Made by a program: the position numbers and the translations under genes. A model generated the notes under the pieces. It was not told the DNA's origin. It saw only the letters and a program-made list of their open reading frames with translations, and ran no database searches. A stretch of 62,584 bases of DNA from a virus. The DNA is taken from IMG/VR virus record IMGVR_UViG_3300018036_000008, positions 1 to 62,584 of that record. One strand, given 5' to 3'. Below, piece after piece: positions 1-62,584 of this stretch (positions within the stretch are counted from its first letter, which is position 1; every line of letters begins with the position of its first letter).

Positions 1-1172
1 CCAGCACTGAAAGACTGTTCCGCACCAATGTGTAAACGAAAGTCTGTGCCATAGTCGAATACAATAGTAGTATTCCACCAATTGGCTTTCTTAGACATAC
101 TTGCCCTACGATTAGACTTACTGTAATCAGTATCACTAGCGATATACCAATCACCTATTTGTATAGTGTATCTCAAATCATTCACAAAAGGAGCCTCCTC
201 AAAACCATCCAAACCTATCTCTAAGCCATCACAGATACTATCATTGATAAGAGGCTCATTCAAGTCTATAAACTGTTGCCAATCCGCACCCTCACTAGGG
301 TGTAAATCTAAGAATACACTGAAAACGTTGTCCGTTGGTAATTGACTGGCAACTTGGTCATACACCCAAATATAAAAGCCATCTACTTGCTCATAGTTTA
401 ATTTACGGTTGGCAATGTCAGATAGAATGTCTTTGATAGAATACAAAACATGCACCTCCGCACCGTCAACTTTGTAATCTTTATCCAACAAAGACTCTAC
501 CAACAGAATTGCACTTTGTGTAGTGTCTTCACTATCCTCAATCAAGGTATACAACTTACTAGACTGAGCACCCAACTCGTTATCTATATCATCAAACAAC
601 TCTAACACTTGGTCAAAGTTCTGTATGTCTGATTGGTCTACATTACCCCAACCATTGAAACCCTTGGCTACTAGAAAGTCACCTATAGTGTATTCACTAG
701 TTAACACTAGATAGCCACTATCATTCCAACCATCTGCAAAGTATTCTTTGGAGTCAACTTGTATGTCACCGACAGCAATGTCCACACCTAAGATGTTGTC
801 ATAAACATCTTGTAGAGAGTCACCTTTGAACACCCCACCACCAAGGTATTCTACTTTAGATACAACATCTTCAATTATATACTCAATAATGTTGTCACCA
901 CTATCTTTCCAATCTGCACCCACGTCTAAGTGTGGCATTATCCAATCAGGTTTTGATAGGTTGTAATTTTGGAAATCTCGCCAAAACCAGCTTTGCTCGG
1001 TGGTACACAGATAGTTTTCTAATTCTTCCGAACTCATAACCACAGTACCATCTGAAAACTTAAAGTAATATGACATGCCATAACTATCGGCTTTTTCTCT
1101 TGTAAAGTCGCCCGATAAACCCAATTGTTCGATAAGTTTCTGTAAGTTTCTATTTGCTCTTTTGCTTTTCAT
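1..1172 (-). CDS. Hypothetical acidic protein, 3' end beyond window
   Basis: A minus-strand frame starts with ATG at 1172 and stays open to the left edge, so the C-terminus is missing and at least 390 residues are present. The product is acidic and I do not recognise a family. A helical stretch about two thirds along, with the segments SAILLVESLL and SIKDILSDI, resembles the core shared by the three paralogues at 37667-40960; this is a weak similarity seen by eye. It follows the 55-residue gene by 2 nt, so the two are probably cotranscribed with the nuclease-like gene upstream. Function unknown. Confidence 0.8.
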   Translation of the reverse strand, partial: MKSKRANRNLQKLIEQLGLSGDFTREKADSYGMSYYFKFSDGTVVMSSEELENYLCTTEQSWFWRDFQNYNLSKPDWIMPHLDVGADWKDSGDNIIEYIIEDVVSKVEYLGGGVFKGDSLQDVYDNILGVDIAVGDIQVDSKEYFADGWNDSGYLVLTSEYTIGDFLVAKGFNGWGNVDQSDIQNFDQVLELFDDIDNELGAQSSKLYTLIEDSEDTTQSAILLVESLLDKDYKVDGAEVHVLYSIKDILSDIANRKLNYEQVDGFYIWVYDQVASQLPTDNVFSVFLDLHPSEGADWQQFIDLNEPLINDSICDGLEIGLDGFEEAPFVNDLRYTIQIGDWYIASDTDYSKSNRRASMSKKANWWNTTIVFDYGTDFRLHIGAEQSFSA

Positions 1173-1174
1173 AA

Positions 1175-1342
1175 TTAACACCCAAACAAGTCTAAAGTTT
1201 CTGTCCAATCAAAAATGACCAGACCTTGTAATAAATCCTGTATACTATTCACACCTTTTGGTCGTACAACACACCCAGTAACACTGAGTTCGTCATACAT
1301 TTTCCAATTTCTTTCTAACTTATCTAAAACTTGTTTACTCAT
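1175..1342 (-). CDS. Small hypothetical protein, 55 aa
   Basis: A short frame with ATG at 1342 fills the gap between the nuclease-like gene (stop at 1351) and the next gene (start at 1172). Its leader overlaps the end of the nuclease-like gene, and an AAGAG stretch precedes the start. The product begins MSKQVLDKLERNWK and looks soluble, with no recognisable motif. The tight 2 to 8 nt spacing on both sides and the absence of internal stops support it as a real gene. Function unknown. Confidence 0.6.
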   Translation of the reverse strand: MSKQVLDKLERNWKMYDELSVTGCVVRPKGVNSIQDLLQGLVIFDWTETLDLFGC

Positions 1343-1350
1343 AACTACTC

Positions 1351-1701
1351 TTATTTCATGTAAGGTTTTCCTAAACCTTTCTCTATTAACAAATTATTAA
1401 TACAAGTCTCAACACCAGTCTGTGGGTCTACTACATACAAGTCACATAACCAACGACCATACTTACCTTTACCGTGACTTACCAACATTATCTCTTGATT
1501 GAGTACCGTAGTACGAACAAAGTCACGGGCTAACTTGGCTTGTTTCTTGGTTTCTTCTGTACCACCCCTAATTTCAGCAGTATCTACACCATATAAACGA
1601 ACCTTTATATCTCTAAGTGTAATGTGGAAACCTAAGTCGATGTCTACTGTACAAGTATCTCCATCATAAACACTTGTTACTTTTGCTTTATATCTATACA
1701 T
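1351..1701 (-). CDS. Staphylococcal-nuclease-like (SNc/thermonuclease fold) protein
   Basis: The 116-residue product matches the compact SNase OB-fold: the N-terminal strand has VYDGDTCTVDIDLG, followed by KVRLYGVDTAEIRG, which carries the family's catalytic Asp and Arg region, then a helix and GKGKYGRWLCDLYV with the second catalytic-type Arg. Enzymes of this family are calcium-dependent phosphodiesterases acting on single-stranded DNA and RNA. No signal peptide is seen, so action inside the host cell is likely. I chose ATG 1701 because homology begins there; the frame is open to a TTG at 1755, and neither start has a strong ribosome binding site. It overlaps the upstream membrane protein gene by 25 nt. 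Confidence 0.85.
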   Translation of the reverse strand: MYRYKAKVTSVYDGDTCTVDIDLGFHITLRDIKVRLYGVDTAEIRGGTEETKKQAKLARDFVRTTVLNQEIMLVSHGKGKYGRWLCDLYVVDPQTGVETCINNLLIEKGLGKPYMK

Positions 1702-1886
1702 ACGAAACACACTAAAAAATACATTGGAATAAGGTTTAAGGCCGTTAAGAGACAAGACACTACTACAATACTTTCAAACAAGTATAACAAGACACCAATA
1801 ATGAAACTTAAAGTAAGCATTACTAGGGTTAAACAAAAAGCATAAAGTAGTATTCTATGTGCCAAGTTGGTTTCCTTTTTTAACAT
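1677..1886 (-). CDS. Small membrane protein, 69 aa
   Basis: From ATG 1886 (AGGATT just upstream, tight spacing) the product has a short charged N-terminus (MLKKETNLAHR) and then two hydrophobic segments, about residues 12-38 and 40-62, ending in a basic tail. It should be an inner membrane protein with two helices. It overlaps the start of the nuclease-like gene. The frame extends further upstream through AT-rich sequence, but those codons overlap the 1918-1955 inverted repeat and are probably not translated. Function unknown; small membrane proteins of this kind in phages are often host-takeover factors, which is only a guess here. Confidence 0.55.
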   Translation of the reverse strand: MLKKETNLAHRILLYAFCLTLVMLTLSFIIGVLLYLFESIVVVSCLLTALNLIPMYFLVCFVCIDIKQK

Positions 1887-1917
1887 AATCCTATAAAACA
1901 ATTTTACGATTATGTAA

Positions 1918-1955
1918 TATATAGTGTATAAGATGTTTATTGTATACACTATATA
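1918..1955 (+). promoter_or_regulatory. Inverted repeat in leader of the acidic repeat gene
   Basis: Two perfect 13-base arms, TATATAGTGTATA at 1918-1930 and its complement at 1943-1955, flank a 12-base loop. The 3' arm abuts the AGGAG ribosome binding site, and the ATG follows 9 bases after the stem. In RNA it would form a stem-loop directly in front of the translation start. It could also be an operator. Similar placements occur before dpdA, the tape measure gene and the gene starting at 54866. Confidence 0.55.
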
Positions 1956-1964
1956 GGAGTTCAT

Positions 1965-2237
1965 ATGAGACCTAATCTTGGCTACTCTAACTGGAGTTGG
2001 ATTAAAGAACAGAAGTTAAAACAAAGTACACAACAACCTGTATCTGAAGAAGTTAGTGAAGAAGTTTCAGAAGAAGTTAGTGGGGATTACTATGAAGAAG
2101 TAGACTACTTATCTGAAGAACTTAGTGAAGATAATAATGTTCAACAAAACTCCCTAGAAGGTACTACAATCCCTATTAACACCACTTCAGTGTTAATACC
2201 TACGGAGACAACAAAACTACTTACATTAAACAAATAG
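1965..2237 (+). CDS. Acidic repeat-containing hypothetical protein, 90 aa
   Basis: ATG at 1965 follows AGGAGTTCAT, a good ribosome binding site. The centre carries imperfect tandem copies of a SEEV unit (four in a row, then EEVDYLSEELSED), encoded by near-repeated GAAGTTAGTGAA blocks, and is strongly acidic. The rest is low complexity, rich in Thr, Asn and Gln. No fold is recognisable, and it is probably disordered. It is followed 8 nt later by the Cys-rich 31-residue gene on the same transcript. Acidic small phage proteins can be DNA mimics or inhibitors, but nothing here proves that. Confidence 0.7.
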   Translation: MRPNLGYSNWSWIKEQKLKQSTQQPVSEEVSEEVSEEVSGDYYEEVDYLSEELSEDNNVQQNSLEGTTIPINTTSVLIPTETTKLLTLNK

Positions 2238-2245
2238 GGGACATT

Positions 2246-2341
2246 ATGGACACTTGTAAGGCTTGTGGTTGTGACCCTTGTGATTGTGGATGGGGTAACT
2301 ACATAAAGCAGGCTATTAAACTACTAATTAAAAAAGGATAG
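2246..2341 (+). CDS. Cys-rich micropeptide, 31 aa, putative zinc binder
   Basis: ATG at 2246 is preceded by AGGGG with a 5-base spacer. The 31-residue product starts MDTCKACGCDPCDCGWG, five Cys within twelve residues, enough for a metal site, followed by a short basic amphipathic helix ending LLIKKKG-like. The stop codon lies inside the stem of the terminator at 2334-2363, so the gene is the last of its transcript, cotranscribed with the acidic repeat protein. No family is known to me. The ribosome binding site and coding-like Cys spacing support it, but a protein this short needs expression data. Confidence 0.6.
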   Translation: MDTCKACGCDPCDCGWGNYIKQAIKLLIKKG

Positions 2342-2363
2342 TCCTTGTAGACTATCCTTTTTT
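2334..2363 (+). terminator. Rho-independent terminator (bidirectional)
   Basis: AAGGATAGTC and its complement GACTATCCTT form a 10-bp stem with a 6-base loop, followed by T6 on plus and preceded by A6, so it can act on both strands. It ends the small plus-strand unit at 1965-2341 and also lies just past the end of the minus-strand gene at 2382. Confidence 0.9.
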
Positions 2364-2381
2364 ATTACTTAGTAATGTTTA

Positions 2382-3491
2382 TTACTTAAGTTGTCTGTAA
2401 ATGTTACTAGAAAAGGCCCCACCTTGTAAGACCCCAAAAGTAGAACCACCTAAGAAGTTAGCACCATCTGCGTCGTAGTCGTCAGATATTTCCCAACCCG
2501 CATCGAAATCAAAGTCTAAGAAGTCAATACCCCAAACCTTGACAGCATTTTGTAACAGTTTAATACCCTCACGGATGTATTCCTTTTCGTCTTGAGGTCT
2601 AGCACTTGTTTCTAGTTCTAGCTCTATCTGTAAGTCACCCTTTTCTGTGTAACCCACTAAGGACACCACTTTACCATCTGATGGTTTAAGTCCTCTTTCT
2701 ACTCGGGATTGTGTGGAATCTAAATACTCTTCGAGTTCGTCCATAATGATGTATTCCATTTCATCGTCTTTTAAACCTAAACCTAAACCTAACTGGATGG
2801 CCTGACTAAGTACTCTTTTGTTTCCTGTTTTCCAACCTTGAGAAACCAACTCTACAATTTTGTCTTCTTCGTCTTGGGTAATGTCCCATTTAGCTTTCTT
2901 ATCCCTACCGGGGAAGTACTCGTCTTGTTTACAATGTTCCGAACCAGGATTCTTGTACTGACAGTATCTAGACCAAGCCACAGCCCAGGCTTTACTTTCG
3001 TCCATACCTTGTTCTTTACCTTCTTCTACATAACGCTCTACATCTTTAGGTAAGTCTTTAGCATACTTACGAGCCAATACCATGGGTGCTTGTGTGTACC
3101 CATCTAAGTTTAGATTAATAGTTATATTACAGTAAAGACCATTGTTTCTTTTATTTAACTGTAAGTCACCTACCTCGAAAGTTATGTCCCAATCTAGTTC
3201 ACTTAACATATCTTCTAAAGCTTCTTGTAATTCCCGACCTTCGTGCCAAAACCAATTGTCTACACTATCCCAATCCCTAATCTCTAATAGTTCTTCTAAC
3301 TCTACAGGTGTTGGGAAATAGGCCTCAAAGTCTAATACTGCGGTATTACCTTTGTAACGAGTATTACTTTTAGCATTACCTGAGAACTCTACATCTTTAT
3401 ATTCACGAGTGTAATACTTTGCTGTGTCTATTAAGTCATTCCAGAAATCTTCTAAAAGATCCCCGAAGTAATTACTACTGTTTCTTAACAT
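2382..3491 (-). CDS. Phage protein with conserved AWAVAWSRYC motif region
   Basis: The 369-residue product starts at ATG 3491, which has GGAG 8 bases upstream; the open frame extends further but into a terminator. Residues about 146-196 (from DLPKDVERYVEEG through AWAVAWSRYCQYKNPGSEHC to EYFPG) match a short block I know from proteins of unrelated phages. Its Cys and His residues are conserved there, but no function is known to me. The N-terminal part (1-140) and the C-terminal part (200-369) are acidic and unrecognised. It lies alone between terminators at both ends, so it is a single-gene unit. Confidence 0.8.
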   Translation of the reverse strand: MLRNSSNYFGDLLEDFWNDLIDTAKYYTREYKDVEFSGNAKSNTRYKGNTAVLDFEAYFPTPVELEELLEIRDWDSVDNWFWHEGRELQEALEDMLSELDWDITFEVGDLQLNKRNNGLYCNITINLNLDGYTQAPMVLARKYAKDLPKDVERYVEEGKEQGMDESKAWAVAWSRYCQYKNPGSEHCKQDEYFPGRDKKAKWDITQDEEDKIVELVSQGWKTGNKRVLSQAIQLGLGLGLKDDEMEYIIMDELEEYLDSTQSRVERGLKPSDGKVVSLVGYTEKGDLQIELELETSARPQDEKEYIREGIKLLQNAVKVWGIDFLDFDFDAGWEISDDYDADGANFLGGSTFGVLQGGAFSSNIYRQLK

Positions 3492-3508
3492 TTTTGTATC
3501 TCCTAAAA

Positions 3509-3537
3509 TAAAAAGGTAGTCCACAAACTACCTTTTT
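3509..3537 (-). terminator. Rho-independent terminator after queD
   Basis: A6GGTAGT and ACTACCT5 form a near-perfect palindromic stem with loop CCACAA, with a run of T at the 3' end on either strand. On the minus strand it lies 20 nt past the queD stop and before the gene starting at 3491. Confidence 0.85.
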
Positions 3538-3558
3538 AACAATTGATAAACAACATAT

Positions 3559-3999
3559 TTAGTCTTCTACATAAATAGCACTGTTGTTAGTACCATCCTC
3601 GAAACACTCTACTTGTACTACTCTAACACGACCTTTTGTGTCTACTACAATCTGGTTATTCATAAGATTGAATACATACTCTGCAAATCTTTCACAACCT
3701 ACATCGTCTACAACACGAAGGTCTATTATACCTTGTTCTTGCATTAACTCGAAAGTTTCTAAGTAAGGGTCGTCTAAAGCCACTACTGTTGTATGATCAA
3801 ACAAGTCTGATAACTGTTGTTTAATGCCGTTTCTCTTAAACTCTCCAAAGTCTTGTACCCAGTTACGCTCGTCTAAGTCTCCCTCGAACCAGACTTTAAA
3901 AGATAAACTATAACCATGTACAAGTCTACAATGTGAGGTGGCTTTCCATTGTCTAAACGCTGTACTGTATCCATTGAATGTTTTAGTGCTTCTGAACAT
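3559..3999 (-). CDS. queD: QueD-like 6-carboxy-5,6,7,8-tetrahydropterin synthase, zinc ligands altered
   Basis: The 146-residue product has the PTPS/QueD layout: an N-terminal strand, the Cys-containing turn (SHCRLVHGY, residues 22-30), WVQDFGEFK (47-55), LFDHTTV, a family-like CERFAEYVF helix and a C-terminal VECFEDGTNNSAIY segment with the conserved Glu. QueD turns dihydroneopterin triphosphate into CPH4 in the preQ0 pathway. In the usual FxAAH...C...HGH pattern three His bind zinc; here the first is Phe15 and the last is Tyr30, leaving only His28, while Cys24 is kept. It may be inactive, use another metal site, or have a changed role. It has its own leader and lies between terminators. Confidence 0.8.
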   Translation of the reverse strand: MFRSTKTFNGYSTAFRQWKATSHCRLVHGYSLSFKVWFEGDLDERNWVQDFGEFKRNGIKQQLSDLFDHTTVVALDDPYLETFELMQEQGIIDLRVVDDVGCERFAEYVFNLMNNQIVVDTKGRVRVVQVECFEDGTNNSAIYVED

Positions 4000-4018
4000 T
4001 ATATACTCCTATATAAAT

Positions 4019-4050
4019 AAAAAAGGTGTGCACACGATTATACACACCTT
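4019..4050 (-). terminator. Rho-independent terminator after queC
   Basis: On the minus strand AAGGTGTG pairs with CACACCTT across a 12-base loop and runs into T6, 33 nt past the queC stop. It separates the dpdA-queC unit from queD. An ACAGTATATA box (about 4053-4062, minus strand) lies just upstream of it and may be the queD promoter, in which case queD transcription would have to pass this hairpin. Confidence 0.85.
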
Positions 4051-4082
4051 TATATACTGTAAGTACTTAAGTATTAAGATAC

Positions 4083-4868
4083 TTAGTTAACTTGTTTTGC
4101 ATTGTAGTCTTGTTCGGCTTTTAATGCGTATTGTAAAGTGGCTTGCCAACCGTCTACATATTCAACAGGGTCAATACGTCCAATGGCGTGGAAAGCCAAT
4201 ACACGCTCTACATCACTACCTGTGTATCCGTTCGCTCTACCTTGTTCGTCTGGTTCGTATGATGTATTAGTATTAGCCAATACAGTATCAAAGTCTAAAC
4301 CAAGATTCTCACAACATTGTAAACAATCAACGAGGATAGTTTCTTTGTCACCATTAATGTAAGGTAGATACCGCTGTACTTTGTCACCATTCCAGTTACC
4401 TTCTTCAAAGGCTGTAAACAATGTTTGAAAGAAGCCTTCTCTACAATCTGGATAAATAGCATGATCACCACTATGTGTACCCATAGCCAAGTCTACAGGT
4501 TGTTCTGTTTGATTACTTATAGACAACGCGTATCCATAAGTAATACTAGCAAAGATAGCATTTCTATTGGGTACTACTGTCTTCTTCATATTGTCTTCAG
4601 CATAAAACCCTTTAGGTACTTCTTCATTGGCTGTAGTTAAAGCGGAAGCTATTCCTTCAAAAGCACTACGAACATCAATAATCTTGTGGTTTACATTAAA
4701 GCCTTTAGACTTTAAGTACTGTAGATTTTGTTGTAGTCTTTCAAGTTCTACTTTATGCTTTTGTCCGTAGTCAAATGATACAGTGTATACTGTATCACCA
4801 CGGTTTAACAAGTGAATAAGTAAGGATGTGGAATCCATTCCACCACTTACAGATAAAACGCTAATCAT
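4083..4868 (-). CDS. queC: QueC-like 7-cyano-7-deazaguanine (preQ0) synthase lacking zinc cysteines
   Basis: The 261-residue product carries the PP-loop motif SGGMDS at residues 8-13, then SFDYGQKH and the PNRNAIF block typical of QueC, which uses ATP and ammonia to turn CDG into preQ0. ATG 4868 is chosen because AGGAGG lies directly before it; the open frame begins 13 codons earlier inside no ribosome binding site. The family's C-terminal zinc site (SC..., then CGxCxxC before VERxxAF) aligns with TSYEP and NGYTGSDVER here, so all four Cys are replaced by Tyr, Asn, Thr and Asp. The flanking residues are well conserved. No amidotransferase domain is fused, so it is not a Gat-QueC. It follows dpdA by 16 nt. 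Confidence 0.9.
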   Translation of the reverse strand: MISVLSVSGGMDSTSLLIHLLNRGDTVYTVSFDYGQKHKVELERLQQNLQYLKSKGFNVNHKIIDVRSAFEGIASALTTANEEVPKGFYAEDNMKKTVVPNRNAIFASITYGYALSISNQTEQPVDLAMGTHSGDHAIYPDCREGFFQTLFTAFEEGNWNGDKVQRYLPYINGDKETILVDCLQCCENLGLDFDTVLANTNTSYEPDEQGRANGYTGSDVERVLAFHAIGRIDPVEYVDGWQATLQYALKAEQDYNAKQVN

Positions 4869-4884
4869 AGGACCTCCTGTTAGC

Positions 4885-6312
4885 TTATTGTAAAAAGTAT
4901 TGTTCATACAAAGTTTCTTCTTCAGACTCTTCTACTGTATCAATAATACCGTTTTCCCAATCTGACAATCTTTGTTTTAAACTTAATAAATTATGTGAAC
5001 ATCTGGCTGTTCCTCTTTGTCCACCTCTAAACATGATAATATGCGCACCATGTTGTTTACAAGCCTTACATCCACATTGTGTCCATACTTTATCATTAAT
5101 AGTTTTACGCATACGGACAATCTTATCCTTTGTGTGTTCCTCTCCCCATAAGTACGCAAACTCTTGTAAGTCGTCTAAAATCTTTTGTGTGGGTACCGGT
5201 GTAGTAGTGTCTAAACTAAGAATGTTACTAATACAAAGTTGTTCTAACTTCTTAGCCTTAGCCATACTAACACTACCAGCCTTGATCAGTTTATTTAAAG
5301 CACCTCTATTGTCATCCCTAACAAGAGGTACTTTTAAAGCCATATAACCCGCCTTATTACCCCAAAACAAGTTGGCTGTACCACTAATAGACTTAACCAT
5401 AGGAGAAGCCGAGTCGAAAGACTCCACACCAAAACCAACCATCTGTTTATAGTTAAATCTATACATACTACCAATACCGAAAACATGAATTGGTACCTGT
5501 CCACCAGTACCTTTAGCGGCACTACTAATAGCCTCGAATACTTTAGGTGAACTACTTGCAATGGGTACTAATCCACCAACAGCCATATAGTTATATCCCA
5601 TTTCTTTAATAAGATAACCGGCTTCTTCATAAGTTTCAGCGTCCCAACCATGAGCCGTAGCCACTGGTGTAAAGGGTACATTATTGTCTTTACAATACTT
5701 TAAGAAGTCTTCTGCGTTTTGCATAGAAATGTCCCATCGTCTTTTATTTTCTTTTAAAGACTCTGTATACTTCTTTTGTAAGTCCGCTACTTCTACCTCT
5801 AAGTCGTTAATAAGTGTTGTAGCCTCTACATCCCAACCAGGGAAAATACTAGACAATAAACAATTATGTTTTAGGTTATCTAACTGTTCCTTTTTAAGAG
5901 TTAACTGTTTTTCTATTTCACTTGTTAAACCCTTAAGTGGAATGTGGTCTAGAGCCAAACAATGTGTGGCTTCTGTATTCAAGTATATCTCCACAACATC
6001 TTTAGATGTCATTGGTGGTACATATTCATTAACATAAGTAAAAGCACCACTATCTATAATAAGAGGATAGTCGCCTCTTGTGGCTTTATCTACACCCCAA
6101 TGGGCTTGTTTTCTAAGTAGACCTGGTGTACGCATTGCTTGTTTACAGCGGTCTTTCATAATAGCCAAACTTACAAGCATTCCATCCATTCCAGTACCTT
6201 CTGGAGTGTTGTTATACTGGTTAACAAGTAACTTAGGTGTAATTGGTGTTTCTGTGTCAAAGTCAAAGTTCTCACTGACTGTATCAAAGTTATTGGCGTA
6301 AAAGTATTTCAT
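4885..6312 (-). CDS. dpdA: DpdA, tRNA-guanine-transglycosylase-like DNA 7-deazaguanine transglycosylase
   Basis: The 475-residue product is a TIM-barrel TGT-family enzyme. It has IIDSGAFTY (Asp87), VGGLVPI (245-251) and ESFDSASP (nucleophile-type Asp300), plus a C-terminal CGCKACKQHG zinc motif (Cys413, 415, 418) with CSH at 438-440. DpdA enzymes swap guanine in DNA for preQ0. A charged helical insert at about 130-192 looks like a coiled coil and is not part of the core barrel. The start has AGGGAAGACA before it and an inverted repeat at 6327-6354 in front. The neighbours queC, folE, queE and queD make the base it would insert, which supports DNA rather than tRNA as substrate. Confidence 0.92.
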   Translation of the reverse strand: MKYFYANNFDTVSENFDFDTETPITPKLLVNQYNNTPEGTGMDGMLVSLAIMKDRCKQAMRTPGLLRKQAHWGVDKATRGDYPLIIDSGAFTYVNEYVPPMTSKDVVEIYLNTEATHCLALDHIPLKGLTSEIEKQLTLKKEQLDNLKHNCLLSSIFPGWDVEATTLINDLEVEVADLQKKYTESLKENKRRWDISMQNAEDFLKYCKDNNVPFTPVATAHGWDAETYEEAGYLIKEMGYNYMAVGGLVPIASSSPKVFEAISSAAKGTGGQVPIHVFGIGSMYRFNYKQMVGFGVESFDSASPMVKSISGTANLFWGNKAGYMALKVPLVRDDNRGALNKLIKAGSVSMAKAKKLEQLCISNILSLDTTTPVPTQKILDDLQEFAYLWGEEHTKDKIVRMRKTINDKVWTQCGCKACKQHGAHIIMFRGGQRGTARCSHNLLSLKQRLSDWENGIIDTVEESEEETLYEQYFLQ

Positions 6313-6326
6313 TGTCTTCCCTTTTT

Positions 6327-6354
6327 ATAAATTGTACTTTATAGTACAATTTAT
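6327..6354 (-). promoter_or_regulatory. 12-bp inverted repeat and AGTACTATA-like box upstream of dpdA
   Basis: ATAAATTGTACT (6327-6338) and its exact complement (6343-6354) flank a TTAT loop. On the minus strand the stem ends 14 bases before the dpdA ATG, just ahead of the AGGGA ribosome binding site, and the upstream arm contains TTGTACTATA, a box also found ahead of queE, the gene at 49156 and the gene at 53573. It may be an operator over a promoter, or an mRNA 5' hairpin. Confidence 0.55.
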
Positions 6355-6377
6355 CAACGGTTTTTGATAGGTTTACA

Positions 6378-6411
6378 TTAAAAAAGGTGTGAGAATATAA
6401 ACTCTCACACC
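6378..6411 (-). terminator. Rho-independent terminator after folE
   Basis: On the minus strand GGTGTGAGA pairs with TCTCACACC over an 8-base AT-rich loop and is followed by T6. It lies 30 nt past the folE stop and ahead of the dpdA leader, ending the queE-folE unit. Its stem resembles that of the queC terminator. Confidence 0.9.
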
Positions 6412-6440
6412 TAGTTTAGTTATAGATTCATTCCGGATGT

Positions 6441-7025
6441 TTACTTATTAACCATTCTATAGAATTCTTCTCTTAACTTAGCGTCTGTTTGGTACTCACC
6501 TAACATTGTAGTAGTAACCATATCACTTTCGTGTTTATGAATACCACGAGTACCAATACAAAAGTGTTGTGCTTCAACCATTACAGCAACACCACGGGCT
6601 TCCAAAACCTCATAGATTGTTTGAGCAATCTGTTGGTTCAAACGCTCTTGGATTTGAAACCTTTTTCCATACGCCTCTACAACACGAGCCAATTTACTAA
6701 TACCAACTACTCGTTTATTAGGTAAGTATGCAATATGTACTTTACCAATAATAGGACACATATGATGTTCACAGTGGCTCTCTAAACGAATGTTACGCAA
6801 CATAACCATCTCTTGGTATCCCTCTACTTCAGAGAAGGTAGTAGACAATACCGAGTGTGGATCAACCTTATAACCACTAAACCATTCATTCAAGGCTTTA
6901 GCCGCTCGTTTAGGTGTTTCTTCCAATCCTTCTCTTTCGATGTCCTCACCGACAAATTGAAGAATAATTTTATACGCTTGTTCTGCGTCTTTTAAGGTAG
7001 GTCTAAGAATTTGTGTGTTTGACAT
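6441..7025 (-). CDS. folE: GTP cyclohydrolase I (FolE)
   Basis: The 194-residue product has the full GTP cyclohydrolase I signature: CEHHMCP (zinc ligands Cys85 and His88), VHIAYLPNKRVVGISKLAR, RFQIQERLNQQIA, and EAQHFCIGTRG with the third ligand Cys156. It opens GTP to dihydroneopterin triphosphate, the first step of the preQ0 pathway. ATG 7025 is chosen since GGAG stands 7 bases before it; an in-frame upstream start at 7037 has no such site. It overlaps the end of queE by 34 nt, so the two are translationally linked. All active-site residues that I can check are present, in contrast to QueD and QueC. Confidence 0.95.
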   Translation of the reverse strand: MSNTQILRPTLKDAEQAYKIILQFVGEDIEREGLEETPKRAAKALNEWFSGYKVDPHSVLSTTFSEVEGYQEMVMLRNIRLESHCEHHMCPIIGKVHIAYLPNKRVVGISKLARVVEAYGKRFQIQERLNQQIAQTIYEVLEARGVAVMVEAQHFCIGTRGIHKHESDMVTTTMLGEYQTDAKLREEFYRMVNK

Positions 7026-7678
7026 GATAGTCTCCATCCGTATTGTTCACATAGTTGAATTGCGTGGTCTACACTTGTAACTCCTTTAGAGCCGTCTTGG
7101 GTATCTAAAGGTTGAAAGAAATAGTGTTCGTACTCAAAGTCCTTAAGAAAGTCTTCTATAGGAAACGGAGTAGGAACTACTACTTTTAGATCTGTACCTT
7201 TTCGTAGTTTCAAGTGTTCAACACTACTAAGGTCTGCCTTTAAAGGCTTAGGAGACATTGTGATATGACCTCTTGGATGATTGTGAATAACTTCCAAAAT
7301 AGGACATTCTTCAAAACCATGTGTTCCATTGGTCTCTACACAGATCCACCAATCCATTTCAAACAGTTTTTGTACTAACTCGTAGCCAGCATCTCTTTTT
7401 AATTGAAGTGTAGGTTCCCCACCTGAGAACACTACCATTTTTAAAGGACCATTAGACACTTCCTTCTCCATAGCCTCTACCAACTCGTCTAAAGACATTT
7501 TAGTGCCTTTAACAAAGTCCGTATCACACCATAAAGCACAATGTCCAATTCCTTTGTCTCTTAAGTTTTCAAGTCCAGACCACAAGTTACATCCAGCAAA
7601 CCTTACAAAGATTGTTGGATAACCTACTCGTGAGCCTTCGCCCTGAACACTTTTAAAGATTTCTTTTACCGCAAACAT
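6992..7678 (-). CDS. queE: QueE, 7-carboxy-7-deazaguanine synthase (radical SAM)
   Basis: The 228-residue product has the QueE pattern: KSVQGEGSRVGYPTIFVRFAGCNLWSG at the N-terminus, CDTDFVKG, VVFSGGEPTLQ and a late SPKPLKADL. It rearranges CPH4 to CDG with S-adenosylmethionine. The three cluster cysteines are Cys30, Cys47 and Cys51, a CX16CX3C spacing, slightly longer than the CX14CX2C described for QueE. It is the first gene of the queE-folE unit and has a long structured leader (see 7694-7767). The start follows AAGGAAC. Confidence 0.93.
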   Translation of the reverse strand: MFAVKEIFKSVQGEGSRVGYPTIFVRFAGCNLWSGLENLRDKGIGHCALWCDTDFVKGTKMSLDELVEAMEKEVSNGPLKMVVFSGGEPTLQLKRDAGYELVQKLFEMDWWICVETNGTHGFEECPILEVIHNHPRGHITMSPKPLKADLSSVEHLKLRKGTDLKVVVPTPFPIEDFLKDFEYEHYFFQPLDTQDGSKGVTSVDHAIQLCEQYGWRLSCQTHKFLDLP

Positions 7679-7693
7679 TAAAAGTTCCTTTGT

Positions 7694-7767
7694 GAATAGT
7701 TTTTTGTTACAAGGGAGGTGACTTCTCCCTCTAAGAATATAGTACTGTATTAGTTAGGAAACTAATA
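7694..7767 (-). promoter_or_regulatory. Structured queE leader with two hairpins and an A-rich tail
   Basis: Reading the minus strand: an 8-bp inverted repeat with a 4-base loop (7767-7748), then ACAGTACTATATT (about 7747-7735, a possible promoter box), then a GGGAG...CTCCC hairpin with a 7-base loop (7730-7712), followed at once by TTGTAACAAAAAACTATTC and, 10 nt later, the AAGGAAC ribosome binding site. A GC hairpin followed by an A-rich stretch ending in ACTA resembles the preQ1-I riboswitch layout, but the loop is shorter than in known examples. Whether it senses preQ0 is unproven. Confidence 0.4.
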
Positions 7768-7798
7768 GGGTACTTTCATAACATACACGACTTTTTCA

Positions 7799-8644
7799 TT
7801 ATAAAGCAGTATTTTTCTCTTCTTCTTTGTCGGAGATTAGGTTTGGATACTGTCCCAAAGCCACTTCGTTTATACCACCAGGTTGGTTAGGCTCTACATC
7901 ATTATCGTAGTTTACAGTGTTATCTGACTCTGGTACTCTAAAAGTAGAGTCTATTGTATAGGCTATACCACCACAAGTATATCTAGGATTATATCTTTGT
8001 GGGTCGAACTCGTTATCTGCGTTAAAAGAACCGTAAGTAGCCCACAACATCTGTTCTACTTCATTGTCTAACTGTTCTCTTAAGTCACAAAGTTTTAGTA
8101 TTTGTTCCTCTAACCTAACTTTTACCATTAACTCTTGTGTTATCCACTTTCTACTTTGTTGGATAATAATACTTGTATTAGCCTCTGTCGGTATTGTAAT
8201 CTTACCTCCCACTCGACTAGACTGATACTTTAATAAGTTCATATCCCCATCTTGTACACCACTATTTAAAGAATAAGTTGTATTCTTTAAATAGGCCACA
8301 CCTTGACCAGGATTAGTATAAAACTCTTCACTGTTAAAGTCTATTGGTCTCTCTGGTGTTAGAAACATAGATATGTCGAACGGATTACCCCCTAAAGCAC
8401 AATACGCTTGTACTAACTTACCTAAACTGGAATCCACTGGCTCCACAACAAAACCTTGTCTCTCCTCTGTAGGAATTCCTTCAGGTCCTGTTTTATACAA
8501 CACTCGTATTTCACCTATTCTTTCTCTCTCCGCGTCTATTACAGAAAATCTAGCCTGTACATCTTGTCTTAGTTCCAACATAAACTTACGATAAGACAGC
8601 CAAGAACCTTCCCTGAATCTAGATAACCAAGCGTAAGAAGACAT
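7799..8644 (-). CDS. Tail/baseplate-operon hypothetical protein, 281 aa
   Basis: This is the last gene of the long tail operon; its ATG overlaps the stop of the preceding gene (TAATG). The product has a helical region at about 150-200 (QSRKWITQELMVKVRLEEQ, then DLREQLDNEVEQML) and a Pro/Asn-rich acidic C-terminus. No family is recognised. Position and coupling suggest a virion or tail assembly protein. Alternatives such as a non-virion protein cannot be excluded. Confidence 0.75.
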   Translation of the reverse strand: MSSYAWLSRFREGSWLSYRKFMLELRQDVQARFSVIDAERERIGEIRVLYKTGPEGIPTEERQGFVVEPVDSSLGKLVQAYCALGGNPFDISMFLTPERPIDFNSEEFYTNPGQGVAYLKNTTYSLNSGVQDGDMNLLKYQSSRVGGKITIPTEANTSIIIQQSRKWITQELMVKVRLEEQILKLCDLREQLDNEVEQMLWATYGSFNADNEFDPQRYNPRYTCGGIAYTIDSTFRVPESDNTVNYDNDVEPNQPGGINEVALGQYPNLISDKEEEKNTAL

Positions 8645-11031
8645 TATTCACTCACCAATAAATCTAAAAGAAACTCTATTACAAAACTTGGTACACCACC
8701 TGCTACTAAGACCGCCCCAGCAGCCCTTTCACTTGTAGCGGATACAGGTTTATTAGTAGAAGATACTAACTCATTAACTAGACCTCCTGTTCCATTAGCC
8801 GTTACTACTAAGGCACTTACTTGTGGTAAAGACATTGACAACAAAGAGTCTATTAAAGTTTGTAACTCTTGTAATAGTGTTTCTAAACTTTCGATACGGG
8901 CTTGTACATTCTCTATAGCCTTATCTATCTTCTCCGCTTGAGACTCTACGGCTTCCAATAAACTTAAAGCTTTGTCTTCTACAATAGTAAAGAACTGTTC
9001 GGCTTCTGGTACCATTGTATTTAAAACATTGATTTTAGTCCATCCTTTATCTTTAATTTGTGGTTGGTTGATCCCAACCATTAGTAAGGATTTAATATAG
9101 TCTATTAAAGGTAGAAAACCGTTGTCCTCTTTTAACACATAGTTTCTAAAGAACACAACCTCGTTAAACTCTTCTGTTGTGGTATACACAACAGGAGAGT
9201 TATCCCCACTACCCATCCCCATACTCCAAGTGTTAATCTCTACTGTATACTTAGACTTAAAAGCAGGGTATCTGGAAGCACCTTTTAACTTACCTGTTTC
9301 GTACAAAGACTTTAAAGTTCTTTTGTGTATTCCAATACCCAACGGATTACCCGCTATACCAAAACCTTTTTCCGGTATCTGTAATAACTCACTAATTGTT
9401 TTACCTTCGTATAAAACCGTTGTTTGTATTTGTTTAATTTGAAACTGTAAAGTGTCCAGTACTTCCTGAGGAGGTACAAACTTAGACAACATATCTTCCG
9501 CTATTGTTCTTGACAACAATAAAATCTTGCTACAAAAGGTCCTAGGATTACCTGTTTTATAAACAGAATCTGTGATGTTATACTTTAACATTAACATTCT
9601 ACCTAAGTACTCTAATCCTGTTTCCTGTATGTAAGTATTGTCTGTAAAGTAATAGTCTCCCTTCTCCACACCAGATGTAAACTTAGGGGCCTCGTTAAAG
9701 TCTGGTCTACACAATAGTAAGAAACATATAGCGTCTATTAAAGCGTTTTTGTAATCCAGTTTTAAAGGTTGTGGAATCTTGGCTTGTATAGGCTGAGACA
9801 CTTTGGTATAGTTTTTACTGTTTACTTGTGCTGTGTATACACCCGTACCTAAAAATAAATCTTTCGATGGAATGTTATAAATTGGTTGTTGGATTCTTTG
9901 GGGTTGTTTTAAAGTTCCTTGTCCAACAGGATTTACAACACCCCGAATTCTAATATAAAGGTTTTCTGCCCTTCTTATGTTTACTAACTTACCTGTAGCC
10001 CCTTGTACTTGTATGTCCGCGTGTAAAGGTAAATCTTCTACATCAATCAAACTTGTTAGGGACTCTCCGCCGGCTAACTTTGTCATGAAATCTGTATTGA
10101 CTACAAAAGTCTTACCTATAACATTGTCTATCCAATCCTCTAATAAGATAAAAGGTGTACTAGAGTTTTTTAAACCAATTTTAAGTCTTTGACTAAACTT
10201 ACCTGTAACAGGTTCTATTTGTAAATCTGCTAAGTCGCCATACCACTCTAAAGCGTTATTTGTAATAGGGTCTATTACAACATTCCCTAGTGTAATAGTA
10301 TTATAAACCCTTAAACCCATCAACTGTAAAGGTTCTGGAATGGTACTAATATGTATTAAATAGCCTTGTGGGGCTGGTGTGTCTAAAAATGGAATACCTC
10401 CTGTGTTAGGAAAAGTCCAGCTAAGACTTAATTTCTCGGGTACACTTTGTAAGTCTTTGTAAGCCTTTAATAACTTAGACTCATATTCCATATACTTAAT
10501 TTCTGTTGGGATTGGAATACTATAAGGATCAGAGTCTCCCATTACATTACGAAGCCCGAAGAACTCTATAATCTGTTGTATTAAATCTACAATACGACCT
10601 ATTCCTGTGTCCCCCTCAGACACATATAAGAACACACCTAAAACACCACTGGAACTAGAAAAGTCTGGTCGGTTACTATCACTAGGATCAAGTAACCTAG
10701 TTACCATTCTATTTTCATATCCTTCGTATCCACCTACCACATCTGCGTAATTATTTTTACTGTCCAATAGATTCCAATCCCCATGAAAATAAAAACCAAG
10801 TTGTCTTAAATCACTAAGAATGTTTTGTATCTGTTTAATAACGGCTTTTAACAAAGGTATAAGTGGATCTAGAATACCTGTTGTAAACGCTTTAATAATG
10901 TTTAAAGTAGTCTCCGCCAGATTAAGTGTCTGGATAAGAATTTCCAGTAAACCACTAACACCATCTACAATAGGTTGTAGTTGGTCTGTGATTTTGTTTA
11001 AACTAGGCTGTATTACTATCCAATCAGACAT
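8644..11031 (-). CDS. Large tail/baseplate structural protein, 795 aa
   Basis: Coupled to both neighbours by TAATG overlaps. The N-terminus (about 1-75) is a run of hydrophobic-amphipathic helix (DQLQPIVDGVSGLLEILIQ, then IIKAFTTGILDPLIPLLKAV). A long middle part is mixed beta structure. Residues about 680-740 form a predicted coiled coil (VESQAEKIDKAIENVQARIE), and the C-terminus is again hydrophobic. I do not recognise a named family. Size, location between the giant protein and the operon end, and lack of enzymatic motifs fit a baseplate-peripheral or tail-fibre-related structural protein. Confidence 0.8.
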   Translation of the reverse strand: MSDWIVIQPSLNKITDQLQPIVDGVSGLLEILIQTLNLAETTLNIIKAFTTGILDPLIPLLKAVIKQIQNILSDLRQLGFYFHGDWNLLDSKNNYADVVGGYEGYENRMVTRLLDPSDSNRPDFSSSSGVLGVFLYVSEGDTGIGRIVDLIQQIIEFFGLRNVMGDSDPYSIPIPTEIKYMEYESKLLKAYKDLQSVPEKLSLSWTFPNTGGIPFLDTPAPQGYLIHISTIPEPLQLMGLRVYNTITLGNVVIDPITNNALEWYGDLADLQIEPVTGKFSQRLKIGLKNSSTPFILLEDWIDNVIGKTFVVNTDFMTKLAGGESLTSLIDVEDLPLHADIQVQGATGKLVNIRRAENLYIRIRGVVNPVGQGTLKQPQRIQQPIYNIPSKDLFLGTGVYTAQVNSKNYTKVSQPIQAKIPQPLKLDYKNALIDAICFLLLCRPDFNEAPKFTSGVEKGDYYFTDNTYIQETGLEYLGRMLMLKYNITDSVYKTGNPRTFCSKILLLSRTIAEDMLSKFVPPQEVLDTLQFQIKQIQTTVLYEGKTISELLQIPEKGFGIAGNPLGIGIHKRTLKSLYETGKLKGASRYPAFKSKYTVEINTWSMGMGSGDNSPVVYTTTEEFNEVVFFRNYVLKEDNGFLPLIDYIKSLLMVGINQPQIKDKGWTKINVLNTMVPEAEQFFTIVEDKALSLLEAVESQAEKIDKAIENVQARIESLETLLQELQTLIDSLLSMSLPQVSALVVTANGTGGLVNELVSSTNKPVSATSERAAGAVLVAGGVPSFVIEFLLDLLVSE

Positions 11032-11255
11032 TACTTCTTCTTTGTAATTTTTGACTTCTTAACATTAAGTTCGTTTAATAAACTTTTATCTTTTATTAAC
11101 TGCTGGTCTATTACACTTTTTAAACCTTGTAATAACTGTACTTGTTTTTGGATATATAGATTATTAGGAGATCCTTCTGGTGTTTCTGCCCACATATTAG
11201 GTTCTACACCCTTTTCTTTTAACAATTTGTCTAACTCTTCTTTACTTATTGACAT
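11031..11255 (-). CDS. Small protein between two tail genes, 74 aa
   Basis: ATG 11255 lies in the last codons of the giant gene (10-nt overlap), with GGAGGTAGTTC before it formed by the giant gene's own 3' end. Its stop overlaps the next ATG (TAATG). The product is hydrophilic, with a probable helix (LYIQKQVQLLQGLKSVIDQQ) and a very basic end (KKSKITKKK). It could be a small baseplate component or chaperone. No family recognised. Confidence 0.75.
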   Translation of the reverse strand: MSISKEELDKLLKEKGVEPNMWAETPEGSPNNLYIQKQVQLLQGLKSVIDQQLIKDKSLLNELNVKKSKITKKK

Positions 11256-14200
11256 GAACTACCTCCACCACCTTTTGAGTTTTGTTGTTGTTTGGCCAAG
11301 TCCTGTTGTTTTTGTACTTCTTCCTCAATAAGACTTACAGACCTTTGTGCTTGTTGTAATGTTCCATTATACACATTACTACGAGCGTTAATCCAAGCTA
11401 ACCTTTGACCCCTTAGATCCTCATCTAAACTTAAAGAGTCTTGAATGTAATCTGGTAATACAGGCCTAACTTGTCCCACACCTTGTTCGAAACTTGTGTA
11501 CTTCTCTACAACACCTACAGGACTAGTATAGTCCAAAGTTGTATCTAATACCCAAAATCTTCTATCCAATATAGATAGACAATCATTGTTATTACTAAAT
11601 GGAGCCACATTGGCTAGTCCTTGAATGTCTACAATAAAACCATTCGAGTAAACACCAAGTCCACTAGAATAGTCTACTGGGCTACCAACATCTAATAAAT
11701 GATCATCCTTTTGAAAGTCGTAATATGTACCACCCCTTGAGCCATTGTAATAACTTTGAATTTCTTCTATCCAAGACAACATACGCTCTCTCATAAACAA
11801 CACTAACTCTATTGTGTCCTGTGTTATTAATCCTGTGGGTCTAATGATCCTATAAGCCAAAGGTTCAATACTTTTAAAAATGTCTACACCATTTCTAAGA
11901 TTATATAAGTCACTCACAGGTCTTGCTGTTGGGCGTAAACTTTGTTGTCCTTCTTTACCATTAACTGTAATACTACTATCTGAAATTGTAGGTAGTACAA
12001 CATAACGATAATCTAAGCCTAAACCATAATCCTCAATACCACCAAACACTACATTGTCTGTACCACTCTCATCACTACCACAAAACACACTAGAACCACT
12101 TACAGTCAGTTTACTTGGATTGTCTGTGTCTAGAGTACCCACACGATAGAAACCCCTGTTGTCGTCTGTTACAGAGGGCTTAGAGGCTACGTACACATTG
12201 GTTATTCCATCGGGTGTAACACCTACTTTGTCTTGGCCGTTATCTGTTAAGGCCACATCCCCATTAGGACGATACCCTTTCTCATTACCACTGTATAAGT
12301 CACCTGCAGGATCTACAATAATGTAGTCACCTTCTTGTACTCCTTCTGTAGACCAGTCTGTTACAAGTGTATCTTGTAACACATTAAAGTCTTGTACTAA
12401 GCCACCGTCTTCGTTAGAGTTTACTCTAGATACTTTTCGTTGAAATACTACTTCTTGAGTGATACTCTCTAACAATTCCTCACAGGATTGTTCTATGGGG
12501 CTAAGATTGTTCTTTAAAAATACTTCGAACTTCTCTCCACTGTATGTAAACATTAACTGATACTTTAACTTAATAGTGTTATCATCTACTACTTTTAAGA
12601 CTTCGTTTTCCTCTTGTAAATTACCATTACTGTCATATAGTCTTACAACATCACCCGATTGTATATTTACTTTTAAGTCTTTAAAACCACCTAATGTAGT
12701 ACCACTAACGGCTACAAGTTGTTTATTACTTGCTGTGTCTACTACACCTTGTCGAATCTCATATATAAAAGGTAAGTCTGTACCTAAATCTGTAACATTG
12801 TCTTGTTCTGTGTGGAATCTACGAATCCTTCTTACCACTACACTTACAAACTCTGAGTTTTGTGGTGGTGTAGTGAAGTCTTTAACTTGTCTGAATCCTA
12901 CTAAAGAACCTGGTGTAAGTCCTGTAATGTTAGACACTACTCTTGGGGAGTTGTCGTGACTTGTTAATAGTCCGAATGTTACAGGCTTTGGAAAACTAGG
13001 TTCACAGAAAATACCACCAAGGGCCAAGAAACCATATTGACCAATACTTGTGTCTATATTATCACTCAATACAAAAGCATCTTGAGGTAATAAACATTGT
13101 AAGTTATTAGCAGGGGCTCCTATATCAAAGTGAATAGTGTCCCAATCCCCACTAGTTAAAGATTCTAAACTAATATGTACAGCCACACCTTGCATTCCAT
13201 CTGTTTGAGTGGATACTGGCAAAGTTCTACGACCATATACAGGTAAACTACTATCTTCTTGAAATACATTATTACTTGTAGGTGTTGGTACATAGATAGC
13301 AAGACTAGAAACAGGAGGTGTTCCAATATGGTTTACGATTGTATTAACACCAGAACTAAATGTTTTATACGGCTGTAAACTATGGAAAGATTGTTTATTT
13401 GTTAAAGTGATAAACTGGAAACCACCATGTGTTTCAAACCCTGTAGCACTATGTGAACTACTACCTACGCAATTGTTAGTTGGTAATGTAGAATCTATTT
13501 GTTTTACTCCTACATACTTCATACCAGATACTAAGATACCATTAGACAAGGCATTAAAGAATGTACCTTTTAAGATAATACCACCACTGGCGTTTCTATA
13601 GCCACTAAGTCCTGTTATTGTTCCTGTTTGTGTATTATTATCATAGGAAATAGTACCTTCACAAGAATAAACACTGTCTTCATCTAATGTATAACTACCA
13701 TCCCAAGTAGCATACTGAGGATTAAGTATAAAGAAGAATCTACTATTTGTTTCAAAACCACTTCCATTAGGTGTTTCCTTTACAGGTACAACATTACTAA
13801 GTGTAATAACTTCTGTGTCGGAATCAAAACTATCTAATACAGGAAATGTTAAGTCTAGTTTGGTATTAGTACCCATTAGTATTTCGGGTTTAACACCTCT
13901 TAACTTAGCACCACTATTATCTGTTTCCCCATTAGCCTCTACTGCGTGTCTTACTAAGTATGTACCATTAGTAACCTTACCTTTAACAAGAACAATGTCA
14001 CCGGCTTCCACTTGGCTTACATCTGTATTGTTCAAGTCTTGTATCCAAGTAAACGCCCCAACACGAGCAAATCCTCCATAAGTACCGTAATCATAGATAG
14101 TACCAATACCACTATAAATCCTTGTTGTACTTGTACCTACATCGGAAGAAGGTGCTAAGCTTAACTTAATACTAGAGACATCCGAAACACCCCAATTTGT

Positions 14201-17200
14201 ATTATGATGGTACTCCCAAGACATAGCCCGAAGTCTTCCCCTACCTGTACCATCTGTTGTAGTTAAGTAAGGTTGTCCTACAGGAACTAATCCGTTAACA
14301 TCTGGACCCACTCTTTCTAGATAAGTAAGATAATCACCACCATTAATTTGATTTTTAGAGTTAACATTTAAACTAAAGAATCCACCACTATGACTAATAA
14401 CATCTAACTGAATACCCATTTCATAACTAGTATTACCATCGAACGGATATGTGTTACGAGGACTTGCTGTACTTAGGTCTATTAACTCACTGAATGTTAG
14501 TAAGTCTTGTTCGATCTGACAAGTTGTAGAACCTGCACCATTACCAACAGTTAAGGCTCCTCCTGTGTAGGTGTTTGTTTCACTTGTAATGTATGTGTCT
14601 AAGTCTATTGTAAAGTCATAATAAGTATCTGGTGTTAAGCCTAACACTTGTAAAGGACCCATACTAGATACATTGGTTTCTACACTAAAAGTAGTAGTGC
14701 CCGTAAAACTCATAATAGAGGTTAGAAAATGTGGTACTACTGTAGCACTTGTATCATAAGTCCAAAAAGTACTTCCTGTTAACACTTGATCGAATGTAAT
14801 TGTTCCAACAAACCCACCCGCTCCATCAAACAAGTTAATGTTAAATACATTGTTAGTATTAAAGAATAGATTAAACAACCCTTGTAAAGTTAAACCACTT
14901 ACACTACTAAACTCAAAAGTAGTTGTTCTGTCTATACCTACAATCGTTTCCGTAATGTACACACCACTTACACTATTACCTTTGTGGCTGTAAGCACCTT
15001 TTAAGTGATACTGATGAAAGTCTCCAATATATGTGGGATATACATACCTAGCAAGTTCCACACTATTGTCTGTTATATCCCCAACAGTGATAATACCTTC
15101 GTACATACTTACGGGTAAGTTGGGTTGATTAAGTTGTACAAAACCAATGTCACCCCTTCTAACAGAACCAATACCAGACCTTGTTTGATATACACCTGTA
15201 CTCGTAATAGGCCTCAAAGATTCCGTTGTGTACAATGTACTTGGATTATGTACACCGTCTTGTACTGCGTAATATGTACCATCTATTATACGATGTTCGT
15301 CTGGTAAAACACTATCCCAATACTGATAGTCTATTGTGTAAGAGTATCCAGAGGAAAAAGCTGTAACACTTGGTTTAGGTGAGTAGTTTGTGTCTTGTAG
15401 TATTAAACCCATCACAGTAGAAATACTACCTAAAACATCTAACTCTGTATTTAAAGGCTTTAAGTAAGGAACTTGTACATCACCGGAATCATCTCTGTCT
15501 TGACCTAATAAGCAAGGTAGTTGTACAGGATTAGGTCCTGTATATTGAAAGTTAACAATACCTTCGATGGGTGTTAAAGGTTCTGGAGGGTTTTGTCCAA
15601 AGATACTACGAATGTTTATACCATCATCATCCGAGTTTGGAAGTGTGGCGTCTCTTAACTCACCAGAGTTTTTATCTAACTTAATGTCAAAGTCTATTCT
15701 AAAATCTGGAATAACATTTATTAAAGTATTAAGTTCTTCTACTGTAGCACTTTCATTGTCTGCAGGTACACTGTCAAAGTCTTTAGGGGCTGTAGCCAAC
15801 AAAGTATCCCCGAACCCATTATTACTTGAAATAATGTCTTGTAATGTTTGTGTTTCTGATACAACAATGTCGTCACCACTAATACTATTGCCATCTTTAT
15901 CTACAAGAGTAATAACACAACCACTAAGTACTTCGTTTACATATAGGCCACTTTCACCAGTAATTAAATCATACAGTTTTCCATCGGGTGTACCCCATAT
16001 AACACGATTACCTATTTCAATACCAGGTGTGTCTAAGTCCGCGTCTCCTGTATTAACATCTATTAAAGTACCACCATTAGACAATAACTGACTACTATCA
16101 GGGAAGCCTGTTTCAGTGTCAATAGGTAGTTCACTAAGATATAAAGGCGTTACAACAATAGTAGCCACACCTGTTGTAACAATACCATAAGCACTATCTA
16201 AGTCATCATTGCCGTTTGGATAATAAGCCCATACACGACCTCTTCCATATCTTCTTTCTATATTTACATCTACAATACCTGTAATAGTTCCTAAGGCTGG
16301 ATTAGATACAGTTCCGATAGTTGTATTCTTAGTACTTACTTTTTCTTTACTTACAGTATCGGGTTCTGTTCCAGTCACCTCTATTGTACGACCTGGTGAG
16401 AAGTATCCAGGTCCTGTAATACTTCCATCATTAGTGTCTACACTGTACTCTAAACCTGGAAACAGTCTAGAGAAGTGTTTTGTTTGACTTGGAAACAGTC
16501 TAGATAATTTACTAGGTTGTGACATATACTTAAAAATACCGGCCACATCCATTTTTGGAGACAACGCAGCCCAACCTCTATTTCTAGCAAATCCTATTAA
16601 GACCCTGTCGTCCATATCATTACGAACTTTTTGTCTTTGTAAAGTAATAAACTTGTCTAATGTTTGTGTGTTAGGTGTTCTACCGTCTTGGCTGTTTGGT
16701 CTATTTGTAGGATTGGTTTCTGTAGAGGTTTTTGGATCTACAATAGGATCAGATTCTTCGAAGTAAGCACCTTGTAAGTTTTCCGCCCATTCTTCTACAA
16801 TACTACGCCAGATAAGTCTTGGGTTTATATTTCCCGTTATACTGTTTTCAAAACCTTCGGGTGTGTACTTACGACCATGTCCAATGTTAAATCTAAACTT
16901 ACCATCTCTATCTCCAATAAACTTACCACTTATTGTTTCTAGCACTTGTTCGAAACCTACAATAACATCATTGTAAAACTCTATATAAGATCTACAAGCC
17001 CGATCTTTATTTAGTAAGGTGTTTACTTCACCATACAAACCTAAGTTGCCTTGTTCACTTGTATCTATACAAGTTGTGGCTTGTGTAACACCTGTACCCG
17101 TACCAGAAGTCGAAGATAAGATTTCATCTACAACAGTTACAACATAATCTTGCAGAGGTTGGATTTGAAAACTAAAACTATCAGGACTATAAAAACTGTA

Positions 17201-20200
17201 CGAACCTTTTAAACGACCTCCTTCTATTCTATTGTCTTCATTGGGCTCACTTAGTATTAAGTACTGTCCATAGTATTCCGGATACAGTTCGGCGTTCTCT
17301 TGTATAAGAGGCTGTACTTGAATATACTTGGTATAAGACACATATAAGTACTCTAAAGGTTGTAAGGCTTCCTTTAAAGTGACAACACCATTAGAGTTTA
17401 AGTTGTAGTCCTTACCCTGTGTTAAGGCTCTACCAATACCATTTCCAGTAGTTAAAACCGCTGTGGGTTCCCCTAATACCGGCAAGTAAGGTAACAAAAA
17501 CTGTTTTATATTAAAAATTAATGGTGTGAGAGATACTTTAATTGTACCACCACTTAAACCAACAGAAGAAGGCTTGTTTAAAGAAATAACAGTATAGGAC
17601 CCATCTTCTGTTAAACTAACACCCCCTACTAAGAAAGGATACCCGTTAATGTCCAACACATAGTTATCTTTTATAACTTGTGAAACATTACCTACAATAA
17701 CTATACGATCGGAACCTTTATCTATTGGTAAGTAAGTAGTCGCTAGAACTACCATGAAGTTACTATTATTTCTTACCGGATAGTCAGATACTAATAAGGG
17801 TTCGTCATTACCTGGACTTACACTTCCTACATCACCTTCTTGAATAGGAAACACTGTTACAAGTGTAGTATTTGTAATACTGTCGTACACACTGTTATCA
17901 ATGTAAAACAAAGTACTTCCAATAGCTAAACAATGATCTACAGGAAAGTTAAGAGTTCTATCTCCCTCTACCTCAAAAGTGTTTTCACCCGCCTTTAAGG
18001 ATATAGGTTTGCGGTATAGTGGAAACTGACTTGTACCAAAAGCCTGTTCACCCCCTAAAGCCGATAACATACCATAATTAATTTGTACTACAGCACTGTC
18101 TTCTATTGGTATGTTAAACACTATAAGATTATTGTTAAAGTCTATTGAGTAGTTGTTATCCCACAAGTTATATAGCCTACTGTCTACCCACACACTGACA
18201 TTAAAGTTGGTATCTACGGCTTTATTATTAAGATTAAAAGAATAGTTGTATTCATCCACTCTTGTACATTCTTCTAGTCGTATAATGTGACTTAAAAACT
18301 CCGTTACTTTAACAGGAGAACCATTCTCTTGTAGTTTATCTCCATAATCATCTGCTAAGTAATAACTAATTTCTACTAAGTCGTTTTCCAATAAAGGTGT
18401 TTGTAGGAACACACCCCCGTTTAAAGGGGATACTTGCACATCAAAACTTTCCTTAACAATTTGTTCCACAACAAAGTAACATTCTACATCCCCATCTACA
18501 GTATCTGGAATATTTAAAACTCCATCACTTAGTTGTAATTCCGCCTCGTTTACTAAGTTACTACTTAGTCTAAATAGTTCGTCCAAGTATAATGTATTAC
18601 CACTATAAGTAGCCAATACATTATCCCCTACTTGAATCTCTCCAGTACTACTTACAATGTTAATCCTATCTGGATCTGGTGTAACATTGTCCCACAATAA
18701 CAAACCATTATTAGAGTTAAAGATACCATCTCCAACCCTAAACTGAAAGAATATATTAGAGGCACTACTCTCAGTAAAGTACTTAGAAGTAATGTCTGGA
18801 TAGTTTAAGTTTGTGTTTCTAATAACACCTAAGTCATAACCCTTAACTAATGTGTATATAGGAACTTCTAATCCTACAATACCAAACCTAACACTCACAG
18901 TCTTACTTTGAGTACTTATAGAGGTGATGTTGGCTTCTAGTGTTGTATTTCTTGTACCACAAGGACTTAAAACTTTTACTTGAATAGGTTCTTCTAAGAA
19001 CGATTCTTGTGTAAACATTTTAACATTAGCCACTAAACTTTCATCTAGTTGTGTTAAATCCTTTGTGTTGTAAATCTTCCACTTAGCATTAGTAAAACTA
19101 TAAGGGAATGGTGGGTCCACTGTTAAAGTACAAATACCACCTACCAAACTTTTATTGGTAACTCTGTACACACCTTTACTATCTGTAGTTTGTAAGTCTA
19201 ATAAGTTACCTACATTCACTAAGTTAAACAAGTCCGCTTGAAGTTGTGTGTTTTGACTAGAGTTGTTAGACAATACTGGATTACTAAATAGTACACTTAA
19301 ACCTTGTCCACCAGAACCTGAATAAGTATTAACGGCTACTTGTTGTATTAAACTAGCCTGCCCAGAGGCCCCTTCGTCTTCCAATAAAAAGTTTTCCCCT
19401 ATAACTAACTCTTGAGGAGAACTGTAAACATCTTTGTAATACAAACCAAAGTCACTATCCCCCATTGTTAACGAAGACAATGTTTGAGGTATTACACTTA
19501 CATCATTTAGTTGTAAAGTATTTGTAAGTTGGTCTACGTTAGTTTTAAGTGTTTTACCAAACTCTGTCCATAATAATCTAGACTCATCATAGTCATAAAT
19601 AACACCCACACCAGCGTTAAAACCATAGTTCGGTATATTAATAGGAAAGCCTCCTAACACCACTCTAAAATGTACATCCTCTTCAAAACCCGGTAAGTCT
19701 TCTAATGGGAACTGATCTACAGCCTGAAAAGGAAAAGAGATAATTTCCTTTTGAATAACTGTATCCTCTAAACGCCAGTACGCCATAGTATCTGGGCTTC
19801 CATTTAAATCCGTTAAGTTAGTAGGACTTCTATACAAGTTTAAAGATACACCAGAGTCCGGTAACCATCTATGTGTGTCACTTGTAATGTCCACCTTCCA
19901 AGTTGGTAGTAAACCTAAAACACTATGGCCACTTAAGTCCAGAACATTGGGATTGTAGCCAATCTCTAAACTAGACACACCTTCTACATACAGATAACCT
20001 CTAAACGCCTTAAAAGGGTTATTAGGTACGATACTATTAAGATACACAGCCATTTCAAAGGCTGAATATGTTCCTGTAGTTAATGTGATAGTCGTAGTCG
20101 TGTTATCTACATCTACCACAAGTTGTTCCCCACCCTCACAGATGTAAGGTTCTTGTTTGCGGGTATATATCTTACAAGAGTTAGAGTAAGAGGCCAATAC

Positions 20201-21967
20201 AACATTACTTTGAATAAAGAATAACGGTTGATCTTTTACTTGCTTTCTTTTAAACCTAACTAATGAGGTGTCTGTATAACCACTAGGCTGAGTACTACTA
20301 ACCATTCTAGATACTTGTACAGTATCTCCTTTAACTTTAAAGTTGGATTGTAAGTCTTGTTGGTACTCTATTACTTGTGTGTCTGTGTATCTTTTGGTTG
20401 TGTTAAAGAAGAAACTATCCCCTTGTTTAATAGTACGAACCAAACCACTACCATTACCTCGTGTTTGTGGATCTAAACTTGTGTTGGGTAGGTCTCCAGT
20501 TGTATCTGGCACTAACATAACACCAGACTTACCGGGTGCCGGTAAAGGTAAAGACTTTGGAAGATAATACTTACCATTATTGTCTATTGTCACTGTACCA
20601 TCTACAGGATCACCATTTTCGGATAATACGGGAGTAGGTTCTCTTAACGGAACTGGCTTACTTGTAAGTACAACACCATCATAATACACATTAGAGAGTA
20701 AGTAACTCCTTTTATACTCAGACTGTGAGGGTCTACTTTTATTAATGTCTAGACTAGAGAAACTTAGTTTTCCAGTCGTACGGCTCCAATAAACAGTTCC
20801 TTCTGGAATACTATTTGGAATAGGTAAGTCATTATCACTATCTACTTGTATAGCCTCTAAGTAAGTTCTATTACCAATCTTAATAAGTGGATGTTCTATT
20901 GGTAAAGGAATAGGACTTAAGATATAATGATTTTCGTTTGTCTGTGTGTTTAACTCTTGTAGTAAACCTAAGTTACCTGTATTAGTAGTAGAAAAGTTAT
21001 TTGTGTTAAACCAAAGTTTTAATCCACTGTTGGCTTCGATAAAAGATCCGTTTAATAACAAGACACTGTTATTTACACCAATAACAGCCTCATAACTATT
21101 CCAACCTAAGTCTGCTCTCCATTCTCCAGCGTCCACCAACTCGTCAGATACAATCAAAGTATGTAATGGTGTACTTGTAGAATCCCCATATAAGCCATAT
21201 CTTATAAAACAAAACGAGTCTGTAGTTGTAAAGTCTATTGGAAGTGTTTCTCCTGTAGATAAACCTAACAAGGGTGGATTTAACTTGTATGTACTGTTTT
21301 GTAGAATCTCTCCAACATCCTGCACACTTTTACCTTTAATAGGTGACCACTTAGATGTGTTACCATCCCAGTAAAACCTGGTACTTACATTATCGTTTTT
21401 AGACCAGTAATACTTAGGACGACTTAAACGATAACTACAAGATACAAACTGGTCCATTCTATCCGTAGAAAAGCCTCCATTAAGATTAGTAATACTTGTA
21501 GTGTCTAACTTTACAACACCTGTAAGTGCATTAACGGATTCAAAAGTACAAGTAATCTCTACTTGTGTGTCACCTCTTCTAATAACAATCTGTTCTATAC
21601 TGACCATTGTTCTGTTATTAGGTTCTGTTACTCTAAAAGTAGTATAGTAATCTAAGTTGTTTCCTATAACTGTCACAGTATCTTCGGCTGTTAATACAAC
21701 AGATTCAACATCAGAAAACTGACTGTTAGTAGTAGCAAATACAGCGTAAGTTTCTGTTCCAACATCATTGTTTAATATAGACGCTGTATACATATCTGTG
21801 TAAGGCTCTACAGGACTTGTAGGAACAATGTTATAACCTAGTGATAACATTTCTGTAGGTAGGATATGTTCCCTAGAAACATGAGAGTTAGACTCACCTG
21901 TAGTATCTGCATTACTTGTACTACTTCTAGCAGGTTTTAGTACAAACCCATCCAAAGAAAAAGACAT
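11246..21967 (-). CDS. Giant tail/baseplate virion protein, 3573 aa
   Basis: One uninterrupted 10.7-kb frame. The sequence is dominated by beta-strand-like, Thr/Ser/Asn/Gly/Val-rich segments with recurring strand ends of the type VxIxY (for example VEISYYLAD, VVQINYGML and LYVSYTKY), suggesting many stacked beta-sandwich domains. A more helical section lies near residues 1650-1850, where Arg-rich and Trp-rich stretches occur (RLIWRSIVEEWAENLQG). The C-terminus ends in a Gln/Lys-rich helix and a GGGGSSCQ tail. It lies after the spike and a small conserved gene, so it is probably a baseplate wedge, arm or receptor-reaching fibre. No catalytic motif is seen. I cannot name a family. Confidence 0.85.
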   Translation of the reverse strand: MSFSLDGFVLKPARSSTSNADTTGESNSHVSREHILPTEMLSLGYNIVPTSPVEPYTDMYTASILNNDVGTETYAVFATTNSQFSDVESVVLTAEDTVTVIGNNLDYYTTFRVTEPNNRTMVSIEQIVIRRGDTQVEITCTFESVNALTGVVKLDTTSITNLNGGFSTDRMDQFVSCSYRLSRPKYYWSKNDNVSTRFYWDGNTSKWSPIKGKSVQDVGEILQNSTYKLNPPLLGLSTGETLPIDFTTTDSFCFIRYGLYGDSTSTPLHTLIVSDELVDAGEWRADLGWNSYEAVIGVNNSVLLLNGSFIEANSGLKLWFNTNNFSTTNTGNLGLLQELNTQTNENHYILSPIPLPIEHPLIKIGNRTYLEAIQVDSDNDLPIPNSIPEGTVYWSRTTGKLSFSSLDINKSRPSQSEYKRSYLLSNVYYDGVVLTSKPVPLREPTPVLSENGDPVDGTVTIDNNGKYYLPKSLPLPAPGKSGVMLVPDTTGDLPNTSLDPQTRGNGSGLVRTIKQGDSFFFNTTKRYTDTQVIEYQQDLQSNFKVKGDTVQVSRMVSSTQPSGYTDTSLVRFKRKQVKDQPLFFIQSNVVLASYSNSCKIYTRKQEPYICEGGEQLVVDVDNTTTTITLTTGTYSAFEMAVYLNSIVPNNPFKAFRGYLYVEGVSSLEIGYNPNVLDLSGHSVLGLLPTWKVDITSDTHRWLPDSGVSLNLYRSPTNLTDLNGSPDTMAYWRLEDTVIQKEIISFPFQAVDQFPLEDLPGFEEDVHFRVVLGGFPINIPNYGFNAGVGVIYDYDESRLLWTEFGKTLKTNVDQLTNTLQLNDVSVIPQTLSSLTMGDSDFGLYYKDVYSSPQELVIGENFLLEDEGASGQASLIQQVAVNTYSGSGGQGLSVLFSNPVLSNNSSQNTQLQADLFNLVNVGNLLDLQTTDSKGVYRVTNKSLVGGICTLTVDPPFPYSFTNAKWKIYNTKDLTQLDESLVANVKMFTQESFLEEPIQVKVLSPCGTRNTTLEANITSISTQSKTVSVRFGIVGLEVPIYTLVKGYDLGVIRNTNLNYPDITSKYFTESSASNIFFQFRVGDGIFNSNNGLLLWDNVTPDPDRINIVSSTGEIQVGDNVLATYSGNTLYLDELFRLSSNLVNEAELQLSDGVLNIPDTVDGDVECYFVVEQIVKESFDVQVSPLNGGVFLQTPLLENDLVEISYYLADDYGDKLQENGSPVKVTEFLSHIIRLEECTRVDEYNYSFNLNNKAVDTNFNVSVWVDSRLYNLWDNNYSIDFNNNLIVFNIPIEDSAVVQINYGMLSALGGEQAFGTSQFPLYRKPISLKAGENTFEVEGDRTLNFPVDHCLAIGSTLFYIDNSVYDSITNTTLVTVFPIQEGDVGSVSPGNDEPLLVSDYPVRNNSNFMVVLATTYLPIDKGSDRIVIVGNVSQVIKDNYVLDINGYPFLVGGVSLTEDGSYTVISLNKPSSVGLSGGTIKVSLTPLIFNIKQFLLPYLPVLGEPTAVLTTGNGIGRALTQGKDYNLNSNGVVTLKEALQPLEYLYVSYTKYIQVQPLIQENAELYPEYYGQYLILSEPNEDNRIEGGRLKGSYSFYSPDSFSFQIQPLQDYVVTVVDEILSSTSGTGTGVTQATTCIDTSEQGNLGLYGEVNTLLNKDRACRSYIEFYNDVIVGFEQVLETISGKFIGDRDGKFRFNIGHGRKYTPEGFENSITGNINPRLIWRSIVEEWAENLQGAYFEESDPIVDPKTSTETNPTNRPNSQDGRTPNTQTLDKFITLQRQKVRNDMDDRVLIGFARNRGWAALSPKMDVAGIFKYMSQPSKLSRLFPSQTKHFSRLFPGLEYSVDTNDGSITGPGYFSPGRTIEVTGTEPDTVSKEKVSTKNTTIGTVSNPALGTITGIVDVNIERRYGRGRVWAYYPNGNDDLDSAYGIVTTGVATIVVTPLYLSELPIDTETGFPDSSQLLSNGGTLIDVNTGDADLDTPGIEIGNRVIWGTPDGKLYDLITGESGLYVNEVLSGCVITLVDKDGNSISGDDIVVSETQTLQDIISSNNGFGDTLLATAPKDFDSVPADNESATVEELNTLINVIPDFRIDFDIKLDKNSGELRDATLPNSDDDGINIRSIFGQNPPEPLTPIEGIVNFQYTGPNPVQLPCLLGQDRDDSGDVQVPYLKPLNTELDVLGSISTVMGLILQDTNYSPKPSVTAFSSGYSYTIDYQYWDSVLPDEHRIIDGTYYAVQDGVHNPSTLYTTESLRPITSTGVYQTRSGIGSVRRGDIGFVQLNQPNLPVSMYEGIITVGDITDNSVELARYVYPTYIGDFHQYHLKGAYSHKGNSVSGVYITETIVGIDRTTTFEFSSVSGLTLQGLFNLFFNTNNVFNINLFDGAGGFVGTITFDQVLTGSTFWTYDTSATVVPHFLTSIMSFTGTTTFSVETNVSSMGPLQVLGLTPDTYYDFTIDLDTYITSETNTYTGGALTVGNGAGSTTCQIEQDLLTFSELIDLSTASPRNTYPFDGNTSYEMGIQLDVISHSGGFFSLNVNSKNQINGGDYLTYLERVGPDVNGLVPVGQPYLTTTDGTGRGRLRAMSWEYHHNTNWGVSDVSSIKLSLAPSSDVGTSTTRIYSGIGTIYDYGTYGGFARVGAFTWIQDLNNTDVSQVEAGDIVLVKGKVTNGTYLVRHAVEANGETDNSGAKLRGVKPEILMGTNTKLDLTFPVLDSFDSDTEVITLSNVVPVKETPNGSGFETNSRFFFILNPQYATWDGSYTLDEDSVYSCEGTISYDNNTQTGTITGLSGYRNASGGIILKGTFFNALSNGILVSGMKYVGVKQIDSTLPTNNCVGSSSHSATGFETHGGFQFITLTNKQSFHSLQPYKTFSSGVNTIVNHIGTPPVSSLAIYVPTPTSNNVFQEDSSLPVYGRRTLPVSTQTDGMQGVAVHISLESLTSGDWDTIHFDIGAPANNLQCLLPQDAFVLSDNIDTSIGQYGFLALGGIFCEPSFPKPVTFGLLTSHDNSPRVVSNITGLTPGSLVGFRQVKDFTTPPQNSEFVSVVVRRIRRFHTEQDNVTDLGTDLPFIYEIRQGVVDTASNKQLVAVSGTTLGGFKDLKVNIQSGDVVRLYDSNGNLQEENEVLKVVDDNTIKLKYQLMFTYSGEKFEVFLKNNLSPIEQSCEELLESITQEVVFQRKVSRVNSNEDGGLVQDFNVLQDTLVTDWSTEGVQEGDYIIVDPAGDLYSGNEKGYRPNGDVALTDNGQDKVGVTPDGITNVYVASKPSVTDDNRGFYRVGTLDTDNPSKLTVSGSSVFCGSDESGTDNVVFGGIEDYGLGLDYRYVVLPTISDSSITVNGKEGQQSLRPTARPVSDLYNLRNGVDIFKSIEPLAYRIIRPTGLITQDTIELVLFMRERMLSWIEEIQSYYNGSRGGTYYDFQKDDHLLDVGSPVDYSSGLGVYSNGFIVDIQGLANVAPFSNNNDCLSILDRRFWVLDTTLDYTSPVGVVEKYTSFEQGVGQVRPVLPDYIQDSLSLDEDLRGQRLAWINARSNVYNGTLQQAQRSVSLIEEEVQKQQDLAKQQQNSKGGGGSSCQ

Positions 21968-21978
21968 ATTGTTTCCAT

Positions 21979-22551
21979 TTAATATAATTTAGATCTTGAT
22001 ATACCAGTACTTGGCGCCGGCCCTGCCCCACCTACTGAAACTCCCGTACCAGTACCTGTTAACATTATACCAGCAACACCATTAGAAATGGCTATACATA
22101 ATAAATTAGTAGATAAACCGTTTATTTTTTGGCTACCTAAACTAGATTTTAATAATGGAATAAGTGTAGCGGGATTAACAAAAACTACTTTACTAACATC
22201 CGCACCGATGGCTCCTGTACTACTTCCTCTATATTGTGCTGTTGTGTTTAACGCTGTTGTAATACCTATGGCTAAACCACTTGCTAGTTGTCGGGCTGAG
22301 GGTCCGTTTAAACCCACTGCAGAAAAGGCGGCGTTCATGGCGACAGTGTTTGGTACAAAAAACATCTTTCCTTGAACCCTTCCTGTTCCAGCCGCCCCGT
22401 TTGTAGACCCTAGTATTAAAACATTAGATTGTAACTTAGCCCATCTACAAACTGCTTTACTAACACTCTTTGCTAGTTTCTTTTTTGTGGGTCCTACCAA
22501 TGTACCTGTTGCTATATTAATTTGTGTTGTCATTACATTAGGATTTAACAT
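21979..22551 (-). CDS. Conserved baseplate-region phage protein, 190 aa
   Basis: The start at 22551 overlaps the previous stop (TAATG). The product is Gly/Ala/Thr-rich and hydrophobic, with a pattern (GTNGAAGTGRVQGK, NGPSARQLASGLAIGI, then NGVAGIMLTGTGTG) that I associate with a small virion protein often found next to baseplate spike genes in large phages. It probably assembles as a baseplate component. The exact role is not known to me. Confidence 0.65.
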   Translation of the reverse strand: MLNPNVMTTQINIATGTLVGPTKKKLAKSVSKAVCRWAKLQSNVLILGSTNGAAGTGRVQGKMFFVPNTVAMNAAFSAVGLNGPSARQLASGLAIGITTALNTTAQYRGSSTGAIGADVSKVVFVNPATLIPLLKSSLGSQKINGLSTNLLCIAISNGVAGIMLTGTGTGVSVGGAGPAPSTGISRSKLY

Positions 22552-24908
22552 TACCTTACCTTAAACTTTCTATTACCTGTTGTACCACTTAAACGAAAAG
22601 TTCTTCCTGTTAAGTGACACTTACATTGATCTGTTAAAACATTCTCTGTAATACCAACACCAACACCTTTAACATATAAAAACTTAGTACTAATAGTTGT
22701 AGACACACTAGCGTCTAATTCCATTTTAGCTGTATTAACACCCACCACACCTAAAGGACTATCTAGATTAATACCTCTTGTGGATTGTATCTGTACACCT
22801 TCTGTTGGATGTAGAACAATGTCTGCACTATAACCGCTGTTAATACCTGAGTGTAACTCTACAGCCAAAGGAACTTTTACTTTGGAAAAGAGAAAAGGTA
22901 CCGGAAATAAACTTTTAATTTTATCCGTAATAATACCTTTTAAGTCACCACCTACAATACTAATACCTCCAGCGGATGTGGAGTTTACAACATTACCCAC
23001 TTTTGTGCTAAAGTTATAACCGCCATTTACAGACTCAATAGTGAAAACATCGTCAATAAGAGCGGGTTTTGTAAACTTTATACTATACCCACCATGTATT
23101 GTTTCAGCCTTATCTCCATTAATAGTACTGGTAATACCTTCTGTGTTTAAGTTCATTGTACTTGTAGACAACAATATACTATCTTCTGTGTTTACATTTA
23201 ACTGTGTACCTTGTATGTTTGTGGACGTATTTATCATACGAAATGTTTTACTAACAGCCTCGATAGTATTAGGTGTTTCAAAACTAAGTCCTACACGACC
23301 CTCTAAGTCCGTACTAAAACCTCCACCATATAACTTTACAAAACCACTTTGAGTTTCTAACTTAATACCTGTATTGTCTTTCTTAGAGCCTTGTCCATTA
23401 TGTTCTACTTCGAAACTACCTTGTACTTGAAACTTTTGAGACACACCTTTAGGGTCTGTATGTAAACTTGTAATCCTACCTGACTCATAAAACTCTTCGT
23501 ATGTGTCAGAACCCTTACCTGGAAAGTAAGACTTTAAGGCTCCACCTTTTGTAATAGCCATGAAAGCCGGAGGTGTAGACCCTGTTGGATTGTTAACCTT
23601 TACCATCCATGCTAAGTGTTGACTTATTGGTGTATTAGGAGGGGCTGGTTTTAAACTTGGATTAGGTTTACCTTGTTCATCGTGTACACTAGCAATAATA
23701 GGAACACCATAAGACTCAGGGCTTCCTATAGAGTCGTTTCCTATAACAGTACCCATAACCATTTCAACCATGGCACTGTTCTTACTTTTATTATTACTGT
23801 TTAAGTCTTTTGTACTACTATCACCATTAAGACTAGGGGGTAGTCTGTCTATATCAATACCATCTGTCTGTTCTGTTACAGGTAGTGTTCCATCTGCTGT
23901 ATGGGCTACTTCAATACGATACTCTGTAAAAGTATCCATACTAGTATCTGTCACACTATTAAATAAGTCCTTAGAAACCCTATAAAAGTTTTTACCCCCG
24001 TATGTAGCCCCACTTACGGACTTAGTATCTATAAGTTGACCTTCCTCGTCCATAAACAAACCTTTTTGTAAAGTGGACTTAGGATCTACACCACCGAATC
24101 TAAGTTCGTCTTCACTAAAGACAGGATTTATTTTTACTTGACCAGGGTTGTCTGACAAGTCTAGTTCGTCTAACACTAACGGATTACCTTCGTTGTCTAA
24201 CTGTTTAGGATTACTGTAGTCCACACCATCGTCTACAAGCCAAGTTGGTAATAAGTTAGCGTCCCTTTGTACCATACCTCCGTATACTCGGAATCCTGAA
24301 CCCGCATGAAATTGTTGTAAGGTTCTAACAACAAGACTTTGGTCACTGTCTCTAAGTATTAACTCATTACCTCTTCTATTAGCGAGTGTTAAACCTTCAC
24401 TTAGAATAATGTCCGAACCTTGACTACTGGACATTACAACATTACCTTCGTCCATCTGTCTTAGTTTATGTCTTCTTTTACCGTATAAACCTTGTAACTC
24501 TAGTTCTGTTTTAGGATTATATTCTAGTTGATCTGGGTCTGTAACTTGTGTAACTAACCAATCGTATCCAACATTATAACCAGGTACTAACCAGTTAACG
24601 ATGTAAGGTGTTCTGTTAAAACCGGACTCTGCACTTGTATAACCTATAATACAAAGATCGTTTACTTGAGGTATGGCTCCTATAAAGTGTCTAGCCCCCG
24701 CACTAGGAAAAGTCATTGGAACATTTTCATAAGTGTCACTATTTCCACTTAAAGTTCTAAGATCCAATACAAGACTTTTACTGTCTACTCTCGTAACTTT
24801 AGCGACTCTTAAAGGAAAAGTATTACCGTCACCACCAGACCTTCCCTCCCTGAGTTTATTACGACCTACTTGTCTATCTAATGTTGCTTTTGGTGTTGTT
24901 ATTTTCAT
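22551..24908 (-). CDS. Probable baseplate spike (gp5/gpV-like), 785 aa
   Basis: The product starts with an OB-fold-like beta domain (about residues 30-120: LRVAKVTRVDSKSLVLDL, IGAIPQVNDLCIIGY), as seen in phage spike proteins that screw into the hub. The middle is mixed. The C-terminal half is a long, strand-rich series of short repeats typical of a triple-stranded beta-helix (NIQGTQLNVNTEDSILLSTS and similar). It lies directly after the hub gene, coupled by TAATG, the usual order. It ends CKCHLTGRTFRLS, where the CxCH could bind a metal at the tip. Family assignment rests on layout, not on a strong signature. Confidence 0.65.
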   Translation of the reverse strand: MKITTPKATLDRQVGRNKLREGRSGGDGNTFPLRVAKVTRVDSKSLVLDLRTLSGNSDTYENVPMTFPSAGARHFIGAIPQVNDLCIIGYTSAESGFNRTPYIVNWLVPGYNVGYDWLVTQVTDPDQLEYNPKTELELQGLYGKRRHKLRQMDEGNVVMSSSQGSDIILSEGLTLANRRGNELILRDSDQSLVVRTLQQFHAGSGFRVYGGMVQRDANLLPTWLVDDGVDYSNPKQLDNEGNPLVLDELDLSDNPGQVKINPVFSEDELRFGGVDPKSTLQKGLFMDEEGQLIDTKSVSGATYGGKNFYRVSKDLFNSVTDTSMDTFTEYRIEVAHTADGTLPVTEQTDGIDIDRLPPSLNGDSSTKDLNSNNKSKNSAMVEMVMGTVIGNDSIGSPESYGVPIIASVHDEQGKPNPSLKPAPPNTPISQHLAWMVKVNNPTGSTPPAFMAITKGGALKSYFPGKGSDTYEEFYESGRITSLHTDPKGVSQKFQVQGSFEVEHNGQGSKKDNTGIKLETQSGFVKLYGGGFSTDLEGRVGLSFETPNTIEAVSKTFRMINTSTNIQGTQLNVNTEDSILLSTSTMNLNTEGITSTINGDKAETIHGGYSIKFTKPALIDDVFTIESVNGGYNFSTKVGNVVNSTSAGGISIVGGDLKGIITDKIKSLFPVPFLFSKVKVPLAVELHSGINSGYSADIVLHPTEGVQIQSTRGINLDSPLGVVGVNTAKMELDASVSTTISTKFLYVKGVGVGITENVLTDQCKCHLTGRTFRLSGTTGNRKFKVR

Positions 24909-27900
24909 TACTCATCCTCACCAAAGACATTGTCTATATTGGTTATAATCTGTTGTAGGTTTTGTACTTCTTGTTGGCCTTGGTTTACTGTACTTTGAAA
25001 GCCTCCTAGTAAGGCTTGTATATTAGTATTATCTACACTAGACTCAAATACAGTATTGTCTTCTCCAGACATAGCCTTTTTACTTTCTACCCATCCTTGT
25101 GTTTTAGCTAAGGCTTCCTCTTTTAGAAACTCTTGTACAGACTCGTCACCATACAATGTTTCTAATTGTTGATTAAAGGCTTGTAAAAAGAACGCTCCAT
25201 CAGAACCTTTACACACACAAATACCTTCGTCAAAGTCCAAGTTAGCGAGTTGACTTGCTCCAACATTACCTAATACCCTTTGACCTCTAAAGTAAGATGT
25301 TACAGGTATGTTTCGTATTCTAAGTTTAGGAGAAATATCCCCACCAGCATCTAAAGTTTCTATTTTCTCCATAAGTTCTTCTTCAGACCCTACATCAAAA
25401 GAGGCTAAGATTGCCTTGTACTCGGAATCCTCATACTCAGTTAATAAATCACTAATGTTATTAGAAGCCGCGTATCCTATTAGGAAGTTTTCTACTGCGG
25501 CCATATCACTTGTTTGAACACCTTGTCCTTCAATAATAGATTCTCCTTCCGACTTTTCAGATTGGAATAACTTAGAGTATGTGTCTATTGTAAGACCTCT
25601 ACCATAAGGTAATGTTCCTATCACTGTATACCCACTCTGATCAGATACTGGAAAGACAGGTGTGTAATGTTCTATAGACTTAGTATCTTCTACATATATG
25701 TAAAACACACCTTCTAAAGGATCTGTAATAGTACCGGGTCCAAATAAATTATTAAACAGTTGTGCTCTGTATGTCATAAAGTCTTCATACAAGTCACTAT
25801 TCTGTTTAAGTTTTTTAACACCCTCGTTTATAACAGCATTTAACCAAGTCATAGTCCAAGAGGTAATGTTAGACGCACTTTTCTTTGTGCATTTTGTGTT
25901 GTCTAAACCTAACTCTATAACAGTATAGTTTAAACTATCGTCATAATAAGCCTGTTGAAAGTTATTATAACCGTCTTGTACTTTACTGGTATTTTCCACA
26001 CCTAATTGATTTTGGAAGTTTTCTAGGGCATATTCGACTTCAAAGACCATGTCTATAAAACGGTCTTGTAGAAGTTCATTACTAGGTATGGTCATGGCGT
26101 GTTGGTATAACAAGTCCGTTATACCTTCACTTACACTTCTTTTACTTATCTTAAAGTTAGAGATGTTACTAGATCTGGGATCTACTTTCGTAAGTTTTAC
26201 TTTCTTCCTTTGTAAGTGTGGACCAAAGGTGATAGCGTAAATGTCTGCTGTACTTACTACCCTCTTTTGACTATTAGACCCATCAGCATCGTTAACCAAA
26301 GATAATACTTTCACACCCCTAATCTCACTAACGGACTTCTCTACTAACTCCATACCCAAACCATCATTTCTATTCCTAAACTGTAATACAGTAGGAATAA
26401 TAGAATCCGTACCGTGACCACTGTCCTCTACTTCTATAGGTGTGTCACTATCTTGGTCTACTATTAAGTTATAAGGGGCTTGGTGTATAGGGTCTGGATG
26501 AGAACAAGAGTAGTACCTGTACCGTCCTGTTAAGTTATTACCTGGGTCGAATGTATTCTTTAAGGAACTCTGTAAACTAATATAGTTGATAAGGTTCCCA
26601 GCATCCTCTATGTCTGCCACACCACCATATCTAAGATCTATTTGTTGAATTAAGTAGGCTACACTTTCTCCAAGTTGTGTGTCACTAACTTGGTCCGCGT
26701 CCCTTTGTTGTGTGTATTCTGTTTTAAAGGCTTCTAAGTGTATTGGTATCTGTTCCTCACTAGACTTACTTAAGTAAAACACATCCTTATCGAACACATC
26801 CCTGTATACAAGTCCAGAAGCTAAAACTAATTCAATAAAACTTTCAGGGGATACTTTACTTTTATCTACATCTACTGTTTCATAGTTGAGTTTATTTATA
26901 TCCAAAGCCATAATAACATTAGGAAATCCAACCATCCTAGGAGGTGTTATAGAGTCTGGATTAGAAGGATACATTAGAATTGGTTGTGGTGGATACTCAC
27001 CGGGGGAATCTAACCTAACATCTTCGATTGTTGGTAGTTTACTATCTGAACGGGACTTAACTGGTGGACACCATTTAGATCTTTTACCCACCCAGCTAAT
27101 ACTTGTAGTACCACCACCAGCATAGGAGAAACTATGGCTAACACTTTCTACATAATAGAAACAGTCTTTGGATTCTACATATACAGGATAACCTGGTTTA
27201 AGTTCAGGTCTTAGTGGTATTTCAATAGAACCACTTGTCGTTCCTATATTCGCTAAGTCTAGTCTGTTTATACAGGATAAAAAGATAGCCTGTTTACTAG
27301 TAAAGTACTTAGTATCAAAACTTTCTTCCCTATAACCATATTGAGCCACCAATCTATAATCAATATAAGTAGCCCCTACTCCAGCCCATCCATCAATACC
27401 AGTGTCTATGTTACCCCAATGTGATCCTGTACCTTTAATGATAGTAGCATTAGGTTCGGCTTGACTTTCTTCTATGGAAATAAGATCCCTGTCTTTAATA
27501 ACATATACAGGGTCTTGTCTTGTGTCTAAGTTGTACATAGGAGGCTTAAATACAAAGTCACCATCCGCATCCTGAAAAAACTCGAAACCCGTTACTTCTA
27601 ATACTTGATTAACAATGTCTAGTTTACTAGCGTATTCTGTTTCAAACATATTAACAGAGCCCTGAGCACTTATGTCATAAACAAAGGCTTGCATCTTTAA
27701 AACATCCTCTGTTATTACGGACCCTTTATTATTTTGAGTACTATATACACCAGCATTAGTAGCCATACGATTATAACCAAGTCTTCTTAAACGGGCTTTA
27801 ACAGCACTACTACCTTGTAAGTCGTAACTACCTGTATCTTTTAAGGCTTCCATAACAGTTGTGACTTGTTTACTAAAGTTGTCACTACTACCAATCCATC

Positions 27901-28723
27901 TACCTAAGTAAGCCTGTTCAAAAGCGTTGAATAGCCTACCATCCATACCATACATTCTTAAACGACCCGCAGACTCTTGCCACCTTTTCTCCCACCACTC
28001 AGCAGCATGTGCAAATTGTTCTTGTCCATCTGTATCAGACTTAGCACTAATGTTAGTAGCCTGTGCGAACTTAAACTCTACACCAAAAGCTGCACCGAAA
28101 CCTACTTTTACAAGAGTGTAGATAATAGAATAAGGATTAGCGCTTGTAAACTTATGACCACTTAAATGAATCTGGTTACCAGAGTTAGCGGGTCGTTTAG
28201 CAAAAGCCGCTCCGTTAACACTTACTTTTAAGTTCTGCCAAAAATGTAAAAGGTTGGCACAAGATATAGTAGCACTATAAAATCCACCATCGAAAGAGTG
28301 ACTTACACTTGTACTAACACCCCTAAAGACTTGGTAATATGGATACACACTTACATCATCCGGATCAAAACCGTCTATGTTTGTTATACCTTTACCCGCA
28401 TAGTTCTTTGTAGGAAAGTACCCTTTCAGTAAGATAATAACCTCCATACCGTTTTTAATAAGAAAGTTACCGTCTCTATCAAAAACATCTTTAGCATGTT
28501 GAGGTACACTAATAGAAACAGAAGCACTAGTGATAGGGTCTTTACTTACATCACAAGATACGGATGTGATGTATTGTTGTAGGTTGATCTTTTTATTACA
28601 AGACACACAGCTGGCGAACTCTGTAAAACCATTCACTAAAACAATAGCGTCTGGAGCATGTCTAACTAATGTTTTATTGTTTAATTTCCAAGTTCCTACA
28701 TAAGGTCTATCTTGTATTCCCAT
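24908..28723 (-). CDS. Baseplate hub protein (gpD/gp27-like) with long extension, 1271 aa
   Basis: The N-terminal part looks like the hub fold that forms a pseudo-hexameric ring: VSCDVSKDPITSASVSISVP, a midpoint YYQVFRGVSTSVSHSFDGG, and SATISCANLLHFW. Near residue 510-540 PGYPVYVESKDCFYYVESVS matches the second hub barrel. The C-terminal 700 residues are extra and unrecognised. CVSCNKK near residue 38 is a CxxC pair. It sits between the LysM-type tail protein genes and the spike, which fits a hub that anchors the tail tube to the spike. Confidence 0.75.
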   Translation of the reverse strand: MGIQDRPYVGTWKLNNKTLVRHAPDAIVLVNGFTEFASCVSCNKKINLQQYITSVSCDVSKDPITSASVSISVPQHAKDVFDRDGNFLIKNGMEVIILLKGYFPTKNYAGKGITNIDGFDPDDVSVYPYYQVFRGVSTSVSHSFDGGFYSATISCANLLHFWQNLKVSVNGAAFAKRPANSGNQIHLSGHKFTSANPYSIIYTLVKVGFGAAFGVEFKFAQATNISAKSDTDGQEQFAHAAEWWEKRWQESAGRLRMYGMDGRLFNAFEQAYLGRWIGSSDNFSKQVTTVMEALKDTGSYDLQGSSAVKARLRRLGYNRMATNAGVYSTQNNKGSVITEDVLKMQAFVYDISAQGSVNMFETEYASKLDIVNQVLEVTGFEFFQDADGDFVFKPPMYNLDTRQDPVYVIKDRDLISIEESQAEPNATIIKGTGSHWGNIDTGIDGWAGVGATYIDYRLVAQYGYREESFDTKYFTSKQAIFLSCINRLDLANIGTTSGSIEIPLRPELKPGYPVYVESKDCFYYVESVSHSFSYAGGGTTSISWVGKRSKWCPPVKSRSDSKLPTIEDVRLDSPGEYPPQPILMYPSNPDSITPPRMVGFPNVIMALDINKLNYETVDVDKSKVSPESFIELVLASGLVYRDVFDKDVFYLSKSSEEQIPIHLEAFKTEYTQQRDADQVSDTQLGESVAYLIQQIDLRYGGVADIEDAGNLINYISLQSSLKNTFDPGNNLTGRYRYYSCSHPDPIHQAPYNLIVDQDSDTPIEVEDSGHGTDSIIPTVLQFRNRNDGLGMELVEKSVSEIRGVKVLSLVNDADGSNSQKRVVSTADIYAITFGPHLQRKKVKLTKVDPRSSNISNFKISKRSVSEGITDLLYQHAMTIPSNELLQDRFIDMVFEVEYALENFQNQLGVENTSKVQDGYNNFQQAYYDDSLNYTVIELGLDNTKCTKKSASNITSWTMTWLNAVINEGVKKLKQNSDLYEDFMTYRAQLFNNLFGPGTITDPLEGVFYIYVEDTKSIEHYTPVFPVSDQSGYTVIGTLPYGRGLTIDTYSKLFQSEKSEGESIIEGQGVQTSDMAAVENFLIGYAASNNISDLLTEYEDSEYKAILASFDVGSEEELMEKIETLDAGGDISPKLRIRNIPVTSYFRGQRVLGNVGASQLANLDFDEGICVCKGSDGAFFLQAFNQQLETLYGDESVQEFLKEEALAKTQGWVESKKAMSGEDNTVFESSVDNTNIQALLGGFQSTVNQGQQEVQNLQQIITNIDNVFGEDE

Positions 28724-28725
28724 TG

Positions 28726-29781
28726 TTACCTACCTTGTGGTATAAATATATTCAAAGGTGTGTTACCCAATACTTGTTGTGTTCCTTGTCCACTAAAAGC
28801 CCGCTGATTACTTACACCACCTCTACTCTGTGAACCACTACCTAAACTTGTAGGGGGTCCAATGTAAGTACTTTGTGTGTGGTTATCGTACACCCGACCC
28901 GCCTTGAAAGTCATAGACCACTCTAAGTTAGTTGGCTTGTCTTGTGCAAAGGAATAATCAAAACTCTCTATGTGGCCAATATATGTCATCTGGTCATAGT
29001 TTATAGCAATAGCCCCTACCATTAAATTAGTTTCTGTCTTATTAATAGTATCAAAGATTAAACCATTATTCTTAAACATATGAAGCAAACTTACAAAGTT
29101 CTGGTAAGCGGCTGAGTTTCTTCTGGAAGCCCATTGACATCCTGTAATAGTATCACTTGTATTATTAAAAGGAGCCGTTACATAAGCCCCGGTAGTACCA
29201 CTAATACTAATGTCTAACTGTTCTGTACCCCATCTTTGGAAGTTCTTACCAAACCTTCCAGCATCTCCATACTGTTGTACATCTGTATAACTTAAACTGA
29301 AACTACTTGGATTTACTAATAATGTAAGTGTAGGGGCTTCTAACATTGCTTGTACTTGGTAAGCAATGTCCGCGGCTGTATAACCATCTACAATAACACT
29401 TCGTTCCCTCTCAGAAGTGGCATTAGCCAAAGTTGTACCCTTAGATAAGATCTGTTGTAATTTGTTTAATACTTGTGTACTTGAACCTGCTATATTTCCA
29501 ACACCAAAAGAGTTTCTATATTCCTGTGCGTATTGTTGGTATTGTTCTGTTTCCCTTCCAGCCTTAGCCAATAAACTAACATTGTAACCACTACCTGTCG
29601 GGGTTATTACCTCTGGTGGAATATAACTAAGTGTAAAAGGAGATAGTTGTCTAAAGAAAGGATTACCATTGTCTACAGGAATAGTATCTTGTTGTTCAAA
29701 TGTATAGATTAAATTAGGATGTACTGGTAATCTATTGTACCTTTCTGCTATAAGGTCTGGTCTTACTTCAATTTTAGCCAC
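28726..29781 (-). CDS. Tail/baseplate protein, 351 aa
   Basis: The middle holds LLVNPSSFSLSYTDVQQYGD followed by GKNFQRWGTEQLDISISGTTG, a beta-rich pattern seen in baseplate or tail-terminus proteins that link tube and hub in contractile phages. The N-terminus is variable, the C-terminus is Gly/Gln/Ser-rich. It overlaps its upstream neighbour by 8 nt; that 183-residue protein has a related organisation (NNGSVFDI versus NNGLIFDT, then a final strand-rich end), so the two may be distant paralogues. No LysM domain is visible. Confidence 0.7.
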   Translation of the reverse strand: MAKIEVRPDLIAERYNRLPVHPNLIYTFEQQDTIPVDNGNPFFRQLSPFTLSYIPPEVITPTGSGYNVSLLAKAGRETEQYQQYAQEYRNSFGVGNIAGSSTQVLNKLQQILSKGTTLANATSERERSVIVDGYTAADIAYQVQAMLEAPTLTLLVNPSSFSLSYTDVQQYGDAGRFGKNFQRWGTEQLDISISGTTGAYVTAPFNNTSDTITGCQWASRRNSAAYQNFVSLLHMFKNNGLIFDTINKTETNLMVGAIAINYDQMTYIGHIESFDYSFAQDKPTNLEWSMTFKAGRVYDNHTQSTYIGPPTSLGSGSQSRGGVSNQRAFSGQGTQQVLGNTPLNIFIPQGR

Positions 29782-30325
29782 GAATAGTTCTCCAGTTTTG
29801 TATCTCTTGTGAACAAATAAAACTTGTACTCATTGTAAACTTAAAAGGAGAGTCCTTAGACTCTTCTACACTGAAACTTGTAAACCAGCCTAAGTACACA
29901 CCCCCATCAAAGATAATTTTAATTTTTCCTTGTAAGGCTATATTACCATTTATGTCGAATACAGAACCATTGTTTTGAAACAATGCTAACATATCTAAAT
30001 AAGAGTCATACGCTAAAGTATCTCTTCTAGTTGCACCATTTAATGTAGGGGAAGTATTAGAGATAACACCTGTATATAAACGCATAAAAGTACCTGTTAC
30101 CATGTCTAAGTCTATAGCAATCTCTCCCTCTCCCATATGCTGTTCTACGAAACCACCTTTGGTTTGAATGCGGTTAATTACTTTTTGATACTTAACAGAA
30201 AGACTCTGAGGAGGTACATGAAGAACTAACTTATAATCCTCTGGTAGGATACTTTCCTCTCCGTCTGGTCCAAGTATATCGAAAATAACTGGAGAGTAAG
30301 GTTTCTTATTTGTTAACGCTGGCAT
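29774..30325 (-). CDS. Tail/baseplate protein, 183 aa
   Basis: The product has LHVPPQSLSVKYQKVINRIQ, then GGFVEQHMGEGEIAIDLDMV and a late YLGWFTSFSVEESKDSPFKF, a layout shared in outline with the next protein (28726-29781). It comes directly after the tape measure gene (11-nt gap), the usual position of the protein that joins the tape measure or tube to the baseplate. It overlaps the following gene by 8 nt. Function is inferred from position. Confidence 0.7.
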   Translation of the reverse strand: MPALTNKKPYSPVIFDILGPDGEESILPEDYKLVLHVPPQSLSVKYQKVINRIQTKGGFVEQHMGEGEIAIDLDMVTGTFMRLYTGVISNTSPTLNGATRRDTLAYDSYLDMLALFQNNGSVFDINGNIALQGKIKIIFDGGVYLGWFTSFSVEESKDSPFKFTMSTSFICSQEIQNWRTIRG

Positions 30326-30336
30326 TTAACACCTCC

Positions 30337-33300
30337 TTACTTAGAATACATACGAGCACTACCATAACCCATCTTTTTAAGTGTACTGGCTACAGCGCGG
30401 GCCACTCCATCCGCATCTTTAATACCATTAATAGTAATGTTAACATTACCTTGTCCACTCATTCCTATGGCTTTATCTATAGCCCCACCTGGTTTAGCGC
30501 CAAAGAAGTCGTCCTTAGTGTCAATAGGATTAATAGTTCCTGTACGACCATTACCCCTATAAATAAAGTCATTCATAGCTCTACCTAAAACAGCCAAACC
30601 AGACCTTTGATCCTCACCTGGTCGTGCCTTAATAATGTTAGCCAGTTGGGACGCTCCGTTATTTCTTTCTAGGATTTCGGTTACCTTAGAACTGTCCAAA
30701 CCGGAGGCTTTAACAAGTTTTTCCATCTCTTGGTTTTCGAGTTGTTGAAGAATCTTTTTATTAACACTTAGTTCTTCTTTGTCTAGCTTAGCCTTTTCCT
30801 CAGCCCTCTTTTTATCCTGAGTGGCTTGTTGTTCGTCCAATGTGTATTGATTAAGGGCTGTGTCCAGTAACTCACTGTCTAAGGAGTTTTCTGACCAAGC
30901 AGTAGTAAAAGAAACACCCAAAGAATCCGCAAAAGCCTTAGTTTCAGCACTAATACTTGCACCTTGTGTACCAATAGAAGCTTTAACCATTGCTTGTTGT
31001 ACTGCAGATCCTCCTGACGTACTAACTTCCCTTTGTAAGAATCCTGCGTTCATCTGTTCTTGTGTACTTTTACCCCTGAAGTAGTCTTCCGCTGTTTGTC
31101 CTGTTACTGTGGAAAAAGCTGCGTTACGGGCTTCGCTTCCAGACATACCCATCTGAAGGTTTTTGGCTGTCTCTCCTAATAGGTTCTCTTTATTGGACAG
31201 TTTATCTACTTTAGCTTGTTGACTTTCTATCTGACTTAGTAACTGTGACCTCTTAGTAACATCCTTTTCACCTGTGGCTTGTAGTTTTAAGTCGTTTAAC
31301 TTCTTCGTTTCTTCTATGACTACATTTTGTTGTTGTCTTTGTTCCTTTTGTAAGTCCCTAATGTCTTGTAAGGCTTGTGTGTCATCATCTTTACCTACAA
31401 AGTATTCTAGAATACCGTATATACCCTCTAACAACCCTGCAATGGTATTAGAGATAGTTGTACTAATACTTTGTGTTTCTATTAACTGTTGTCTACCTAC
31501 ATTCTCTAACATAGAGTACTCAGCCTGAGAAGCCGCTTCCATTGTCTTTGTATTACTTAAAGTACCCGCGGCTAGTTCCTCGTAAAAACTACCCATTGTT
31601 TTACCTTCCGCCTCGGCAATGGCTTTCATACCTTCGTATTCCGCCATCAAAGCCCTTTCAATACGAATGTTTTGTTCTAACTGTTCACCGGACATACCTA
31701 ACTGTTGTTCTAATAACATTCTAGTCGCAGGGTTATCTGCGGCTTCCGCTAAAGACTTACCTCCTAATAAGGCTTGTCCACTAGCCAGTTCCATAGCGAT
31801 TTCACCTTGTTTAGATAAACCGCCTAAGGACATAGCAACAGCACTAGTACTACCTTCTACACCTTTAGACAAAGTATATAAAGATTGTAACTGTTGTTTA
31901 GCCAAGTTCTCTTGTTCTGTACTCTCTCCTACGATACCCATTAATAACTGTTGGAACTGTTTCTCGTTAAGTTTACCCAAAGCGGCTACATCTACGTTAC
32001 CTGCCCCACCAACATTCCCTAAACCTGCAATGTCTCCAAAGTTCTTCGCAAACTCTTTAGCCTGAGCCTGTGCATCTGCTTTAACAATACTTTGAGATGT
32101 AGCCTTACCTGTAGTAAGTGTGGCTTGAAATCTTTCTTGAAAACCCATAGTACCAAATGTCTTTTCTAAACCTAATTTGGACTTGGCCAAGTCCTCCCCT
32201 AAAATACCTACTAAGTCCGAAAACAATCCTACAGTGTCACCTACACGAAAGTTATACATAGCCATACCACTACTGGCTTCATTGATAGCAGTAAAGAAAC
32301 TTTTTGTAGTAACACCGGCTTTACGAGCCTCGTAAGAGATCATTCCAAAAGCACCTTCAACTTCTGTAAGTCCGTACCCCATTTTACGAAACTGTTCCGC
32401 AAATCCCGCAAAGTCTGACACTTCTATACCAAACCCTTTACTGGCTAAGATGGCTGTTGTAGTTACACTACTAAGTTTAGACATAGCATCTGTATTACCT
32501 TTAACGAAGGATGTTAAGTTACTTAAGGACATACCCGCGTTATGGAACTCATTCATAGCACCAATAATCTCTTTAGAGTCCATTCTCATCTGTGTACCCA
32601 TTTTAAGAGATGCTTTACGAACATCTTCTAAAGTACCAGATAAGTTCTTACCACTAACGGCTAAAAGGTTCATGGCGTTTCCACCACTTACAATTTCTTG
32701 GTTATACTCTTTTGCCTGACCATAAGCGGCTCCAAACACTGCCACAATAGCGGTAATTGCACCAGCCGCAGCGGCTAAACCTGCAGCCGCTGTAGACATC
32801 ATTATACCCGCTTTACCTAAAGACCCACCAGCCTTAACCATAGAACCACCAGCCACTTCCATAACTTTAGATAATCCACCAATACCCCCACCCGTTAAAC
32901 TTTGCATGTCTAGAGACTTACTGGATAAAGCGTTGGCTATACTTTCTGTAGTATCTGTGGTGACTCTACCTACTTCTTGTAATACTTCGAAGGAGTCCAT
33001 CTTGGCTCTTTTGTCAGCCGCTTCTAAGATTTCCGCGCGTCTTTCAGCACCTTTCATCTCTCTTTCTACCCAGTCTTTATGGGCTGTTTCTTGTTGTTCT
33101 AACAAGGCTAAAGCAGCGTCTCTTCTTAAAGTGATCTTTTGTTTCTCATCCTCTGTACTGGCTTTTCTAATGTCTGCGTTAAGTTGTTTAATGTTTTGTT
33201 CAGTGGTCATTCTTAGTTGACCTAAGGCCTTAGTTCTAGTTAAAAGGTCCTCACCCGCAGACTTCATACCTGTTTTATATAACTTTAGTATGGCTTCCAT

Positions 33301-33444
33301 ATTTTCTTCTAGGACGCCGGTCATGGCTTCCCCTAGTTTCTCACCACTACCTGCTAAAGTTTTGTTGAGTTTTTTCATATTACCACCGGAGCCTGTAATA
33401 CTACCGATAGTAAGGTCCATTGCTGCTTCTACATGAATTGTCAT
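30337..33444 (-). CDS. Tape measure protein, 1035 aa
   Basis: The product is a long, mostly helical protein: N-terminal coiled coil (about 1-190, KTKALGQLRMTTEQN and following), a hydrophobic Ala/Gly segment at about 205-240, Ala-rich helices, and a second charged coiled coil (IRDLQKEQRQQQNVVIEE). This is the standard architecture of tape measure proteins, which set tail length and pass to the membrane at infection. At about 0.15 nm per residue a tail of roughly 150 nm would be expected. Its place after two chaperone-like genes and before baseplate genes fits. The start has GAGG before it and an inverted repeat at 33456-33481. Confidence 0.88.
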   Translation of the reverse strand: MTIHVEAAMDLTIGSITGSGGNMKKLNKTLAGSGEKLGEAMTGVLEENMEAILKLYKTGMKSAGEDLLTRTKALGQLRMTTEQNIKQLNADIRKASTEDEKQKITLRRDAALALLEQQETAHKDWVEREMKGAERRAEILEAADKRAKMDSFEVLQEVGRVTTDTTESIANALSSKSLDMQSLTGGGIGGLSKVMEVAGGSMVKAGGSLGKAGIMMSTAAAGLAAAAGAITAIVAVFGAAYGQAKEYNQEIVSGGNAMNLLAVSGKNLSGTLEDVRKASLKMGTQMRMDSKEIIGAMNEFHNAGMSLSNLTSFVKGNTDAMSKLSSVTTTAILASKGFGIEVSDFAGFAEQFRKMGYGLTEVEGAFGMISYEARKAGVTTKSFFTAINEASSGMAMYNFRVGDTVGLFSDLVGILGEDLAKSKLGLEKTFGTMGFQERFQATLTTGKATSQSIVKADAQAQAKEFAKNFGDIAGLGNVGGAGNVDVAALGKLNEKQFQQLLMGIVGESTEQENLAKQQLQSLYTLSKGVEGSTSAVAMSLGGLSKQGEIAMELASGQALLGGKSLAEAADNPATRMLLEQQLGMSGEQLEQNIRIERALMAEYEGMKAIAEAEGKTMGSFYEELAAGTLSNTKTMEAASQAEYSMLENVGRQQLIETQSISTTISNTIAGLLEGIYGILEYFVGKDDDTQALQDIRDLQKEQRQQQNVVIEETKKLNDLKLQATGEKDVTKRSQLLSQIESQQAKVDKLSNKENLLGETAKNLQMGMSGSEARNAAFSTVTGQTAEDYFRGKSTQEQMNAGFLQREVSTSGGSAVQQAMVKASIGTQGASISAETKAFADSLGVSFTTAWSENSLDSELLDTALNQYTLDEQQATQDKKRAEEKAKLDKEELSVNKKILQQLENQEMEKLVKASGLDSSKVTEILERNNGASQLANIIKARPGEDQRSGLAVLGRAMNDFIYRGNGRTGTINPIDTKDDFFGAKPGGAIDKAIGMSGQGNVNITINGIKDADGVARAVASTLKKMGYGSARMYSK

Positions 33445-33455
33445 ATAAACCTCGT

Positions 33456-33481
33456 ATTAACTATAAGACATTATAGTTAAT
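33456..33481 (-). promoter_or_regulatory. 11-bp inverted repeat before the tape measure gene
   Basis: ATTAACTATAA and its exact complement flank a GACA loop. On the minus strand the stem ends 11 bases before the tape measure ATG, just ahead of its GAGG ribosome binding site, and it begins at the stop codon of the upstream chaperone-like gene. There is no T-run, so it is not a normal terminator; an mRNA processing or stability hairpin, or a weak attenuator, fits better. Confidence 0.5.
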
Positions 33482-34699
33482 TTATTTAATCTGTGGTTTA
33501 CGATTGTTTATCTGACTTTGTAAGTCCCCAGAGGTATTAGGTTTTGTTTGTATAGGGTGTGGTGTGTTTTGTTCTGTGGCTCTTTCTGGTCCTTTTTGTC
33601 CTAACACACCCACAACAACCTTAGGAGCCACATACTTGTCATACAAGTAGTTTTTAGAAGAGTCGTGTAGTACACCCGTAGTACGACCGGCTTGTCTTTG
33701 TTTAATCTGTTCTGGTGTTAGTCCTGTTAAGTCTGTAGACCCATCTAATCCTATATCTTGTTTTACATAAAGTTTTTGTAACTCTTGTTGTCTGTGTAAC
33801 TCTTGTTGTTCTCTATACTGTTTTATCTTTTCGTGATAGTCAGCCATTACCATGTCATGGTAGTCTTGTTCTCCTCTCATAACCATTTTCATCTCTTCAA
33901 CCATTTGGTCTACGGAGGGGGCCCCAGACATTTTAGGAACATTAAACTCTCTACCATTATAAGTGACTTTAAATGTTTCTTGAGGTATTACTTCCTCCCC
34001 ATAAATAATAACATTAATAGTACGCTCTATAGTCTCCTGACTTTTCTGTACATGGTTTTGTTCCATTTTAGTTATCATCTTACCTAGTTCTTTAAAGGCC
34101 TTCCCAGACATAGAGCCAGATATAACTTTTGTGTGTTCCCATTGTCTTAACTCGTTTGTACGAATGTCTTCATATGTATTAAAGGCTAACCAAAGTTTAT
34201 ACACTAGTGTACAGTTGTCTTGTGGAAACTGATTATGGCCCATCATCCACTTAGACCTAGAATAAGGTTCATAACTATAAGCTTCTACTATAGGTACACT
34301 ACGATATAATCTATGACGTAAACCTACCAAGATAAAGTAAAGTTTTAACAAAAAAGACTTATGTAGTTTATTGTAAAAGTGTTTATACAAGTAATAAGTG
34401 GCTTCTGTATTTTTATAGGGGTCTATCTCTAAACCATCGACTATCCAAGTCTGACAAGCCAAACTGTAAGCCATAAACTCCACCTCTGTACTAGAGAGTG
34501 TAGCACTTTGGATACGCTTATTATCTTTAGGTAAGGCGGACCTAAACACTACAGACACACCATTTATAACACAAGTATGTGTTAAGAAGCCATATTCTAG
34601 TAACTCCTCCACATCCTCGTAAAAAACTCTTCTGTCTTCCGCTTGTTTTCGGAACAGTTCAGAGTCAATGTAATCTGATATGTCTTCCGAAAAATCCAT
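33482..34699 (-). CDS. Probable tail assembly chaperone-like protein, 405 aa
   Basis: The N-terminal third has a short beta pattern (TCVINGVSVVFRSALPKDNKR) followed by helices, like the start of the preceding protein (TTVVLRPLLPREEIE), so the two look like distant paralogues. The C-terminal region is helical and Gln/Glu-rich (QYREQQELHRQQELQ). Two such genes just before a tape measure gene are typical of tail assembly chaperones. No programmed frameshift site is seen: the gene has its own start (TAATAATG) after the upstream stop. Function is inferred mainly from position. Confidence 0.6.
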   Translation of the reverse strand: MDFSEDISDYIDSELFRKQAEDRRVFYEDVEELLEYGFLTHTCVINGVSVVFRSALPKDNKRIQSATLSSTEVEFMAYSLACQTWIVDGLEIDPYKNTEATYYLYKHFYNKLHKSFLLKLYFILVGLRHRLYRSVPIVEAYSYEPYSRSKWMMGHNQFPQDNCTLVYKLWLAFNTYEDIRTNELRQWEHTKVISGSMSGKAFKELGKMITKMEQNHVQKSQETIERTINVIIYGEEVIPQETFKVTYNGREFNVPKMSGAPSVDQMVEEMKMVMRGEQDYHDMVMADYHEKIKQYREQQELHRQQELQKLYVKQDIGLDGSTDLTGLTPEQIKQRQAGRTTGVLHDSSKNYLYDKYVAPKVVVGVLGQKGPERATEQNTPHPIQTKPNTSGDLQSQINNRKPQIK

Positions 34700-34701
34700 T
34701 A

Positions 34702-35688
34702 TTACATTCTTGGTTTGTAATTAGGATTTCTAGAAGCTACTCTTGGATCTGGGTTAGCGTTAATACTGTTACTTTTAGTGTCCCCTCTTTGGGATAATGT
34801 TTGAGTAGGAAGTCTGAAAGCGTCCACACCATTAATAGAGGCTACGGCTTCTGGTTTAGAGTTTTCAGTGACTTGTTCTTGTGTGTGTTGTACTGGAGGT
34901 TCTACTTGTGTTGTGGGTGGTGGAGTTGTGTGGGGGATAACACTTTGTCTAGTAGGTTGTTGTACAGGGTCTGGTTCTACTTGTTTTTCAAGTTGTTCTA
35001 CATACTCGGCTGCTGAAGTGGCTTCGGAAGCCGCTATTCTTTCTTCTTGGGCTTTAATAGTATGTTCAACCTCTTTACTAAGTTGTTGTCCAATCTCCAC
35101 TAAGTTAGAGATCTGTTGTTTTGTAATACTAGGGTCACCTGCTAACCTTTTGTCCCTCTCTTCTTGTAAGTCGTTAAGTTTAACCTTAACTCTTTCAATC
35201 TCTGCATCTAAGTCACTAATAGACATCTCTACAGTCTTTTCGGCTTCCTCCGCTAAGTTACTAATAAGATCTCCATACTTAGAGAAACAGATAGTAATCA
35301 TGGCTCGTGACCAGTTTTCCGTAATAATGTTTCTAAGGGCTAACTGTCTAGGAAGTTTCTTTTGTACCCCGTTTGGTAATACCTCTCCAGTATCAATAGT
35401 GGTAATGTTTCTAAGGTCTGTATTACCAATTTGAATAAGGGAGTAGGAAATAACTTCGATACGAAACTTGTCGAAGTAGTCTAAAGCCGCGTGTCTAGCC
35501 AGTAAAGAGTTTTCTGTTTCATCTTGTAAGTCTGCCAATAAACTAGCCGCGTACTTTTGACACTCTATTTCTTCTCTTGGTAATAAAGGTCTAAGGACTA
35601 CAGTGGTATTGTTTACCTCTAGTTGTAACTCTTGTTTACCATAGTCGTTTAAAGGTTGTAATGCTTCTTTTAATAAATCTAAGTTCAT
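34702..35688 (-). CDS. Probable tail assembly chaperone-like protein, first gene of tail operon
   Basis: The 328-residue product begins with ELQLEVNNTTVVLRPLLPRE, a pattern shared with the next protein, then helices (about 60-130), a charged coiled coil (ISDLDAEIERVKVKLNDLQE) and a Pro/Thr/Gln-rich, probably disordered tail that ends NPNYKPRM. It opens the operon, with GGAGGAAAC before the ATG, and faces the histone-like gene across a 120-bp divergent region. The assembly chaperone role is inferred from order upstream of the tape measure gene. Confidence 0.6.
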   Translation of the reverse strand: MNLDLLKEALQPLNDYGKQELQLEVNNTTVVLRPLLPREEIECQKYAASLLADLQDETENSLLARHAALDYFDKFRIEVISYSLIQIGNTDLRNITTIDTGEVLPNGVQKKLPRQLALRNIITENWSRAMITICFSKYGDLISNLAEEAEKTVEMSISDLDAEIERVKVKLNDLQEERDKRLAGDPSITKQQISNLVEIGQQLSKEVEHTIKAQEERIAASEATSAAEYVEQLEKQVEPDPVQQPTRQSVIPHTTPPPTTQVEPPVQHTQEQVTENSKPEAVASINGVDAFRLPTQTLSQRGDTKSNSINANPDPRVASRNPNYKPRM

Positions 35689-35809
35689 GTTTCCTCCGAA
35701 TCAATAACATAATACATAGTTTTATGTATAAAATGTAAAACTATATGAAATGTCTTAAGAGTTTTTGTTGTAATATACAATGTTGTAAACACAAAAGACG
35801 GAGGTGACT
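35689..35809. promoter_or_regulatory. Divergent promoter region between tail operon and histone-like gene
   Basis: An AT-rich 121-bp gap. It holds a 9-bp inverted repeat (ATAGTTTTA at 35716-35724, complement at 35736-35744) and, on plus, TTTTGTTGTAATATACAAT at 35763-35781, which differs at only three of 19 positions from a box at 43948-43966, both 25 to 29 bases before a start codon. This is probably the promoter of the plus-strand gene; the minus-strand promoter should lie in the left part. Confidence 0.5.
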
Positions 35810-35992
35810 ATGTCTTTATCAGAAAAACTTACCCAATTGATTACACAGTTGGAACAAACAAAAGCAGACTTAGAGAAAGTAGAAGCCGGTAAAACTGGAC
35901 AACCTGGTACCCGTTTCCGTAAAGAGGCTAAGACTGTTCAAACAGGTATTGAAGAGATCCGCAAGGAAATCTTGGCTTTACGCAAAAAGTAA
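35810..35992 (+). CDS. Histone-H1-like (Hc1-type) small basic protein
   Basis: The 60-residue product begins with a Gln/Thr/Lys helix (SLSEKLTQLITQLEQTKADLE) and ends GTRFRKEAKTVQTGIEEIRK...ALRKK, close in style to the GTRARKALQEIKKLAQEIR type found in bacterial small histone-H1-like proteins. Such proteins bind and compact DNA. The start at 35810 has GGAGG 5 bases before it; an in-frame GTG two codons earlier is not favoured. It has its own promoter-like box and a terminator at 36025-36056, so it is a monocistronic unit and may be made in quantity. Confidence 0.6.
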   Translation: MSLSEKLTQLITQLEQTKADLEKVEAGKTGQPGTRFRKEAKTVQTGIEEIRKEILALRKK

Positions 35993-36024
35993 TACTACAA
36001 TCCTGTTAAACAATAATTTGTTTA

Positions 36025-36056
36025 TGGCTCCTCTTTGTAGAGGGGCTATTTTTATT
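36025..36056 (+). terminator. Rho-independent terminator after histone-like gene
   Basis: GGCTCCTCT and AGAGGGGCT form a stem with one G-T pair and a TTGT loop, followed by ATTTTTATTT. It lies 33 nt past the stop and isolates this gene from the tail tube gene. Confidence 0.85.
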
Positions 36057-36127
36057 TAGAGTGTTCCCTCTACAGACCCCTACAATAAACCTTTTATATC
36101 TTACTTATATATGTAAGGAGGACACTT

Positions 36128-36883
36128 ATGGCAAACACAGATTTAAATCCACAAGGTGGTGTACAAGGATCTTCTCCTTTGTATAGATTTGGAACAACCC
36201 CTAATACAAGATCCGTTATTTCCCAACGATGCAGAGTTTTAACTCCTGCTTATGGTGGAGATAGTGGTGTGTTGTATCAGATGGGTGTATTAGCATCATT
36301 TACTACTTCTCAGTCTAGAACAGTAGAGGCAATTGGTGGTATTGGTTTTGGAGACCAAATTGCAGAACTTGTACCTGGTATGACAGACGCACAAGCGATT
36401 GACTTTTCTAGATCCCTTTTGTATCTTTCTAACTTATGGCAAGCTACTGGTTATGCTGGTGGTGTTAGTGGACCTGTTAGATCTCTTAAACATCACAGAT
36501 GGCCTTTTGACATCAGACAAGAAGTTGTATTTTCTACTTTAGCAGACCAAGAGTTAAGTGGTGGACAAGCACAACCTGGTTCTGGTTTCACAAGTGGTGT
36601 TTCTACTACTACTTACGATGGAAACTTAGGTGGTGGTAATGTAGACGAAACATCTGGAACACATAACATCTTAGTAACTTTCTATGAAGGATGTTGGTGG
36701 ACTTCTTGGGACCAAGGTGGTTTTGAGAAAGACAGTGCCCTTATCTCTGAAGGTGGAAACGCTATGGTTACAGATGTACACGATGGTTCCACTATTTACG
36801 GAGAGTTCTTGAAGAGTGGTAATGATCCTTCACAAGGACAATACGGTTCTATTATCTATAACGGATCTGGATTCTCTAACTAA
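36128..36883 (+). CDS. Probable tail tube protein
   Basis: The 251-residue product has features of tail tube proteins of large phages: YQMGVLASFTTSQSRTVEAIGGIGFGDQIAELVPG and a later HRWPFDIRQEVVF, a beta-rich protein without enzymatic motifs. AAGGAGG lies 7 bases before the ATG. Codon use is biased towards few preferred codons, as expected for a very abundant protein. It lies between two strong terminators, so it is a single-gene unit, although all other tail genes are on the other strand. A major structural protein with another role (for example a head decoration protein) is the main alternative. Confidence 0.65.
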   Translation: MANTDLNPQGGVQGSSPLYRFGTTPNTRSVISQRCRVLTPAYGGDSGVLYQMGVLASFTTSQSRTVEAIGGIGFGDQIAELVPGMTDAQAIDFSRSLLYLSNLWQATGYAGGVSGPVRSLKHHRWPFDIRQEVVFSTLADQELSGGQAQPGSGFTSGVSTTTYDGNLGGGNVDETSGTHNILVTFYEGCWWTSWDQGGFEKDSALISEGGNAMVTDVHDGSTIYGEFLKSGNDPSQGQYGSIIYNGSGFSN

Positions 36884-36905
36884 GTTAGTTTACTTACCTT
36901 GTAAC

Positions 36906-36940
36906 ATAACCCTTACTATTTACTTAGTAAGGGTTTTTTA
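36906..36940 (+). terminator. Rho-independent terminator after tail tube gene
   Basis: AACCCTTACTA and its exact complement (11 bp) with a TTTACT loop, then T6. It is 23 nt past the stop codon. Confidence 0.92.
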
Positions 36941-36976
36941 TTGACTTGTAAACCTCTACATAGAGAAGCCCTGTTA

Positions 36977-37020
36977 GTATATAAGAACATAACAACAGGA
37001 GGTAATATGTTCTTATATAC
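36977..37020 (+). promoter_or_regulatory. 14-bp hairpin sequestering ribosome binding site and start codon
   Basis: GTATATAAGAACAT at 36977-36990 and its exact complement ATGTTCTTATATAC at 37007-37020 flank a 16-base loop that contains AGGAGGTAAT. The 3' arm begins with the start codon of the next gene. In RNA the start codon is base paired and the ribosome binding site is held in a loop. This could lower translation, or let it respond to temperature, RNA processing or a bound protein. Confidence 0.7.
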
Positions 37021-37414
37021 AATAATACTAAACTCTTTCGCAGATATGAACATGGTACAAATTGAGGCTACCTTACAAGGTAAATATGCTCAGGTTGTAC
37101 AAAACAATAAGTGTATGTCAACAACCTACGAGTTTACAGACACACAAAATCCTAGAGTAGGTATTCTAAGTCAATCAGACCCAGAGTTTCCGATGTTTAA
37201 CACTACAAAAATATATACTCGTGTGGAAGGTGTTTTCAAGTATAAGTTAAAAGGCTCTGATGGTAGTTGGGAGGGACACTTTGAGTTAAAACTGGACCCA
37301 GAGTTGCAAGTACCTGTTATTACAGAAACTGTTTATATGTCCTACAATCCAGAATACGACAATAAAAGAGAAGTAATTAAAGGTAATCCTATTCCACTAT
37401 ACAAGTGTAAATAA
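37007..37414 (+). CDS. Hypothetical beta-rich protein under hairpin control, 135 aa
   Basis: The start ATG 37007 follows AGGAGGTAAT, and is part of the hairpin arm described at 36977-37020; the open frame extends upstream but into the terminator of the previous gene. The product has short strands, with QSDPEFPMFNTTKIYTRVEG and KYKLKGSDGSWEGHFELKL, and ends in a Cys-Lys. No family recognised. It is followed 15 nt later by a 47-residue gene with its own ribosome binding site, and both stop at the terminator near 37600. Confidence 0.75.
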   Translation: MFLYTIILNSFADMNMVQIEATLQGKYAQVVQNNKCMSTTYEFTDTQNPRVGILSQSDPEFPMFNTTKIYTRVEGVFKYKLKGSDGSWEGHFELKLDPELQVPVITETVYMSYNPEYDNKREVIKGNPIPLYKCK

Positions 37415-37429
37415 TACATAGAGGTAAAC

Positions 37430-37573
37430 ATGAGTCAACAAGAAGCAATTAAAATCGTTCGTAACTACATTAGAGATAATGGTCGTTCTACAAGACATGA
37501 ACTTTTAGAACAGTATACAGGACAAGAGTTAGAAACAATAAAAGATGCTATGGTTATTGTATGTGGTAGATAA
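37430..37573 (+). CDS. Small hypothetical protein, 47 aa, HTH-like
   Basis: ATG at 37430 follows AGAGGTAAAC. The product (MSQQEAIKIVRNYIRDNGRS, then TRHELLEQYTGQ, ending MVIVCGR) looks like a three-helix unit and could be a small helix-turn-helix, but no known family is clear. It is the last gene before the terminator at 37598. Confidence 0.6.
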   Translation: MSQQEAIKIVRNYIRDNGRSTRHELLEQYTGQELETIKDAMVIVCGR

Positions 37574-37597
37574 CTCTTTAATATGTTGTTTATACCT

Positions 37598-37634
37598 AAT
37601 AAGTACTAAGTATTACACTTAGTACTTATTTTTA
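37598..37634 (+). terminator. Rho-independent terminator
   Basis: AATAAGTACTAAG and its exact complement (13 bp) with a TATTACA loop, then TTTTATTT. It lies 24 nt past the stop of the 47-residue gene and before the three-paralogue cluster. Confidence 0.88.
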
Positions 37635-37666
37635 TTTATAAAACTATAGAAAAAAGAGGATTAACA

Positions 37667-38683
37667 ATGTTTGAGTTAGTGTCTAAATTGTTTGACGAAG
37701 GAATCCTTGAATATGACGACAAAGCTATTCAAGTCTCTGGTCTAGACGAAAACAAATTAATGGAAGAAGTGGAGTTCCACAATGAACTTTATGGTATAAT
37801 CGTTTCTTACATCCCTTATGGTTTAAAAGGACCCCAGACACCTTTCATGGTATACTATGACCAAGAGGCTTTTGAAAACCACGCTCGTGATCGTATTATT
37901 GAACAATACAACAAGTACGGTGAGGTGGATAGAAAATTAGCCTTAGATGCAACCTCGGTACTACTGGAGAGTGTTGTAGAAGAAAGGGCTGAGGGTTTCA
38001 TAGAAGGAGTATTAAAAGATGATATTTTTAACGCAACAGAGTTTTTCCCTTGTGTGCAAGAAAAGTGGGACGAGTTCGAAGAAAAGGCTGATAAACTAAG
38101 AAAGCAGATCGAAGGTTTAGTTTACACTATAGGCGGACTGGAAGAAGTTATTGAAGGTATAGAAGACAATGTAAGTGGTCGTTTACCTAAACCAAACATT
38201 GACAAAAAACTATTTAAAAAGTTAGAACCTTTACTACTCTCCCAAATTGAAAATACTGTAGACCAAGCCTTAATGATTCTAGAAGGATTAGGTACTACAA
38301 CGGAACCTCAAGAACTTAGTAATATACTAGGTAGTACTAAGTTTATTTTGTCTGAGGTTTCCAAAGTTAAAAGATCCCTACATAATGACTTGCAGGATGT
38401 TGTAGAAGACCAAGATGACTTCGAAGAATACGCATGGTGGCAAGAATGTAATATACAAGCCCTTGTAGAAGAACGTGCGAAACAAGAAATAGCTATGTAT
38501 GGTAATTTGTTAGACTTTTACACAGATTTTCTTGGTTATCGTGTAGACCAAGCCTTAGTAGAGTTAGGTTTTGATGTACAAAGGTACGCGGACATTGTTT
38601 TAGAAGAGAACGGACCCTTACAGTACACTCGTGGTACTGGTATTATTGAAGATAATAGTATTGTTGTTGTAGCATTGCGTTAA
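37667..38683 (+). CDS. Acidic helical protein, first of three paralogues
   Basis: The 338-residue product is strongly acidic and mostly helical. A central block (KLEPLLLSQIENTVDQALMI, then LGTTTEPQELSNIL) and a C-terminal block (ALVELGFDVQRYADIVLEEN with a final GIIEDNSIVVVAL) recur in the two following genes, clearest in the third. The ribosome binding site is AGAGG. The three genes follow one another with 10 to 23 nt gaps, so they form an operon. No enzyme motif, membrane segment or signal peptide is visible. Function unknown; tandem duplication of an acidic helical protein is unusual. Confidence 0.85.
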   Translation: MFELVSKLFDEGILEYDDKAIQVSGLDENKLMEEVEFHNELYGIIVSYIPYGLKGPQTPFMVYYDQEAFENHARDRIIEQYNKYGEVDRKLALDATSVLLESVVEERAEGFIEGVLKDDIFNATEFFPCVQEKWDEFEEKADKLRKQIEGLVYTIGGLEEVIEGIEDNVSGRLPKPNIDKKLFKKLEPLLLSQIENTVDQALMILEGLGTTTEPQELSNILGSTKFILSEVSKVKRSLHNDLQDVVEDQDDFEEYAWWQECNIQALVEERAKQEIAMYGNLLDFYTDFLGYRVDQALVELGFDVQRYADIVLEENGPLQYTRGTGIIEDNSIVVVALR

Positions 38684-38693
38684 GGAGAGTAAA

Positions 38694-39875
38694 ATGTTTA
38701 ACAGTAAATTAAGCGCAGAATTTAGTGGAATAAAAGATAAAGACTTAATAGGTCTTATTAAAAGTGGGGCTATTGTTCCTCCTACAGACCCTGAGTTATT
38801 AGTAGAAGGTTTAGCTACTCTTACTAAGAGTTTAAAGCCTACAGTAAAAGGCTTTGGTCGTGTTTTGGATTTAAGTGGTTTACCAGAAGGTTTTACTGTA
38901 GGTAGTAAGTACGCTAAAGATAAAGCCATTGCCGTATTCGATTCCGAAAAAGCTTTAGACTCTGAGATTATGGAAGTAGCTAAAGTACTTATGTACTCTA
39001 GTCCTTATATGTTAGATGACATTAGATTCAATCGTGGTAAAAGAACCATGATGGAAGTTACAGAGGAAGTAATTCAAAAGGAAAGTGAAGAGTTACCTTT
39101 TGATGAGGCTGTAAGTATAATTCCTAAGGTGTCTGAAGAGTACATGACCTTACTAGACAAGTCACATGGTGTATCTCAACTTGAGGCTAATGTAAATAAG
39201 TTATTTAAAGGTGTTAAGCCTGTAAAGGATATGCCTAAACCTTCTTCTGTTGTTAAGGACAATATAAAACAGATGAAAGCAGTTCTCTTAAAGTCTTTTG
39301 ATAAGAAGGCTATGGACAATGTTTTATGGGTTTTAGGTATGTTTACGGACCCAACCACTCCACAAGAAATAGCAGATACTTTAGCTATTAAAGAAGGTAT
39401 GTTAAAAGTAGGGCAAGATTTACAGAACGATTATGATAAGATCATAGACGAATATGTAGACAACGGGTACAAACAAGCAGTGTTTGAGTATTACCCTCAA
39501 ATCCTACAAGCCATTATAGTAGACTCTAATAAACAATCTAAACCCGCCTTAAATACAGATTTAAGTAAGTCTTTAGAGGAAGTTAAAAACTTCATGCCAG
39601 CATCTGTCGGTAAAGGTGACATTGATAAGTTATTACAAGACGGTCCTATCGTTATGTCTCCCACCAATACTAGATTAGATAAAGGTGATGTGGTTACTTA
39701 CTTATTAGGTAAGGGTATGACTAAAGGTGAAGTTATGAAAATGTTTGGTGGTTTTAGAGACGACAACGAAGCCGCTAAAGAGTTTCTGTTCGCTAAAGAT
39801 CCTGTTCGTATAGGAACCAAAGGTTTTAAGATTGGGGATGTCGACGGTGTAGTAGTTACTACATATAACTATTAA
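38694..39875 (+). CDS. Helical protein, second of three paralogues
   Basis: The 393-residue product is less acidic and more diverged. Residues about 195-250 (AVLLKSFDKKAMDNVLWVLG, then PTTPQEIADTLA) line up with the central block of the neighbours. The N-terminus (FSGIKDKDLIGLIKSGAIV) resembles their short N-terminal helix followed by a turn. The C-terminal 100 residues (GDVVTYLLGKGMTKGEVMKM) are its own. GGAG lies before the ATG. Function unknown. Confidence 0.85.
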   Translation: MFNSKLSAEFSGIKDKDLIGLIKSGAIVPPTDPELLVEGLATLTKSLKPTVKGFGRVLDLSGLPEGFTVGSKYAKDKAIAVFDSEKALDSEIMEVAKVLMYSSPYMLDDIRFNRGKRTMMEVTEEVIQKESEELPFDEAVSIIPKVSEEYMTLLDKSHGVSQLEANVNKLFKGVKPVKDMPKPSSVVKDNIKQMKAVLLKSFDKKAMDNVLWVLGMFTDPTTPQEIADTLAIKEGMLKVGQDLQNDYDKIIDEYVDNGYKQAVFEYYPQILQAIIVDSNKQSKPALNTDLSKSLEEVKNFMPASVGKGDIDKLLQDGPIVMSPTNTRLDKGDVVTYLLGKGMTKGEVMKMFGGFRDDNEAAKEFLFAKDPVRIGTKGFKIGDVDGVVVTTYNY

Positions 39876-39898
39876 TTTAATTTTTCGAGGATTATGTG

Positions 39899-40960
39899 AT
39901 GGAAGAAATTATTAAGAAACTTATGGAAGACGGGCTAATTACTGTCGATGAAAACTATACGGAAGAAGAGATACAAGAGGCGATCTCAGAGGCTAGTGAC
40001 CAACTAACAACCACAGATTGGGATAAGGGTTACAAGTTATCTGCGAACGATATTTGGACAGACTTTAGTGCGGACTTTAACGAGATCCTAATTTTCGAAG
40101 ATGAAGAGGCGGCCAGTTTAGAGGCTATTTCTTCTTGGAAAAATGGGTTAGAAGGTGATATGTCTATGATTAATATAGGCCTTGCTACTAGCGGCTACTT
40201 CTTTAGTGTGTCGGACGAAGACTTTATTAAAGGTGAAGCCGAAGATTATTTAAAGGAATGGAATAATAACTTCAACAGTGCCTACGATATGTTCGACGAG
40301 GTACAAGAAGCTCATGATCAAATAGAGCAAAAAATTGAAGATCTTGAAAGTCTTGTTGGTTCCCAAGAAGAGAACTATGAACAGTTAGAACAGATAATAG
40401 ACGAAGCTAAAAAACAATTAAAGGACTTAGAAAAGACACATAAAGTAAAAGCTCCTCGAGGTGTAGGTGATAAAACTGTATGGCCTAAATTACAAAGTAT
40501 GTTAACAAGTGAGGACTTACAATATGTTAATCAAGCGTTGTCAATTTTAGAGGCGTTAGGCTACACCGATGTTTTACCAGAATTATCTAACGCCATCGAA
40601 ACCATGACTATTTGTTTAGATAACCTCGACGAAGTTATTAAGGATAACCAGGACCTTATAAAAGAAGCCGAGAAAGAAAGAGACGATTTCGAAGATGGTA
40701 AATGGAAAGAGTTTTTAGGTCAAGATGTTGAAGAAGCGGCGTACGAGTTAGCCGAAGAAGACATTACGGGATACGCTTCTGGCTCTGTTTACGAATACCT
40801 TATACATAGTGTAGGGCTTTCACAAGAAGAGGCCTTAGAAGAACTAGGTTTCGATTTACAAGCCTATGTTGAATATGTAGTAGGGTTAGATGGACCCGTA
40901 AACTTCTTAGGAGAGTCTCTCCTCTCGGATAATAACTTATATGTTATTGATTCATGGTAA
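39899..40960 (+). CDS. Acidic helical protein, third of three paralogues
   Basis: The 353-residue product is very acidic. It has a coiled-coil centre (QEENYEQLEQIIDEAKKQLK), the shared block (VNQALSILEALGYTDVLPEL) and the shared C-terminus (EALEELGFDLQAYVEYVVG, with LLSDNNLYVI at the end). The start is ATG 39899, with CGAGG 8 bases upstream; a GTG one codon earlier is possible. It ends 5 nt from the convergent helicase gene, without a visible terminator. Function unknown. Confidence 0.83.
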   Translation: MEEIIKKLMEDGLITVDENYTEEEIQEAISEASDQLTTTDWDKGYKLSANDIWTDFSADFNEILIFEDEEAASLEAISSWKNGLEGDMSMINIGLATSGYFFSVSDEDFIKGEAEDYLKEWNNNFNSAYDMFDEVQEAHDQIEQKIEDLESLVGSQEENYEQLEQIIDEAKKQLKDLEKTHKVKAPRGVGDKTVWPKLQSMLTSEDLQYVNQALSILEALGYTDVLPELSNAIETMTICLDNLDEVIKDNQDLIKEAEKERDDFEDGKWKEFLGQDVEEAAYELAEEDITGYASGSVYEYLIHSVGLSQEEALEELGFDLQAYVEYVVGLDGPVNFLGESLLSDNNLYVIDSW

Positions 40961-40965
40961 GGAAC

Positions 40966-42564
40966 TTACTTCTTCTTAGGTAGTTTCTTATTACGGGCAT
41001 CTATAGCCAAAGCATCGAATATATCTCTAATCTCATTGGATTGTGTATATATTTGGTCTTTGGCTACTTTACCTTTTACGCGTTCACCAAGTACTGACTC
41101 AATCAGTTTCATCTTAGACTTAATAACACCTTGTACTCTCTCGTCTATTGTATCTCTACACACTAAGTGAATACAATACACATTATCGTGTTCACTACCA
41201 ATACGAATCATTCTTCCTAAAATCTGTAAGTAGTCTCCAGCACTCCAAGGTGTGTCATAAAACACAAGGGCTTTAGCGGCTTGTAAGTTAATAGCATCTC
41301 CACCAGCCATGGTAATCCAGATAACTTTAGTGTCACTGTCTGTGTCTTGGAACGTGTTCATAGCCTCTCGTCTCTGTAATTCGTTCTCAGAGCCCGTTAC
41401 GCGTGTACACTTAACTTTAGCCTTCTCCAATACTTCAATGCCTTTATCCACCATTTTAGCGAACCTAGTAAACACAATTACTTTCTCGTTGTGTAAGTCC
41501 CCACCCTCTGTACATAAATCTACTAAGGCATCTAACTTTTCTGAACTGTAATCTGGAAACTCAATTAGGCATGGGTGGTTAACAATTTCCTGACAATAGA
41601 TAATACTTGTCAATTGTGTTGTTTCTCTTTCGTCTCCATCCCCAAGTTCTAGAATACCACCTAAGGCTTCATTGTACTTTTCTTCTTGGAACTTTGTAAG
41701 ACCTACTTTAATAGACTTTGTTGTAAGTAAAGGTAACTCGTCCGCTACACTATGTTTCGGTCTACCTAAATAGTAAGGGTCAATCTTATCTCTAAACATT
41801 TCTATATGATAAGTACCATACCCTACTACAACAGGAACTTGTCTACCCTTACCAACCCTTTGTAAACGAGTAATAGCAAACTGATTAATAAAACCTTGTG
41901 GGGTCATTTGAAACAAGTCGGGTACTACTACACTATAAATACCATACCCTTCTATAAGTGTGTTCTTAATAAGTGTTGCGGTTAGACCCCATACTCTATT
42001 AGCCTTACTACTTAAGTACCTACAAACTTTATGTACTCTTGTTGTAGGCGTTTTAAACACTGTAGCCTCGTCACACACTAACACATAGTCTTCCCAGTGT
42101 TGTATGTTACCAAAGTCATTACAAGCGGCTGTGTAGCCTTGAATAAGAACACAAGGTCCATCTGCTTCCATAAACTCTTGTTGTGCCTTTTCCCTTTTAC
42201 TCTTGCCACCCACACACATAAAGACATTAACGCCTTGTGTAAACTTAGCGAACTCACTATCCCATTGAGGAACAGAGGACTTTTTTGTAAGTACCATTAC
42301 TTTCTGGTTTGGATTCTTTTTCCATACATGACACAAAGAAGCAATGGTTTCAATGGTTTTACCAAGTCCAGTATCGTCTCCAACAATGAATCTATTCATG
42401 GCTAATAAGTGTACGACCATCTGTTGTTGGTAGGGTCTTAGTTTAAGGGGTATTTGTGTACCATCTTTTTTAACTAGGAACTCTCTAAAGTTAGGTGGTC
42501 TTGGTAGTTCTATATCTTTCTTAACTCTAATAAGTTTAAGTTTGTTGTATATAGTATCTGACAT
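40966..42564 (-). CDS. SNF2-family DNA-dependent ATPase / helicase-like protein
   Basis: The 532-residue product has a two-RecA-domain SF2 layout of SNF2 type: RPYQQQMVV (about 43-51), Walker A GDDTGLGKT (62-70), a DEAT Walker B (165-168) rather than DEAH, GLTATLIKN (193-201), then the second domain with VIVFTRFAKM, NLQAAKALVFYDTPW and QILGRMIRIG with the arginine fingers. It should use ATP to translocate on double-stranded DNA; phage examples are linked with replication, recombination or transcription. It has no extra DNA-binding or nuclease domain. An AGTATATACT palindrome lies about 27 nt before the start. Confidence 0.88.
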   Translation of the reverse strand: MSDTIYNKLKLIRVKKDIELPRPPNFREFLVKKDGTQIPLKLRPYQQQMVVHLLAMNRFIVGDDTGLGKTIETIASLCHVWKKNPNQKVMVLTKKSSVPQWDSEFAKFTQGVNVFMCVGGKSKREKAQQEFMEADGPCVLIQGYTAACNDFGNIQHWEDYVLVCDEATVFKTPTTRVHKVCRYLSSKANRVWGLTATLIKNTLIEGYGIYSVVVPDLFQMTPQGFINQFAITRLQRVGKGRQVPVVVGYGTYHIEMFRDKIDPYYLGRPKHSVADELPLLTTKSIKVGLTKFQEEKYNEALGGILELGDGDERETTQLTSIIYCQEIVNHPCLIEFPDYSSEKLDALVDLCTEGGDLHNEKVIVFTRFAKMVDKGIEVLEKAKVKCTRVTGSENELQRREAMNTFQDTDSDTKVIWITMAGGDAINLQAAKALVFYDTPWSAGDYLQILGRMIRIGSEHDNVYCIHLVCRDTIDERVQGVIKSKMKLIESVLGERVKGKVAKDQIYTQSNEIRDIFDALAIDARNKKLPKKK

Positions 42565-42606
42565 TAGTAATCCTTGTTTATAGTTTCACAAGTATATACT
42601 GTAACC

Positions 42607-43203
42607 CTAAATCTTATTATAGGTTTGTAAGAACAAACGCATAAAGGCTTGCTTAGTAGAACTTAAGTTTGTTTTACTTGTGTCTGTTAAGTACATTGTC
42701 ACATACTGAAAGTACTTCTTGTTATCCACTATATTACACTCTTCACCTACATCTTCACAATAGTCTAAAAGTAATACAGACGCATGTTGTCTTCTATCAA
42801 AGTAGTCTTCTATTAACGGCTCTAACACTTCACTCTTAAAGTCTTCCGCCCAATACTTTAATCCTTCTACAGTTATCTCATGAGAGTAAGTTCTTTCTGG
42901 GTTGTCTGGGTCTATATCGTACAAACGATCTACATAAACTGTCTCGCCATATTCCACAAACATCTTTTGACTAAGATGTAAGATGTCTTCCTCTAAAGGT
43001 GTAAGTTCTGTTGGCCACTTATTAGGTCCTAACATAAGCACAAACTTAATCCATTTTGGTGGGTATCTTTCGAAGAAGATCCATTTCTTCATAGAACGAT
43101 TAAACAGTTTATCTAACTTGTCGCCGTACTTATCTAAAGTCCAACCAAACATTTCGATGTTATCTTGTACAATCATAACTTTAGGGTCTGTTAAACGAAA
43201 CAT
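42607..43203 (-). CDS. Hypothetical protein, 198 aa
   Basis: ATG 43203 follows AGGAGAAATA. The product is rich in Trp, Tyr and Asp, with stretches KWIFFERYPPKWIKFVLMLG and KYFQYVTMYLTD; helical and soluble in appearance. It has no family that I recognise. It lies 42 nt upstream of the SNF2 gene and 8 nt downstream of the peptidoglycan-binding-domain gene on the same strand, so the three could be cotranscribed. Confidence 0.75.
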   Translation of the reverse strand: MFRLTDPKVMIVQDNIEMFGWTLDKYGDKLDKLFNRSMKKWIFFERYPPKWIKFVLMLGPNKWPTELTPLEEDILHLSQKMFVEYGETVYVDRLYDIDPDNPERTYSHEITVEGLKYWAEDFKSEVLEPLIEDYFDRRQHASVLLLDYCEDVGEECNIVDNKKYFQYVTMYLTDTSKTNLSSTKQAFMRLFLQTYNKI

Positions 43204-43211
43204 TATTTCTC

Positions 43212-43934
43212 CTAGTTTACATGGGCTATAATCTTACCCTCACCACCAATATGAAATCTATATCCTTGGTTGGTTTTTATAGCCTGTATGTCCCCTGTTG
43301 TAATTACTTGACATTCATTGTTTATATATAATAAACCTGTTCCAGTGTCTTTCGGTTTACTATCCTGTATGTATGTTAACTTAGATAAAGCTTCTATTGT
43401 TTCAGGTAACTGTTTATTAAGTAATCCTAAGGACTTTAAACCTAAAACAGTTCTTTCGTTTAAAACACCATCTATCGGTCCACAATGTACACCTAGTCTA
43501 TGTAAGTGCATCTGGATGGTTCTTATTAGTGTATTGTCTCCTTCCCACTTACCTATCTCTAACAAACTGGCACAACAAAAAGAGGACCAAGCATACTCTC
43601 CTAATCCTTCTTCGTGTAGTGTATTAACAATACTTGTCCACTTGCCATAATAATGAAACTTATGTGTGTTACTGTCGTTTACAGGGTATCTATTCCAAGG
43701 TATTAAGCCCAAAGGTATAACCAGACTCCAGATGTTTGCTATATTATTGTCCGAGTATATATGTATCTCCCTACCAGTATATAAAGCACTGTTAGGTGTA
43801 AACTTGTAGTCTACAGGGGCCCCTTTAAATGTGATAGGCTTTAATCCTAAATCTTTACCTTGTTTATCGACTTTTTCTAGTATGGTGACACAATCTTTAT
43901 GGATTAAGTTACCTCTGTAATTTACTAAACTCAT
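43212..43934 (-). CDS. Protein with peptidoglycan-binding (PG_binding_1-like) domain, 240 aa
   Basis: Residues about 130-180 (IRTIQMHLHRLGVHCGPIDG, then LNERTVLGLKSLGL) fit the three-helix peptidoglycan-binding domain with the family's G-x-x-D-G turn. The N-terminal part (YTGREIHIYSDNNIANIWSL) and the C-terminal part are unrecognised, and no lysozyme, amidase or peptidase signature is seen. There is no signal peptide. It may be an endolysin-like or virion cell-wall protein with a new catalytic domain, or a binding protein only. ATG 43934 follows CGAGGATAAT. Confidence 0.6.
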   Translation of the reverse strand: MSLVNYRGNLIHKDCVTILEKVDKQGKDLGLKPITFKGAPVDYKFTPNSALYTGREIHIYSDNNIANIWSLVIPLGLIPWNRYPVNDSNTHKFHYYGKWTSIVNTLHEEGLGEYAWSSFCCASLLEIGKWEGDNTLIRTIQMHLHRLGVHCGPIDGVLNERTVLGLKSLGLLNKQLPETIEALSKLTYIQDSKPKDTGTGLLYINNECQVITTGDIQAIKTNQGYRFHIGGEGKIIAHVN

Positions 43935-43947
43935 ATTATCCTCGATG

Positions 43948-43966
43948 TTTTGTTGTAGTGTATAAT
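43948..43966 (+). promoter_or_regulatory. Putative phage promoter box
   Basis: TTTTGTTGTAGTGTATAAT stands 25 bases before the ATG at 43991 and is nearly identical to the box at 35763-35781 before the histone-like gene. Both lie in divergent intergenic regions. A phage-specific promoter element is likely, but only two good copies are seen in the window. Confidence 0.4.
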
Positions 43967-43990
43967 ACCTTTATTATATGGAGATTAAAA

Positions 43991-45061
43991 ATGAATTATA
44001 AAGAAGCCACAAATTACCTTATTGGAGACAGAGAGTTACCTTTAGAAGGTAATACTGAACAAGACATTGTATACGACCATCCTTACATTGGTAAAAAGAT
44101 TGAAGTTACTACAGCCTCTAATGGTAGTTTCAACGCTGGAGACATTGGTGTTGTAAAAGGTGTGTATACCAGACTAGGAAAAGTGGTTGGCTTGTTGGTT
44201 AACATAAACGGCAAACTAAGTTCTGGTAGTATGAAAGATTTCTACTTAGACAAGTGTGTTATAGAAGACACTAATGTGCCTACACCACTAACACTATCCA
44301 TTAAAGAGTGTGTTAAACACTTTCTTACTCAACATGATTATTGGCTTCCACATATCGAAGGTGTAGAGTCCTTTTGTTTTGAGATGTCTAGTGTAACAGA
44401 TGGTACTATGAACATTACCACTAATACACATGGTTTTATGATGTATGGTCAGAATATACAACCCCAAGACATTACGAAAGTTATTGGTAATATACAGCCA
44501 CACAATAATCATTATACAATGAATGTAATGGTTATTAACGAAAGACAAAACTACTTAACACCTAAGACTAACTTTGGATATGTAACGGACCATTGGATGC
44601 GTACTTACAAGTACACACATCAGATTGTCACTGGACTTATTAAACAAGGTTATCCTTGGGAAAAGGCTTTAGAAAACTTAAACTATCGTATAGTGGTTAC
44701 TACCAAGTTATTACAACCTTTACTAGAAAAGTGTCTTGAAAAAGTCTTACAGGCTTACTCGGAACTAGGATATGAAGATAAAGACACAATGTACTTACAA
44801 GGTATTTCTATTGGTTGTAGTAGAGTTAGACTTACAGCAGGGTCTATAGGACTTACAGAACCTCCAACAGACAGAAGGCCTTATACTGTTATTAGTATAG
44901 GACCCGATGCTTTTGATAAAGGTTTACAGTACATACAACAAGTGGTCCTTCATGAGTGTATACATATTGTTGTTGCTAATGTACACGAAGAAGAACCACA
45001 TAACGAGTTGTTTAATCAGTTAGCCGACAAGTGTGGATTAAAACCGGAACACAGGGATTAA
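43991..45061 (+). CDS. SprT-like zinc metalloprotease domain protein, 356 aa
   Basis: The C-terminal 60 residues hold HECIH (321-325) and a third His at 337 (HEEEPHNELF), an HExxH-x11-H zinc pattern like that of SprT-type metallopeptidases, preceded by a strand (YTVISIGPDAF). The first 200 residues, including KIEVTTASNGSFNAGDIG, resemble an SH3-like beta barrel and then unrecognised sequence. Members of the SprT group degrade DNA-bound proteins; here that is inference. ATG 43991 has GGAG 7 bases upstream. Its stop overlaps the convergent gene by 4 nt. Confidence 0.7.
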   Translation: MNYKEATNYLIGDRELPLEGNTEQDIVYDHPYIGKKIEVTTASNGSFNAGDIGVVKGVYTRLGKVVGLLVNINGKLSSGSMKDFYLDKCVIEDTNVPTPLTLSIKECVKHFLTQHDYWLPHIEGVESFCFEMSSVTDGTMNITTNTHGFMMYGQNIQPQDITKVIGNIQPHNNHYTMNVMVINERQNYLTPKTNFGYVTDHWMRTYKYTHQIVTGLIKQGYPWEKALENLNYRIVVTTKLLQPLLEKCLEKVLQAYSELGYEDKDTMYLQGISIGCSRVRLTAGSIGLTEPPTDRRPYTVISIGPDAFDKGLQYIQQVVLHECIHIVVANVHEEEPHNELFNQLADKCGLKPEHRD

Positions 45062-45621
45062 CTACTGGCTTTTTTAGCCTTGTCTACTGTATCTTTTCTA
45101 TTAAGGGCTTCTTGTTGTCTTAAACCAATAAGAGCCTTTTGATGTTCTTCACTCATTGTAGTATTACCCAATAAAGTAATTCTATCTGTATGTTTATCAA
45201 CCCATCTAGAAGTAAGACCTCTTACACTGGGTACAATCTTCTTTACTACTTTTGGATCGATAGCAGTAATAGCGATGTCCCACGCTAAGTCTAAGTACAA
45301 TCCCGCTCCAACCATTAAAGGTTGTCCATTATACATTGTACTTTGTCTTTCCTTAAACAAAGTAATACCAGACTTTGTTACAAGTTCTAAGTCTAAGTAA
45401 GGTACAGGCATAGGAATTTCGGGGCGGTTAAAGTTTAAAGTAAAAGTAAGACCTAATCTTAAGTCTCCAAATACCGCCTTAGGATTTTCTACATAACCCC
45501 AACCCACAATGTTAATCTTTAAAAGATTATTGTCGATAAGTCTATGTAAACATTCTTGTTCTACATCGGATAAAGGTGTGTAAAGGGCTTTTGAGTTAGC
45601 CCCTCCAAATAAGTTACTCAT
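45058..45621 (-). CDS. Conserved phage hypothetical protein, 187 aa
   Basis: ATG 45621 follows AGGAGGTACT. The sequence (NIVGWGYVENPKAVFGDLRL, LDLELVTKSGITLF, YNGQPLMVGAGLYLDLAWDI) has the look of a conserved beta-rich family found in other large phages, but I cannot name it. The C-terminus is basic and helical. It is the last gene of the minus-strand group 46883-45058. Virion or head role possible. Confidence 0.7.
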   Translation of the reverse strand: MSNLFGGANSKALYTPLSDVEQECLHRLIDNNLLKINIVGWGYVENPKAVFGDLRLGLTFTLNFNRPEIPMPVPYLDLELVTKSGITLFKERQSTMYNGQPLMVGAGLYLDLAWDIAITAIDPKVVKKIVPSVRGLTSRWVDKHTDRITLLGNTTMSEEHQKALIGLRQQEALNRKDTVDKAKKASS

Positions 45622-45642
45622 AGTACCTCCTAGTTGTTATTA

Positions 45643-46053
45643 CTAGAATATACTACCCTCTGTAACATAACAAGCCCGTAATTTATCTTTCTTTCTACCA
45701 CTATAAAAGGATACAGTGTTTCCAATGATTGGCACAAAACTATTAACGAAGTCGGACTTGTGTAGGAAGTATGTACCTAAAGCATTAGACACAAACCCCC
45801 ACCCTTTGTTAGAATCAAAAGATGTAACAGTACCTGTAATAGGTTGTGGGGATTTAAGTCTTTTTAACGAAGTCGCTCTAGTATTATCGCCTTGAAAACT
45901 TAGAGTGACTTGTACACTCTCACCGAGAATAGGTTGTGGTTCAGAAGGGTGTAACTTTACAAAGTCCTCTACTCGAAAGAAAACTTGTATGTACCCATCT
46001 GTACAGAATCCATAACCTTGCGTTATGGAATACATATCCACAACCATATCCAT
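45643..46053 (-). CDS. Tandem cold-shock-domain-like protein, 136 aa
   Basis: The second half is a good cold-shock fold: GTVTSFDSNKGWGFVSN (74-90) with TYFLHKSDFV and NTVSFYSGRKKDKLRACYV. The first half (YGFCTDGYIQVFFRVEDFV, then ESVQVTLSFQG) is a degenerate copy lacking the usual aromatic RNP motif. Such proteins bind single-stranded nucleic acid. Two CSDs in one 136-residue protein are uncommon. The start is coupled to the upstream helical protein gene (TAATG), so the pair is made together. Confidence 0.75.
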   Translation of the reverse strand: MDMVVDMYSITQGYGFCTDGYIQVFFRVEDFVKLHPSEPQPILGESVQVTLSFQGDNTRATSLKRLKSPQPITGTVTSFDSNKGWGFVSNALGTYFLHKSDFVNSFVPIIGNTVSFYSGRKKDKLRACYVTEGSIF

Positions 46054-46499
46054 TACTTACTCTCTTTATCCTGAATTTTAGAGATAATAGATTCTCTAGA
46101 AGCATTCTTCTTAATACGAACACCTAACTCTTTAGCCTTTTCCAAGAGTTCTTTTTTACTCATCTCTAAAAGATCTTGAGCACCTTCTTTAATGTCTTCT
46201 TTAATCTCTTCCGCGGCTTCTTTAATTTCCTCTTGGATGTCTTCTTTTACATCTTCGATAATTACAGCGGCTTGTTCTTTAACTTCTTGAGCCACTTCCT
46301 TTACATTCTCAACAATAGTTTCTTTAACTTCTTGGGCTGCTTGTTGGATGTCTTCTTTAATCTCTTGAGCCACTTCTTTAATGTCTTCTAACTTTTGTTG
46401 TGCCTTTTCCAATCGTTGTTGTCTACGATCTTCTGCCATGGCTCTAAGTTCCTTTACACTAGGTAAAGGGTTTCTTTGTACTGGTTTTCTTCTACGCAT
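46053..46499 (-). CDS. Amphipathic-helix repeat protein with SAP/HeH-like C-terminus, 148 aa
   Basis: Most of the protein is a run of acid/base-alternating helix with 11-residue-like repeats (VAQEIKEDIQQAAQEVKE and similar), like apolipoprotein or LEA-type helices, able to bind surfaces or form a coiled coil. The last 40 residues (LLEMSKKELLEKAKELGV, then ASRESIISKI) fit a SAP/HeH-type helix-extension-helix that binds nucleic acid. The N-terminus is very basic (MRRRKPVQRN). It is coupled to the cold-shock-domain gene, so a nucleic-acid-packing role is plausible. Confidence 0.7.
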   Translation of the reverse strand: MRRRKPVQRNPLPSVKELRAMAEDRRQQRLEKAQQKLEDIKEVAQEIKEDIQQAAQEVKETIVENVKEVAQEVKEQAAVIIEDVKEDIQEEIKEAAEEIKEDIKEGAQDLLEMSKKELLEKAKELGVRIKKNASRESIISKIQDKESK

Positions 46500-46517
46500 T
46501 TTAATACTCCTTAAGGT

Positions 46518-46883
46518 TTATGTGCGATATGGTTTAGGTACTCTTACTCTAACACCCTGACGAATGTTTTGTGCTTGTACTTGGTCTAAGTATGACTGTG
46601 TACTTTGCGTTAACCTCGCTTGTTGTGGATGCTGACTAAGTAAGTTGTCTAGTCTTCTTTTAGATACAGGGTCTAGTGTCGGATAAATCCTATTAAAGTC
46701 ATTACGAGCATCCCTTGACTTAGAGATAGCGTTCAAGATAAAGTCGTCTTCTAAAACAGCGGGGTATTGTGGATCTTTTACAATAACCATTCTACCATCT
46801 TGTAACTGCTCTAATGAAGACTCCGCTCCATATAAACCGTTTAGATTTCCATTAATAGTCCAGTATCCATAAGGCTTAGACAA
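46518..46883 (-). CDS. Hypothetical protein with TTG start, 121 aa
   Basis: The frame starts with TTG at 46883, directly after AGGGAGGAAAA, and no in-frame ATG with a ribosome binding site follows for over 30 codons, so the TTG is probably real. The product has an N-terminal Gly/Asn-rich part (SKPYGYWTINGNLNGLYG) and a basic C-terminus (RVRVPKPYRT). No family recognised. First of the four-gene minus-strand group down to 45058. Confidence 0.65.
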   Translation of the reverse strand: MSKPYGYWTINGNLNGLYGAESSLEQLQDGRMVIVKDPQYPAVLEDDFILNAISKSRDARNDFNRIYPTLDPVSKRRLDNLLSQHPQQARLTQSTQSYLDQVQAQNIRQGVRVRVPKPYRT

Positions 46884-46988
46884 TTTTCCTCCCTTAGTCT
46901 TATTTTATTTAGATAAAGAGTATATTGAAAACACACTTTTTTATAGCTTTTACCCTATACAAGTATGTCCACATATAGTACATAACAA

Positions 46989-47070
46989 TGTAAGGGAGAT
47001 GGAGAGAATTTGTCCTTTTAACTTCATTAAACTAATTTTTATAAACCATAGAAAGTAGTTCTCCCTTACA
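46989..47070 (+). promoter_or_regulatory. Long stem-loop in leader of the SWIM gene
   Basis: TGTAAGGGAGA at 46989-46999 and its exact complement at 47060-47070 would close an 82-nt structure about 40 nt before the ATG of the next gene. It lies just after ATATAGTACATAAC (46974-46987), a copy of the box seen at other starts, so it may be the 5' end of a transcript. The 60-nt inner part is AT-rich with no obvious gene. A regulatory leader or a small RNA. Confidence 0.45.
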
Positions 47071-47111
47071 CTTCAATTAACCTGTGACCATTAAGTCCAA
47101 GGAGATACACT

Positions 47112-47687
47112 ATGTCTACTAACCATAATAAATTAGCAAGTAATGTTATTGGAGCCACTCGTACTCGTTATGTAGAAAGAGCGAATCCTACTAAGTTTAA
47201 ACACAATACTACTAAGGCAAACTCTAAAGGGTTGTTTGGTATTGCTATTGGATCTAACAACGATATATACGATGTACAAATTACACACGATTACAATCCT
47301 GTACAATCTAAAGATAATAAGTACGGTTGTGGGGCTATTAGTTGTACTTGTATGGAGTTTAAAATGAAAAATCCAGAAGGTACTTTGGCTTTTAAGTTAG
47401 ACCCTTGTAAACATGTGTTAGCCTTAGCCCAGCGTTGGTTAGAGAAAGATAGTCCTTCGGAACAAGTGGAACAACAGCAAGTGGACAGTACACCAACTCC
47501 TACACACATTGAAATTCCTAATCCTACTTGGGTAGAACAGGAAACACCAAAAGCGTACTTAGCAAAGATTGCGGGTGTTAAAAAGTGGTGGCCTAAGAAG
47601 TATGTAACATTAACAGATACAGCCACTTATATTGCTGTATGGTTAGCAGGACAAGAAGGTGTTCAAGGTAAACAAGTTCGCTTGTAA
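47112..47687 (+). CDS. SWIM zinc-finger domain protein, 191 aa
   Basis: Residues 72-110 hold a CxC...CxH pattern (GAISCTCMEFKMKNPEG, with Cys78 and Cys80, then DPCKHVLALAQRW with Cys99 and His101), the SWIM zinc finger associated with DNA binding or protein contacts. The N-terminal part is positively charged and has IGATRTRYVERANPTKFK. The C-terminus holds a small beta segment and is unrecognised. AAGGAG precedes the ATG. The gene has its own leader and terminator. Substrate and partner unknown. Confidence 0.82.
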   Translation: MSTNHNKLASNVIGATRTRYVERANPTKFKHNTTKANSKGLFGIAIGSNNDIYDVQITHDYNPVQSKDNKYGCGAISCTCMEFKMKNPEGTLAFKLDPCKHVLALAQRWLEKDSPSEQVEQQQVDSTPTPTHIEIPNPTWVEQETPKAYLAKIAGVKKWWPKKYVTLTDTATYIAVWLAGQEGVQGKQVRL

Positions 47688-47707
47688 AACTATACACATA
47701 CATACAA

Positions 47708-47741
47708 AAATCAAGACTTTGTTTTAAAGTCCTGATTTTTA
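47708..47741 (+). terminator. Rho-independent terminator after SWIM gene
   Basis: AAATCAAGACTTT pairs with AAAGTCCTGATTT (one G-T) across GTTTT, followed by T5 and a further T7 tract. It is 21 nt past the stop. Confidence 0.85.
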
Positions 47742-47831
47742 GGTTTTTTTAAGGGTTTTTCCTGTCACTGTAATTATTATATGTTATATACCAAAAAAAC
47801 ACACTTAACACACACATTTTATGGAGATTTT

Positions 47832-48719
47832 ATGGAAGCGGTATTTGCTCGTCAAGAACATGGTGGATACAAAGTAATAAGAAAACAAGATACAACAATT
47901 GTAGTTAACTGGCCTACAGGTCAACGCATTTATGATAGTGTTCGAAAAACTATAAGAGCCCTTATTAACAACGACCCCGATCTTATAAAAGACGCCTATA
48001 AGAAGTTTAACTATTGTTGGGATAGATACTTTCGTTTAGGTAAGTACCGCAAGGTTATGTCACCTGTATTAGACACTTTAACTTTATTTGGAAACAAGTC
48101 TTTAGCTACAGGTAGATCTAACATTAAAAGAAATAAAACTCTTACTGTTGTAGACCAACCTGTTACTGGTATAGACTTAAACAAACGAGGACATGAAGTT
48201 AAGAAACTGTTCTACTCTGGTTTTAAGGATAAAGTAGTTGCGTTGGGTTATAATCCAGAGGATGTCCTACAAGAAGTATACTTAGGTATACTACAAAGAA
48301 ACCGCACTAAAGGTTGTTTCGATCCTAGTAGATCAGCTTTTAGTAGTTATGTGTTTATGGTATGTGGGTGTGTTATATCTAACTACAACCGTAAACATAA
48401 AAAGTTCTTTTCTGAAACGATTGGTACTTTTGACGCAAACGGCGAGATTGTAGATGTAAGTGAAAGTAACTTACCAGTGTTTTATGACACTGTTATAGAC
48501 CAAAAGGACTTACAAGAAGCCTTAACAGAACAAATAACACACAAAGCAAAAAGGATTAGAAAGTTCACAGAGGAAAAAGTACAAGCAGCTCTACCTTTGG
48601 TATTTAAGGGCTACAAAAATAAAGAGATTAGTGACATTACGGGTATTTCTGTTAATTGGGTATCCAGTTTTATAAAGTTCGTTAAAGCGAACACAATGCA
48701 ATTAACACAAGGATGTTAA
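47832..48719 (+). CDS. Sigma-70-like factor, diverged, 295 aa
   Basis: Region-2-like sequence at about 118-195 (GYNPEDVLQEVYLGILQRNR, then FDPSRSAFSSYVFMVCGCVI) has the core-binding DxxQEx pattern, and the last 45 residues (VFKGYKNKEISDITGISVNW) form a region-4-like helix-turn-helix. The N-terminal 110 residues are unique to it. The start is ATG 47832 with GGAG 5 bases upstream; the open frame extends 17 codons further without a ribosome binding site. It should guide host RNA polymerase to phage promoters. Its stop is followed 1 nt later by the start of the Cys-rich gene. Confidence 0.72.
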   Translation: MEAVFARQEHGGYKVIRKQDTTIVVNWPTGQRIYDSVRKTIRALINNDPDLIKDAYKKFNYCWDRYFRLGKYRKVMSPVLDTLTLFGNKSLATGRSNIKRNKTLTVVDQPVTGIDLNKRGHEVKKLFYSGFKDKVVALGYNPEDVLQEVYLGILQRNRTKGCFDPSRSAFSSYVFMVCGCVISNYNRKHKKFFSETIGTFDANGEIVDVSESNLPVFYDTVIDQKDLQEALTEQITHKAKRIRKFTEEKVQAALPLVFKGYKNKEISDITGISVNWVSSFIKFVKANTMQLTQGC

Positions 48720-48720
48720 C

Positions 48721-49038
48721 ATGAAAGGAAAATGGCTCACAAACAATACTTGGGTATGTAATAGACACTTACCAAGTGTTGTTAACAATGCTTCCCAAGG
48801 TAACTGTACAATAGGAAACTGTCTAGGTGTAAGGCCAAGACCAGAAACTACACTTTTCAGTAAACCCACACAAGTTGTAAAGCCTGTTGTTAAAGTTGTT
48901 GAGAACACTACAGATAAATGTTTTTGGTTTAAGTGTAACAATACAAGTAAGCCTCGTAGTAAGTATTGTAGTATTCAGTGTAAGAATCGTAATGCTAGAC
49001 ATAACTACAGACTTAGACAAAAGACTTTGTCTAAATAA
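48721..49038 (+). CDS. Zinc-binding protein, 105 aa
   Basis: The C-terminal 40 residues hold CFWFKCNNTSK then RSKYCSIQCKNRNARHNYRLR, a C-x4-C-x10-C-x3-C pattern followed by a basic helix, like small treble-clef fingers in phage and plasmid DNA-binding proteins. Two more Cys pairs lie in the N-terminus (WVCNRH and GNCTIGNCLG), so two metal sites are possible. It is coupled to the sigma-like gene upstream and ends at a terminator, so it may act with that factor, for example as a co-regulator. Confidence 0.7.
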   Translation: MKGKWLTNNTWVCNRHLPSVVNNASQGNCTIGNCLGVRPRPETTLFSKPTQVVKPVVKVVENTTDKCFWFKCNNTSKPRSKYCSIQCKNRNARHNYRLRQKTLSK

Positions 49039-49060
49039 CTTTAAACACTAGTTAAAAAGA

Positions 49061-49090
49061 AAAGGTTGTCTTTAAAGACAACCTTTTTTA
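49061..49090 (+). terminator. Rho-independent terminator
   Basis: AAAGGTTGTCTTT and its complement form a 13-bp palindromic stem ending in T6. It separates the first sigma-like gene and the zinc protein from the two further sigma genes. Confidence 0.88.
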
Positions 49091-49155
49091 TTGCTTAAAA
49101 CCATCTAACAAACTATCTACATCTTGTACTATATTATGTAGTAGGATACCAAGAT

Positions 49156-49899
49156 ATGAAACTCACACCAGAACAAATTAATACTTTATGTGTCAAAGTA
49201 CAAAACGGTTGTAATCGTAGCCTAGAAGTTATGTTAAAAGCCTACGAGAAGTTAATTCTGAGTCGTATAAGTAAACAGTTTAAAAGACACGACACAATGT
49301 ATAAAGAAGACTTGTATCAAGAGGCTTGTATTGCTTTTATAAAAGGCTGTAGGAAGTATGATACAACACTAGAGGCTTCTTTTGTTACTTATGTTATCTA
49401 TCGTATAGATACAGCCTTGTGTAGATTCCAAAGTCGTCCTATTAAAACACCTCAATCCCATATTGAGATGGAAAAGAACTATTATAAAGTTAAAGCCCTA
49501 GTAAAGCATGGCCTTTGTTTAGATAAAGCCTTAGAAGGTACTGGTATTAATAAGGAGAACTTCTTGGCTATGGATGGTCATTATAACGCTAGGTATGACT
49601 CTTTAGTTATTTATGGTGACACAGACTCTAAAAACTTAACGGAAAACTTAAATTGTGAGGATCAGGTTGCTCCTGAAGATTGGGTACAAGAAAGACAATA
49701 TAAACGTTTACTTCATAAACTTTTAAACCAGTTAACAGATGTAGAGAAGAATATACTTAAACATAGATACGAGTTAGATGGATATGAACTACTAAGTTGG
49801 GCTGAACTTAGTAGTAAGTATAACTTAGCCCATAGAACTGTACAGTTAAGAAGAACAACAGGCCTTAATAAATTAAAAGAGTTGTACCATGAAACTTAG
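49156..49899 (+). CDS. Sigma-70-family factor, 247 aa
   Basis: Region 2 lies at about 30-100 (KEDLYQEACIAFIKGCRKYD, then FVTYVIYRIDTALCRFQSR). Region 4 is at the C-terminus (LLNQLTDVEKNILKHRYELD, then YNLAHRTVQLRRTTGLNK). The first 25 residues match those of the next gene product in pattern (LTPEQINTLCVKVQNGCNRS against LSKEETTTLCEAIKNGCPIS), so the pair arose by duplication. It has TTGTACTATATTATG 20-30 nt before the start, similar to a box found at several other phage genes. It overlaps the next gene by 11 nt. Confidence 0.85.
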   Translation: MKLTPEQINTLCVKVQNGCNRSLEVMLKAYEKLILSRISKQFKRHDTMYKEDLYQEACIAFIKGCRKYDTTLEASFVTYVIYRIDTALCRFQSRPIKTPQSHIEMEKNYYKVKALVKHGLCLDKALEGTGINKENFLAMDGHYNARYDSLVIYGDTDSKNLTENLNCEDQVAPEDWVQERQYKRLLHKLLNQLTDVEKNILKHRYELDGYELLSWAELSSKYNLAHRTVQLRRTTGLNKLKELYHET

Positions 49900-50629
49900 T
49901 AAAGAGGAAACCACCACACTATGTGAAGCCATTAAAAATGGATGTCCTATTAGTTTGGATAAAATGATCCGATGTAATATGGGTCTTGTTCAACAACGGG
50001 CTTATAGATTCTTAAAGTTATATAAACCAAGTACATCTGTAGAAGACTTAATACAAGAAGGTTGTATTGGTCTGCTTAAAGCCTGTTATAAATATGATGG
50101 TAAGTTTAACAATACCTTTGGAACTTATGCTGTTTATTGGATAGACCAAGAAATGAAAAGATCTAAGTTTCGTTTCATTAGTATTCCAGAACATAAACAA
50201 ACCCGTATGCGTTTCTACGCAGAGTTAGTTAAACAAGTAAGAAGGGGTATAGACTTCGAAGAAGCCCTTGAAGCCTCTACTCTTACAAAAGAAGAGTATG
50301 CGTTATATAGTAGTATTCAGCATCAATATGTTTCTTTAGACACACCTACAGAACATCCAGATGTTACTTTAGAGAATGTACTACCTACAGACTTAAGTAC
50401 ACCTGAGGAGTTTTGTGTACAAGTTTTACAAAAAGAAGATCTTAGACAAGCATTACTGACCTTAAATCCTTTAGATAGAAAATGTATCACACTTCGATAT
50501 GGTTTAAATAACGAAGACCCCATGACTTACAGAGGAATTGCTAAAGAGTTGGGGTGGAATAGGTCTTCGGTTAATCGTAGTATTGAAGACTCACTTAAAA
50601 AGTTGAAGCAACTTTTAAGCAAACTTTAA
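49889..50629 (+). CDS. Sigma-70-family factor, 246 aa
   Basis: This is the most canonical of the three: region 2 (VEDLIQEGCIGLLKACYKYD at 51-70, FGTYAVYWIDQEMKRSKFRF) and region 4 (LRQALLTLNPLDRKCITLRY, GIAKELGWNRSSVNRSIEDS). Between them a spacer similar in length to the previous protein. It lacks region 1.1. It should direct host RNA polymerase to a set of phage promoters, probably at a different time from its neighbour. The stop is 15 nt inside the convergent nuclease-like gene, without a terminator. Confidence 0.9.
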   Translation: MKLSKEETTTLCEAIKNGCPISLDKMIRCNMGLVQQRAYRFLKLYKPSTSVEDLIQEGCIGLLKACYKYDGKFNNTFGTYAVYWIDQEMKRSKFRFISIPEHKQTRMRFYAELVKQVRRGIDFEEALEASTLTKEEYALYSSIQHQYVSLDTPTEHPDVTLENVLPTDLSTPEEFCVQVLQKEDLRQALLTLNPLDRKCITLRYGLNNEDPMTYRGIAKELGWNRSSVNRSIEDSLKKLKQLLSKL

Positions 50630-51193
50630 AGTCTTACTAATCTTGTGTACTTGTAAGAACTCTTGTGTGTAGGCTTCGGCTAACTGTTTATTGTGTATTA
50701 CAATACCATTCTCTAAACTCTCATTACCGTTTGTTGTAGGATTAAAACTACCTGTCCATACACTTACAGGATTACCTTTAGTATCTAAGCGTACAACAAA
50801 CTTATGGTGCATGTTTTGTGGATGACTAATACAACCACAAACCAGTAAGTTTTCTTTTATAGTCTGACCTGAAACTAGCATGGTATTTTTACTGGTTGTT
50901 TTACTTTCATACATATCCCGAGACTTCTTGGCTACACCACCCTTCTTATTTAACCAACTCTCATTACGAAGAATGATTACGCTAGGGCGCTCTACAATCG
51001 CTTTTAACACAGGTTGTGACGTTAACCACGCTACACACACTAACACACTGTCAGACTCTTGTATAAACTGTATTAGGTGTGTCTCTAAGTCCCTAAAGTA
51101 ACATTCCACATTCTTATTTTTAAAGTGATGGACATCACTCAACTTTACATTGAGGTCAGCCCCCTTTTTCCGTTTCCATACTTTACGAGCCAT
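50615..51193 (-). CDS. PLD-like (HKD) nuclease-type protein, 192 aa
   Basis: One HKD motif: His129, Lys131 and Asp137 in NMHHKFVVRLD, then WTGSFNPTTNGNESLENG with the usual Ser/Asn/Glu set (148-162). The N-terminal half (DSVLVCVAWLTSQPVLKAIV) resembles the first strand-helix unit of the fold. A single HKD means a dimer would build the active site, as in small bacterial nucleases of the family. Its start overlaps the preceding stop (TAATG). A role in host DNA breakdown or in DNA repair is possible. Confidence 0.8.
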   Translation of the reverse strand: MARKVWKRKKGADLNVKLSDVHHFKNKNVECYFRDLETHLIQFIQESDSVLVCVAWLTSQPVLKAIVERPSVIILRNESWLNKKGGVAKKSRDMYESKTTSKNTMLVSGQTIKENLLVCGCISHPQNMHHKFVVRLDTKGNPVSVWTGSFNPTTNGNESLENGIVIHNKQLAEAYTQEFLQVHKISKTLKFA

Positions 51194-51777
51194 TACTCAT
51201 CCTCTACAATGGCATCAAAGTGTTCTTCTTGAGTGGTTTGTTCGTCCTTCATAATGCTCTCCTTTGCTTTTTGGTTTAATGTTTTACTATCCTCTTGGGC
51301 TAGTTCTCTTTGGTGTTTCAGAATCTGTTGCTTACCAAGCAGTTCTACAAGATACTCTTGGAACATTGGTCGAGCATAGGTCTTTTGTACCCAATACTCA
51401 TCGTCTGAATCTAATTCGACTGTAAGGTTGTCTTTCACAATCAACAGTTTCCTTGTATCGTGTTCGTTATCTGATACATCTGGAACTGTGGTCAGAAAAC
51501 AGTATTCCAACACAGTATCCCCTTGCCACATATTATAGACAATCTTGGAATCCCTCGTGTAGTAGTCCATCACCAGCCGATCTGTGTAATCAACAATCCC
51601 TTGATGGGGGAAGCCAATCGTTTCAATGAACCCCATTTGCCTTTGTAGTTCTCTCTCCAACACCCAACAGTTCGGCACAATCAGTTTGAAAGGTTTTGAG
51701 TTCGGTCGCTCATAGGGTTTCGCTATCACTGTCAGTGTATCCCCAATTTGCTTTTCTATCGTTATTTCAATGTTCAT
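51193..51777 (-). CDS. Hypothetical protein with atypical codon use, 194 aa
   Basis: The product is acidic and soluble (LERELQRQMGFIETIGFPH, KIVYNMWQGDTVLEYC, then a Gln/Glu-rich C-terminus). No family recognised. It uses CTG, GTG, GGG and CCG several times each, while neighbouring genes use TTA, GTA, GGT and CCT almost only; its GC content looks higher by eye. This suggests recent transfer or relaxed codon bias. It is coupled to the PLD-like gene by TAATG. Confidence 0.72.
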   Translation of the reverse strand: MNIEITIEKQIGDTLTVIAKPYERPNSKPFKLIVPNCWVLERELQRQMGFIETIGFPHQGIVDYTDRLVMDYYTRDSKIVYNMWQGDTVLEYCFLTTVPDVSDNEHDTRKLLIVKDNLTVELDSDDEYWVQKTYARPMFQEYLVELLGKQQILKHQRELAQEDSKTLNQKAKESIMKDEQTTQEEHFDAIVEDE

Positions 51778-51789
51778 AACTCAATACCT

Positions 51790-51936
51790 CTATTTTGATC
51801 CGCTACGATCAACAGACTTTTGCGACTGCAACCATTCAAGAACCTTTTGAGTCAAGTCTTTGTCTTGGTTTGCCTTGTTGATAAGGTCTTGTCGCCTTTG
51901 TGCTTCTTGGTATTCCTTAATACCCTTATGAGCCAT
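51790..51936 (-). CDS. Small hypothetical protein, 48 aa
   Basis: ATG 51936 follows GGGAGTATT. The product is a highly charged helix-former (MAHKGIKEYQEAQRRQDLIN, QKVLEWLQSQKSVDRSG). It precedes the atypical gene at 51777 by 12 nt and shares its codon style (CAA, AAG, TTG), so both may have been acquired together. Function unknown. Confidence 0.65.
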   Translation of the reverse strand: MAHKGIKEYQEAQRRQDLINKANQDKDLTQKVLEWLQSQKSVDRSGSK

Positions 51937-51955
51937 AATACTCCCTTTTAGTATA

Positions 51956-52222
51956 CTAGGATACTTGCTCTAAAACTGTCCATACAGTTTTATGTTCTTC
52001 CATTGTAATCGTAAACTGGTTTAAAATGGAACACCCTTGTGTGTTAACATTAAAAAACTCACCGCCTGTCCATTGTTCTATATAGTTACCGGGTTGTATG
52101 GCTTCGTTTAACTTAACATTGTATTCAGAGAGTACAGTCTTTAGATTATGTGTGTACAGAACATTAAGACTGTGGTTGTTGTGTGTCTTCTGTAGTATAT
52201 ATACAATTCTTTTTGGTATCAT
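51956..52222 (-). CDS. Hypothetical protein, 88 aa
   Basis: The start overlaps the previous stop (ATGA). The product (KRIVYILQKTHNNHSLNVLY, then LNEAIQPGNYIEQWTGGEFF) is small, beta/alpha mixed in appearance, with no recognised family. Last of a tightly coupled minus-strand group starting at 53482. Confidence 0.7.
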   Translation of the reverse strand: MIPKRIVYILQKTHNNHSLNVLYTHNLKTVLSEYNVKLNEAIQPGNYIEQWTGGEFFNVNTQGCSILNQFTITMEEHKTVWTVLEQVS

Positions 52223-52722
52223 CTATACTCTTCGGGTAAAGGGGTTAGTTCGTTAATTAACTCTACACCATGTTTACCTTTAAGTAAACCATACTGGTTT
52301 ACCTGACTATTCCAATCCTCGTATAAGTGATACTCTGTCTGATCCAATGTAAGTCTTACAAGTACACCTTGTCCACCACATTTAACATAAGCCCTTCCCC
52401 CATCAATATAACCACCTGTCTTATGTTTGGATTCTATCCAACAAGGACAACAAGCAAAGTCGTGTGTGGATCTACTAAAATAAGTATGGTCACAGTTCAG
52501 ACAATACTTACCTAGTAAAGAGGTTTGTGTGGGTGTGACTGTAAAGTATTCGTCTGTATCATCCCAGAACATATCACCGTTCTGGTCCCAAGAAAACTCT
52601 CTAGTGTTTCCGACAGGGTCTTTAAACACACCACTATCCGGGTACCCTTCGACTTTTACTAGACCCATATAAGTTAACTGTGTGTCCTTATACAGGTATG
52701 GTTTGTTTACTCTAATAGTCAT
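52219..52722 (-). CDS. Zinc-ribbon-type hypothetical protein, 167 aa
   Basis: ATG 52722 is chosen because it overlaps the previous stop in an ATGA; the open frame extends upstream inside the other gene. The middle holds CLNCDHTYFSRSTHDFACCPCW, two Cys pairs spaced as in a zinc ribbon. Around it are acidic, Trp- and Tyr-rich segments (WDQNGDMFWDDTDEYF). Unknown function; binding to nucleic acid or protein via the zinc ribbon is possible. Confidence 0.72.
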   Translation of the reverse strand: MTIRVNKPYLYKDTQLTYMGLVKVEGYPDSGVFKDPVGNTREFSWDQNGDMFWDDTDEYFTVTPTQTSLLGKYCLNCDHTYFSRSTHDFACCPCWIESKHKTGGYIDGGRAYVKCGGQGVLVRLTLDQTEYHLYEDWNSQVNQYGLLKGKHGVELINELTPLPEEYR

Positions 52723-52976
52723 TGTTCTTTTTCTGTAGGGTCTATTTTTTGTACTAGTATAAGACCAGAGTTGCAACTTAAATACATAGCGTTACTCATA
52801 ACCTCTATCCAAGAACCCTTTTCGTCTGGATGTGTAATAACCTTGCCCCAAATACCTTGTTTAACTAACGCTAAAGGTTGACAGTTAACTTCGGAAAAGC
52901 TGTTAGTTAGGTCTTGAAAAAGTTTTGTGGCTTCTTTAAAACCGAGTGTAACACCGACATATCTCCACAGATCCAT
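52719..52976 (-). CDS. Hypothetical protein, 85 aa
   Basis: ATG 52976 follows AGGAGATAACT. The product is a small mixed alpha/beta protein (LFQDLTNSFSEVNCQPLALV, SNAMYLSCNSGLILVQKI). Part of the overlapping minus-strand group. No family recognised. Confidence 0.75.
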   Translation of the reverse strand: MDLWRYVGVTLGFKEATKLFQDLTNSFSEVNCQPLALVKQGIWGKVITHPDEKGSWIEVMSNAMYLSCNSGLILVQKIDPTEKEQ

Positions 52977-53079
52977 AGTTATCTCCTATTAAAAACCAAG
53001 TTATAAAACCACATAACAATACTATACTAAACAGTAAGATTAGGTGTTTAAGTGTAACAGGTGTATATTCCTTAGACAT
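52936..53079 (-). CDS. Small membrane protein, 47 aa
   Basis: From ATG 53079 the product has one hydrophobic segment (LILLFSIVLLCGFITWFLIG, about residues 13-32), with a basic start, and a short Cys-containing tail (VEICRCYTRF). It overlaps the end of the upstream gene by 8 nt and the start of the next by 41 nt. No clear ribosome binding site. A single-span membrane protein if translated. Confidence 0.45.
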   Translation of the reverse strand: MSKEYTPVTLKHLILLFSIVLLCGFITWFLIGDNYGSVEICRCYTRF

Positions 53080-53482
53080 TTTTAAACCCAAAGACCATTC
53101 TGACTTGTGTGTACATTCTCTTACCATAGGCTGGAATAATTGTACTTACAATGGCTGATTGGTTTTCTAGAGGTATTAACTTGAACCATATACCTAAACA
53201 CATATTAACTTCGGCTTGTGTTAACCAGTTATGATTGTTTACACCTACCATATCTGTAAGTGTGAAACGAGTCTGTTCAGACACATCTTTTGGTAGACCT
53301 CTATTATGAGGTAAGTTAGTAAAGCCATTGTTTAAAAATAAATCCTTATCGAACCCACAACGAACTCCTCCAATAATACCGAACCAAATGTAGGATCTGT
53401 CTGAAACCACAGATCTTATTACTTCCCACTCTTGTGATTTTGGATTTAGTCCTTCCCAGTATCCTATAATGTCCACAGCCAT
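53072..53482 (-). CDS. Hypothetical protein, 136 aa
   Basis: First gene of the minus-strand group down to 51956, opposite a plus-strand gene across a 20-bp palindrome. The product contains YIWFGIIGGVRCGFDKDLFL and LTDMVGVNNHNWLTQAEVNM, with no known family. The ribosome binding site is weak (AAGGG, 9 bases before the ATG). Confidence 0.7.
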   Translation of the reverse strand: MAVDIIGYWEGLNPKSQEWEVIRSVVSDRSYIWFGIIGGVRCGFDKDLFLNNGFTNLPHNRGLPKDVSEQTRFTLTDMVGVNNHNWLTQAEVNMCLGIWFKLIPLENQSAIVSTIIPAYGKRMYTQVRMVFGFKNV

Positions 53483-53507
53483 CGTTAAAACCCTTAATAA
53501 TATGTTT

Positions 53508-53527
53508 ATTGTATAGTACTATACAAT
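53508..53527. promoter_or_regulatory. Perfect 20-bp palindrome between divergent genes
   Basis: ATTGTATAGT followed by its exact reverse complement. It contains the AGTACTATA box and lies 26 bp from the minus-strand start and 46 bp from the plus-strand start. Its symmetry fits a dimeric repressor site or a bidirectional promoter. Confidence 0.55.
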
Positions 53528-53572
53528 ATGTAATAACTACATACTAAAACACTAAAAAACTATGGAAAAGTT

Positions 53573-54112
53573 ATGTTGGAACAACGGGAAAAGATTATCG
53601 ACTTAATTAGGAACGGTAATGTTAGCCATATTGTACAAGGTATAGAACTTGCTGATGTGTTAGATTTCTTAGACCCTAGAAATCCAGACAATGATAGACT
53701 TATTAAGAATGCCCAGTTTGTGGTGTACAAAGGTTTAAGAGAGGCTTTAGGAAACCAAGATAAAGACACTTGGAATAAGTTGGTAAAACTTAATAAAGAC
53801 TACAACATTGTAGATAAAAGATATGCCAATACTTGGCATGGTCGTGCTCGTATTGGAATAGACTTAGCTAAGTCCCTTTTAAAACAAGCCGGTCTAACCT
53901 ATAACAAACCCTCTTTTGGTAGTGGTGGTTATATTGTTAGTGCCCCACAATACTACGATCCTAAAGATAACCTTAAAGGTAAAGTGGAACGACTTGAAAG
54001 GGTGTTAGACCAGTGGGATGGTTTTGTTTACAGATTTCAGTTTGACGAACAAGAGGACAAGTTTGGAATACTAAACTTGGATATAGATTACAGTTTGATT
54101 GGTATTAAGTGA
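53573..54112 (+). CDS. Hypothetical protein, 179 aa
   Basis: Single plus-strand gene between minus-strand groups. GGAAAAGTT precedes the ATG. The product is helical at the start (EQREKIIDLIRNGNVSHIVQ) and has a C-terminal charged part (VERLERVLDQWDGFVYRFQF). No family recognised. It probably depends on the palindromic region at 53508. Confidence 0.72.
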   Translation: MLEQREKIIDLIRNGNVSHIVQGIELADVLDFLDPRNPDNDRLIKNAQFVVYKGLREALGNQDKDTWNKLVKLNKDYNIVDKRYANTWHGRARIGIDLAKSLLKQAGLTYNKPSFGSGGYIVSAPQYYDPKDNLKGKVERLERVLDQWDGFVYRFQFDEQEDKFGILNLDIDYSLIGIK

Positions 54113-54319
54113 CTACTTACGAAAGTTAGGGAACGTTTCTCGTAAGTCAAAGTTAAGGTTGGCTACTTTTTCCCATGTAGTACTGTTCACCCATTCCACT
54201 TGTGCCATTAACCAAGCCCCCTCAAACTTAATGTCCACACACTTACCAAATCGAATACGTACTTGACTTACAGCCTGCCAACACTGTTGTCCTACATACT
54301 TACCGTTTCTATCTAACAT
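54113..54319 (-). CDS. Small hypothetical protein, 68 aa
   Basis: ATG 54319 is chosen for its GGAG 7 bases upstream. The product is a small beta-type protein (KYVGQQCWQAVSQVRIRFGK, VDIKFEGAWLMAQVEWVNST). It lies 4 nt after the zinc-ribbon gene, and its stop touches the convergent gene. No family recognised. Confidence 0.7.
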   Translation of the reverse strand: MLDRNGKYVGQQCWQAVSQVRIRFGKCVDIKFEGAWLMAQVEWVNSTTWEKVANLNFDLRETFPNFRK

Positions 54320-54323
54320 GTCT

Positions 54324-54866
54324 TTACTCCTTTCCAAAGGATAATTTTAACTGTTTAAAGTCTGCTAGATCCTGTTTGGTTCTTTGTGTAATAGCCTCTC
54401 TACAATCATCACAAAGGACAACAATCCAACCAGATCTACTAGGTGTACCAGGTTTTCCACACTTCTCACAAGTTTTAAAAGACATACTTTCGGCGAAACT
54501 TAGAATACTGTTAATCTGTGGATTGTAATAGGTTAAGTATATACGCAAAGACCCCCACTTTTCTTTTACTTGGGCTATTTGTACTTGTGGTACAACCTTT
54601 TCTTTAGCCTTAGTAATACTTTCCTTAAAGTAAGAAGCATTCTCGTGGTCTGGTTTATCTAGTAGGAACTTTTCATACAGGGCTATTGTATGTAAAGGCT
54701 CTTCTATTAACTCTTGGATTTCCGCACACACTGTATCTATAATGTTATACCATCCATTCCCAACACCAATACCCCAACACATCGCCGTCTGTGTGTTATC
54801 CCAATCCTTTTGTTCAAAGAGTAAGGGGTACTTAGCATATAACTTATCCTCTAGTTCTTTATCCAT
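54324..54866 (-). CDS. Conserved phage zinc-ribbon protein, 180 aa
   Basis: The sequence AMCWGIGVGNGWYNIIDTVC and VKEKWGSLRIYLTYYN, then a C-terminal zinc ribbon (CEKCGKPGTPSRSGWIVVLC with CDDC), fits a family widespread in unrelated phages whose function is not known to me. The Trp/Tyr-rich start and the two Cys pairs about 20 residues apart are diagnostic. A hairpin at 54881-54900 lies 14 nt before the start. Confidence 0.8.
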   Translation of the reverse strand: MDKELEDKLYAKYPLLFEQKDWDNTQTAMCWGIGVGNGWYNIIDTVCAEIQELIEEPLHTIALYEKFLLDKPDHENASYFKESITKAKEKVVPQVQIAQVKEKWGSLRIYLTYYNPQINSILSFAESMSFKTCEKCGKPGTPSRSGWIVVLCDDCREAITQRTKQDLADFKQLKLSFGKE

Positions 54867-54880
54867 ATAAACTCCTTTAG

Positions 54881-54900
54881 TATACTATACACATAGTATA
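54881..54900 (-). promoter_or_regulatory. 8-bp inverted repeat before zinc-ribbon gene
   Basis: TATACTAT and ATAGTATA flank ACAC. On the minus strand the stem ends 14 bases before the start codon at 54866, ahead of AAGGAG. Same placement as at dpdA, the tape measure gene and the acidic repeat gene. Confidence 0.45.
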
Positions 54901-54902
54901 AA

Positions 54903-55274
54903 CTAACTAATAGGATAACCATCCCTTCCAAGGTACATATCCGTACTGTTAATAACATTCCAATGTACATTTAGGCTACTGTCTACTACTATTCGTACCC
55001 ACGCTCTTTCCAACTTAGCCGCATAGTACATACCACTACAAGTTTCCCCTACAAAGTACACATTACAATGTGCCATGTGGTACAGAGGATTGTTAGGTAG
55101 TATTTCCATAGAAGTACCATACAGTCTATTGATTGTTGTCATGTCTAGTTCATGTGCAATACACTCGGTAAGGAATTCAAACCGTTTACGATCTTTAACA
55201 CCTTGTCGGTTGAACATACGCTTTACAACACTGGTCATTCTTTCGTCTACTTTAGGGTCGATTGTATTAGTCAT
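54903..55274 (-). CDS. Hypothetical protein, 123 aa
   Basis: ATG 55274 is preceded by GGAGGCCAAT, which decides the start against an upstream in-frame codon. The product has a helical first half (RMTSVVKRMFNRQGVKDRKR) and a beta-like second half (YFVGETCSGMYYAAKLERAW). No family recognised. It is part of the minus-strand run 56457-54903. Confidence 0.7.
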   Translation of the reverse strand: MTNTIDPKVDERMTSVVKRMFNRQGVKDRKRFEFLTECIAHELDMTTINRLYGTSMEILPNNPLYHMAHCNVYFVGETCSGMYYAAKLERAWVRIVVDSSLNVHWNVINSTDMYLGRDGYPIS

Positions 55275-55285
55275 ATTGGCCTCCA

Positions 55286-55456
55286 TTATTTACACCATTG
55301 TTTTGAGTTTTGTTTTGCTTGTTGTCTTCGTTCCATATACTCAATAGCTTTACGCTTTCTTTCGATTTTGCGTAAGTCCTCGAACAAGTCGATAGTGTCC
55401 ACTTTGTTAGTGTCATAAGTGAACCCCAGTTGAGTGTAATGTATTTTAGTGTCCAT
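55286..55456 (-). CDS. Small basic coiled-coil-like protein, 56 aa
   Basis: ATG 55456 follows GGAGAAAATC. The second half is a charged helix (LFEDLRKIERKRKAIEYMER, then RQQAKQNSKQ). No known family. It lies 11 nt upstream of the next gene. Confidence 0.65.
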   Translation of the reverse strand: MDTKIHYTQLGFTYDTNKVDTIDLFEDLRKIERKRKAIEYMERRQQAKQNSKQWCK

Positions 55457-55519
55457 GATTTTCTCCATTAGTAGTTTTGTTCTACATATATGTATAGGAA
55501 TCGTAATTTTAAAAGAGAG

Positions 55520-55900
55520 TTAAACTACCCACTCTTCGTTATTAAAATCCCAAGAAGGTAAACCTACTACATCACAATGCAAGGCTGTTAACTCTGTAAG
55601 TGTGTCTGTGTTCATTAGTTGATATGTATTGTGTGATTTACCATTGTAAAGACATACACTACCTTTATTAGAGCCTCGTAGAACCAAACAGAACATTGTA
55701 GTTTTACTTGGTCTAGTACAATCCTTAAGTTTTACTGTCTCTGTAATAACATTCACAGTATCGTCTTCATTACCTTTGTCATAGTATTCCTCTACGGCTT
55801 CTTCTACCAAGTCTTGTTCTTGTTTTCGACTAGTCATTGGTTTAAAGGTCATGTAGGCACTAGACTCACCTTGCACATATACACATAAACAGTATTTCAT
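55520..55900 (-). CDS. Hypothetical protein, 126 aa
   Basis: ATG 55900 follows TAGGAGTTAACA. The product has short strands and an acidic centre (LVEEAVEEYYDKGNEDDTVN) and LVLRGSNKGSVCLYNGK. No family recognised. Confidence 0.72.
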   Translation of the reverse strand: MKYCLCVYVQGESSAYMTFKPMTSRKQEQDLVEEAVEEYYDKGNEDDTVNVITETVKLKDCTRPSKTTMFCLVLRGSNKGSVCLYNGKSHNTYQLMNTDTLTELTALHCDVVGLPSWDFNNEEWVV

Positions 55901-55968
55901 TGTTAACTCCTAAGTAAGTACTCACTAAACGGATTAACTCTGTGTTTTCGGACAAAAAAGTATACTTT

Positions 55969-56457
55969 TTATTGAAAATTAAATCCGTCACCTTTGATAA
56001 CTACTATATAGTGACCACTTTTTAGAGCGTTTAGGACTTCATAAAACACTGTTTTAACTTCTAAAGAACCGTTTATAGGTAAGTCATAACAATCTGGTGG
56101 ACCCCACACTTGTCTTTTATGTTTACCTTTACTACCACCTGGTTTACAAAAATCTGGATTCCATTGACTACAACCATGTCTAAGCCCACACAAACCTTCC
56201 TCTGGTACAATCTTTCGTAAACTGGCTGTAGGCTCTCTACCTAACTCTCTTAATAAAGGATCTACCATACCATGTAATGCGTGGGAATAATTTACACTAC
56301 TTACAACACACACAACATTCTCCCAACTTGTACCTCTAAACAGTTCAAACTCTCCCCAATGTGTGTCCTGTTCGTTTACATAAGTAACAAGTAAATGTAT
56401 CTCTTGTGCGTCTTGGAATCTTTGTGGGTATGGGTCTGTGATTGTAACTCTTTTCAT
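55969..56457 (-). CDS. Hypothetical protein, 162 aa
   Basis: First gene of the minus-strand run opposite the exonuclease gene. The product has five Cys/His-containing segments including LCGLRHGCSQWNPDFCKPGG, possibly a metal site, and KHKRQVWGPPDCYDLPINGS. The ribosome binding site is weak (AGGC). No family recognised. Confidence 0.7.
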   Translation of the reverse strand: MKRVTITDPYPQRFQDAQEIHLLVTYVNEQDTHWGEFELFRGTSWENVVCVVSSVNYSHALHGMVDPLLRELGREPTASLRKIVPEEGLCGLRHGCSQWNPDFCKPGGSKGKHKRQVWGPPDCYDLPINGSLEVKTVFYEVLNALKSGHYIVVIKGDGFNFQ

Positions 56458-56480
56458 GTTAAGCCTATATTGTTATGTGG

Positions 56481-56491
56481 TGTACAGTACA
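56481..56491. promoter_or_regulatory. TGTAC-A-GTACA palindrome between divergent genes
   Basis: TGTACAGTACA followed by TAATAGTG lies between the minus-strand gene at 56457 and the exonuclease gene at 56519. It contains the AGTACAT variant of the box found before several other genes, 28 bases before the plus-strand start. Confidence 0.4.
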
Positions 56492-56518
56492 TAATAGTGT
56501 CTTAACATAGGAGAAGTA

Positions 56519-57112
56519 ATGAAGAAACTTTTAAAGGATAAACCGTTTGCAATACTAGACACAGAAACAACTGGACTGGACCCTACTGTACATGAGATTA
56601 TTGAAGTGTGTATATATAAGCCTAAGTGTGGTACTACTTTTACAACTAAAATTAAACCAGAACATTTAGAGTTTGCGAATCCAAAAGCCTTGGAAATTAA
56701 TGGATACAACGAAGAAGACTGGGCTAACGCTATTTCTTTTGACGAGGCTGTTTTAACTATAGGTCAACACTTACATGGTCATATTGTTGTAGGACACAAT
56801 GTACAGTTCGACTTAAACATGATTAAAGGCAACTTACAGAGATCCCAGTATAAAGACTTGGTAAGGATTCCATACCACTGTATAGACACTGTTACACTCG
56901 CACAAGAACACTTAGTGCCTTTAGGTTTAGAGAGTGTTAGTTTAGACAGTATTAGAGGGTTCTTAGGTATTTATAAAGACAAAGCCCATACAGCCCATAA
57001 AGATGTGATGGATACCGCTTATCTTTTTAAGAAATTATATAGAATGCGTAAAAGGGATAAGTTTGTATTAAGATGTCGAAACTTTCTTAGAACACTTACT
57101 TTAAAGGATTAA
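56519..57112 (+). CDS. DEDDh-type 3'-5' exonuclease (DnaQ-like), 197 aa
   Basis: Three exonuclease motifs are intact: ILDTETTGLD (Asp14, Glu16), VVGHNVQFDLNM (Asp98) and AHKDVMDT (His160, Asp165). Such proteins act as proofreading subunits or as stand-alone exonucleases on single-stranded DNA or RNA; at 197 residues no polymerase is attached. GGAG precedes the ATG. The gene is 2 nt upstream of thyX, so both are translated from one message. Confidence 0.93.
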   Translation: MKKLLKDKPFAILDTETTGLDPTVHEIIEVCIYKPKCGTTFTTKIKPEHLEFANPKALEINGYNEEDWANAISFDEAVLTIGQHLHGHIVVGHNVQFDLNMIKGNLQRSQYKDLVRIPYHCIDTVTLAQEHLVPLGLESVSLDSIRGFLGIYKDKAHTAHKDVMDTAYLFKKLYRMRKRDKFVLRCRNFLRTLTLKD

Positions 57113-57114
57113 CT

Positions 57115-57918
57115 ATGAAATACGATTTATCTAACAACCCAGAACTGGCTAACTTTTTAGATACAACTTTAGCCTTACAAGGTACCAGTATACCCTTATA
57201 CCAAGACGGTATTGGTAGAGTGGAATACATTCAGCATATGGGTACCGACCTTACAATGGTTAATAGTGCTCGTGTGTCTTTTGGTACAAGTAGTACAGAA
57301 CTAACACAAAGAGATAAGAAACTAATCAATCATCTTATTAATAAGAAACATACTAGTACATTGGAACACAATGTAATCACTTTTAAGTTTGTTGTTCCTA
57401 TCTTTGTTCGGTCCCAACATCATCGACACAGAACCTGGAGCTATAATGAAATCTCAAGGCGGTACACTCAAAAGGACTTACAGTTCTACACACCAAGTGA
57501 GTTTAGAACACAACATAAAAGTGATAGACAGGCGTCTAACTTAGATAGTCATTTTAATCCGACAATTACACCTAGTTTTGTAGATACTTATGTAGAGACA
57601 GATAAAGCAGTAAAAGCCTTTAAAGATAGTGCTTTAGACTTATACAATCAAATGTTAAACAAAGGTGTGTGTAAGGAACAAGCACGAATGGTATTACCAC
57701 AAAACATGTATACAGAATACTACGGTACCACAAACCTTAACAATGCTTTTAAGTTTTTGTATCTTCGTTTAGATAAACATGCCCAATGGGAAATTATTAA
57801 AGTAGCCGAGGCTATGTTAGAGATACTTGTAAAAGCTTATCCTTATGCCACACAAGTGTTTATTAATAGTCTAAAAGACAATCCAAACTATGAAAACTAC
57901 GAACACTTACTTAGTTAG
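57115..57918 (+). CDS. thyX: Flavin-dependent thymidylate synthase (ThyX)
   Basis: The 267-residue product has the ThyX signature RHR-x7-S (104-114, RHRTWSYNEIS) with RRY after it, SARVSF in the N-terminal part, HTSTLEHNVITF, and RMVLPQNMYTEYYG near the C-terminus. It methylates dUMP to dTMP with methylene-tetrahydrofolate, FAD and NADPH, and works as a tetramer. It is a little longer than many bacterial forms. It ends at a bidirectional terminator. Confidence 0.96.
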   Translation: MKYDLSNNPELANFLDTTLALQGTSIPLYQDGIGRVEYIQHMGTDLTMVNSARVSFGTSSTELTQRDKKLINHLINKKHTSTLEHNVITFKFVVPIFVRSQHHRHRTWSYNEISRRYTQKDLQFYTPSEFRTQHKSDRQASNLDSHFNPTITPSFVDTYVETDKAVKAFKDSALDLYNQMLNKGVCKEQARMVLPQNMYTEYYGTTNLNNAFKFLYLRLDKHAQWEIIKVAEAMLEILVKAYPYATQVFINSLKDNPNYENYEHLLS

Positions 57919-57940
57919 TATTGTTTACATTACAAAGTAA

Positions 57941-57976
57941 AAAACCCACCTAACATACATTAGGTGGGTTTTGTTT
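57941..57976. terminator. Bidirectional terminator between thyX and actin-like gene
   Basis: AAAACCCACCTAA and its exact complement (13 bp) around CATACA, with A-runs upstream and TTTTGTTTT downstream; it serves the convergent genes on both strands. Confidence 0.9.
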
Positions 57977-57992
57977 TATACAGATAGTAGAG

Positions 57993-58985
57993 TTAATCTT
58001 CGTACTCTTGCATTGCTTGAATAAGAAGACCTTTGGCTACAGCATTAAGTGGATCACTTGCGTGTCTAATTTCGGACACTTCGAACGGAAACTTACGCAT
58101 CTTCTTTTTAAAGACTCTAGTAAAGAAAGGTACGAAACTACCAGCCATACTTGTACCGCCGGATATAACAATGGGTACAGGCTTAGGCATTGAAAACTTA
58201 TCCTTAATTTTATTGAACTCACTAATAGTTTGTTCAATACAGTATTCGATAAGGGACTTGTAATACAAAGCCAAGGCTTCTTCTTCTCTGGACTTAGGTT
58301 CCATTAAGTCAATACCCTTTTCTTTAATAGCACACATACGAGACTTAGTAGACCCAACAGCTTTAGCGGCTCCTTCGTCGATCCAATCACCACCTCTGGC
58401 TACAGAAAAAGTCATCGCTTCCATGCCCGATATGCTAAGAGCAAGATTACACATACCACTACCAAAAGAAATTCCAAGTCCAGAGAAGCCATCCTTAGCC
58501 GTCTCTGCGTAGACAATAGCCATTGCTTCATTACTTGCAAACGCTTCATAACCACATTCCTCTACAATTCTTTCGAACACACCTTTATGGTAAATAACAT
58601 CTCTCTTTTCATCAATAGGAGCCGCCGGTACAGAAAAGAAACAGACTTCGTTTTCTTCTCTAGGCTCACCTAAAACAGACTTGATAAGTGTACCTAGAAC
58701 ACTTAAAGCATCTAACTCACCTGCACTAATAAGACCTTGGGATAAAGGACGACTAACTTCTGTACCAAACACATTAGCCATTTCTAAAGCGGCGTCTCCT
58801 ACTACAACAACACCTTCTTCCCCTCTATCAATGAAGTCTACTCCAGATAGTTTTAACATCTTCTTAGCGTCCGCGTCTAAGGGTAAGAATGCGTCTCTCA
58901 TTCTACTTGTGGTAGTTTTATTTTCTACCATCTTAGCACTAACTAAGTTCATTGTACCAATGTCTAATCCAACACCTTTACTCAT
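57993..58985 (-). CDS. Actin-like ATPase, 330 aa
   Basis: The product has the actin/Hsp70-fold nucleotide motifs: phosphate-1 VGLDIGTMN (5-13), phosphate-2 GLGISFGSGM (169-178), and an adenosine motif VISGGTSMAGSF in the last quarter. Related proteins (ParM, MreB-type and phage-encoded forms) form filaments that position or partition DNA. It is 330 residues, the usual length. Ribosome binding site AGGAG. It lies 10 nt downstream of a Gln-rich protein gene that may be its partner. Filament formation is inferred. Confidence 0.85.
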   Translation of the reverse strand: MSKGVGLDIGTMNLVSAKMVENKTTTSRMRDAFLPLDADAKKMLKLSGVDFIDRGEEGVVVVGDAALEMANVFGTEVSRPLSQGLISAGELDALSVLGTLIKSVLGEPREENEVCFFSVPAAPIDEKRDVIYHKGVFERIVEECGYEAFASNEAMAIVYAETAKDGFSGLGISFGSGMCNLALSISGMEAMTFSVARGGDWIDEGAAKAVGSTKSRMCAIKEKGIDLMEPKSREEEALALYYKSLIEYCIEQTISEFNKIKDKFSMPKPVPIVISGGTSMAGSFVPFFTRVFKKKMRKFPFEVSEIRHASDPLNAVAKGLLIQAMQEYED

Positions 58986-58995
58986 AAAGAATCTC

Positions 58996-59640
58996 CTATT
59001 TATTCTTGCGTAATTGTTTTAAAGCTTTTAAAGCATCTTGTAAGTCTTGTGTAGTATCTGTACTACTTTGCTGAGCGTTCACTTGTACTTGTTTTTCTTC
59101 CTGTACAATCTGGGAAGGTATAAACATAGGCTCTTCTATATTAACACCAGATTTATTTACACTTGTATTAGTATTACTCACAGTAATACCGCCACTTTGA
59201 CTTATAGCATTCGAAACGGCCTGTTCTACTTGATTTTGTATGTCTATAGTAGGACTTTGTGTGGGTTGTTGTGTACTTAACATATCTTGTAAAGTACCCA
59301 TCACCATGGCTAATACTTCATTAGTAGCTTTTGCAACAGCCTTTTCCACAACTTGATCCACATCCACATTAGGTGTTTCATTATTAGGAGGTGTGTGTAG
59401 ACCTCCTTTATGGGGTCTAGACATTTTTGTTGTCCTTACAGGCGCTCGTGCCACATGATGTATAACTCTGGCTCTTGGTTTATTTAAACATCTAACAGTA
59501 CCTAACTTTTCTAGGTTTTGTAGTACAGTGGATGTACTGTACTGAGTTTCTGTAATCCATACGGGTATACCTGGTTGTAAAGCAATACCTAAGTCGCCGA
59601 TTACAATCCCAGTCTGTTGTGTTACTACTTGTATTTTCAT
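58996..59640 (-). CDS. Hypothetical virion/neck-region protein, 214 aa
   Basis: ATG 59640 is preceded by GAGG. The N-terminal domain (VIGDLGIALQPGIPVWITET) looks like a small beta domain that I associate with proteins next to neck genes of large phages; a basic linker follows (RVIHHVARAPVRTTKMSRP). The C-terminal half is Gln/Asn/Val-rich and ends in a coiled coil (TQDLQDALKALKQLRKNK). It lies between the tail-completion-like gene and the actin-like gene, so it may link either to the virion or to the filament. Confidence 0.6.
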   Translation of the reverse strand: MKIQVVTQQTGIVIGDLGIALQPGIPVWITETQYSTSTVLQNLEKLGTVRCLNKPRARVIHHVARAPVRTTKMSRPHKGGLHTPPNNETPNVDVDQVVEKAVAKATNEVLAMVMGTLQDMLSTQQPTQSPTIDIQNQVEQAVSNAISQSGGITVSNTNTSVNKSGVNIEEPMFIPSQIVQEEKQVQVNAQQSSTDTTQDLQDALKALKQLRKNK

Positions 59641-59679
59641 AGATAAACCTCTTAATAACAATGGTGTATAAACAGATTA

Positions 59680-60198
59680 TTACTTTAAAGGATTATGTGT
59701 TTTAAGTAACTGACCAACCTTTTTAGGAAGTATTACCTTTAAAGCGTTTTCATAACCTTCTTTAATACTTCTCTCTAAAAAGTCGTATCTTTTAAAACCT
59801 GGGTGTGTCCAAGTTTTACCATTACTAGGTGTTGTTCTAACTAAAGACACACCACCTTGAACTTGTATACGGGCTTTACTTACATTAGGTTGTGTTAACC
59901 ATGTCATTGGATAAGGTCTTTCTGGGTTGTCCTTTGATGTGTGAACTTCCGCTGTAGGCCAATCACTCGTTATTTCTATTCCTTTGTTTGTAACAGACAC
60001 CTTAAAAGAGTCTACAAACTCTTTGGACTTTGGTAGTGTTACAAGTTTTGTAGAAGCACTTAAAGCCATATCCTTTTTTATGTTCTTCACTAAAGCTTTT
60101 TGAACTTCTTGTTGGATTATCTTTAAGTCTGAATTGTCTAACTTGATCGTAGCCTTACTTAAAAGCTTACCTTTTCCCGTAAGGTGTGTTCCATTCAT
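59680..60198 (-). CDS. Probable tail-completion / head-tail joining protein, 172 aa
   Basis: The product has an HK97-gp10-like outline: an N-terminal helix (LKIIQQEVQKALVKNIKKDM), then short strands (FVDSFKVSVTNKGIEITSDW), a turn (NPERPYPMTW) and a C-terminal helix (FLERSIKEGYENALKVIL). The start overlaps the stop of the previous gene (ATGA). Together with the large Cys-rich virion protein upstream it is likely part of the neck. Assignment by resemblance only. Confidence 0.6.
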   Translation of the reverse strand: MNGTHLTGKGKLLSKATIKLDNSDLKIIQQEVQKALVKNIKKDMALSASTKLVTLPKSKEFVDSFKVSVTNKGIEITSDWPTAEVHTSKDNPERPYPMTWLTQPNVSKARIQVQGGVSLVRTTPSNGKTWTHPGFKRYDFLERSIKEGYENALKVILPKKVGQLLKTHNPLK

Positions 60199-62327
60199 TT
60201 CTTACCACCATAAGTTATGTTTTGCCATACAGGTGTTCTACCTCTCTGTTGTCTTCCTTCCGGTATGTCTGGATGGTCCGACATCATAGGACTTGCTTGG
60301 TAATCATAACCTACAGGATAAGGGGCGTTGTCTTCACAAGGTACATCCTCTGGTCTTGTAACTCTTGTTTGAGGCCATGGTAATCTTTCTAAAGGTGACA
60401 TTGGTACTCTGTATCGTATGTCTGTTGTATCTAAGTACTTAATGTTAAAAGACTGTTGTAATACTAAACCTCTAACTTGTACTCGAGACACAGGTCCAAT
60501 AGAAAAGCGTTCGCCGTTTTGTTTAACTATAAAGTCTCTTTGACTAACTGTTGGTGTAGGACCTATCCAAGTTTCATAACTATGTTCCAACACACGACCA
60601 TTAGCCGTCTGTGTTACAGCCCTTTCTGCGTCGTCTGGAGATATGATTATATCTATAGGACCCTCATAACCCCCTACCCAGCCTGTACCATAACATCGTA
60701 CACACATATTTAAAGGTTGTTTCGAGTACTCTTGTAATCTAGCGTCCCATACACAATCACAAGGATTTCCATTGGCTCTACGAATAAACAACTTTACGCG
60801 TTCTCCACCTTGTTCTAGTATCCATCTATTTCTTCTAATAGCCTCAGCCCATATGTAATCCATTTTCTCAGAGTTCATTGGACTAATAGGCTCACTGTAC
60901 TCTAAAGGTGTTTCTACTAACCCACTAGGAGACTGTCCAGTAGGATCTATGGCTACTGTTGTAAGTCTATAAAATACTTTAAATCTTCTGTCTAAGGTAT
61001 TCATTAACTTTTGTGTTTTTAGATAAGAGTAGGAAATAGTAACAACATCTTGCTCTGTTGGAATGACAGGTTCAATCATTGTTTCTGTACTAGGGTCCCA
61101 TTCAGGTTGTAAGTTTAAGTCTACCTCTCCTGTTGGACCAAACACACCCCATACAGGTACTTCTATACCATTAATCTTTACAGTTATATCGAAAGGACTA
61201 TCTGCCGGTATAGCATTACCCAACTCTTTTACCATTGGTGTGTACTTGGTCTTTAATCTCCAAGAGGGAGCGTTTCCACCATCCCCTTTAAATACCCAAC
61301 CTATATTCCAATCTACAATCTCATCTTGTACTTGTACTATGTTGGTATAGTCTCTGTAAAACAAAGAGGACACAGGTACTTTATTAACTCTAAAGTACGG
61401 ACCATATTCACTTGTGTCCGACCTATAAATGTTTACACCTATAATGTTCCACATAGAGTTAGACTTACCATTGTTTTGACACTTAACACCTACACCACCT
61501 AAAGTTTGTGTACTAGATAAAACAAGGGAAGAACTATTTGTAGTAATAGATATACCATTAGAGTTTACACCATCATAACCCATATACTCTTTAACATAGA
61601 TCGTTAAAGTATCGTTGTTGGTTATAATACTGGAGGCCATAAATAGACCAAAGTAGTTAATACTGTCATTAATAGCGGCTATTAAGGATTGTGCTATATC
61701 TAAGACATTACCTTGTACAGAGAAGTCGTTTTGTCCAGATGTACGATCTAGTCTAGCACTTAGTTTTAAGTTACCAAGTAAAACATAATCCCCATCGACA
61801 CCTCCTAATAAAGTATTACTACTTACCTGTATACTAAGTGTCGAAGAACCTATTGTCACTAAGTTACCTTGTTCTCCATCTGTGTAAGCGTACAAGTTAA
61901 CAGTACTACCATTACTTTGAGCGTAGGCTGTTTCCAGAACACTAATAGTACCGTTGTTAATAACATTCGCTATATTGGAAGCTATTGTATTAATGTTTCC
62001 ACTACTTATATCGAACTGGTTATCTTGTAAAGGTTTCCAAGGTTGTACAATTACCGCCGTTAAGAACACACCACCCACTTCTATTGTATCATTCTCTTGA
62101 GGAACACTTACAACTTCAAAGTTACCTGTGGCTCTAATAAAAGGATTAGGATTGCTTAAGACTTGAATACTAACACTGGCTTGTTTAGTGGCGGTTTGTG
62201 GACCTGTGTTAATAGTACTAGGATCATCCCATCTTATGTCTGTATCCGAAGAGTGGTAAGCCGACATAGCTGTAGCATTTTGTGGTGGCCAAGGAAAATT
62301 GCCTACTGGTGTGCTCCAACTACTCAT
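60195..62327 (-). CDS. Large virion protein with CxC...CxxC zinc module, 710 aa
   Basis: The first 300 residues are beta-rich with repeated TIGSSTLSIQVSSNTLLGG-like units and an internal repetition of the same motif (LSLVLSSTQTLGGV). The last third holds NPCDCVW and, 19 residues later, MCVRCYGTGWVGGYEGP, which is a zinc-knuckle-like pair conserved in neck or connector proteins of several large phages as far as I recall. No enzyme motif. ATG 62327 follows AGGAAGAGT. Its place before the tail-completion-like gene suggests a neck or connector protein. Confidence 0.65.
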   Translation of the reverse strand: MSSWSTPVGNFPWPPQNATAMSAYHSSDTDIRWDDPSTINTGPQTATKQASVSIQVLSNPNPFIRATGNFEVVSVPQENDTIEVGGVFLTAVIVQPWKPLQDNQFDISSGNINTIASNIANVINNGTISVLETAYAQSNGSTVNLYAYTDGEQGNLVTIGSSTLSIQVSSNTLLGGVDGDYVLLGNLKLSARLDRTSGQNDFSVQGNVLDIAQSLIAAINDSINYFGLFMASSIITNNDTLTIYVKEYMGYDGVNSNGISITTNSSSLVLSSTQTLGGVGVKCQNNGKSNSMWNIIGVNIYRSDTSEYGPYFRVNKVPVSSLFYRDYTNIVQVQDEIVDWNIGWVFKGDGGNAPSWRLKTKYTPMVKELGNAIPADSPFDITVKINGIEVPVWGVFGPTGEVDLNLQPEWDPSTETMIEPVIPTEQDVVTISYSYLKTQKLMNTLDRRFKVFYRLTTVAIDPTGQSPSGLVETPLEYSEPISPMNSEKMDYIWAEAIRRNRWILEQGGERVKLFIRRANGNPCDCVWDARLQEYSKQPLNMCVRCYGTGWVGGYEGPIDIIISPDDAERAVTQTANGRVLEHSYETWIGPTPTVSQRDFIVKQNGERFSIGPVSRVQVRGLVLQQSFNIKYLDTTDIRYRVPMSPLERLPWPQTRVTRPEDVPCEDNAPYPVGYDYQASPMMSDHPDIPEGRQQRGRTPVWQNITYGGKK

Positions 62328-62338
62328 ACTCTTCCTGT

Positions 62339-62584
62339 TTACTTAGCGGTTTCTAAGTCTTGAATAAGTTTATCCAGATCTTCGTTCATTATGTCGACAT
62401 TGTTATGTAGTGTTTCAAGGTGGTTAGTACAAGTGTCTAAATGAGATGACATGTTATTCTTCTTGTGTGTTTTAGAAAGAACGGGCGTTGGTCGTGTTTG
62501 TACCAACGCCACAGGATCTTCTTTTAAGTGGTGGGCACTTACAAGATTTTCTGTGACATAAATTAAGAATAGGAAAACAGTTAA
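62339..62584 (-). CDS. Hypothetical protein, 5' end beyond window
   Basis: A minus-strand frame is open from the right edge to a TAA at 62339, giving the last 81 residues. The C-terminus is a Leu/Asp/Asn-rich helix (DTCTNHLETLHNNVDIMNED), with a hydrophobic start at the edge. It precedes the large virion protein by 11 nt on the same strand, so it belongs to the neck or head operon. Identity cannot be given from this fragment. Confidence 0.6.
   Translation of the reverse strand, partial: LTVFLFLIYVTENLVSAHHLKEDPVALVQTRPTPVLSKTHKKNNMSSHLDTCTNHLETLHNNVDIMNEDLDKLIQDLETAK

Follow-up and report, generated by a model that had tools for sequence, protein, structure and literature searches.

The window, which is the whole stretch of 62,584 nucleotides analysed here, is a metagenome-derived virus contig of 62.6 kb that may be incomplete. 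Sigma-70-type factors and long ORFs of structural-protein size were found in it. A full set of folE, queD, queE, queC, and dpdA lies at 3559-7678, all on the minus strand, and the following features were assigned.

3559..3999, minus strand: QueD (PTPS; PF01242, E = 2.2e-16)
4083..4868, minus strand: zinc-less QueC, 261 aa (Pfam QueC, E = 2.5e-36; alignments, AF2 model, and Foldseek)
4185..4274, minus strand: C-terminal segment of QueC aligned to the zinc site, residues about 199-228, NTNTSYEPDEQGRANGYTGSDVERVLAFHA (alignments)
4885..6312, minus strand: DpdA-type transglycosylase of the TGT family, 475 aa (PF01702, E = 2.2e-7, and motifs)
6441..7022, minus strand: FolE (PF01227, E = 9.8e-71)
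6992..7678, minus strand: QueE (radical SAM; PF04055, E = 5.7e-8; phrog_2076 QueE)

The queC gene is flanked by queD and dpdA, and an AGGAGG Shine-Dalgarno sequence stands just 5' of its ATG at 4868. The phage DNA-modification set mentioned by the earlier note was found in full. The DpdA-type protein retains DSGAFT, FDSASP, and the CxCx2C...H zinc motif, and FolE retains the zinc motif C-E-H-H...C. By blastp, the DpdA-type protein matched none of the DpdA1 and DpdA2 sequences compared, nt-1 DpdA2 among them.

Several other genes were noted. The cluster-binding cysteines of QueE are spaced CX16CX3C (CNLWSGLENLRDKGIGHCALWC); a CX14CX2C spacing is known for some members, and the QueE relatives of the flavophage group have CX3CX7C. 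Near the zinc-less QueC of 61 viral loci (L034:4683-5477 and 60 others) lies an unannotated family of about 265 aa (phrog_19058), which is likely DpdA-like by profile-profile comparison with DpdA (hhalign 91.7%, E 7.8e-7). In the window, a single ORF of 3573 aa at 11246-21967 (minus strand) probably encodes a giant structural or tail protein, and the product of 57993-58985 (minus strand) strongly matches Volactin (archaeal actin-like, 262 bits) in the same virus as the sigma-70-type factors.

Zinc site and catalytic residues of the window QueC

The alignment of the window protein with the QueC of E. coli (MG1655) and with phage QueCs bore out that all four zinc cysteines are missing. On the pattern TxxCY...CGxCxxCxxR, C188 is replaced by Ser (NT-S-Y), C197 by Asn, C200 by Thr, and C203 by Asp, corresponding to S203, N214, T217, and D220 of the window protein, and the zinc motif C(x)8CxxCxxC is absent (S/N/T/D). 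The earlier note had read the changes as Tyr, Asn, Thr, and Asp; the last three stand, while the first was off by one. The tyrosine it named is the conserved Y189 (Y204 in the window protein), which adjoins the first ligand position. In E. coli QueC, Y189 is essential and its alanine mutant is inactive (PMC13329287). The PP-loop SGGMDS (residues 8-13) is intact, as had been claimed, and so are YGQKHKVE, VPNRN, and YPDC; the equivalents of K165 and Y189 are both present.

We also considered whether the zinc ligands had been moved elsewhere, for example to the CLQCC segment, which the earlier note had named as an outcome that would speak against it. The only cysteines of the protein are 142, 182, 185, and 186. 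Cys142, in YPDC, is an ordinary family residue, Cys182 and Cys185 are unconserved among the relatives, and Cys186 is conserved only partly (92% in the viral clade versus 54% in cellular relatives). No replacement set of conserved Cys or His residues was seen in the alignment of the zinc-less relatives. H132 and H136 are typical of the clade, yet the same HxGDHA occurs in the Rosebush-type phage QueC, which keeps zinc. A sequencing or annotation error was excluded because many independent relatives share the loss.

The AlphaFold2 model of the window QueC, whose input alignment consisted of 58 viral zinc-less sequences only, had a mean pLDDT of 92.8, with 88-96 over residues 201-230 and no ligands. 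This check, proposed by the earlier note, gave a high-confidence QueC-type model. The best Foldseek matches were the solved QueCs 3bl5 and 2pg3, with TM values up to 0.62 (query) and 0.75 (target), and Cap9 (9nto) was listed fourth. The window protein shares with canonical QueC (E. coli, B. subtilis 3BL5, Erwinia carotovora 2PG3; PF06508 cluster 1) the fold, SGGxDS, YxQxHxxE, VPxRN, YPDC, K165, and Y189, as well as the linkage to folE, queD, and queE, which is also seen in the viral relatives and in Marine Group II. In contrast, it has no zinc cysteines, its C-terminus is longer, and HxGDHA replaces VCETD before YPDC. We therefore filed it as a zinc-less QueC-like variant and not as a canonical member, because the defining zinc motif is missing.

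Distribution and phylogeny of the zinc-less QueCs

A scan of IMG/VR returned 311 relatives of the window QueC. The best 80 of these 311 represented 62 distinct proteins, and all 62 were zinc-less, as was the QueC of Flavobacterium phage immuto, which is 45% identical to the window protein. Cellular relatives in one-genome-per-species data reached 62% identity. Among the best 80, every protein was without all four cysteines, and these came from Marine Group II Euryarchaeota (Poseidoniales), from Pirellulaceae and other Planctomycetes, and from two Verrucomicrobiota. Their ligand positions read SSSD in 61 cases and SSTD in 10, the rest being minor variants. Among 116 surveyed genomes of Thermoplasmatota, scores against PF06508 fell into two groups; the low-scoring QueCs that were read were all zinc-less (23/23), and the others all carried four cysteines (45/45). 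A second survey found four cysteines in 70 of 70 planctomycete QueCs.

The zinc site was all-or-none in 301 aligned QueCs, with 0 cysteines in 176, 4 in 125, and none between, in a set of related and partly similarity-chosen sequences whose counts describe a pattern and not independent events. This all-or-none loss is not chance. Eighteen catalytic-signature positions were invariant or all but invariant among the 176 zinc-less proteins; within YxQxHxxE, VPxRN, YPDC, K165, and Y189, the exception is one sequence that departs at the Pro of VPxRN. The 18 positions include Y35, R99, Y131, and Y189, which have been tested by mutation in E. coli QueC.

A second zinc-less phage group was formed by Achromobacter ART, Pan1, Bhz54, R5C, MMDA13, ZHS, Iggy, RHEph04, and HD01. 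All four cysteines are missing from these proteins, and the loop is different (HTSYDG..PPTGxDHAT). A pattern scan of IMG/VR for ART-type QueC gave no matches. When the zinc columns were left out of the tree, the window clade (37 rows, SH-aLRT 98) lay far from the ART clade (9 rows, SH-aLRT 91), and parsimony requires two changes of the zinc state. This tree was made quickly and contains several long branches, so that the finer order of phages, archaea, and planctomycetes within the window clade is tentative. These placements indicate that the ART-group phages lost the zinc cysteines independently of the window clade. Like the window protein, the QueCs of the ART, Iggy, RHEph04, and Pan1 type have lost the four cysteines and kept the catalytic signature in a 7-deazaguanine gene context; unlike it, they form a separate lineage nested among zinc QueCs. 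In Pan1 and R5C (cyanobacterium and roseobacter phages), an annotated QueF gene sits close to the zinc-less QueC gene, within one gene run.

Probable product of the zinc-less QueC in cells and in phage DNA

To read the function of the zinc-less QueC from its genome context, 25 cellular genomes were used, in each of which the zinc-less protein was the sole strong PF06508 match; the remaining matches were below 29 bits and looked like other PP-loop proteins. All seven planctomycete genomes with a zinc-less QueC also encode Tgt, QueA, and QueF. In the two Verrucomicrobiota (G019 and G020), the zinc-less queC is immediately preceded by queF, and QueA was present together with QueF in the genome of G019. 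The Marine Group II loci are folE-queE-queC-queD operons. A TGT family gene was found in 23 of the 25 genomes, and nearly all the archaeal genomes searched have one. QueF reduces preQ0, and Tgt, QueA, and arcTGT serve specifically to make queuosine or archaeosine in tRNA. If the QueC reaction ended at ADG, all four of these enzymes would lack a substrate. Since the co-occurring Tgt, QueA, and QueF need preQ0, the genome context suggests that the zinc-less QueC most likely makes preQ0, with the caveat that incomplete MAGs could hide a second QueC and that Tgt could be supplied by salvaged preQ0 or queuine. These cellular proteins belong to the window clade and share the same four-cysteine loss, and they presumably serve tRNA (through arcTGT, or through Tgt, QueA, and QueF in the genome), unlike the window protein, which would serve phage DNA.

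The zinc of QueC is thus probably dispensable, as judged from these sequences. The earlier note had offered two readings, and the genomes with a sole QueC and preQ0-consuming enzymes strongly favour the first, that zinc is structural and its loss tolerated, the activity part of which is read from genome context. It had also held that many active QueCs lacking the cysteines would weaken its case; many do lack them, and it is again the genome context that points to their activity. On the other side, zinc has been stated to be required for QueC function (PMC13329287), and no activity or metal measurement for any zinc-less QueC was found in the literature.

The second reading was that of a changed enzyme, in which the loss of zinc stops the reaction at ADG, alters the donor, or leads to ligation of CDG to protein, as in Cap9 and QatC, and gives another DNA base. 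QueC-fold proteins have been repurposed before, as Cap9 and QatC (PMC13329287), dADG is known in phage DNA (PMC8306585), and the scan of window proteins, which covered small ORFs in part, revealed no gene for QueF, ArcS, or Gat. However, the substrate-pocket signature is kept throughout, and QueF, which needs preQ0, co-occurs with the cellular zinc-less QueC. Cap9 and QatC, which deazaguanylate proteins, both keep the cysteines of the zinc site. Cap9 of type IV CBASS shares the QueC fold but has zinc cysteines, a truncated fold of about 185 aa, and a CD-NTase neighbour (PMC13329287), whereas the window protein has 261 aa, no zinc cysteines, and queD and dpdA as neighbours. QatC, which is extended at both termini (about 400 aa), has a variant zinc motif and qatA/B/D neighbours, and it has lost YxQxHxxE, VPxRN, and YPDC; the window protein, of 261 aa, keeps these motifs. 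No CD-NTase or qat gene was found in the window region and the neighbours read.

The dADG phage group of Campylobacter also spoke against this reading. The DNA of CP220 and CPt10, of the phage group of Campylobacter phage CP21, is fully dADG-modified (PMC8306585), and the CP21 QueC keeps all four cysteines. The amide product is therefore not tied to the loss of the zinc site, and zinc loss was rejected as the cause of the ADG product. MED16, another dADG phage, has no QueC among its annotated genes. With the signature kept and CP21 retaining its cysteines, we regard a changed enzyme as improbable. Iggy, whose QueC is zinc-less by alignment, belongs to a lineage reported with dPreQ0 (PMC11008142, citing Olsen et al. 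2023); this dPreQ0 could derive from the QueC of the P. aeruginosa host itself. By analogy with Rosebush and CAjan, the DNA of which contains dPreQ0 (PMC6884629), we infer that the mark in the window phage DNA is likely dPreQ0.

Possible replacement of zinc and significance of the zinc-less clade

Exactly one acid was present in 171 of the 176 zinc-less sites, and the other positions were mostly Ser or Thr. Nearly all cellular QueCs (SSSD, for example) and the window protein have the acid at position 4, the flavophage group has it at position 2 (SDSS), and most of the ART group at position 3 (ATDT). This one-acid regularity suggests that a hydrogen-bonded, metal-free polar cluster replaces zinc, as though a single contact had been preserved. 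The same arrangement, with one acid and hydroxyls at most other positions in the greater part of the clade, could be read as a re-metallated site, in which the Ser/Asn/Thr/Asp cluster holds Mg2+, Mn2+, or Ca2+, and metal swaps of the HemB2 type are known (PMC2770081). Yet one carboxylate with hydroxyls would be a poor site for these ions, and the acid shifts among positions 2, 3, and 4 and is absent in the STNN variants, which makes another metal quite unlikely. A decaying or non-catalytic QueC, dispensable since the host supplies preQ0, is hardly credible: there are phages that have DpdA alone and perhaps draw on host precursors (PMC6884629), but an alignment of 58 viral sequences with about 50% identity has many invariant columns, the catalytic residues are kept, and the protein is the sole QueC of the 25 cellular genomes.

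We consider it highly probable, from sequence comparison and genome context, that the window protein is a catalytically competent, zinc-independent QueC that feeds preQ0 to DpdA. It would convert CDG to ADG and then to preQ0 at the cost of two ATP, with ammonia as a further substrate, and the residues used would be those of the PP-loop, YxQxHxxE, VPxRN, YPDC, and Y189. Zinc normally ties the C-terminal loop carrying Y189 to the core, and we infer that small polar side chains (Ser, Asn, Thr, and Asp here) may take over this tie through a metal-free contact. The adjacent DpdA would insert preQ0 into the phage DNA in place of guanine, and the modified DNA would be protected against restriction.

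The QueD of the window is also altered. His16, His31, and His33, the zinc ligands of E. coli QueD, correspond to Phe, His, and Tyr, and the catalytic Cys27 is kept. Among the viral zinc-less QueC loci whose QueD could be read, 66 of 73 had a QueD of this FCHY type (including ICHY, LCHY, and YCHY). The type was also found in seven of eight ART-type phages, at only 8 of the 66 zinc-less loci from cells, and in one of the seven zinc-QueC phages read. A wholly zinc-free pathway was rejected because the zinc motifs of FolE and DpdA are retained. We tentatively propose, as a possibility that may well fail, that a 7-deazaguanine pathway sparing zinc arose twice in phages, in which QueD and QueC would be active without zinc sites, a one-acid polar cluster would replace the zinc of QueC, and one such QueC lineage would be the standing enzyme for tRNA preQ0 in abundant marine archaea.

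Zinc-independent paralogues are known from Zur regulons, where PyrC, HemB, and DksA lost zinc residues; QueC is absent from that list, and the QueD paralogues of the survey retain theirs (PMC2770081). PyrC2, HemB2, and DksA2 resemble the zinc-less QueC in having lost zinc ligands with function presumably retained. Unlike it, they and FolE2 are mostly second copies used in zinc shortage, while the zinc-less QueC is the only copy. QueC is annotated as a zinc enzyme, and the 2026 family survey names C(x)8CxxCxxC as a hallmark of it; there, the zinc motif is said to be absent only from LarE and GMP synthase, paralogues whose functions differ (PMC13329287). No description of a zinc-less QueC was found in the literature searched, which lay largely outside the subscription journals.

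A natural zinc-less clade of this size makes the role of the QueC zinc directly testable, and it warns against discarding homologues that lack the zinc motif. The zinc-less QueC is also a candidate for a nitrile-forming enzyme that works without metal. The sampled Marine Group II archaea, which are abundant and widespread in the ocean, and some planctomycetes have this form as their sole QueC, and low-zinc settings may have shaped the enzymes of tRNA and phage-DNA modification.
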